From the NCBI GenBank assembly GCA_030616165.1, contig JAUWXV010000013.1, positions 1 through 31,199 on the forward strand: 31,199 bases of DNA, read 5' to 3'. Source of the stretch: a bacterium. GTDB lineage: Bacteria > SM23-31 > JAUVVT01. Positions 1 through 31,199 of this stretch are shown here, one piece after another. How positions within the stretch are numbered: position 1 is the first letter of the stretch; each line of letters starts with the position of its first letter. Under the pieces are notes generated by a model. The model saw nothing but the letters and a program-made list of their open reading frames with translations. It searched no databases and was not told where the DNA came from. The translations under genes were made by a program, and so were the position numbers.

Positions 1-101
1 CTCACTTCAGTGAGGGGCAAAAACCATAACCTATTAACCCCTTACTTCAGTGAGGGGGTTCAAACCGGTTCAACGGTTTTCATCCATATAATCCCTCCTG
101 C
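1..101. repeat. 100-bp direct repeat, copy 1 (cut by window edge)
   Basis: Nearly identical to 2803-2904. It contains two small palindromes of the CCTCACTTCAGTGAGG type followed by a GGTTCAACGG segment and TAATCCCTCC. I see no convincing gene here; a short open frame across 10-279 has no RBS and runs through repeat sequence. Confidence 0.85.
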
Positions 102-241
102 CATTCGGGCTTGCCCTGTGGGTCCGCGGTTAATTTATTCAACTTTTTTACCATTTTATAAAATAAAAACTATTTTGAGATTTTATTATTTAAAAATTTT
201 AGAATATCCAATAACAGATTTAATGTATTTTATTTTAATCT

Positions 242-440
242 TATACTGTATCTATCCGAGAAAGTTATTATTAAAATAATGTAAAACAATAAACTGAAAA
301 AATTCGGGTTATCATTCATCATAATAAAAATCAATTTAAAAATAATAATAATTTACTTGATTTTAGTAAGTTAATATAGTAAAATATTATTGAGTTAACG
401 CTCATTTACTAATGTATGATAAACGAATAATTATTAAGTT
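242..440 (+). repeat. 199-bp leader repeat, copy A
   Basis: This copy matches 3447-3645 along its whole length with scattered substitutions and the same total length. Both copies precede a protein gene in the same orientation. Both stop matching 8 nt before a GTT core (GTTAGAC here). A recombination leader such as attI, with an internal promoter, is an inference from this layout. Confidence 0.8.
357..385 (+). promoter_or_regulatory. Promoter-like TTGATT-N17-TAAAAT
   Basis: TTGATT (357-362), a 17-nt spacer and TAAAAT (380-385) lie inside leader copy A. The same pair is kept in copy B as TTGATT-N17-AAATAT (3562-3590). Placement upstream of the GTT core would suit a cassette promoter. No transcription evidence exists here. 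Confidence 0.4.
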
Positions 441-448
441 AATTTTTA

Positions 449-455
449 GTTAGAC
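449..455 (+). other. Integron-core-like site GTTAGAC
   Basis: It matches the GTTRRRY crossover consensus and lies 8 nt after the end of the conserved leader, the same spacing as GTTATAC at 3654. A 7-nt degenerate motif alone is weak; the equal position in the two leaders is the argument. Confidence 0.4.
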
Positions 456-630
456 ATGATTAAATGTTATTTATATACTAATTCACTGTTTTTACGATGA
501 ATTCTTTGAAAAAGATAATATTGAGCCATAATTTCATAACCCAACCTGTTCTGGTATTTCTGCAGAATACACCAAATTACTAGGGCAGTTGGATAAAAAA
601 AATTAATAACAAAAATGGAGGAAACGCGTC

Positions 631-936
631 ATGGCTAAGTACATTGTATTACACACCCTCAAAAAAAGTGCTGAAGAAGTTTCTAAGGCTCTCAACGAAG
701 GAGCGCCTGAGATTGCGCGGGCAATGGCAGCGGGCGAGACTCCCTGTAAGTGTCTAAAAACCTGGAGTCCTTTACCACACGGAAGGACAGACTACGTGTT
801 CTGCCTATGGGAAGCTGACAAACCTGAAGATGTTGAGGCCACTATAAAGGCATTCGGACTTCTTGAGTATTTTACACTCGATTCTATGCAGGTTGATGAG
901 ATCGATTGGGAGCAATTGGCTAAAGCAGGTGGTTAG
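631..936 (+). CDS. Small conserved-hypothetical protein, 101 aa
   Basis: The start is ATG at 631 with a good ribosome binding site (TGGAGGAAA) nine or so bases upstream. The protein is small and soluble with no signal peptide or membrane segment. It looks like a compact alpha/beta fold: a beta-strand start (KYIVLHTL), an amphipathic helix with EEVSKALNEG, then strands around DYVFCLWEADKPEDVEATIKAF. This layout resembles small ferredoxin-like or dimeric-barrel stress proteins (DUF4242/DUF3303-like), but I do not recognise the family with certainty and give no function. It is first after the leader and core site, in the position of a first integron cassette. Its 3' flank is cut 10 nt after the stop by the transposase element, so no attC remains. 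Base composition is richer in GC than the flanking DNA. Confidence 0.8.
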   Translation: MAKYIVLHTLKKSAEEVSKALNEGAPEIARAMAAGETPCKCLKTWSPLPHGRTDYVFCLWEADKPEDVEATIKAFGLLEYFTLDSMQVDEIDWEQLAKAGG

Positions 937-970
937 TCAGAAATTTATTTCGGGGACACAATACTAATTA

Positions 971-999
971 TTGACAAATGTATTATATATGTGTATATT
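971..999 (+). promoter_or_regulatory. Promoter TTGACA-N17-TATATT of the transposase
   Basis: This is a near-consensus sigma70 promoter whose -10 box ends only 5 nt before the transposase ATG at 1005. A transcript from it would be almost leaderless, which would keep translation low. Confidence 0.55.
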
Positions 1000-1004
1000 T
1001 AATT

Positions 1005-1371
1005 ATGGCACGACTAGCTCGAGTTATAGCTCCCGGTTATCCTCATCATGTGATACAGCGGGGCAATCGTCGTCAGTAGACATTTTTCTGTGATGAAGAT
1101 TATGTTGCCTATATTAGACTGACATCAGAATGGTGCAAGAAGTGCAATGTTGAGGTGTGGAGTTACTGTTTAATGCCTAATCATGTACATCTTATTGCGG
1201 TTCCAAGAAATGAAGATGGACTTCGTTGTGCGTTCGGAGAAGCCCACCGGCTATATACAAATCTGATCAATACTCGTGAAAAGTGGACAGGTTATTTAGA
1301 GAATGCTACACAGACCGCTTCTACCTCGGAAACGTGGTCCGAAATTCGATGTAAAAACTAAGAATAATTAG
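1005..1371 (+). pseudogene. REP-associated tyrosine transposase (Y1/HUH) remnant
   Basis: The reading frame starts with MARLARVIAPGYPHHVIQRG, the typical N-terminus of this family. An amber stop at 1077-1079 follows at NRRQ*. It continues in frame with TFFCDEDYVAYIRL and the HUH motif in LMPNHVHLIAVP, then HRLYTNLINTREKWTGYL. At that point about 100 codons usually present, including the region after the catalytic Tyr helix, are missing. A basic tail LLPRKRGPKFDVKTKNN can be read in the next frame from 1318 and ends with TAG at 1369-1371, so there is also a frameshift near 1317. Stop codon, internal deletion and frameshift mean it cannot make an active transposase. Confidence 0.85.
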
Positions 1372-1427
1372 TAATGTGTCCCCGAATTAAAATCACGCCA
1401 TAGCCCTGCGGTCAACTTATGCAGGTC

Positions 1428-1434
1428 GTTAGGC
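1428..1434 (+). other. Integron core GTTAGGC, with residual attC arm upstream
   Basis: It is a consensus GTTRRRY box, preceded by GCAGGTC as in the 3' arm of the attC at 24545-24679. The likely remaining arm covers 1391-1434; its partner arm is missing because the transposase element abuts it. It would be the left boundary of the DUF3795 cassette. Confidence 0.55.
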
Positions 1435-1447
1435 TGAAAGGCTAAAA

Positions 1448-1831
1448 ATGAAACAATCACAATATGGTCCGTGCGGTCTTTTCTGTGGAGCTTGTGGTGC
1501 TCAAGACTGCGATGGATGCCAAAGTTCAAATGTGGATGAATATGTTTCAAATTGTAAATTCAGGACGTGCACAAAAGAAAGAAACTTTGATTTTTGTTGT
1601 TTTTGTGAAGACTATCCATGTAAAGAACTGAATGAGTTCATGAATGATAAATGGCCTCACCATTGGACCATGAAGCCTAATCTTGCATTCATTAGGGATC
1701 ACGGAGTTGATGAGTGGCTCAAAACCCAAAAGCAAGAGTGGTCCTGCAAGAGTTGCAGTGCTGAGATAATGTGGTATCAAAAGAAATGCAACTGCGGAAA
1801 GCAACTTGAAGCATGGCAAGTTCCAGCCTAA
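1448..1831 (+). CDS. DUF3795 cysteine-rich zinc-binding-like protein, 127 aa
   Basis: The protein has the Cys spacing of the DUF3795 family: C9, C13, C16, C21 and C24 near the N-terminus (CGLFCGACGAQDCDGCQ), then C36, C41, C50, C51, C53 and C58 (ending EDYPCKEL). An additional C-terminal rubredoxin-like knuckle uses C100, C103, C114 and C116. It probably binds zinc; the family has no settled biochemical role. There is no signal peptide. The gene starts 13 nt after a GTTAGGC core, and its TAA stop lies inside a GCCTAAC box (1826-1832). That is how integron cassettes are usually packed. No good ribosome binding site precedes the ATG, also common in cassettes. Confidence 0.85.
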   Translation: MKQSQYGPCGLFCGACGAQDCDGCQSSNVDEYVSNCKFRTCTKERNFDFCCFCEDYPCKELNEFMNDKWPHHWTMKPNLAFIRDHGVDEWLKTQKQEWSCKSCSAEIMWYQKKCNCGKQLEAWQVPA

Positions 1832-1855
1832 CCAGCGGTTCCTCCTTACCGCCTT
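1826..1855 (+). other. Truncated attC-like site, 5' arm
   Basis: GCCTAAC (consensus RYYYAAC) at 1826-1832 is followed by CAGCGGTT, the exact complement of AACCGCTG in the 3' arm of the 24545-24679 attC. The 3' half is gone: phrase-like repeat and transposon-end sequence begin by about 1850-1880. Confidence 0.5.
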
Positions 1856-1888
1856 TGCTCTGTGCGGTTCTTCTTTTAAATTCGGGGC

Positions 1889-1953
1889 CACAATACTTAT
1901 TTCTTGACATTATAATTAAAAAAATCATACATTTTCGTATAGCACGATTGTAG
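1889..1953 (+). repeat. Transposon-end-like repeat, copy 1
   Basis: This segment is shared with 3050-3113 and contains CACAATACTTATTTCTTGACA and TTCGTATAGCACGATTGTAG. Its start resembles the left end of the REP-type element at 947, including the TTGACA, but no transposase frame follows. Confidence 0.7.
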
Positions 1954-1979
1954 GGGCGAACCCCTGTGTTCGCCCTCTA
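1949..1979. repeat. Short palindrome with GGGCGAAC/GTTCGCCC arms
   Basis: The arms GGGGCGAA and TTCGCCC flank a short centre, followed by an A run. A diverged form appears near 5686-5699. Short palindromes of this style are dispersed in many bacterial genomes. Confidence 0.5.
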
Positions 1980-2009
1980 AAAAAACGTGTAGAAAAACTA
2001 AAAAATAAA

Positions 2010-2190
2010 AACAAATAACTGTGTCTATTTATGGCAGAAATGGTGCTATTTGTTAGCTATTAGCTGTTAGCAATTAGAATAAAGAGGCAACCCGCCGTAG
2101 CGCCCCCGCTTTCATCATTCATAAATCATAAATTTCCAAACTTATACAATCCGTCTCATCCCTGAATACATGCCCTTCGGGCTTGCGGTT
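2010..2190. repeat. Dispersed intergenic module, copy 1
   Basis: It shares order and wording with 5590-5775: TGTCTATTTATGGCAG, GTTAGCTATTAGCTGTTAGC, TTCATCATTCATAAATCAT, AATCCGTCTCATCC, then GCCCTTCGGGCTTGC. It has no coding capacity. Confidence 0.7.
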
Positions 2191-2802
2191 AATTCTCTAA
2201 ATTCGTAAATCGTCATTCGTACTTCCAAAATCCTAATCCCTCCTTGTCATTTCAACTTTCCCCCATGTCATTTCGACCTTCCTCCTTGTTATTTTCCGCC
2301 AGAGGCGGATCCACCTTTGGTGGACGACCGAAACGGAGAAACCTCAATTTTCCTCCCTGCCCTTCGGGCTTGTCCGCCTCTGGCGGGCTTTCCCTTTTTT
2401 CCCATCCTTTTAATAAAAATGGTGGGATAGACATTCTTGTCTGTCATAATTTAATTATCTTTGTATGACTGTGTAATCCTTGAAAACTTGCCCTTCGGGT
2501 CTGCGTTTTATTATTATTGTTTCAATTATTGTTTTTGTGGATAATCCTCTTATCCTGACTAATAGCTAAAAGCTAATAGCTAACAGCTTTTTATTTATCC
2601 CTTCCTTGCCCTTTGGCTCTGCGGTTCAATCCCCATTCCCAAATCGCCCTTATTTTTGTCATTTAGTCATTTGGATTTGATTTGACATTTGAGCTTTGAC
2701 ATTTTGGCTTGCCCTTCGGGTCCGTGGATACCTTCTCTTTCCCTCTGTGTCTCTGCGGTTAATTCTCTAAATTTCATTAATAAGCCTCAGGCTTATTAAC
2801 CC

Positions 2803-2904
2803 CTCACTTCAGTGAGGGGCAAAAACCATAACCTATTAACCCCTTACTTCAGTGAGGGGGTTCAACCCGGTTCAACGGTTTTCATCCATATAATCCCTCC
2901 TTGC
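2803..2904. repeat. 100-bp direct repeat, copy 2
   Basis: Nearly identical to 1-101, differing at only a few positions. It includes the same pair of CACTTCAGTG palindromes. Confidence 0.85.
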
Positions 2905-3049
2905 CCTCCGCGACTCTGCGGTTAATTCATTTCATTTGTTTATTATAAAAAAAATAAAAATTCTTTGTTTTTTGTTGATTTTGCATAATTAATAATATAT
3001 ATTATAGACACAATGAACATAGTATTCACAAAATTCGGAAATCCATACA

Positions 3050-3113
3050 CACAATACTTATTTCTTGACAATATAGTTAGAAAACTAGACATTTTCGTAT
3101 AGCACGATTGTAG
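3050..3113 (+). repeat. Transposon-end-like repeat, copy 2
   Basis: Matches 1889-1953, with the TTCTTGACA block and TTCGTATAGCACGATTGTAG kept. No transposase follows. Confidence 0.7.
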
Positions 3114-3252
3114 AGGCTCACCGTCGTTATAAATTCAGGTCAAAATTCTTGTCGTAATTCCTAATTCCTAATTCGTAAATCCTTTCTCTGTGCCCTCTGT
3201 GGTTCCATTTTTCAATCGTAAATCCCCCTTATCATTCCCGCCCCCCCTTGTC

Positions 3253-3272
3253 ATTCCCGCGCACGCGGGAAT
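3253..3272. repeat. Palindrome ATTCCCGCG-CA-CGCGGGAAT
   Basis: A perfect 9-bp stem with a 2-nt loop, preceded by GTC and followed by CC. The pattern is known as a dispersed palindromic repeat in many genomes; a diverged half copy lies just upstream at about 3232-3240. Confidence 0.6.
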
Positions 3273-3364
3273 CCATACAAAATATTTCCCCATTCCCCTT
3301 CGGGTCTGTGCTCTCTGTGGTTAATTCACTTCATTTGTTTATTATAAAAAAAAATAAAAATCCT

Positions 3365-3393
3365 TTGACTTTCCTAAAATAAGTTGTTAAATT
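3365..3393 (+). promoter_or_regulatory. Promoter-like TTGACT-N17-TAAATT
   Basis: It sits at the end of a phrase-like repeat (TTTGTTTATTATAAAA..AATCCTTTGACT). The same arrangement with TTGACT-N17-TATATT is at 5844-5872, suggesting the repeat module carries an outward promoter. Confidence 0.4.
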
Positions 3394-3446
3394 TAAATAA
3401 ATTAAAAATATTTACAAATTTGATCCACACGATTATCATTGAACCA

Positions 3447-3645
3447 TATACTATATCTATCCGAGAAAGTTATTATTAAAATAGTGTAAAACAATAAACT
3501 GAAAAAATTCGGTTTATCATTCATTATAATAAAAATCAATTTATAATTGTTAACAATTTACTTGATTTTAAAAAATTAATATAGAAATATTTTATTGAGT
3601 TAACGATCATTTACTAATATATGATAAGTGAATAATTATTAAGTT
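3447..3645 (+). repeat. 199-bp leader repeat, copy B
   Basis: Copy of 242-440 with the same length and orientation, upstream of the protease gene. It contains TTGATT-N17-AAATAT at 3562-3590. Matching stops 8 nt before GTTATAC (3654). Confidence 0.8.
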
Positions 3646-3653
3646 GATCATTG

Positions 3654-3660
3654 GTTATAC
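3654..3660 (+). other. Integron-core-like site GTTATAC, left boundary of protease cassette
   Basis: Identical to the terminal box of the attC at 5251-5257 and positioned after leader copy B as GTTAGAC is after copy A. A cassette cut at G|TT would run from 3654 to 5251, about 1.6 kb, and contain the whole protease gene. Confidence 0.55.
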
Positions 3661-3798
3661 GCTTCTGCATTAAAACAAGTAAAGTCTTATGGATAAGATT
3701 TTAAAGCAATATATATACACAAAAGTTAGCTGAAATGCCGCCAAAAAATAATTATGATTTAAATCAAATCACTAACTAAAATATAGGAGGAACACAAT

Positions 3799-4935
3799 AT
3801 GGCTAAACGTAAAAAAAATGATCGTCCGCTTAGTTTTAGGCAACTGAAACGGCTAAAACCGAAACCACCCAAAGCATCTCCACCTGAATTAATGAATATC
3901 AATCTGGGTTCAATTACCTTACCCGTACTTAATGCGCCAAAAGTTATAAGGGATTGGAGCGGAGAAAATTCCTACCGGCTTGTGGCTGAGGTGTCGGGCG
4001 CTGAACTTGAAAAATTTGGGAATCAGGTTATCAGGACAATTCCATTTGAACGTATTCCAGAGATTAGGTTGAGCAAAAACAATGTAGAGGAATTTGAGAG
4101 AATTACAGTCCTTGAGGGTAACTATCCGTTATATGCCCGAATGAATTACTTACCTGTCATTTCGCAAATTGATTTGGAAATGGAGGAAAGGTTTAGAAAA
4201 ATAAGAAAGAAGGATGACAAACCCACAAATATTTTTGGAGCTGATGACCGTTATATTTATAATGATTCAAGTTTTCCATGGAGGACGGTTGGCCGTGTCT
4301 GGACCGCCAGCGGGGCTTGTGCTGGCTGCACAATTGGTCCTCGCCTTGTATTGACAGCAAGTCATTGCATTAATTGGATAAGTGGAGGAGGAGTAGGTTG
4401 GATAAAATTTTCACCTGCCTATTATAATGGAAATGGACCCTGGGGCGAATATTATGCGACAAGGGTGATTTATTGGAACAGAGCACTGGGAGGATTAAGC
4501 GATTTAGAGACTGCTTTTGATTATGTCGTGCTGGTAATGAATGACTATGTTGGTAATCATGTCGGTTATCCCGGATACAGAACTTATTCAAGTTCGTGGA
4601 ATGGAGATTCTGTATGGCAACATATGGGATACCCCGGGGACTTAACATCAACGCAGCGTCCTGCATTTCAAGGCAACTGTACGATATCTTCTACCTCCTC
4701 AGAAAGCCTCTCCGGACAAACCGGATATGTAATGGGGCACTATAATGACATTACCGGCGGTCATTCTGGTGGTCCGGTATGGGGATGGTGGTCAAGAGAA
4801 GCATGGCCCAGGGTAGTAGGTGTTCAAAGTGCTGAAGCCTCCACGCCTGCCTACGATACATCCGGTGATAATGAATTTGGTGGCGGACCGGCATTGTGTT
4901 CACTTATTTCATGGGCACGGAGTAATTATCCTTAG
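3799..4935 (+). CDS. Trypsin-like (S1 family, glutamyl-endopeptidase-like) serine protease, 378 aa
   Basis: The start is ATG at 3799 with a strong AGGAGGA site. The peptidase domain spans about residues 150-378. The triad reads His189 in LVLTASHC, Asp241 in TAFDYVVLV and Ser323 in TGGHSGGPVW. Cys pairs fit S1 peptidases (C174/C177/C190, C294). The N-terminal 150 residues form a separate region: a Lys/Pro-rich start (MAKRKKNDRP, KPKPPKASPP) followed by a domain that may be a propeptide. No signal peptide is visible, so either it acts inside the cell or the export route is unusual. A bacteriophage- or toxin-linked role cannot be excluded, but nothing here shows it. It lies between a GTTATAC core (3654) and a full attC-like hairpin (5127-5257), so it is probably cassette-borne. 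Protease identity is secure; substrate is unknown. Confidence 0.9.
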   Translation: MAKRKKNDRPLSFRQLKRLKPKPPKASPPELMNINLGSITLPVLNAPKVIRDWSGENSYRLVAEVSGAELEKFGNQVIRTIPFERIPEIRLSKNNVEEFERITVLEGNYPLYARMNYLPVISQIDLEMEERFRKIRKKDDKPTNIFGADDRYIYNDSSFPWRTVGRVWTASGACAGCTIGPRLVLTASHCINWISGGGVGWIKFSPAYYNGNGPWGEYYATRVIYWNRALGGLSDLETAFDYVVLVMNDYVGNHVGYPGYRTYSSSWNGDSVWQHMGYPGDLTSTQRPAFQGNCTISSTSSESLSGQTGYVMGHYNDITGGHSGGPVWGWWSREAWPRVVGVQSAEASTPAYDTSGDNEFGGGPALCSLISWARSNYP

Positions 4936-4968
4936 ACCAATTCAAGGGGTACATCATCTAAAATATTA

Positions 4969-5069
4969 TATGCGATAATGTTGGCTGAAAGAAATGATTT
5001 TAACATTAACAAGCCTAATCAGTAGAAGACACAAGATCGTTAAGTTTTTCTAATCCCCACTATCGCATA
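4969..5069. repeat. Inverted repeat TATGCGATA...TATCGCATA
   Basis: Perfect 9-bp arms at 4969-4977 and 5061-5069, separated by 83 nt, just after the protease gene. It might be a worn second recombination-site hairpin, but no core boxes fit well. Confidence 0.35.
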
Positions 5070-5126
5070 CAATGAGCCTTTAGCCAGTCCGTTAGTGCTT
5101 ATGGTGTAAGTTTATGGTTTTATCGC

Positions 5127-5257
5127 GTATAACTTTCGCTTCAACCTGACGCCGCCAATTTTGGATTGTTTAATAAAGTTAATTGAAAACAAAAACTTAT
5201 GTAGTGTTCAAATAGTTCAGAGGTGGCGTGGCGGCGCAGGTTAAGCGTGCGTTATAC
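5127..5257 (+). other. attC-like integron recombination site, 131 bp
   Basis: The outer boxes are GTATAAC (5127-5133) and GTTATAC (5251-5257), exact complements. Inside, the 5' arm CGCTTCAACCTGACGCCGCC pairs with the 3' arm GGCGGCGCAGGTTAAGCG, leaving single unpaired bases (C in CTTCAACC, A in CTGACGCC) on one strand only. Complementary arms with one-sided extrahelical bases and a long variable centre are the structural marks of attC sites. No integrase gene is in the window. Confidence 0.8.
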
Positions 5258-5589
5258 TTATTTTGGTAAAGTTATAAATAATTATGATTGTGAAATTTAT
5301 CAATTTATTGGCAGTTTTTGAAAAATGTTAAAAACTCGTAAAAAGTTGATAATCTTAATTAAATCAATTCTTTATATAGAATTTTTCTTGTCGGTAGCCT
5401 GTTTATTAAAATCCTCTCTTTCTTAAAGAGAAACAAATCATTAATGCAGTTTTGACCAGAGTATCGCCCGAGGACTCAAATTTTATTCAAATTAATAATT
5501 CTTTACTTGTAAGAATAACAATATCTTAACAATGCCTTTCCAATTCTTTCCACTTTTTAAGCAAAATTTATCTTTTTGACAAAATAAAA

Positions 5590-5775
5590 ATAAAAAAAAT
5601 AAATGTCTCTATTTGTTGCAGCAATTGTCTTATGTGTTAGCTATTATCTATTAGTTGTTAGCTGTTAGAACAAATAGGGCGACCCTCATTCGCCCCAACA
5701 TTCATCATCCTTAAATTATAAATTCCCAAATTTACATAATCCGTCTCATCCGTGAAAACTTGCCCTTCGGGCTTG
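5590..5775. repeat. Dispersed intergenic module, copy 2
   Basis: Parallel to 2010-2190, with the same order of TTAGCTATTA, TTCATCATCC, AATCCGTCTCATCC and GCCCTTCGGGCTTGCC segments. Copy 2 continues into GGTCTGTGGTTTAAAA and a promoter-like sequence. Confidence 0.7.
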
Positions 5776-5843
5776 CCCTTTGGGTCCGCGCCCTCTGTGC
5801 CCTTGCCCTTCGGGTCTGTGGTTTAAAATAAATAAAATTTTCC

Positions 5844-5872
5844 TTGACTTCTCATCATTAAATTGTTATATT
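5844..5872 (+). promoter_or_regulatory. Promoter-like TTGACT-N17-TATATT
   Basis: Good match to sigma70 spacing, at the end of a repeat module. No gene follows on the plus strand, so it is either an orphan promoter or drives a non-coding transcript. Confidence 0.45.
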
Positions 5873-6039
5873 ATTATATAACAAAAATTGAAAATATTAT
5901 AATATATACTAACGCCATTAATTTTTTAGAGACCGCTGAAAAATTATTATAAAATATTACTTCCAACAGAGTTTGATTTAAATTTTACTTTGGTTTATGA
6001 ATCTAATCAAATACTTGTTATATAAAATCTTATATGTAG

Positions 6040-6060
6040 GGACAGAACAGTGTTCTGTCC
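6040..6060. repeat. 21-nt palindrome GGACAGAACA-N-TGTTCTGTCC, copy 1
   Basis: Perfect 10-bp arms with one central base, preceded by GTA. The other copy is at 30209-30229 with the same GTA and a different central base. Confidence 0.8.
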
Positions 6061-6269
6061 AAAAAAATAAACGTAAGACTCACTTAAAATGTACTTTATT
6101 CATGTTTTTCAGCTAACTCTTTAAATAAAAAATAAAATATTGAATCAATAAAATGAACAATAACAATTTATTACATACAATAAATGAAATCTGCACCCAA
6201 ATAAAATGCCCTTTTTTTCGAATAAATATTACCTTTAACCCTTGAATTTAAATAAATTAACCCCTGGCA

Positions 6270-6355
6270 CAAAATTCCCAAAAATCCTCATATATGGGAA
6301 AAATGGGAATTTTGACACTTTTTTCCCACAAAAAATGGAGTAAATTTTCCCATTT
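6270..6355. promoter_or_regulatory. Cluster of TTCCCA/TGGGAA boxes
   Basis: An 11-bp perfect inverted repeat (CAAAATTCCCA 6270-6280, TGGGAATTTTG 6304-6314) is followed by further TTTTCCCA boxes to about 6350. Such iterated boxes look like a multi-site operator, but no gene starts next to it; the nearest gene ends at 6450 on the minus strand. Confidence 0.35.
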
Positions 6356-6449
6356 CATAAATATCCGGAAAATGAACCAAATCTACAGAAATAGAAATTC
6401 TCATCTTTAAAGTATTAAACAATCTGTAACGTCCAACAACTATCACTAA

Positions 6450-7820
6450 CTACTGCAGAAAAAGTTCTATAACCGGAACAGCCACACCAGGTTTTGTTAC
6501 AGGCAGTTGAAGTGTCAATGTCTCGCGGGAAATTCCTGCTCCCAGCCTTAATCTGCGCTGGGAAAATCTAACTTCTGATGCGTCATTGAGTAATTGAGCA
6601 TATTTTACCCTGCCGGCAAAACCATCGAGGTGCAGTCTGCCCATAGGCCAGTCTAAGACGTGCACATACAGACGTCTGGTTTCGGGATTGTAAGTCAGGA
6701 TGCAATCCTCTGGGGCTATGAATTCTTCCGGTGCCTGCGTACATCCATAGATGGAGCGGCCATGCAGTTTCATCCACTCGCCAATTTCATTAAGCCTGTC
6801 TTTTGCACGGTTGTCAAAAGTTCCTCGAGCGGTTGGTCCGACATTCAGGAGGAGATTGCCGCCCTTACTGACAGTTTCAGTTAACAGCACTATCAGTTGA
6901 CGTGTGCTCTTCCAGGTGGTCTCGTCACGATAGTAACCCCAGGATCCCGAAAAAGTTTGACAAGTCTCCCAGGGCACTTTCTTGCCGTTCACTGTTACCC
7001 ATTCGCGGGGCATATACTGTTCGGGAGTTCTAAAATCCCACCCTCCTGGTACATCAAGCAGATCAAGGCGGTCATTCAGGACAACATTAGGCTGAATCTG
7101 GCGAATCATCTTCAAAAGTTTTTCCGACTGCCAGTCATCTCTGCCCTTGCCGTCCTTTCCTGGGAACGAAAAATCCAGAAAAAGGCAGTCGATCTGACCG
7201 AATTCGGTCAGCAGTTCCCGAACCTGATTGTACAGATATTCTGCATATTTTCTTACGTCTCTGTCTTTAGTCTTTTCTCTGAACTCCTTATTGTCACGCA
7301 TTGGGTGGCGACTATCAACAGGGTACTCGGGATGATGCCAATCAATTAGAGAATAGTAGAATCCAACGCGAATTCCTTCATTACGAAAGGCATTAACCAT
7401 CGGCTTTATAAGGTCTTTGCCATAGGGCGTGTTTGTTGACTTATAATCGGTATACTTCGAGTCCCACAGGCAGAAACCTTCATGGTGCTTGGTTGTGACA
7501 ACAAAATACTTCATCCCGGCATTTTTTGCATCACGCGCCCATTCTTCGGGATTGTAAAGGTCAGGATTGAATAGTTCGAAATACTTTTGATAATCTTCAT
7601 CGGTCATGCGTTCTCTATTCTTGACCCACTCATGCCGGGCAGGCATTGCGTAAAGCCCCCAGTGAATAAACATGCCGAACCGTGCCTCAGTCCACCACTT
7701 CATCCTTGCTTCGCGCTGCTGTTCCGTCTCCTGGGCCTGAATCGGTAACACTATAAACAAGGACAACAGCAGACTCGCCACCGCAAGGCTCTTTATGTAC
7801 CTCGTACATTTACTGTTCAT
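6450..7820 (-). CDS. Alpha-L-fucosidase, GH29 family, exported, 456 aa
   Basis: It hydrolyses terminal alpha-L-fucose from glycans. A signal peptide (residues 1-30, ending PIQAQ) sends it to the periplasm or beyond. The GH29 TIM barrel occupies roughly residues 35-370: FGMFIHWGLYAMPA (48-61), the substrate-binding TTKHHEGFCLWDS (109-121), and the nucleophile region IDCLFLDFSFPG with Asp216 as the probable catalytic nucleophile. GGNLLLNVGPTARG and a C-terminal beta domain of about 80 residues follow. The length is normal for the family. The start at 7820 is backed by an AAAGGAGGAAGC site. It is divergent from the T9SS cargo gene at 8436, with a 615-bp gap. GC content is visibly higher than in flanking DNA. 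Confidence 0.93.
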   Translation of the reverse strand: MNSKCTRYIKSLAVASLLLSLFIVLPIQAQETEQQREARMKWWTEARFGMFIHWGLYAMPARHEWVKNRERMTDEDYQKYFELFNPDLYNPEEWARDAKNAGMKYFVVTTKHHEGFCLWDSKYTDYKSTNTPYGKDLIKPMVNAFRNEGIRVGFYYSLIDWHHPEYPVDSRHPMRDNKEFREKTKDRDVRKYAEYLYNQVRELLTEFGQIDCLFLDFSFPGKDGKGRDDWQSEKLLKMIRQIQPNVVLNDRLDLLDVPGGWDFRTPEQYMPREWVTVNGKKVPWETCQTFSGSWGYYRDETTWKSTRQLIVLLTETVSKGGNLLLNVGPTARGTFDNRAKDRLNEIGEWMKLHGRSIYGCTQAPEEFIAPEDCILTYNPETRRLYVHVLDWPMGRLHLDGFAGRVKYAQLLNDASEVRFSQRRLRLGAGISRETLTLQLPVTKPGVAVPVIELFLQ

Positions 7821-8435
7821 GCTTCCTCCTTTCGAAGTATTTATGGTTTTTTGTTTACTGTAATGATATGGATTCAGAAAAGCAAGATATTCTTAAGTGT
7901 CTTTTTGTGTAACCTACACATGTAGTTAATAATAGAAGCAATATGCCTTAATTATATATCTTTATCGCAGAGTTCCCTAATATATATTTCATCAGGTAAA
8001 CTTATGTTTCTAACATAATAAATTAAAATCGGATTGTCAAGAATTAAAGTGACAAATAGGTGGCACTTAGTGGTGACATTGGGGGATTTATCAAGATATT
8101 CAGGGACATTTCAAAATGCAGGATAGCATTGGTAAGATTAATATTATTAAAGTAATTCAAGCATTTTCAATATTGGAGCTGAACATGAGCGAAAAAACAT
8201 AAAAAATCTTGACAATTATAGATGTATTTTTTGTCTTCAACCTTCATTGCAATTTTCAATTAATTAGATAAAATAAAAATATAACTGGTGAATATTAATC
8301 GCTATATTAATTTGGTGAAAAATCACCAAAATTATCATTTCAAATTATATTGTTTTTATTAAATTTATAAGATGGCACATATATTGCGTTATTATAATAT
8401 AAACGCGTATTTTAAAATAAAGGAGGGACATAAAA
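7821..8435. other. Divergent intergenic region, fucosidase / T9SS cargo
   Basis: AT-rich, 615 bp, with no supported gene. It must hold promoters for both flanking genes, but I cannot pick a convincing pair. A run of TGGCACTTAGTGGTGACATTGG near 8060 is unlike the surrounding sequence and may be a remnant. Confidence 0.4.
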
Positions 8436-9656
8436 ATGAAAAACAAATTGAAACAATCTTACAAAATTATTTTTCTTAGTTTTATTATCTTATTATATTT
8501 TCCTTTATCAGTTTATTCTCAAGGAGATGAACAAGAAGTCTCGATAAAATCTATCAAAATCACACCGGCAGATACAACAATAGATATCGGAGCATCATTT
8601 ACATTCAATGCTTCTGCATATGATTCAAATCAAAATATAATAGATACAACATTTATCTGGAGTATATCAGATACTTCTATCGGAACAATTGATTCTACTG
8701 GATTATTTACAGCAGTTGATGCTGGTGAAGGATATATTATAATAACTCTCGATTCACTGGGAGATTCCGCTCATGTGACAGTGGTCGATACTTCAGTTTC
8801 AGGTGTTATAAATACAGTAACTATTCAAAAGGTTCTTCCAAATGGGAACCTGCATCATAAAATCGATGTTATTCAAGAAGGAAGCGGAGAATATAAGTTC
8901 AGTGGATTCCCATCACCTTTAAACTTTCTCAATGGCGGAAGGTTAATGTTCCCAACAGGTTCTCTTAGTGAAGATATAATAATAACTATTAAGCTACCCC
9001 AGATTGCGAGAATTGAAGGAGATATAGTTGCAGAATTTCACTCTGCATATCTCCACAGAGGTATAGCAAGTGGTGCTGAATTTGTTGTAACTGTAAATGG
9101 TGACACTATAAGTCCCTATGATTTCGATGCTCCGATTTCTGTTTCTCTCCCATATAAAAGAGGATTGTTAACCAAATTAGGTTTGGACCTGGAAAATATA
9201 ACTATGGCTTATTACAGTGATACCGAAGGATTTGATATTACTGGAATAACTAACGTTGTAATTGATTCTTCAAGAAACAGAATAATTGCAGATGTTGTGC
9301 ATTTTTCAACACTTGTGCTGTATGGAGAAACAGAAGCCACAGGAATAGATGAGATAATCTCAGAAAGCCAAATCCCAAATGAATTTTCCTTAGAGCAAAA
9401 TTATCCAAATCCATTTAATCCGGAAACGAAAATCATATATCAAATACCTAAAATTTCAAGGGTAACGATAAAAATATTTAATATTCTCGGTCAGGAAGTT
9501 AGGACTCTTATTGATAAGGAACAGACTATGGGTGAATATAAAGTAATATGGGATGGAAAAAATAATTCAGGAAATCCGGTCAGTTCAGGAATATACATTT
9601 ATCAACTAAGAACAAAAGATTTTATTAACTCTAAAAGGATGATATTACTGAGATAA
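8436..9656 (+). CDS. T9SS cargo protein with Big2-like Ig domain, 406 aa
   Basis: A signal peptide (about 1-29, ending VYSQ) is followed by a bacterial Ig-like Big2 domain (residues 36-116: ITPADTTIDIGASFTFNA, IWSISDTSIGTIDSTGLFTA). A central region (120-295) with GGRLMFPTGSLSED looks like a ZU5-type beta domain. The last 90 residues are a type A C-terminal sorting domain (QNYPNPFNPETKI 321-333, IFNILGQEVRTL, WDGKNNSGNPVSSGIYIYQL). Such domains direct outer-membrane passage by the type IX secretion system and are then cleaved. No enzyme motif is present, so a structural or adhesive surface role is likely. The ATG has a GGAGGG site. A clear terminator follows at 9755. Confidence 0.92.
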   Translation: MKNKLKQSYKIIFLSFIILLYFPLSVYSQGDEQEVSIKSIKITPADTTIDIGASFTFNASAYDSNQNIIDTTFIWSISDTSIGTIDSTGLFTAVDAGEGYIIITLDSLGDSAHVTVVDTSVSGVINTVTIQKVLPNGNLHHKIDVIQEGSGEYKFSGFPSPLNFLNGGRLMFPTGSLSEDIIITIKLPQIARIEGDIVAEFHSAYLHRGIASGAEFVVTVNGDTISPYDFDAPISVSLPYKRGLLTKLGLDLENITMAYYSDTEGFDITGITNVVIDSSRNRIIADVVHFSTLVLYGETEATGIDEIISESQIPNEFSLEQNYPNPFNPETKIIYQIPKISRVTIKIFNILGQEVRTLIDKEQTMGEYKVIWDGKNNSGNPVSSGIYIYQLRTKDFINSKRMILLR

Positions 9657-10104
9657 TTTAAAACACAAGAAAAATTATGGGAATACTCATAATCATTTTG
9701 TTGATGAAATAATCTGGAATAATTTGTATGGATAAGATGAACTAAATGTGATGAAGCCGAGACATCTCAAAACAAGAGAGATGTTTCGGCTTTACTCGTC
9801 ATGACATAATAGTGTTTCTTTCCACCAAGACAAATTAAGAGATACTTAAACTAAGTATGTAAATTAATAATCATTAAATAATTATAATTCTACTCTCTTA
9901 TGTTTTTCTCCAACCAAATCGGAGATGAACCAAAGAATAAACACATTGAATAGTTAGTGTCATATAATTCTTGCAAACTCATTTTTATTTAACATTTCAA
10001 AGAATTTTTAACTTGGACTTTGCTGATTCATAAACCCATATTGGAGTCAGGTTATACTGTCCGATTTTATTAGAATGTTCAGTGTCTAATAAACAATAAA
10101 TTCC
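9657..10104. other. Convergent intergenic region
   Basis: It lies between the T9SS cargo gene (plus) and the heparinase-like gene (minus). Apart from the hairpin at 9755-9793 I see nothing coding or repeated in it. Confidence 0.5.
9755..9793 (+). terminator. Hairpin terminator after T9SS cargo gene
   Basis: A 14-bp stem (9755-9768 with 9778-9791, one G-T pair) and a 9-nt loop, followed by a short T run. It lies about 100 nt past the stop at 9656. Confidence 0.7.
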
Positions 10105-12102
10105 TCACTCTGTGATCTGCATTGTCAATGTGTCGCGGAGTTGGGGAGTATCTGCATGCAGTAGTATTCGTGTAAGGCGGTTACCCCACAGTGATTTCAA
10201 TCTACCATCTTCAATAACGATGTTCTCAAGGTCTACTTTCAACTTGTTTGCATTATAATGGATACGGACAATAAAAGGTTGATTGTTAGTCTCAACTGAA
10301 ACTTCTTTCAAAGTCAGCAGCCCGGGTTTATCCACAGTAACTTCGCAGGAAGTCATCAGGGTCAGTGTCAGGTTTGAGGCGGAGTCTGTCAACTCGTAAG
10401 TATCTGTTACTATGACCTCCTTTCCCCGGTTTAAACGGATCGAACGCAGCCATGAACCCACACCTGCCTCCGACGGATAGGCTTCAGCGATGTCCATTGT
10501 CAATTGTGCGTATGATTCATTGGATTTATAGGTAGCGTTCCGTGCTGCAAACTTTCTGCCCGCCTCCTGCATCACACCATTGATAGTAGGCAAGTTGTGA
10601 AATGCAGACTGCATGGTCCAGATCTCATAACGTTGTGAGCTAAACGTCTTTTTCGTGTAAGTCTCCACTCCTACATCAATAATTGCCGGTCGCCCATTCA
10701 TATAAACAATAAAATTGCCCACATCATTATGATTATGGCTCTCATTGTTGTGTCCCCCTTTTGCTGCAACAAAGAGCCCTTCTGAAGAACGTTCATTAGA
10801 ACGCACTGCCATTACCTGAAGATTGGGAAACCATACATTTTTTAAAAGCGGCTTGTAAGCTTCTGCAGTCAGTAATTCGGACAAATTAAATATAGCGGGT
10901 AACTGGCGTCCAATACTTCCTGAAACGCAAGGGTTTTCAGCATGCCTTTTTGCCCCCACAAATGCACCCAATGCTGAAAGGTTTTTATCTGTGATTCTAT
11001 TGCCATAGCGGTATACCAGGTCTCCCGCTAAGGATACCTTAGCGGGAGCGTCGGCAAAGTTGATGAAGTAGTTATCATTGATATGTGCGCGATATATGTA
11101 ACGCCCAATCTCCTGAATCAGTGGCTCATTATAAACATTAATTGCACCATCTGTTGCGCTATATAGAAGCTCGAGGCAGTCAAATAATGAAGCACCCGCC
11201 CTCCCCCAGTAACTGGGACCTTCGTCGCATCCACCATCCGGAGGGTAACCGGATATAAATTTATCAAGACTTTTCAGGATTTTGTGAACAGCTTCCAGAC
11301 GCTGTACCTCGTCAGTCTCCATTAGCAGAACAGCGGTAAGCCAGTTAGAGTTACACCAGGGATTCCAGTTGTTGACACGATTGTCTTTAAATCCCATCCA
11401 CCAGAAGTCGTCGCGTTCAAAGCAGGGAATCAGAACCCGCCTTTCCATTTCCTGTTTAATGCGTTCACATACAAGAGGAGATACACTATCCAGGTGAGGC
11501 TCTAAAAGATAAACGGTCCAGGCTAATAAACTAACTGTTTCGGCGACAAAAAGGTCAACGGTAGGTTCTGCGATATCGGGTAGACCGAATCCTATCTTTT
11601 GCATAGACAAATGTGCTGGAACACCCCAATAGGACTCTTCACATATTGCCCATACGCCATTAACTATATCGTCAATGAATCTTCCTTTTCCCTCGATACA
11701 TTCCGCAATGACCAGATTACACAGGGTACTGCGGCGATTGAAACTTGGCCTCTCATAATTACTCCTGTTACCGTTCCTGGCGAATTGAAGAAAAAGGGTT
11801 GCTGGCAGCGAAGGCCAGTCGTAATTCAGTGAACGTTCACCTCTTGCGATGTGGCACTGACGGGTTTTTTCTTGTAGGAGCATCCAGGGTTTCCGCTCAT
11901 TGGCTGTTGGAAAAGGATGCCAGTCTGTTCGTGATATAAGTATATTTTTTAAGGTTTCTTTCGGGTAGAGTTCACTCAGTATAAGTTTATTTCCCGCCTC
12001 CTGAGCATATATTCCGTTACTGTATGTAATCATAAAAAGTGCCACTACGATGGCTAATCCCAAGAAAAATCTTCCCTTTCGTGATTTTTCACTATAAATC
12101 AT
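10105..12102 (-). CDS. Heparinase II/III-like polysaccharide lyase, exported, 665 aa
   Basis: The N-terminus is basic then hydrophobic (about residues 11-34, ending IYAQ), a signal peptide. Residues 60-400 form an all-alpha toroid region typical of alginate and heparin lyases (NSNWLTAVLL 251-260, PPDGGCDEGPSYWGRAGAS 287-305). The heparinase II/III C-terminal beta domain follows with the diagnostic ESHNHNDVGNFIVYMNGRPAII (454-475), where His456 and His458 lie in the conserved motif. It should cleave uronic-acid-containing glycans by beta-elimination; which glycan cannot be read from sequence. The start at 12102 has a GGGAGGTAA site. It is divergent from uxaE across 483 bp, suggesting joint control of uronate release and uronate catabolism. 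Confidence 0.88.
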   Translation of the reverse strand: MIYSEKSRKGRFFLGLAIVVALFMITYSNGIYAQEAGNKLILSELYPKETLKNILISRTDWHPFPTANERKPWMLLQEKTRQCHIARGERSLNYDWPSLPATLFLQFARNGNRSNYERPSFNRRSTLCNLVIAECIEGKGRFIDDIVNGVWAICEESYWGVPAHLSMQKIGFGLPDIAEPTVDLFVAETVSLLAWTVYLLEPHLDSVSPLVCERIKQEMERRVLIPCFERDDFWWMGFKDNRVNNWNPWCNSNWLTAVLLMETDEVQRLEAVHKILKSLDKFISGYPPDGGCDEGPSYWGRAGASLFDCLELLYSATDGAINVYNEPLIQEIGRYIYRAHINDNYFINFADAPAKVSLAGDLVYRYGNRITDKNLSALGAFVGAKRHAENPCVSGSIGRQLPAIFNLSELLTAEAYKPLLKNVWFPNLQVMAVRSNERSSEGLFVAAKGGHNNESHNHNDVGNFIVYMNGRPAIIDVGVETYTKKTFSSQRYEIWTMQSAFHNLPTINGVMQEAGRKFAARNATYKSNESYAQLTMDIAEAYPSEAGVGSWLRSIRLNRGKEVIVTDTYELTDSASNLTLTLMTSCEVTVDKPGLLTLKEVSVETNNQPFIVRIHYNANKLKVDLENIVIEDGRLKSLWGNRLTRILLHADTPQLRDTLTMQITE

Positions 12103-12585
12103 ATTATGTTACCTCCCGATAAATTTTGCAGAAATATAAAATAAAAACAAAAAAGAATTATTTTTTTTTCTATTAAAAAATATATTATGAAAAATAGCAA
12201 AAATCAAGGAAAAATAAAATAATTTAATTTCTATAAATTTATTTTTATACAATATTTTGTGAAATATTATGTGATTCTTTCTGTAATTTTGTGATAAAGT
12301 AAATTTTTAATAATAAAAGAAATCCATCGCTATTATTTATATTAAAAAAATAAAAAGCAGTGTTAATGATTACCTGTTAAATTACTTGTAAAAATGAGTT
12401 TAAGTATCGATTATATATTTCACTTTTTCGGCAGTATATTTCAATAAAAATTCCTCTTTCAATATAAACATATCTATCGAATAAAAAATATTTGCATTTA
12501 GTTATGAAAAATATATATTTTAATAAAGTTATATTATACTCGCAAAATAAGGAAATATATTATTTATTATACAAAAAGGAGATTT
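12103..12585. other. Divergent regulatory region, lyase / uxaE
   Basis: 483 bp of extreme AT content without a gene. The TTGCAT (about 12492) and TATATT pair with 16-nt spacing could serve uxaE, with low confidence. I found no clear operator palindrome. Confidence 0.4.
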
Positions 12586-13836
12586 ATGATTTTAGAAAAA
12601 TATTCTATTGGAATCGGTGACAGATTTGCGCATCAAGGCAAAGCACAACTTGATGCATTAATTAAGGCAAAAGCACAGGGTGTTTTTATTGTTCCTGTCT
12701 GGAATAAATCTTACAGAGAGCACACTATAATAAAATCCGTTCCTGCAGATACTCGTAATGAGGCTGACGAAGCTGTGAATGCAGTCGGTTGGAAAGATGC
12801 ATATTACGTGGACGCCGATCACATTGGGCTTAAAAACGTTGGCGATTTCATGGAATCAAGCGATTTCTTTACCCTCGATGTTGCTGATTTTATCTCAGAA
12901 ATTTCAGAAGAACGAGAATTACATGAATTTATCAAAAAACAGGTTAAATATGTCGGGATATTTGATATACCCGGAATTGATGAATCCTTTCAGATAACAG
13001 TTGAAATGGTCGAAAAGACCGCACGTAAATTTTTGTATGCCATAAAAGAAGCTGGTAAAATTTATAGACACATTGAAAGCGTAAAAGGAAAGGACGCATT
13101 CGTAACCGAGGTGTCTGTTGATGAATCTAATGAGCCCCAGACACCAGTTGAACTTTTCTTTATCCTGTCTGCTGTCGCAGAAGAAGGAATTCCTGCACAA
13201 ACGATAGCCCCTAAGTTCACTGGCAGATTTAATAAAGGTGTTGATTATGTCGGCGATTTGCAGCAATTTACCAAGGAATTTGAAGAAGATATTGCCATAA
13301 TCAATTTTGCCATAAAAGAATTTTCACTTCCGGCGAACCTGAAATTGAGTATTCATTCTGGCAGTGATAAGTTTTCAATTTATCCTCCCATCAGAAAAGC
13401 GCTGCAAAAATTTGATACCGGTCTACATCTTAAAACTGCAGGTACGACATGGCTTGAAGAGTTGATTGGTCTTGCTATGGCAGGCGGCGACGGTCTGGAC
13501 ATTGTAAAAGAGGTTTATAAAAAAGCTTACTTCAGGTTTGAGGAACTCTGCAAACCATATGCCGCAGTAATCGATATTAATAAAGATAGACTTCCCTCTC
13601 CCGAAGCCGTTGGCAGGTGGGACGAAGGGACATACGCTTCTACATTAAGGCATGACCAAAAATGTGAATTGTATAATTCTAATTTCCGTCAGCTCCTGCA
13701 CATCGGATACAAAATTGCCGCTGAAATGGTCAACCGTTATCTTGATGGATTAGTAAAACATGAAAAGGTGATTGCACAAAATGTAACTGAAAACATTTAC
13801 GAAAGACATTTAAAACCAATATTTATCGGGGAATGA
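12586..13836 (+). CDS. uxaE: Tagaturonate epimerase, 416 aa
   Basis: This is a full-length member of the UxaE family, which in Thermotoga converts D-tagaturonate to D-fructuronate and so joins galacturonate to the glucuronate route. Recognised from the N-terminus YSIGIGDRFAHQGKAQLDAL, the KFTGRFNKGVDYVGDL segment and the sugar-binding-like LKLSIHSGSDKFSIYPPI, followed by GLHLKTAGTTWLEELIGLA and the RHDQKCELYNSNFRQLLH tail. It has no signal peptide, so it acts in the cytoplasm, unlike the exported glycan enzymes around it. ATG at 12586 is preceded by AAAAGGAG. A terminator lies at 13878. A degenerate second copy of its last 69 codons is at 17484-17693. Partner genes such as uxaC and uxuB are not in the window. 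Confidence 0.9.
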   Translation: MILEKYSIGIGDRFAHQGKAQLDALIKAKAQGVFIVPVWNKSYREHTIIKSVPADTRNEADEAVNAVGWKDAYYVDADHIGLKNVGDFMESSDFFTLDVADFISEISEERELHEFIKKQVKYVGIFDIPGIDESFQITVEMVEKTARKFLYAIKEAGKIYRHIESVKGKDAFVTEVSVDESNEPQTPVELFFILSAVAEEGIPAQTIAPKFTGRFNKGVDYVGDLQQFTKEFEEDIAIINFAIKEFSLPANLKLSIHSGSDKFSIYPPIRKALQKFDTGLHLKTAGTTWLEELIGLAMAGGDGLDIVKEVYKKAYFRFEELCKPYAAVIDINKDRLPSPEAVGRWDEGTYASTLRHDQKCELYNSNFRQLLHIGYKIAAEMVNRYLDGLVKHEKVIAQNVTENIYERHLKPIFIGE

Positions 13837-14144
13837 TATACAGCAGGTTCGGTTCCCTCGTTAGTGTATATAAAAAACTTGGCTTAAATCATAAGCCGGG
13901 CTTTATTTTTTGTCTTTGGAGTTTTTATCGATAAACTAATTAGCATGCTTGATAAGAAAACGAAAAAATAGATAGGATTGAGACAAGGTTCAATTGACTT
14001 TGAATATTAATCTTTCAGCAGTCGAGTAAACAGTAAAAAATTTGGAGACTGGTCAATTGAAAAGAAATATATTTTTAAAAAAAGTGATACTCACAGCAAT
14101 TGAGAGTACCAAGGTTATTTAAATAATAAGGAGGTAATAAAACT
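13837..14144. other. Intergenic region uxaE / sulfatase
   Basis: 308 bp holding the uxaE terminator and, at the end, the AAGGAGGTAATAAAACT ribosome binding site of the sulfatase gene. Nothing else is recognised. Confidence 0.5.
13878..13912 (+). terminator. Probable terminator of uxaE
   Basis: Stem CTTGGCTTA / TAAGCCGGG (13878-13886 with 13892-13900, two G-T pairs) and a 5-nt loop, followed by a T-rich tract. Confidence 0.6.
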
Positions 14145-15595
14145 ATGAAAAGACGAGATTTTTTACGCATGACGACATACGGAGTGATGGCATCAGCATT
14201 GCCACTTATTTCTTGTGATGCCAATAAAAAACTAAAGAGTAAACAGCCCAATATCATTTTCATTATGGCTGATGATCTTGGCTATAGTCATCTCGGCTGC
14301 TATGGTCAGAAAAAAATCCGCACACCGAATTTAGACCAGTTTTCGTCTGAGGGTATGCGTTTCACTCAATGCTACGCGGGCTCACCGGTCTGTGCCCCTT
14401 CCCGGAGTGTATTAATGACCGGGATGCACTGTGGGCACACGTCTGTGCGGGGAAACAGCGGTGGGATTCCAATACTCCCTGAGGATGTGACCATCGGTGA
14501 GGTCCTGAAACAAGGGGGCTATACAACGGGAATCTTCGGTAAATGGGGCCTTGGGGATACTGGAACGACCGGAGTACCCAACAAGCAAGGCTTTGATGAG
14601 TTTTTCGGCTACCTGCACCAGGTCCATTGCCACTTCTATTACCCCTACTATCTATGGGAAAACGATAAAAAGTATCTTCTGCCGGGCAATGAGGGGGGCA
14701 AAAGGCAGCAGTATACGCATGACATATAGTCGATAAAGCTTTAAACTTTATACGTTCCAACAAGAACGGACCGTTTTTTTTGTATTTGCCCTTTACGATT
14801 CCACACACAGAACTGCTGGTTCCTGAGGATTCGTTCCGTGAATACGAAGGCAAGTTTCCAGAACCAAATCCCTATGTAGACAGCCGTGGGCACTACGCTG
14901 ACCAGCCCGCTCCCCGAACGACATTTGCTGCGATGGTTACCCGGATGGACAGGGATATTGGACGGATTATGGCTTTACTTAAGGAACTCAAAATTGATGA
15001 TGACACAATTGTATTCTTTACCAGCGATAACGGCGGACAGATGAGTGGAGGTCCAGATTTGGAGTTCTTTCAGGGCAACAGGGAGCTCCGTGCAGGCAAA
15101 GGTCAGTTGTACGAAGGGGGAATTCGTGTGCCGATGATGGTGCGCTGGCCGGGCAAAATAGGTGCAGGACTGGTAAACGACCACGTGTGGGCGTTTTGGG
15201 ATGTAACGCCGACGCTTTCTGAGCTCGGTGGAGTTAAAATTTCTCATTCCATTGATGGTATTTCGGTAGTCCCCACATTACTCGGACAGGAAAAAGTGGG
15301 TCATCGACAGCAAAAACATAAGTTTCTTTATTGGGAACATCCACGAGGAAAAGATATGATGCAAGCAGTTCGGATGGACGATTGGAAGGCAGTCCTACTT
15401 AAGGGTGATGGGCAACTTGAGCTATACAATCTCAAATACGACATCGGTGAGTATAATAATGTGGCAGCAGCAAATCCCGAAATAATCAATGAAATTGAAG
15501 TCTATTTGAAAACTGCGCGAACTGAACCACGTAAGTACAAACCTCAGCCGCGGACAGCTGGCTCAAAGCGGGAAGAGACGGGATATATTCGCTAA
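14145..15595 (+). pseudogene. Arylsulfatase-family (S1) sulfatase, frameshifted
   Basis: Two frames give one sulfatase. Residues 1-192 run from 14145; the frame ends at a TAG at 14727, and the protein continues one frame over from 14729 (VDKALNFIRSNKNGPFFLYLP) to 15595. One missing base near 14727 explains it. The N-terminus [20 protein letters not shown] is a twin-arginine signal, and LISC24 is a lipobox-like end, so the ancestral protein was a folded, Tat-exported lipoprotein. Metal ligands D43 and D44 ([11 protein letters not shown]) and the CAPSR motif with Cys83, the residue matured to formylglycine, are intact. The second half keeps FFTSDNGG, ELRAGKGQLYEGGIRVPMMVRWPG and LYNLKYDIGE. All motifs being intact suggests a recent mutation or a sequencing error. 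It removes sulfate esters from glycans. Confidence 0.88.
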
Positions 15596-15802
15596 GGTGC
15601 TGGGAAAGAATCATTCAAACGAACGGTCGGCTTTCTATGAAAGTTCTCATTGACAACCTATACGTAATTGCTCTGGATCTGTAGCCGCTGTCGGTCTACT
15701 TTGGCAGCAAAGATAAACATGAAATATAATAAGAATGTTTTTGTGAAGGTTTTAAAGATAAGAATAAATGTTTGAGTTAACATTAAACAAGGAGAAAGCA
15801 AC

Positions 15803-17467
15803 ATGATTAAGACGAAATATTGCAGTATAATATGGTTTTTATGCCTCTTTATGACAACTTTTTTATACTGCGAAAAGAATGGCAATGCTGTTCCGAATGG
15901 TGTATCAGACATCTCCTATGATGTTGTTGTTTATGGTGGAACATCCGGCGGCGTGGTTGCGGCAGTTAAAGTCGCCCGTATGGGCAAGTCCGTCGTATTG
16001 ATCGAGCCAGGCAAACACCTGGGTGGCCTAAGCAGCGGCGGTCTGGGTGCCACCGACATCGGCAACAAAGCGGCAATTGGGGGAATATCCCGCGAATTTT
16101 ATCAACGTATTCGTAAACACTATTCGAAAGACTCAGCATGGCGGCAGGAAAAACGTAGTGAGTTCCAGGGAAGGGGACATACTGAAGGAGAAGATGCCGC
16201 ATGGACTTTTGAGCCGCATGTTGCTGAGAAGGTCTTTAATGACATGATTCTTGAAGCTAAGGTTAAAGTTGTATATAGGGAGCGGCTCGACCTCAAGAAG
16301 GGTGTGAAGAAAAATGGGACGGGCATAACAGAAATAGTGATGGAATCAGGGCGGAAATTCCGTGGGAAAATGTTTATTGACGCCACCTATGAAGGTGATT
16401 TGATGGCTAAGGCGGGTGTGTCCTACACTTTTGGTCGCGAGGCTAACTCAAAGTACAATGAAACTCTCAGCGGTGTGCAGGTCAAACATTCTACACATCA
16501 TCAATTCATAAAACCTGTTGATGGATATATCATCCCAGGCGACCGTTCTAGTGGTTTGCTTCCCGGCATCAATTCTTCAATTGAAAAAGACGGCACCGGG
16601 GATAAGCGGATACAGGCATACTGTTTTCGTCTCTGTGCTACCGATGTACCTGAAAATCGTGTTCCATGGCCCAAACCGAGAAATTACAGTCCGATGCGAT
16701 ATGAACTTCTGTTGCGTAACTTTGAGGCAGGCGACCACCGCATTCCATGGAATCCGGTCATGATGCCAAACCGAAAAACCGACTCAAACAACAACTTCGC
16801 TTTCTCCACCGACAACATCGGTATGAACTATGACTATCCCGATGGCGACTACGAAACTCGCCGCCTTATTATCCAGGAACATGAGGACTATCAGAAAGGG
16901 CTAATGTGGACGCTTGCTAATCATCAGCGTGTGCCGCAGAAGATCCGAGAGTATTTTCAGAGGTGGGGGTTGTCCAAAGATGAATTTGTTGATAACGACA
17001 ACTGGCCGCATCAGCTTTATGTGCGGGAAGCCCGTCGTATGGTCAGTGATTATGTCATGACACAGCATAACTGTCAGGGACGAGTGGTGGCTGAAGATCC
17101 AATAGGACTTGCCGCCTACACAATGGATTCGCACAACATACAGCGCTACGTTGATGAGAATGGTTATGTCCGTAATGAGGGTGACGTGCAGGTTGGCGGT
17201 TTTCCGCCATACCCCATATCTTACCGTTCAATCGTGCCCAAAGAGTCCGAGTGTACTAACCTTTTCGTACCAATGTGCCCGTCATCTTCTCACATGGCTT
17301 TTGGCTCAATTCGTATGGAGCCAGTATTTATGGTGTTTGCTCAATCATCAGCGACGGCCGCCATGCAGGCTATTGAAGAAGGTGTGGCAGTACAAAAGAT
17401 CGACTATCTAAAGTTGTCTCAGCGCCTGTTGGCTGACAAACAGGTTCTCAGTTGGCTAACACGTTAA
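15803..17467 (+). CDS. FAD-dependent oxidoreductase (FAD_oxidored family), 554 aa
   Basis: The start at 15803 has an AAGGAGAAAG site. The N-terminus is hydrophobic with FLYC23 at its end, possibly an imperfect lipobox, so the enzyme may be exported. The Rossmann FAD-binding motif VVVYGGTSGGVVAA (41-54) is followed by LIEPGKHLGGLSSGGLG (66-82) with Glu67 or Glu68 as ribose ligand. Later conserved parts include FIDATYEGDLMAKAGVSYTFGRE and, near the C-terminus, YPISYRSIVPK, FVPMCPSSSHMAFGSIRMEPVFM. Members of this family occur in glycan-utilisation loci of FCB and planctomycete bacteria, where their substrate is usually unknown. It follows the sulfatase by 207 bp in the same direction and is probably part of the same glycan module. 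Confidence 0.88.
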   Translation: MIKTKYCSIIWFLCLFMTTFLYCEKNGNAVPNGVSDISYDVVVYGGTSGGVVAAVKVARMGKSVVLIEPGKHLGGLSSGGLGATDIGNKAAIGGISREFYQRIRKHYSKDSAWRQEKRSEFQGRGHTEGEDAAWTFEPHVAEKVFNDMILEAKVKVVYRERLDLKKGVKKNGTGITEIVMESGRKFRGKMFIDATYEGDLMAKAGVSYTFGREANSKYNETLSGVQVKHSTHHQFIKPVDGYIIPGDRSSGLLPGINSSIEKDGTGDKRIQAYCFRLCATDVPENRVPWPKPRNYSPMRYELLLRNFEAGDHRIPWNPVMMPNRKTDSNNNFAFSTDNIGMNYDYPDGDYETRRLIIQEHEDYQKGLMWTLANHQRVPQKIREYFQRWGLSKDEFVDNDNWPHQLYVREARRMVSDYVMTQHNCQGRVVAEDPIGLAAYTMDSHNIQRYVDENGYVRNEGDVQVGGFPPYPISYRSIVPKESECTNLFVPMCPSSSHMAFGSIRMEPVFMVFAQSSATAAMQAIEEGVAVQKIDYLKLSQRLLADKQVLSWLTR

Positions 17468-17798
17468 CATGTGGGAGAGATAGACATACTATTCTACATT
17501 AAGGCATGATAAAAAATGTGAATTTTATAATTCTAATTTCTATCAGTTTCTTCATAATAGATACAAAATTGCAGATGAAATGAGTAACCGTTAAGTTGAT
17601 GCATTAGTAAAGCATGAAAGGATAATCAGGCAAAATGCAGCTGAAAATGCATACGAGAAACATTTAAACCAATATTTACAAAAATTTAGTTAGGGTTTAA
17701 TGAGTGAGCCTATGACGATTTGTAGAAAAAGAGAATTTCAGCGGCTTGGGATTGCACATTAATGGTGTAGATTGCCTATAAAAAAGAAGGAGGAAAGC
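17468..17798. other. Intergenic region, oxidoreductase / GH2
   Basis: 331 bp. Most of it is the uxaE 3'-end remnant (17484-17693). The rest contains the AAGAAGGAGGAAAGC ribosome binding site of the GH2 gene. Confidence 0.7.
17484..17693 (+). pseudogene. Degenerate copy of the 3' end of uxaE
   Basis: The sequence reads S-T-L-R-H-D-K-K-C-E-F-Y-N-S-N-F in the frame from 17484, matching STLRHDQKCELYNSNF of the intact uxaE (13630 onward). Homology at DNA level, clearly above 70% by eye, extends over nearly 200 bp. An in-frame TAA at 17592-17594 and a one-base deletion near 17670 make it non-functional. Only the last 69 codons exist; no upstream part is found before it. Confidence 0.85.
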
Positions 17799-20600
17799 AT
17801 GAATAGAACAGGAATAATGTTCACCGTGATTCTGGCTGGCATCATTTTTTACACTGTACAAGCCGTATTGGCCCAGACTACGCAGAAGATATACCTTTCC
17901 GGCTATGGAAATGATGACGCCATACCATGGGAATTTTACTGCACAGGCGGTCGAAACAGCGGCGCCTGGACCACTATCCCGGTACCTTCCCATTGGGAAT
18001 TCCACGGCTTCGGAACATACCACTATGGTCATGCATACGACAAGGATGAATTCAACAAAGAACAGGGGATATACAGAAAAATATTCACAGTCCCAGCATC
18101 GTGGGCAGGCAAGAGAATCCGGATCGTTTTTGAAGGTTCGATGACCGACACAGAGGTGTCAATTAATGGCAAGTCAGCAGGGCCAAAACACCAGGGGAGT
18201 TTTTACCGTTTCAAATATGATATCACTGAACTGATCAGGATCGGCACCACTAATCTGTTGGAGGTTACTGTGAGTAAGAAGTCTTCTAACAATAGTGTTA
18301 ATCTTGCCGAACGCAAAGCTGACTACTGGATATTTGGCGGGATATATCGCCCGGTGTACTTGGAAGTAATGCCGTCTCAATTTATCGACTGGACCGCCAT
18401 TGACGCTCACGCCGAAGGGATGTTCTCCATTGATGTATACCTTAAATACATCTCCTCTGCCGACAATGTCACAGCCCAGATTTTTGATGTGGATGGCTCT
18501 GAGCTCGGCGGGCAGTTCAGCACAAAGATATCCATTAACAAGGAAAAAGTTACCCTTCGCACAAAGGCTACCGGCCATAAGAAATGGAGTGCCGAGACAC
18601 CCAATCTTTACAAAGTAGAACTCACTTTAGGGAAGGGTAAGACGGCAATTCACACTGTTACCGAACGCTTCGGTTTTCGCACTATTGAGCTCCATCCGGG
18701 AGAAGGAATATTCCTTAATGGCAGTAAAATTTGTCTCAAGGGTGTTAACCGCCATAGCTCCTGGCCCAATTCGGGCAGATGTCTCAGCCGTGAAATCAGT
18801 TACAACGATGTGCGGTTGATCAAGCAGATGAATATGAATGCCGTGCGAATGTCTCATTATCCGCCCGATGTTCATTTCCTCGAAGCCTGCGATGAACTCG
18901 GCCTGTATGTGCTTGATGAACTGGCCGGCTGGCAGAGGCCAGCTTACGATACAGAGGTCGGCGAGAAACTGGTCAAAGAGATGGTCGTCCGTGATGTCAA
19001 CCACCCCAGTATCTTGTTTTGGGATAACGGCAACGAGGGAGGGTGGAACTTTGAGTTGGATGATGATTTCGCATTGTATGATCCCCAGAAACGAACTGTA
19101 ATTCATCCTTCATCTCGAAATAATCCACCAAATCCATTCAATAATATCGACACTGACCATTATGAGAGTTATGCAGGCGTAAAGAGGAAACTAAGTAGTG
19201 GGACTGTTTTCATGCCAACCGAACACCTACATGGCTTGTACGACGGCGGGCACGGCGCAGGGCTGAATGACTTCTGGAAGCTTATGAGAAACTCCCCTCT
19301 TGGTGCAGGTGCGTTCCTGTGGGTTTTTGCTGATGAAGGCGTCGTGCGGACCGATAAGAACGGCTGGATTGACGTTGACGGCAACCATGCCCCGGATGGT
19401 ATTCTCGGACCATATCGCGAAAGAGAAGGCAGTTTTTACACCATCAAGGAAATCTGGTCTCCAGTCCAGATTGATATGGAGACGCTGCCGGCAGACTTTG
19501 ACGGCACGGTCACGGTCGAGAACCACTATGACTTCAGGAACCTGCACGATTGCAGTTTTGAATGGCAGTTTGTAGATTTTCACGAGCCTCGCAGTTCATC
19601 CACGGGCCACGAGGTCAAAGCAGGCGGACGAGTTCCTGCCCCATTTGCACAGCCAGGGTCAAAAGCCACCATAAAAATCGACCTTCCAGAAAATTGGAAA
19701 AGCAGAGACGCCTTCTACCTCTCTGCAATTGACTATACGGGCGAAAAACTCTGGACTTGGACATGGAGCCTGAAAAAGCCTATAGACTACCTAAAGACCA
19801 TTATCAAGGAAAAACGCGGGAAAGTTATTGCCACCGAGAAAGATGACTTTCTAATCCTCTCTGCCGACAAACTGGAGGCAAAGTTTGAAAAGACTACCGG
19901 GAAACTTGCCCGTGTTAGGATTGGGAACAGAGAATTGTCGTTTGGTAATGGTCCTAACTTAGTAAAGAGTTCTAATTCTACGTCGAGTAAGAGCTCTACT
20001 ATAGTAACACATAAGAGCGAGGATAGCAACTACGTATTAGAAGTCAAGAATGCCGGTGGGTTTGAGTACCTGCAATGGAAGATGCATGCCAGTGGGTTGC
20101 TGGAACTGAACTACCGATACCAACTATCTGGAGAGCTCGACTTCTTTGGCATTACGTTCGATTGTCCCGAAAATCAAATGCTGGGCATGAAATGGCTGGG
20201 TAAGGGACCTTACCGTGTTTGGAAAAACCGAATGATGGGAACAATGTTAGATGTATGGCAGCGTTACTACAATGACACCATGCCTGGTGAGTTGTGGCAG
20301 TATCCCGAATTTAAAGGATATTATGCGAATATGCACTGGGTGGTCTTCCAGACCCGGAATGGGCCCATCACTGTAGCCACTGATACAGAAAATCTATTCT
20401 TTAGGGTGTACACTCCACGTAACGGTGAAGATCCAAGATACACAGCCGTATCTTTTCCAAGAGGCGACATTTCGTTTCTGCATGCTATCCCGCCAATAGG
20501 TACGAAGTTTAAATCTGCCAAGGAATACGGGCCAGAAAGCCAGAAAAATAAGGCAGATGGAATATACGAAGGTAACCTGTATTTCCGATTTGGGGATTAG
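17799..20600 (+). CDS. GH2 family glycoside hydrolase (beta-galactosidase-like), exported, 933 aa
   Basis: ATG at 17799 is chosen over an in-frame TTG at 17772 because AAGAAGGAGGAAAGC directly precedes it and a signal peptide (1-25, ending VLAQ) then begins properly. Domains in order: jelly-roll sugar-binding domain (about 55-195, GIYRKIFTVPASWAGKRIRI), Ig-like domain (200-290), TIM barrel (295-560) beginning GFRTIELHPGEGIFLNG and LKGVNRHSSWPN, then C-terminal beta domains. Acid/base Glu413 lies in WDNGNEGGWN and the probable nucleophile Glu475 in PTEHLHG. Standard LacZ residues are altered (CEYAHAMGN is replaced by TEHLHGLYD), so it is a distant GH2 whose substrate could be galactoside, glucuronide or galacturonide. 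It follows the oxidoreductase on the same strand. Confidence 0.88.
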   Translation: MNRTGIMFTVILAGIIFYTVQAVLAQTTQKIYLSGYGNDDAIPWEFYCTGGRNSGAWTTIPVPSHWEFHGFGTYHYGHAYDKDEFNKEQGIYRKIFTVPASWAGKRIRIVFEGSMTDTEVSINGKSAGPKHQGSFYRFKYDITELIRIGTTNLLEVTVSKKSSNNSVNLAERKADYWIFGGIYRPVYLEVMPSQFIDWTAIDAHAEGMFSIDVYLKYISSADNVTAQIFDVDGSELGGQFSTKISINKEKVTLRTKATGHKKWSAETPNLYKVELTLGKGKTAIHTVTERFGFRTIELHPGEGIFLNGSKICLKGVNRHSSWPNSGRCLSREISYNDVRLIKQMNMNAVRMSHYPPDVHFLEACDELGLYVLDELAGWQRPAYDTEVGEKLVKEMVVRDVNHPSILFWDNGNEGGWNFELDDDFALYDPQKRTVIHPSSRNNPPNPFNNIDTDHYESYAGVKRKLSSGTVFMPTEHLHGLYDGGHGAGLNDFWKLMRNSPLGAGAFLWVFADEGVVRTDKNGWIDVDGNHAPDGILGPYREREGSFYTIKEIWSPVQIDMETLPADFDGTVTVENHYDFRNLHDCSFEWQFVDFHEPRSSSTGHEVKAGGRVPAPFAQPGSKATIKIDLPENWKSRDAFYLSAIDYTGEKLWTWTWSLKKPIDYLKTIIKEKRGKVIATEKDDFLILSADKLEAKFEKTTGKLARVRIGNRELSFGNGPNLVKSSNSTSSKSSTIVTHKSEDSNYVLEVKNAGGFEYLQWKMHASGLLELNYRYQLSGELDFFGITFDCPENQMLGMKWLGKGPYRVWKNRMMGTMLDVWQRYYNDTMPGELWQYPEFKGYYANMHWVVFQTRNGPITVATDTENLFFRVYTPRNGEDPRYTAVSFPRGDISFLHAIPPIGTKFKSAKEYGPESQKNKADGIYEGNLYFRFGD

Positions 20601-20989
20601 AACAATGGGGAAATATAACAAGTCCTAAAAATCTAAGTAACACTGTATCCTAAAAAAAGAAAATAGGGACAAACGATATTTTCTTTGGGAAAGGAGAAGT
20701 ATCTTTTTAACAAAATAATTCGGAAAATTGAATAGCACATTTTCTTTGACTACTTTCTTTTTTTAAAAGAAAGTAGAGAGTTCATAATAGGTTTCTCTAT
20801 GATATTTTTATTAAAAGTAGAATTTCTGTCAAAGTCTATAATAAAAATACATATAAATCTTATTGATGGTTTATCACATATTATTTTTCATTGACAAACA
20901 TCAAATATTATATTATATTTTTTAATTTAAAATAAAAATTTTATCAGGATTATTCATTATTTGAATTAATCTCAAATTTAATAAAAAAG
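20601..20989. other. Intergenic region after GH2
   Basis: 389 bp, AT-rich, with two hairpins: AAAGAAAATA/TATTTTCTTT (20656-20686) and a perfect 12-bp stem (20750-20776). No gene. The amidotransferase gene that follows has only a weak A/G-rich site before its ATG. Confidence 0.5.
20750..20776. terminator. Perfect 12-bp hairpin, possible terminator
   Basis: CTACTTTCTTTT / AAAAGAAAGTAG with a 3-nt loop. The stem is AT-rich and no U tract follows, so termination function is uncertain. Confidence 0.35.
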
Positions 20990-21685
20990 ATGAAAATTGC
21001 TGTATTAGATCTTCATCGTTGGATAAAAAATAAAGTGTATGAATCAGTAAAAATCGCAAATACTTTAAGAAACTATTTTGATGGTGAAGCTGCTATCTTC
21101 GAGATGATACGCATCATTCCACCTGAGATTAACCTCAATGAATTTAGCGCTATTTTGGTAAGTGGTTCAGACTCCACTCATATTGAAAAGTACCGTGGAT
21201 ATAAGATTACGCGAGAAATTGTAGAGAAAGCATGGAAGCAATCTATCCCTGTTCTGGGGGTATGTGCTGGGAGTCAAATGTTGGGAAAAATGTGGGGACT
21301 CCACACAGAATTTATGGACAAGCCTGAAGTGGGATGGTATGAAATTGAACTGACTGATAATGGGATGAAAGATGAATTATTCAGTGGACTGCCCAAAAAA
21401 TTTGTATCTTTTGAATGTCATATAAAACGAATTTATGAAGATGAAAGTGAAAATATAAATATCTTGGCAAGAAGCCAAAACTGTATTCAAGCCGTTAGAT
21501 ACGATAAATATGTTTGGGGCATGCAGTTCCATCCTGAAGATACCATTGAGGAGGGAAATGAACAGATAAGGAAATATGACCGCCGTGAACCATCTTCAAA
21601 ATCAGCAATTCATTCCCCCGAAAAACTTGTCGGCAGAACTGTTTATAAAAATTTTATTGAAATTGCAAGAAAGAAGAAACAATAA
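20990..21685 (+). CDS. Class I glutamine amidotransferase-like protein, 231 aa
   Basis: The fold is that of a stand-alone GATase domain. The nucleophile elbow GVCAGSQMLG contains Cys92; His181 and Glu183 in MQFHPED complete the triad. Oxyanion-type VSGSDST (58-64) replaces the usual SGGP loop. GMP synthase-like GATase proteins of this length often supply ammonia to a partner synthase or act on gamma-glutamyl compounds; no synthase partner is adjacent, so the role is unknown. No signal peptide is present. The base composition is AT-rich like the host backbone. ATG at 20990 has a weak AAAAAAG leader. Confidence 0.85.
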   Translation: MKIAVLDLHRWIKNKVYESVKIANTLRNYFDGEAAIFEMIRIIPPEINLNEFSAILVSGSDSTHIEKYRGYKITREIVEKAWKQSIPVLGVCAGSQMLGKMWGLHTEFMDKPEVGWYEIELTDNGMKDELFSGLPKKFVSFECHIKRIYEDESENINILARSQNCIQAVRYDKYVWGMQFHPEDTIEEGNEQIRKYDRREPSSKSAIHSPEKLVGRTVYKNFIEIARKKKQ

Positions 21686-21880
21686 GATTACATAAAAATT
21701 ATATAATCCAAAGAAAAATCTTGCCTCTCCTAATAAGATAGCTCACATAAGCCTAACCTTCACCACTGAGCATAGTAGAAACTACTTAACCTTTGAAAAT
21801 CCTCAAACCTTCAAAAGTAATCCTGATGCAAGTTTCTAATGTAGTTTTACGAAAATAGTATGATTAAATTTTTTAAAGAG

Positions 21881-21967
21881 TGTCATGCTAAATCCTGTGC
21901 TGAACTTGATTCAGTATTATTTCAGTATCTATTGTAAATTAGATTCCGAAACAAGTCTTGAATGACA
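21881..21967. repeat. 87-bp palindromic dispersed element
   Basis: It begins TGTCATGCT and ends GAATGACA, with inner arms CAGTATCTA / TAGATTCCG and AACTTGATTC / GAAACAAGTC. The wording matches TGTCATnCTGAACTTGTTTC-type palindromes common in Bacteroidota and relatives; whether it is mobile is unknown. Confidence 0.6.
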
Positions 21968-22088
21968 TAATATTGTTTATTGAACTAAATCAACACATGT
22001 TTTAAATCATATTATTTAAGGAACGCAACACTAGTTGTTTTAAATATATTCTAACTATTAAAGAGATTGATACATTCCGTGTTATAAC

Positions 22089-22141
22089 AGGCTATCTGCA
22101 GTATAACACTCTTGTATATTTTACTTTAGTTTCTTATTTAA
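22089..22141. repeat. Flanking direct repeat, downstream of PHP gene
   Basis: AGGCTATCTGCAGTATAACA and the T-rich stretch after it match 23442-23489 at most positions. The pair brackets the PHP gene. Confidence 0.55.
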
Positions 22142-22198
22142 CAATTGATTGTACTATTTAATATGACTTCTCTGACTATTTTTTAAAATTTTTTGGTT

Positions 22199-23374
22199 TT
22201 ATTTCTTTTTAATCGGAATAAAATCAACGTTAATAATTAATTCCACAGGGAGACCTTCTTCTGGTGCAATCAAGAGGTTTTTTACTTTATACGGGATATG
22301 TATATTTTTCCTACCTGAAAGTCTTCCTGATTTTCCACGAATTTGAAATAATACAGTTTTATCTGCATAAAGGGTGATATTTTCTGGAACCGATATGTCT
22401 TCTACTTCTCCATCTACTGTTAATTCAAAACTTATATCGGAATTATTGCTGATTTGAATATATACACGACTTCTTCCTCTAATTGTAACATCGGAGTTAC
22501 TTATTTCAACTGACTCATTAAAAATTGGTTTTAAATATTTTTCTTCACCGATAAGAGTATTTTCATGATATACGATTGTGCGTCGCGCGAAAAGAGCCTC
22601 TTTAAGGGCTTCTTCAGTTTTTTCTTTGACTAATACAAGAGTCATAGGTCTGTGTTCCCCACTATTAAAATCATAAACCATATTTACAGGGTCATGAATA
22701 TCCGAATTGCCTAACATTGTTAAATTCTTTTCCAAACACCATTTATGTGCGAGAGGATAGTAATCCCTTTCGTTTACAATCTCGATTCCATGCATCCAGC
22801 CTTTTTCATACAATTCGGTATGCTCCGGGTACCAAATTGATATACCTTCTGGCTGCTGTCCCCGCCATCCTGGATGATTCCAGAAAACGAATGCACCCTG
22901 TTCGACAGCGGCTTTCACGGCATCATTGTAATCTTCAGTATCCAATGGATTTGGGTCTTTCAAGAAGATGGTATTCAGATGACCGGGTGGCTCACCCCTG
23001 GTTATTTCAGCACCTCTGATAATCATCAAACCTGATGCTTCAGCATCTCGTAGTGTTAATTCGTATGACCTGTTGAAATTAGTCGGGATATCATTTTGGT
23101 GGGGTTGATACTCAATATGGTCTGTGATTGAAAATGCATCCAGACCTTCTATCCATGCTTCCTGCGGGCGAATGGGCGGCCATACATCACCATCCGAAAA
23201 TACCGTATGTATGTGAAAATCGCATTTCATTGTGATATAACCGGGTATATCAGGAATTTTGGGCTCAGTCCTTACTCTAATTTGACAATCACTATCAACT
23301 GGAAAAATTAATATTAAAAGTGAAAATATCAGAAATGTTAATAGAAAACGCTTACTAAAAGTATAGACTTTCAT
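22199..23374 (-). CDS. Exported PHP-domain metal-dependent phosphoesterase, 391 aa
   Basis: A signal peptide (1-30, hydrophobic run LLTFLIFSLLILIF) precedes a PHP domain. Metal ligand motifs are DFHIHTVFSDGD (52-63, His54, His56, Asp61), ITDHIEY (His86), GAEITRG (Glu123), FWNHPGW (His167) and GNSDIHDP (Asp225, His227). This is the full PHP metal set, so a metal-dependent phosphodiesterase or phosphatase is likely; similar proteins are annotated as Sb-PDE-type phosphodiesterases. The last 120 residues look like a beta-sandwich (VYIQISNNSDISFELTVDGE). The periplasmic substrate is unknown. The start at 23374 is weakly supported (AGGAGATATATA). The gene is isolated between two short direct repeats. 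Confidence 0.86.
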   Translation of the reverse strand: MKVYTFSKRFLLTFLIFSLLILIFPVDSDCQIRVRTEPKIPDIPGYITMKCDFHIHTVFSDGDVWPPIRPQEAWIEGLDAFSITDHIEYQPHQNDIPTNFNRSYELTLRDAEASGLMIIRGAEITRGEPPGHLNTIFLKDPNPLDTEDYNDAVKAAVEQGAFVFWNHPGWRGQQPEGISIWYPEHTELYEKGWMHGIEIVNERDYYPLAHKWCLEKNLTMLGNSDIHDPVNMVYDFNSGEHRPMTLVLVKEKTEEALKEALFARRTIVYHENTLIGEEKYLKPIFNESVEISNSDVTIRGRSRVYIQISNNSDISFELTVDGEVEDISVPENITLYADKTVLFQIRGKSGRLSGRKNIHIPYKVKNLLIAPEEGLPVELIINVDFIPIKKK

Positions 23375-23900
23375 TATATATCTCCTATGATTATTTAAGT
23401 TTTACCAAGTAATCTTATATCAGAAAAAATACAGTCTAATAAGGCTATTTGCGATATAACACCCTCGGATATTTTATTTTTTTATTTAATTTTGCTACTT
23501 TTTACTACAATATATTTGCAATATCTTCTATGAGTTTACAACATTTAATATAAAATTTCAATAAAAAAATAAAAATATTTATAATTATATCAAAACCCAA
23601 TTCTCTATTGCAATGTACTTAGAGTGGATTAGCCAGTGCTTTCTTAAAAATCATAAAATTCTCTGTCATCAACCTTTCGGCTTTTTAGAAAATTTAAAAA
23701 TATTTCTTGATAACCTTATAATTTTTCATTAATATCATACGTTGTTTTATTAATAAAATATAAGCTTTTTTGCTTCAATATTTTAATAATTTAATATTGT
23801 ACATTATCTTATTTATAAAAAACGAAAGAGTATTGGACTGCAGATTGCAGTCTAATTGATAGTAGGCGACCAAGTTACAAAGAAAAGGCGAGGTTTACTT
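23375..23900. other. Intergenic region PHP / methyltransferase
   Basis: About 525 bp, mostly AT-rich and non-coding. It has the second direct repeat (23442-23489), a perfect 7-bp hairpin GACTGCA-GAT-TGCAGTC (23836-23852), and GTTACAA at 23874 that might be a secondary cassette insertion site. Confidence 0.45.
23442..23489. repeat. Flanking direct repeat, upstream of PHP gene
   Basis: Partner of 22089-22141 (AGGCTATTTGCGATATAACA and following T-rich stretch). Confidence 0.55.
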
Positions 23901-24518
23901 GTGTCTGACAGTATCTTCAAAGTTATTTTCTTAGTCGGTTTTGTAGTGGGATTTATAATCCGGGGGGTATTTGTATTCTGGATACAGTTTAATAGACGAA
24001 GCAAACAGAATATAATTATTGTTGACCGCAAAACAGGGCTTGATAAGCTGCTGTTGTTTTATTCTTCCATGGGATTTATTGTCATACCTCTTTTTTATTT
24101 ACTATCACCGAGACTGGACTTTGCGGATTATCACTTGCCAACATGGGCTGGCTGGGCGGCTGGCTTGGTTGGTACGGCTGTCTTTGCTATGGCGTTGTTG
24201 TTGCTTTGGAGGTCACATGCTGACCTTGGGCGTAACTGGTTGCCAACGCTGCAAATCAGGGAGGAACAATCGCTCGTGACAAAAGGTGTTTTCCACTATA
24301 TCCGGCATCCAATGTACACTGCGCACTTGCTATGGGGAATTGCTCAAGCGTTGTTACTGCAAAACTGGATTGCAGGTTTTGCCATGCTGGTGACTATCCT
24401 TCCTTTGTACTTGGTGCGGATTCCACGTGAGGAAAAGATGATGCTTGAGCACTTTGGGGAAGAGTACCGTTTGTACATGAACCGAACCGGCCGAGTCATT
24501 CCGCTTCTTTGGAGGTAG
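23901..24518 (+). CDS. Isoprenylcysteine carboxyl methyltransferase-family membrane protein, 205 aa
   Basis: GTG at 23901 is preferred over an upstream TTG at 23856; it lies close to a GGCGAGG stretch and starts a membrane protein properly. Four or five membrane segments are visible (about 5-29, 49-67, 82-103, 140-170). The ICMT/PEMT-like SAM-binding signature is present: GVFHYIRHPMYTAHLLWG (129-146) and REEKMMLEHFGEEYRLYMNRTGRVIP. It should methylate a small molecule, lipid or thiol; bacterial members have no isoprenylcysteine substrate and mostly unknown targets. An attC-like site starts 27 nt after the stop, and its GC content is above the neighbours, so it appears to be a transferred integron cassette. 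The 5' cassette boundary is not clear. Confidence 0.85.
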   Translation: MSDSIFKVIFLVGFVVGFIIRGVFVFWIQFNRRSKQNIIIVDRKTGLDKLLLFYSSMGFIVIPLFYLLSPRLDFADYHLPTWAGWAAGLVGTAVFAMALLLLWRSHADLGRNWLPTLQIREEQSLVTKGVFHYIRHPMYTAHLLWGIAQALLLQNWIAGFAMLVTILPLYLVRIPREEKMMLEHFGEEYRLYMNRTGRVIPLLWR

Positions 24519-24544
24519 TTCATTATTCTAACCAAAACAGGAAT

Positions 24545-24679
24545 GCCTAACAAACGCGTACAGCCGATTTAACCGCAGGCCGATTTTGGTATAACGGAGT
24601 CGCTCGCTTAAACTGATTTGGTAATTACAAAATGTAGTGCTTGTAAATGGTTGAACCGCTGAAGCGCAGGTCATTAGGT
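24545..24679 (+). other. attC-like site after the methyltransferase gene, 135 bp
   Basis: It starts with GCCTAAC (consensus RYYYAAC) and ends ATTAGGT, one base off GTTRRRY. The arms CGCGTACAGCCGATTTAACC and GGTTGAACCGCTGAAGCG pair with extra bases on the 5' side, as expected for attC. The A in place of the core G suggests the site is old and may no longer recombine. Confidence 0.65.
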
Positions 24680-24748
24680 GGACACGCTCTCACCTAAAAC
24701 TTCATTATGTTGAAATTATAAATTATTCAGAAATATTGATACAATTTT

Positions 24749-26098
24749 TTACGTTAATTTATCTCTGTTCTCGTATATTTTCAATATAGCATCTGCTATG
24801 TCATCCATATCACTTTTTGTTCCGAGCAAAAGTCTTTGACTGAAACAGGCCGCTTCTTCACATAGTTGGTCATTATCAGGACATTGATTCTGTGCACTGT
24901 ATTTATCTATATTCAGTTTATCCTTTGGATAAATTTTCTTAAAATTCTTTGAATTGAAAGCGTCTTCAAGGTAGCTCATTTTATTAAGTGGAGTATATCC
25001 TCCTGAACAGGGAATTCCTTCAGCATTTAGTGCAGATAGAAATTTTCTTCGTGAAAGACCGTTAAAGTTCTCTTTTTTATACCTGAATGGATATAGATGA
25101 TATGCAGCTCTGGTCACTCCTTCATATAATTTATGTGGGATAATTCCGGGAATATCTTTAATTCTCGATGTCAAATAATTTGAGTTTTCATTGCGCCTAT
25201 CGGTCTGTTCTTCAAGACGTTTCATCTGTGTAATTAATATAGCAGCCTGGTATTCTGCCATTCTTTGTTTAGTCCCTAAGATGACATATCCCCTGCCTTT
25301 TACACTTCTATATGGTCTTCCAAAGTTGTGGTAAGAGTATGCTCTGTCCATTATTTCCTCATCATCTCCAATAACTGCACCACCTTCACCACATGGGAGA
25401 TTTTTACTGGTCTGGAAACTGAAACAGCCAAGGTCTCCAAATGTTCCCACCTTTTTATTTCTCAATTCCGCAAGCCATGCCTGACAGGCATCTTCTATTA
25501 CTAAAAGGTTATGCTTCTTTGCAATATCATTAATTTTATACATGTTTGCAGGTAGTCCATAAATATGAACAGGGAGGATTGCTTTTGTGTTTTCTGTAAT
25601 TTTTTCTTCTATTTTATCTGGATTTACCTGAAATGTTTCAGGGTCTGTATCAACAAAAACAGGCATTGCGCCGGAAAGGAGAATCACATCCACTGTTGCA
25701 ATAAATGTGTACGGTGGAACAAGAACCTCATCTCCTGCGCCTATTCCAAGTGTGTGGAGAGAAACAAGGAGAGCATTGGTACCATTTGTAGTGGCAAGAC
25801 AGCGCTTCGCGCCTATTAATTCAGCATACTTTTTTTCGAATTCTGAAACCACTTTAGCCCTTGACCATATTCCGCTGCGGAGTACAGATAGAACCAATTC
25901 TTCGTCTGTTGTTTTATCCCATATAGGCCATGCAGGAAAGGATTTAGTTCTAACAGGCTGACCTCCAAGAATAGCAAGGGCACTGGCTCTTTTATTAATG
26001 GTTCCGAACGAAGGATGTCCCCATGAGGCAACAGCAGCCACAGAGCCTATTGACGCCGAAGTTAAAAATTGACGTCTCGTTATCCTATTTTTTCTCAT
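24749..26098 (-). CDS. DegT/DnrJ/EryC1 family PLP aminotransferase with twin-arginine signal, 449 aa
   Basis: The N-terminus MRKNRITRRQFLTSASIGSV is a clear Tat signal (RRQFL), cleaved perhaps near residue 32. The rest is a full sugar-aminotransferase fold: ATTNGTNALLVSLHTLGIGAGDEVLVPPYTF (PLP phosphate and ring region), VIEDACQA with Asp203 contacting the PLP pyridine, and SFQTSKNLPCGEGG with Lys232 as the Schiff-base lysine. The C-terminal half has the family's HLYPFRY and a G(I)PCSGGYTPL substrate segment. These enzymes usually make amino sugars on nucleotide sugars in the cytoplasm; a Tat signal implies it folds with PLP and works outside. ATG at 26098 has AAGGGG upstream. Function outside is unknown. 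Confidence 0.9.
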   Translation of the reverse strand: MRKNRITRRQFLTSASIGSVAAVASWGHPSFGTINKRASALAILGGQPVRTKSFPAWPIWDKTTDEELVLSVLRSGIWSRAKVVSEFEKKYAELIGAKRCLATTNGTNALLVSLHTLGIGAGDEVLVPPYTFIATVDVILLSGAMPVFVDTDPETFQVNPDKIEEKITENTKAILPVHIYGLPANMYKINDIAKKHNLLVIEDACQAWLAELRNKKVGTFGDLGCFSFQTSKNLPCGEGGAVIGDDEEIMDRAYSYHNFGRPYRSVKGRGYVILGTKQRMAEYQAAILITQMKRLEEQTDRRNENSNYLTSRIKDIPGIIPHKLYEGVTRAAYHLYPFRYKKENFNGLSRRKFLSALNAEGIPCSGGYTPLNKMSYLEDAFNSKNFKKIYPKDKLNIDKYSAQNQCPDNDQLCEEAACFSQRLLLGTKSDMDDIADAILKIYENRDKLT

Positions 26099-26619
26099 TT
26101 TTTTATCCCCTTAATTTGATTTATTTGAAAAGAAAATAACAAAATACTTTATTAAAAATTTTTTTACTTAACTTTTTTAAAAAGTGGAAAGTTTGAAAAT
26201 TTTACGAATCTTTATCATTAAAATATAATTTTTTATTAATCTTAAGTCAAGGAAATTTTAAAAAATATCTCTATTTTTTTAAATGATTTCTATTGATATT
26301 TTAATTGCTTTTTACTTGACAAATTGTACTTATAATTTTAGATTTACTAAAAAATTGTGGAGAGATGATTATTATAATATTACAAAAAGATAAAAAAAAG
26401 AGTTCCTTATACCAGAGGTGAAAAAGAATCAAGAGAGATATCTATTCAAATGGTCGAATGTATGGATAGAGGAATAGGGAAAATTCTCCAAAAGTAAAGA
26501 CGCATGGTAATTTATCTTTATAATAATTTTTTATATATCTGTTCGTTTACTTTATAGGGGTAATTCACAAATTGCCTCTACTGAGTAATTTTTATTATGT
26601 TCATTATTATTTAAGTTCT
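26099..26619. other. Intergenic region with sulfatase-like fragment
   Basis: 521 bp of very AT-rich DNA. Only the short frame at 26414-26497 is worth noting. It lies between two minus-strand genes and should carry the promoter of the aminotransferase gene. Confidence 0.45.
26414..26497 (+). pseudogene. Possible sulfatase remnant
   Basis: The frame reads RGEKESREISIQMVECMDRG then IGKILQK and stops. It resembles the YAAMVESMDRGIGRIL helix of S1 sulfatases. About 28 residues are readable in frame, with no start and no other sulfatase motifs nearby. The match is by memory of the family and could be chance. Confidence 0.4.
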
Positions 26620-29600
26620 CTAATCTGCCGGGATCCACTTGACTGCATCGGCTATTACTACACCGTCGCCGCATTTGTCGGAGAGTCTAATTTCGGCTAT
26701 CTCGCCTTTTTTATATTCATATTCACCGAGGTGATGCCATCCATCCATATCCCTTGATGTTTTTATATCGATACTGCTTTCGCCGGCACTGTGTACAATC
26801 GTGATGTAAAAAATACTTCCTATACTTTCTCCCACCATTGATAAATTTCGGGTGTAATTATTGATAAAGATATATGCTTCATAAATGCCATCTTCGGGGA
26901 TTAGAGTCTTCCATGATGCATAAGACTTTCCTTTGCCTTTATTTTTTGATAGGAGGGTGTTTCTATATTTACCGTAAGATTGGTAATGATTTAATCTTGT
27001 CCAGTTATTAAGACGGGAAATTAATAAGTCTGTAAATCCGCTGAATTCTTCTTTGATGTTTGATTCGGTTTCATTTCTTCCGAAAATCCTGGCTCTCTCT
27101 TTTTTCACGCTGACAATAGAAAAACCTTCATCCTGGTCATCAACAATAATTTCGTTTGATTCTTCAGGAATAACAGTCTTAATTTCTTCAAATGGAACAG
27201 CATTTACAGGTTTTTCCGGCAAAGTATAAATGAATCTCGGGTTTGTCCAGTTTTTTGCAAATATCGGGTCTATCTCGACATTTACCGGTTTGTCTGGAAC
27301 AACGACTCCAATCTCTTTTTCTTCGTTTGATTCAAAAGGGACATCTCTATATATGTCATCTTTTTCAGTTTTAAAGTGAACTTTGACATTTCCATGACCC
27401 TCTTCCCAGTTTCTAATACTTACCTTCATCTGATATCGTGGTTCGAGCCCTTTTGTAACCAAAGGATAACTTTCTGCTTTTGTGATGGTATAACCCGGGA
27501 GTTGAGGAGTATTGAACCACTGGTAAAAAAATGGGTCGAGGTCTTTTCCTGAGATTTCTTCGGTGGTGTTTTTGAAATCTTCAAAGGAGAAATTTTTGTA
27601 TTTATATTTTTCGAGAAATTTTCTAATTGTTTCTTTATATTTTTCTTCACCAATTTCCTGGGACAGAGATTTGATAATCGCATAAATTTTTAACTCGATG
27701 AGACGATTATAAATTTTTCCGTCTTCTTCAGGAGAAAATTCGGTGAACGGTTTTGATTCAATGGTATCGAAGATAAGTGCTTTATAGGGAATATCGCGCA
27801 TGCCCAGACCTGCTCCGAGAAAGGAAGCGTGTTGTCTGTCAATGCCTTTTCTCATTAAGCCAGATAACCAGTCTTTACTACCTGTCTGAAATCCCCACAA
27901 CTGGGTTACAATGTTTAAAAAATCTGCTGCCCAATCTCCATTCGAACTTGACATTGCCCCGAATTTTCCGCTTCCAGCGAGGTTTCCTGCAAGGTAATTC
28001 AGTAGAAAGAATTTTTTTCTTTCAGAAGCATTGAACTCGTTTCCTGTTCTTTTTGCATTTCTCTGTTCGTTGTTAAACCGCTGGACATAATAAACAGTAT
28101 AAAGATTGATGTTATTTTCGGTAATCATAACAAAACCCGGCTGAACCATCGGATTAAAATCTTCGTATGTTTCAAAGTAAGTTTTAAAATCGAGAGGAAC
28201 TTCGACCATAGAAAATGAAGTATAAGGATATTTTAACGTGGTTTCTGTTTCTATCCAATCTTTAAGTTCTTTAATTGTTTCATCAATAAAATTGCTTGTA
28301 TCTGCAAAAAATTCGGCATGTCGTCTGTGATGTGGAGTATAATATGCATAAAAATCTATACTGTCAACGCGTGTATGTTTTACTATGTATTCACCAGCAT
28401 TTATTGAATACTGTGGGACAGGGATATCGGTTTTGTAATTATAAATTACTTTATTGTCTTCATTTGAAGTATTAATAAGTGAGCCCTGAGTTATGACTCT
28501 GTATTTTTCAGGAACAGTAACGGAAATATCAGCAGTGGAAAAATTTGTGGGTTTTAATATTCGAACATTTTTCCTGTAGTCGGCACCGGAGACAGGATAC
28601 CATCTCGATTCAGGGATAAGAATTATACTTCCTATGCCAATCAAAGAAGTGCACTCCCCGACGTTCCATCTTAATTGTGGAATTTTTACACCAGCAAATT
28701 CAGCAATTGTATTCTCTTCTTTTTCTTCAAGAAGGTAAAAACTGTGTTCATTTATTGAGCCTTCATAAGATATTTTTATCATTTTTGGATAAGCATTTTT
28801 CACATCAAGAGCAAGGATTGAGTATTCTCGGTTGTATTGAATATTATTCTCATTTTCATCTGTGAGTTTGGTTATCTTTAAACCGGAATTTAGAACGAAG
28901 ATTAATTTTTCAGGGTATTTTTCTTCCGTGTAGAAGATATTCATTTTTATATCTGCTTTCATTTTTTGTTTTGATGGGAAGAGAGAAATATCCATATCAT
29001 AATGAGTAACGTTTACAGGGGGAAATTCTGAATATTTATCGTGCACTTGTAAAGTATTTAGTCTTATGTGCTCATTTTTAGAATTGTTATTGATTATGGC
29101 AATAAAAAGAAAAAGTGGAATTAATGCTGTAACAATTGAAATAATAAGCATCTTAATGCGCAAAGATTTAATTCCGGCAAGTCGGAATGGAAATATTGCA
29201 GACAGAAATAATAAAGATAAGCCGAGGAATATATATGCAATTCTCTGCATTATTTCGCAGGTTATGTTTCCATAGCCTATAATGTCAGATAGGTTTAGTG
29301 GAAGTGTAATTGCAGCAAAGTCGAAAAGTCTAAAAGCTTTGTCATTAATAATAAATATTGAAAGAAATGAAATTCCCACAACTGCTAAAAATACCAGAAA
29401 GCGATTTTTAAGCATGAAATTTAAGGCATAAACAAGACCGGTAAGAAAGATTATCATGGGTAAACAGATTAGGATAAATGAGGTAATGTATGGATAAATC
29501 TTGAATGCCCTGACTGCTAAGGTAATCTGAAGAATCGAAGAGACCAACAATACAATCAAACAAATAGTAATTAATGCTAAATTTGAGCCGATAAATTTTC

Positions 29601-29916
29601 CGATAATGTACTTTATGTTTGAAATCGGTTTAGAGTAAATTACTTCGTTTACTCTAATTTTTTTATCGTCGATGAGGAAATTTCCGAATATAAATGGTAT
29701 AATGAATGCGGAAATAAATGAAAACAAATAGCAGGATAAGTAAGGAGAAAAACCATAAAGTGATGTAATCAACGGGCTTTGGCCATTTTTATTAAAAGTG
29801 GCAATTCCAAAGTTAACTATCCCGATTATTAAGACATAAATTAAGGTCACTAATTTAAAGCGTGTAGTGCGCCTTAATAGTAAAAATTCATATTTTGCTA
29901 TTTCTAAAATTTTCAT
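26620..29916 (-). CDS. ABC-2 permease / inactive M1-peptidase-like / golvesin-like fusion, 1098 aa
   Basis: Residues 1-280 form an ABC-2 type permease: about seven membrane segments (21-40, 57-80, 105-133, 143-165, 172-190, 222-241, 254-275). Residues 290-800 resemble aminopeptidase N-like M1 proteins, with the N-terminal beta sandwich (VTHYDMDISLFPSKQKMKAD) and the alpha-helical catalytic region, but no HEXXH zinc motif, so it is probably non-catalytic. The last 170 residues match a golvesin/xanthan-lyase CBM-like domain: SYASWKTLIPEDGIYEAYIF and WHHLGEYEYKKGEIAEIRLSD with GDGVVIADAVKW. Such M1-ABC2 fusions exist in Bacteroidota and neighbours; the C-terminal domain is a less usual addition. 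The cognate ATPase is not in the window. The gene has AT-rich composition. Start codon and RBS at 29916 are weak. Confidence 0.85.
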   Translation of the reverse strand: MKILEIAKYEFLLLRRTTRFKLVTLIYVLIIGIVNFGIATFNKNGQSPLITSLYGFSPYLSCYLFSFISAFIIPFIFGNFLIDDKKIRVNEVIYSKPISNIKYIIGKFIGSNLALITICLIVLLVSSILQITLAVRAFKIYPYITSFILICLPMIIFLTGLVYALNFMLKNRFLVFLAVVGISFLSIFIINDKAFRLFDFAAITLPLNLSDIIGYGNITCEIMQRIAYIFLGLSLLFLSAIFPFRLAGIKSLRIKMLIISIVTALIPLFLFIAIINNNSKNEHIRLNTLQVHDKYSEFPPVNVTHYDMDISLFPSKQKMKADIKMNIFYTEEKYPEKLIFVLNSGLKITKLTDENENNIQYNREYSILALDVKNAYPKMIKISYEGSINEHSFYLLEEKEENTIAEFAGVKIPQLRWNVGECTSLIGIGSIILIPESRWYPVSGADYRKNVRILKPTNFSTADISVTVPEKYRVITQGSLINTSNEDNKVIYNYKTDIPVPQYSINAGEYIVKHTRVDSIDFYAYYTPHHRRHAEFFADTSNFIDETIKELKDWIETETTLKYPYTSFSMVEVPLDFKTYFETYEDFNPMVQPGFVMITENNINLYTVYYVQRFNNEQRNAKRTGNEFNASERKKFFLLNYLAGNLAGSGKFGAMSSSNGDWAADFLNIVTQLWGFQTGSKDWLSGLMRKGIDRQHASFLGAGLGMRDIPYKALIFDTIESKPFTEFSPEEDGKIYNRLIELKIYAIIKSLSQEIGEEKYKETIRKFLEKYKYKNFSFEDFKNTTEEISGKDLDPFFYQWFNTPQLPGYTITKAESYPLVTKGLEPRYQMKVSIRNWEEGHGNVKVHFKTEKDDIYRDVPFESNEEKEIGVVVPDKPVNVEIDPIFAKNWTNPRFIYTLPEKPVNAVPFEEIKTVIPEESNEIIVDDQDEGFSIVSVKKERARIFGRNETESNIKEEFSGFTDLLISRLNNWTRLNHYQSYGKYRNTLLSKNKGKGKSYASWKTLIPEDGIYEAYIFINNYTRNLSMVGESIGSIFYITIVHSAGESSIDIKTSRDMDGWHHLGEYEYKKGEIAEIRLSDKCGDGVVIADAVKWIPAD

Positions 29917-30142
29917 ACGCTTATATTTTAATTTTACGGTATAGTTAATGGTTTATTAAATTCTAATATTCAAAATTTTTTATGAACAAATTATAAAAAA
30001 CTTCAACTCATTAATAAGACTATTTTTCTGTGATAAATCTTTCAAAGATATCAGTTAAATTTATTTAATAACACATTTGTAGAATTTAAAATTTGGGTCT
30101 TTCTGATTTTTTATGACAATTACCTGAAAATTAATATGGCAT

Positions 30143-30181
30143 AAAAAAAAGTCAGGTATATAACTTCCTCAAAAACCTGAC
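30143..30181 (-). terminator. Terminator for the DUF1080 gene
   Basis: On the minus strand GTCAGGT (30181-30175) and ACCTGAC (30157-30151) form a stem and eight T residues follow (30150-30143). It lies about 250 nt after the stop of the DUF1080 gene. Confidence 0.6.
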
Positions 30182-30208
30182 ATACTATTCTATATTTTTG
30201 TATTGTAG

Positions 30209-30229
30209 GGACAGAACATTGTTCTGTCC
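30209..30229. repeat. 21-nt palindrome GGACAGAACA-N-TGTTCTGTCC, copy 2
   Basis: Perfect arms, same as 6040-6060, preceded by GTA and followed by an AT-rich stretch. Confidence 0.8.
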
Positions 30230-30429
30230 TTATGTTAAATACATTTTTTTAAATAGTTTAACGGAAAATCGTTGATACTACTTTAGCAACAGATGTCTTT
30301 TATTATTAAAAATTTACCTTATCACTTTTGTATTTATAATTGTTAAACACGGAAATCTATAACATTCCCATTTTACAGGAAATACAAGTGTTCCAAATAA
30401 CATATCAATTTTCGTTGGGCATCAATAAA

Positions 30430-31134
30430 TTACAATTCTTTTATTTTTATACTGCGATACCAGACAGGACTTCCATGGTCTTGAAAACCTATCTGTCCTT
30501 CCCGTGCGAAATCTTTTAAAGCTGTTTTAAACTTGTTTTTCGTTCCATCTGGATTTTTATTGGACTCAGTCCAATTATTTAGGTCCATATTAATAATAAG
30601 TTGATTGTTCAATACTATAGTAATCAAATTATCCTTGCATATTAAAACAACATTGTTCCATTCACCTGCCGGTTTTGTTGCATTTACTCTTGGAGTCAGA
30701 CAATCGTAAAGAGAGCCACAATCATGTGTCCCGATATTTTTTTTGCCGAATGAATCTGATACTTGCATCTCGAAACCGGTTTGGACAGGGTCGTTTGTAT
30801 CGTATGTTCTTAAGAAGATACCACTGTTGCATTTTGGACTTATCTTGAACTCACAGTCAAGAATAAAGTCCCCGTATCGTTCTTTTGTCCATAAGTAACC
30901 ACCTTTAACACGTGATATTGTACCATTCTCAATCCTCCATGAGCCCTCTCTTCGCATTTCCCAGCCGTCGAGTGTTTTTCCGTCAAAGAGAAGCTTCCAC
31001 CCCTCCTTGATTTCTTGCTCCGTAAGTGTATTGATATTAGTAGAAATATTGCCTTTTTGACCACGTGCTTGAAAAATCAAAGTCGAAAAAATAATTATAA
31101 ATATAAAACTATAAAAGATTAGTTTTTTGTTCAT
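30430..31134 (-). CDS. DUF1080 (3-keto-disaccharide hydrolase-like) exported protein, 234 aa
   Basis: A signal peptide (1-26, ending QARGQ) is followed by a concanavalin-like DUF1080 domain: GWKLLFDGKTLDGWEMRREG (45-64), a CNSGIFLRTYD strand, PAGEWNNVVLIC and the C-terminal GQIGFQDHGSPVWYRSIKI. DUF1080 proteins are found widely in glycan-degrading FCB and planctomycete genomes. Some are described as 3-keto-glycoside hydrolases, and FAD oxidoreductases making keto sugars are often nearby; here one lies 13 kb away, so the link is only suggestive. Start at 31134 has an AGGAGATAAAA site. Length fits the family. Confidence 0.9.
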   Translation of the reverse strand: MNKKLIFYSFIFIIIFSTLIFQARGQKGNISTNINTLTEQEIKEGWKLLFDGKTLDGWEMRREGSWRIENGTISRVKGGYLWTKERYGDFILDCEFKISPKCNSGIFLRTYDTNDPVQTGFEMQVSDSFGKKNIGTHDCGSLYDCLTPRVNATKPAGEWNNVVLICKDNLITIVLNNQLIINMDLNNWTESNKNPDGTKNKFKTALKDFAREGQIGFQDHGSPVWYRSIKIKEL

Positions 31135-31199
31135 TTTTTATCTCCTATGTTATTAGTTAAAAAGTTAAGCTGTGTTTTTATTTAAATTCTCTTTCTCTG

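Follow-up and report, generated by a model that had tools for sequence, protein, structure and literature searches.

Probable attI sites with cassette promoters, without an integrase gene, at more than 20 places in a bacterial genome

We analyzed a 31,199-nt stretch of DNA from a sediment bacterium (here, the window) that carries two copies of a leader sequence ending at an integron-like core. In all likelihood, the leaders are attI-promoter modules, lacking intI, whose multiplication has left more than 20 of them across the genome, where they dock inserted gene cassettes that are read from the cassette promoter (Pc). The first-pass annotation had proposed an attI site with its cassette promoter, and this reading is supported by cassettes closed by attC sites, matches between core and R'' boxes, exchange of a cassette between leaders, and a conserved promoter. 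Judged from sequence, the identification of the leader as attI plus Pc is strongly supported. Each leader would end at a crossover point between the G and the TT of its core, cassettes would have been inserted there by an integron integrase and transcribed from Pc, and the module, often in the order attI-cassette-attC-attI-cassette, would by its multiplication have placed many captured genes directly behind a promoter of their own.

Leader family, promoter, and attI end

The two window copies of the leader have the same length (199 nt; 242 to 440 and 3447 to 3645) and align without gaps at 90% identity, confirming the duplication reported in the first-pass annotation. The GTT cores reported to follow them, GTTAGAC and GTTATAC, are both present, and the similarity of the pair runs through them, reaching beyond 199 nt in both directions (234 to 455 and 3439 to 3660; 88%). 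The match had been said to stop 8 nt before the GTT; this holds for the window pair as a local run of mismatches but not as the true end of the leader, since the conserved block in the alignment of all copies extends to the G of GTT. Nor is the leader simply duplicated in tandem, as had been thought; instead, it belongs to a dispersed family of more than 20 copies.

In the genome from which the window comes (a 3.74-Mb draft in 343 contigs, 90% complete), 13 copies were recovered by DNA search and 23 (E < 1 × 10−3) by a sequence-only model built from 15 copies. This number is far above chance; the model had no match in three other genomes of the phylum. The same model found four copies in two further genomes of the phylum, three in "bacterium SM23_31" (G005, whose contig C216 corresponds to LJUD01000009.1) and one in G002; the window derives from an uncultured lineage of the class to which SM23_31 belongs. 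A scan for the pattern of the attI end matched only bacterium SM23_31 among public genomes and found nothing in viral contigs. Several contigs of the window's genome carry two or three leaders together. The window pair are each other's closest relatives, as are the pair on contig C172. Left ends are common only within small groups of copies and the other flanks are unrelated, while the right end is fixed. Three leader copies (L043, 5144 to 5195; L049, 2212 to 2334; L045, 1431 to 1544) share one palindromic insert, TATCCGCCAGAGGCGGATAA, unchanged in sequence and located in each of them at one fixed point shortly past the promoter.

The aligned copies share a TTGAYTTT-like −35 element, a spacer of about 17 nt, a TAWRTT-like −10 element, about 60 nt of further sequence, and a version of AATAATTATTAAGTTAATTATTA directly abutting GTTRRRY. 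In a 100-nt alignment, conservation is highest in the −35 box and at the attI end, the copies otherwise differing by 15 to 30% or more, and most copies terminate in AATTATTAAGTTAATTATTA followed by GTTRRRY. Promoter-like matches by themselves are no more frequent than chance predicts in AT-rich DNA such as this (26 found versus 19 expected), so the promoter reading relies on the sigma-70-like promoter having been kept in every aligned copy; that conservation supports the promoter-like pair noted earlier in each window leader, which is present in both. The predicted Pc lies upstream of the insertion point and points into the cassettes, as it should in an attI site, and is presumably active. Transcription is predicted to begin roughly 57 nt ahead of the crossover, near position 392 in copy a, compared to 65 bp for Pc of Vibrio cholerae (PMC3948777).

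GTT stands at the junction in 15 of the 23 copies and the strict motif GTTRRRY in 10, the rest being decayed or truncated there. The expectation that further copies would all be followed by GTTRRRY and by unrelated genes was thus borne out for the genes and for this share of the cores; the eight copies without GTT count against the attI-Pc reading. Where it is intact, the motif would represent the R box expected at the insertion point of an attI site. No conserved secondary structure was found in the leader alignment, which fits a double-stranded attI rather than an attC. We also considered the leader as a promoter-bearing attC and rejected this reading, as its right end shows neither an R''-L''/L'-R' hairpin nor conserved pairing.

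Table 1. Features of the window around the two leader copies
Feature	Position	Strand	Basis
Leader copy a, putative attI with Pc; conserved core module at about 342-448	234-448	+	90% identity to copy b; 1 of 23 genome copies
Predicted Pc of copy a, TTGATT-17-TAAAAT	357-385	+	−35 kept in all aligned copies; −10 TAWRTT-like
Core GTTAGAC, predicted crossover G/TT, start of cassette A	449-455	+	Junction of leader (72%) and cassette (93%) against C233
Cassette A, 101-aa gene at 631-936	450-943	+	Same cassette behind another leader on C233
Inserted element, inverted ends 944-972/1363-1391, breaks end of cassette A	944-1391		29-nt inverted repeat, 93% complementary
Probable right-half remnant of attC, core GTTAGGC (1428-1434), start of cassette B	1392-1434	+	Read from sequence, weak
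Cassette B gene, DUF3795 protein	1448-1831	+	PF12675, E = 3 × 10−7
Left arm of putative cassette B attC, R'' GCCTAAC complementary to core at 1428	1826-1877	+	Overlaps the gene's stop codon
Leader copy b, putative attI with Pc, −35 at 3562-3567	3439-3653	+	Similarity to copy a; genome family
Predicted Pc of copy b, TTGATT-17-AAATAT	3562-3590	+	Read from sequence
Core GTTATAC, predicted crossover G/TT, start of cassette C	3654-3660	+	Exact complement of R'' of attC at 5127
Cassette C gene, 378 aa, possible trypsin-like peptidase domain	3799-4935	+	PF13365, E = 1 × 10−4, below cutoff
attC of cassette C, 131 nt, R'' GTATAAC ... R' GTTATAC	5127-5257	+	Hairpin; matches on both strands

Cassettes, attC sites, and cassette exchange

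Nearly all leader copies precede a different codirectional open reading frame (ORF), usually starting 12 to 50 nt past the core. These genes include ones for TIR-domain, pentapeptide-repeat, radical SAM, and DUF2971 proteins and, read by eye, a HicB/HicA-like pair; genes after tandem leader copies are unrelated to each other. On contig C177 (L049, 2346 to 5158), the gene behind the leader is present in tandem repeated copies (77 to 82% identical), unlike other cassettes. About ten loci have an attC-like hairpin closing the gene or genes that come first, most clearly in the window (5127 to 5257), on C233 (6289 to 6422), C20 (2165 to 2228), and C208 (3291 to 3364), and at two loci of SM23_31, which also shows the leader-cassette-attC arrangement; more than half of the leader copies have no recognizable attC after the first gene, which counts against the attI-Pc reading. 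Over 207 kb of contigs, both strands included, we found 41 attC-like matches against 14 in shuffled sequence.

An integron takes the TTRRRY of its attI junction from the first cassette, the R'' box of which must be complementary to it. Here, the core was exactly complementary to the R'' of the closing attC in six of nine loci (permutation P = 0.002, an optimistic value because the set was partly gathered by searching for complements). The exact pairs are GTTATAC/GTATAAC in the window, GTTAGGC/GCCTAAC at C233a and C211, ATTAGGT/ACCTAAC at C208b, and GTTAGGT/ACCTAAC and ATTAGGT/ACCTAAT in SM23_31. Cassettes therefore appear to be closed by attC sites whose R'' complements the TTRRRY of the junction, as the attI reading predicts.

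The genome has two copies of cassette A, one following leader a of the window and the other following a leader on C233. The two cassette copies are 93% identical compared to 72% for their leaders, with the step in identity falling at the core, and the two leaders belong to different clades (support 0.998). Such a step is what cassette movement at the crossover predicts, suggesting that a cassette changed sites with its break at the core. The 101-aa gene of cassette A matched no Pfam family. The insertion that breaks the end of this cassette in the window (Table 1) is missing from the C233 copy; by eye, it holds the start of a REP-associated (Y1-type) transposase, and related repeats lie at 1878 to 2018, at 3050 to 3117, and on contig C204.

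Read as a whole, this part of the window runs from attI-Pc a through cassettes A and B and a repeat-rich, decayed stretch to attI-Pc b, cassette C, and its attC. The remainder of the cassette B attC is interrupted by repeats. In all, the window shows a single clear attC plus two remnants. The clear attC has an arm duplex of −25.8 kcal/mol, with R'' and R' paired at 7 of 7 positions. The PF13365 match to the cassette C protein scored 23.4 bits against a cutoff of 27.6, below the Pfam threshold. Elsewhere in the window, a sugar-degradation gene region contains a 218-nt direct repeat (13608 to 13825 and 17462 to 17678; 78% identical) at and just past gene ends.

Integrase remnants and multiplication of the module

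No intI was found beside the window leaders, and no protein in six genomes of the phylum scored above the TIGR02249 cutoff; given that these assemblies are incomplete drafts, the lack of an intact intI may be no more than a gap in the data. A leader copy on C260, however, adjoins the start of a divergent ORF reading ..RYKHYSPRTEKNYIQWIKDYI, the remainder of the gene being lost. This start has only two NCBIfam matches, both to integron integrase (TIGR02249, positions 9 to 33; E = 0.005), and also matches PF13495 (E = 2.6 × 10−4). The remnant, about 25 residues long and with weak E-values, reads as an integron-integrase N terminus in the classical divergent orientation to the leader. Its shortness and the lack of an intact intI weigh against the attI-Pc reading. 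The earlier description "without integrase" accordingly stands for the window copies and, as regards an intact gene, for the six genomes, but not for C260, where the integrase gene expected beside one copy appears to be represented by a short divergent N-terminal remnant only. Other recombinases matching TIGR02249, among them the better matches, miss the central part of the integron-integrase profile; we read them as XerC/XerD. The left end of the leader (242 to 340) was considered as a decayed minus-strand intI start; ATGAATGAT is suggestive, there is no convincing protein match, and we do not claim it. The IntI that inserted the cassettes would since have been lost, be unassembled, or have been supplied in trans.

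A similar integron-integrase N-terminal remnant (LDQVRYALRTRHYSFKTEKAYI) is present in the relative SM23_31 (L088, contig C152, 1378 to 2330), in the orientation shared by the cassette-like gene that comes after it and by an attC-like hairpin with the end CCGTTATGC. On contig C22 (L090, about 899 to 1200 and 4400 to 4800), two decayed tyrosine-recombinase C termini end in ..NPLD, with ACGTTASCTGCAAGG no more than about 200 nt beyond each of them; these may belong to a second, different cassette system.

Movement of the module in the manner of a cassette and local duplication may together account for the copies. The kinship within the window pair and within the C172 pair counts for duplication. 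On C172, a leader unit starts just past the CGTT of the attC closing an exonuclease-like cassette, and on C266 the same 48-nt left extension (40 of 48 positions identical) starts just past CGTT after a HicBA-like cassette. These starts place a gene-less unit, with attC at its left and attI at its right, in two different places, suggesting that the attI-Pc module may be able to move as a gene-less promoter cassette (C172b and C266). It is a further and rather doubtful step, which we take only tentatively, to a distributed integron in which the module, itself a mobile promoter cassette with no gene, was carried by IntI to its more than 20 positions.

The leaders could also be left over from numerous integrons, separate or duplicated, that lost their intI genes by deletion; attI would then have spread through segmental duplication of entire integrons, the site itself being immobile. 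The close kinship of the window and C172 pairs, the intI remnant beside one leader, and the decay of the arrays and their invasion by repeats are consistent with this history, which is a serious candidate even if somewhat short of probable; it accounts poorly for the unrelated flanks of different copies (bar left ends within small groups), the unrelated genes after tandem copies, and the modules that start just past an attC in two loci.

That the leader is a MITE-like mobile promoter element, landing upstream of genes by chance near coincidental attC sites, seems highly improbable: although the copies are many, AT rich, and carry a promoter directed into the gene, their left ends differ while the right end is fixed, and that right end lies where cassettes begin with a match to attC boxes and exactly where the cassette exchange took place. 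Still harder to sustain, and very improbable in our view, is a regulatory 5' RNA (riboswitch or thermometer) heading a regulon. The leader has no Rfam match and no conserved fold, and its homology gives out at the integron core, in most copies a good distance ahead of the start codon; what such an RNA would explain is the conserved promoter and leader ahead of many unrelated genes.

Comparison with known integrons

A normal integron has one attI site beside one integrase. With a single docking site and a single promoter, as is assumed of integrons, transcription would reach mainly the first cassettes. The departure here would lie in the number and dispersal of attI-Pc modules and in the lack of an intact intI among the sequences found; several or dispersed attI sites are an arrangement undescribed in the open-access literature searched, the coverage of which is incomplete. 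More than 20 dispersed docking sites in a lineage would amount to a different way of storing and expressing cassettes and would demonstrate that an attI site can itself be multiplied. Searches for cassettes that depend on intI or on clustered attC sites would miss such systems, and the leader offers a handle for finding cassettes in this uncultured phylum.

The sedentary chromosomal integron of the V. cholerae superintegron type (PMC3948777) resembles our loci in having a promoter placed shortly before the insertion point, a junction marked by a GTT core, attC-closed cassettes, and divergent intI (here a probable remnant) beside one copy. It differs in having one site, whereas here more than 20 are scattered, without an intact intI and with short groups of cassettes in place of a long array. 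CALINs (PMC9024848) likewise hold cassettes and attC sites without intI, but each short group here opens with its own attI-Pc, and most have at most one clear attC, under the two-attC threshold. At attG secondary sites (described in PMC12901181), cassettes also lie outside a single array; attG sites diverge strongly from classical att sites, whereas the leaders form one conserved family with a promoter. The delta-attI-type cassettes of mobile integrons, which are excised and inserted by IntI1, have in common with our loci an attI-derived site that follows a cassette within an array (PMC12901181); here, in contrast, a full attI with Pc is repeated ahead of genes, and the C172/C266 unit is gene-less. 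Gene-less promoter cassettes exist in Vibrionaceae superintegrons (PMC11014356) and likewise drive the next cassette of an array. Those lie in a single superintegron array, whereas the units of C172b and C266, two loci only, start at the CGTT of an attC and end in attI sequence without a hairpin. If true, a distributed integron would give many cassettes their own promoter and docking site, compared to one array and one promoter.

Follow-up and report, generated by a model that had tools for sequence, protein, structure and literature searches.

The gene at 3799–4935 lies between two copies of the heptamer GTTATAC, the second of which closes a large hairpin, and the locus thereby raises the questions of whether the gene is an integron cassette and, if so, what kind of site the cassette occupies. 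We analysed the window (the whole stretch of 31,199 nucleotides, which lies on a contig, called C24, of a 343-contig draft assembly) together with the rest of the source genome and its relatives. Judged from sequence features, it is as good as certain that a true integron gene cassette carries the protease gene as its cargo. Moreover, both flanks of the cassette are halves of an element repeated across the genome, which had escaped the original prediction. We refer to the left half, ~105 bp directly left of the protease cassette and ending at G/TT, as D1 and to the right half as 'after'. The features of the window to which the text refers, all on the + strand, are:

332..455 (+): D1 copy a, ending in GTTAGAC at 449; 85.8 bits with profile R3
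450..943 (+): cassette 1, with a 101-aa ORF (631–936) and without an attC; cut by a RAYT-like element
1428..1834 (+): probable cassette 2, comprising GTTAGGC, a DUF3795 gene (1448–1831; Pfam) and GCCTAAC as R''
3538..3660 (+): D1 copy b, promoter-like and putatively attI-like; 72 bits with profile R3, G/TT point at 3654/3655
3655..5251 (+): complete gene cassette of 1597 bp, with G/TT boundaries at 3654 and 5251
3799..4935 (+): trypsin-like serine protease gene, 378 aa, with the motif triad H189/D241/S323
5127..5257 (+): attC, from R'' GTATAAC to R' GTTATAC, identified by fold, shuffle null and model R2
5251..5480 (+): 'after', right half of the docking element, repeated on contigs C208, C128 and C233

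Probable cassette 2 was read by eye, without model support, and the right half of its attC is absent. The RAYT/IS200-like element that interrupts cassette 1 (944–1391) has inverted ends (arms 944–972 and 1363–1391) and a Y1 transposase ORF broken by an in-frame stop. Upstream of both D1 copies of the window stands a repeat (1–99 and 2803–2901, 99% identical) that may have originated in a duplication of the locus, and further dispersed intergenic repeats occur in this AT-rich, repeat-filled region. Elsewhere in the window, a 207-nt direct repeat (13608–13814 and 17462–17668, 78% identical) is located at the ends of two genes, and a sulfatase is divided between two ORFs (14145–14729 and 14780–15595), probably because the gene is broken or the sequence contains an error.

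For the hairpin at 5127–5257, complementary outer boxes, paired arms and one-sided extrahelical bases had been claimed, and all were recovered: GTATAAC lies at 5127 and GTTATAC at 5251, with the other GTTATAC at 3654, and the bottom strand, expected to be the recombining one, folds into a 7-bp R box, a 3-nt spacer, 5 bp, an extrahelical G, 6 bp, an extrahelical T, 8 bp and a long variable loop. The site thus has the paired R boxes and one-sided extrahelical bases of an attC, and its bulge pattern is that recovered in reference attC sites. Its folding z-score was −5.4, with none of 200 shuffles folding equally well; among 400 dinucleotide-shuffled windows, none gave a hairpin matching its score and none had both an R-box match of at least 6 and the canonical spacing of one-sided bulges. 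For the covariance-model search by which the prediction was to be checked, 79 loci with class-1-type integrases were fetched and attC sites extracted from them, and models were built from 22 reference sites at known intI loci, with no sequence of the source genome included, either with trimmed loops (R1) or with some full-length loops (R2). With filters off, R2 matched exactly 5127–5257 on the + strand over model positions 1–59, that is, the whole model (20.6 bits, E 0.0021 for 8 kb). R1 gave no match to this 131-bp attC and R2 lost it under default filters, probably because its loop is long; an Rfam scan of the window gave no match.

With a G/TT boundary, a gene, a canonical attC and a second G/TT boundary all present, the claim of a complete integron cassette holds, and the measured 1597 bp agrees with the ~1.6 kb originally given. 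The cassette left end, TTATAC, is exactly that predicted for a circular form from the reverse complement of its own R'' GTATAAC. The protease ORF was found where it had been placed (3799–4935, 378 aa), with AGGAGG preceding its ATG, and the motifs TASHC, DYVVL and GHSGG supply His, Asp and Ser in trypsin order (H189/D241/S323), in line with the trypsin-like assignment. Pfam Trypsin_2 matched the protein with E 1.1e-4 and 23.4 bits, below the gathering cut-off of 27.6, and its solved relatives are distant (e.g. 7uxg_A and 1p3c_A). No relatives were found in the other five genomes of the phylum searched or in the viral contigs searched, and the plasmid-collection search yielded one distant match, 26% identical. 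The cassette shares with integron gene cassettes its G/TT boundaries, single gene and attC with R and L boxes and one-sided extrahelical bases, but differs in its length of 1.6 kb, its trypsin-like protease cargo and its AT-rich 131-bp attC.

As to where the cassette sits, at least 22 copies of D1 occur on 16 contigs of the source genome at E ≤ 1.2e-5, a lower bound from 150 scored candidates. In an alignment of 22 sites (19 from the source genome and three from relatives), mean pairwise identity was 0.51–0.74 over the last 60 bases and the GTTRRRY core, with the 20 bases preceding GTT the most conserved stretch, and identity between copies was ~0.30, the background level, directly after GTTRRRY. 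As in an attI, conserved sequence runs up to a GTT insertion point (GTT stands at the junction in most copies; several deviate) with cassettes downstream, an ORF usually starting 10–180 nt after D1 and differing in nearly every copy. No intI adjoins D1, and many copies lack a recognisable attC downstream. We call D1 promoter-like solely for its conservation, since a simple promoter scan was not above shuffles and did not flag the conserved hexamers. D1 as a folded attC was rejected, there being no conserved structure, and a search for D1 in plasmids found none.

A second repeat, 'after', follows the attC on its right, with copies in the window and on C208, C128 and C233. All four have as their exact starting point the GTT in the R' of an attC or attC-like site (those at C208 and C128 recognised by eye and unscored by the models), similarity between them being at background before GTT and 0.67 after it. 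On C24, C208 and C233 a single strand carries, in this order, D1, the cassette(s), an attC or attC-like site and 'after'; no empty D1–'after' site was seen. Since identity breaks at GTT in D1 and in 'after' alike, the cassette lies between two halves of one element, and the protease cassette appears to have been inserted at the very base at which integrase cleavage would be expected. At its junction with D1 each cassette contributes six bases, and these agree with the reverse complement of its own R'' at 6/6 positions in C24, C233 and C208 and at 4/6 in C204 and C92, although a permutation test of this end-match (5 of 120) is suggestive only and too small to carry weight.

Other cassettes are present in the genome. 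R1- and R2-type models found further attCs, several of them weak, on C233 (three), C204, C172, C92 and C311 (two), and of the six contigs on which a model scored an attC, five also have D1 (hypergeometric P 7e-7). Cassette 1 recurs on C233, 93% identical, behind another D1 and there with an attC; the D1s ahead of its two copies are only ~74% identical, with the identity switch at GTT, which points to the cassette moving as a unit. Genes behind other D1 copies encode TIR, pentapeptide-repeat and B12 radical-SAM proteins and many unknowns. On C204 a TIR-domain gene, possibly defence cargo, fills the cassette between D1 and attC (L149, 8331–9419), ending 4 bp before the attC. Defence-system models gave a marginal LmuA match only. 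Directly behind a D1 on C208 (L040, 394–2199), a B12-binding radical-SAM protein is followed by a 114–127 aa ORF, which together could form a peptide-modification pair. A 782-aa subtilase-family gene upstream of two attCs on C233 (L039, 8901–11249) is a candidate second protease among the cassette genes.

The search for an integron integrase, proposed along with the original prediction, found none above the TIGR02249 cut-off in the source genome and five others of this small phylum, although absence is not proved by these assemblies, which are fragmented and 63–90% complete. An intI next to an attI, as in a complete integron, was likewise found in neither the source draft nor the five other genomes. 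The best TIGR02249 matches were XerC/D-like, and candidate integrase remnants on C22, C53, C31, C94 and C260 were rejected as truncated, degenerate or generic recombinases rather than IntI; one D1 copy on C260 has such a degenerate fragment ~0.5 kb away. The relative G005, from another genus of the class, has strong D1 and attC matches with eight attC candidates; in G001 and G004, of the same class, neither attC nor D1 was found at a strong score.

The protease cassette thus probably occupies one of many docking elements, making up a dispersed, integrase-less integron with attI-like D1s. Each docking element would consist of the promoter-like D1, ending in G/TT, as left half and 'after' as right half. 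An integron integrase would once have joined the bottom-strand attC of the circular cassette to the G/TT of D1, which, as the repeated, base-precise junctions suggest, would act as attI, its promoter driving the captured gene. As no integrase is detectable, the arrays may be static, or an enzyme encoded on an unassembled contig or supplied by another cell may move them in trans. It is an even call whether this amounts to a distributed integron of dozens of promoter-plus-attI elements, each expressing one or a few cassettes as first gene, with an integrase serving in trans from elsewhere or since lost.

A less likely, though still credible, explanation is a degraded chromosomal integron, whose cassettes would be leftovers (a CALIN or lone attC) and whose D1 would be a promoter-bearing miniature repeat without a recombination role. 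The missing integrase, the many D1 copies without attC, and the region's repeats, RAYT-like remnants among them, would all fit, but the homology of D1 and 'after' breaks at G/TT with the cassettes exactly between, and one cassette stands behind two divergent D1s. CALINs, which are attC clusters without an integron integrase (PMC9024848, PMC12444791), share with this genome attC sites and cassettes without intI. They have not been described with a D1-like element, whereas here a locus mostly has one to three attCs, with a conserved attI-like D1 ahead of each; and of the at least two attCs within 4 kb that, without intI, delimit a CALIN, the protease locus has one scored, such pairs occurring at other loci such as C233 and C311. 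It is improbable that IntI inserted the cassettes at a non-classical attG, D1–'after' being an unrelated repeat with a usable GTT, the cassettes secondary and D1 no attI. Genomic attG insertion is an established activity (PMC12901181, PMC12444791) for which the integrase could come from outside; such insertions, however, are described as widely spread, whereas here one conserved element was used repeatedly, at one base, and is most conserved in the 20 bases before GTT. That the hairpin is a chance palindrome, a terminator or a REP-like structure and no attC is very improbable: the AT-rich, repeat-filled setting and its omission by R1 and default filters are outweighed by the shuffle null, the match to the independent model R2 with filters off, and the repeats that meet the site at both boundaries.

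Set beside known systems, the dispersed, attI-like D1s resemble the attI with Pc of a classical integron in having promoter-like sequence before a G/TT point and cassettes downstream, but exist in at least 22 dispersed copies without an adjacent integrase; known integrons typically have one attI adjoining intI (PMC9024848, PMC3607928, PMC9668308). Among published ideas, those that come closest are CALINs, attG insertions and delta-attI cassettes (PMC12444791, PMC12901181). In mobile integrons, delta-attI replaces the attC downstream of a gene (PMC12901181, PMC12444791); delta-attI cassettes and attG resemble our case in that recombination sites, attI-derived or non-classical, lie outside their usual position, but attG sites, unlike D1, are not one conserved repeated element (PMC12901181, PMC12444791). 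Our literature search on many or dispersed attI sites found nothing relevant, its limited coverage making this absence no proof.

A protease is an unusual integron cargo, and the way in which it appears to be housed bears on how cassettes are captured and expressed. In the current understanding, an integron has one point of capture, located beside the integrase, and good expression is confined to the first cassettes. If a genome did contain many capture points with promoters, many cassettes could be first simultaneously, and it would have to be asked how attI-like sites multiply and by what means cassettes move when no integrase is resident.
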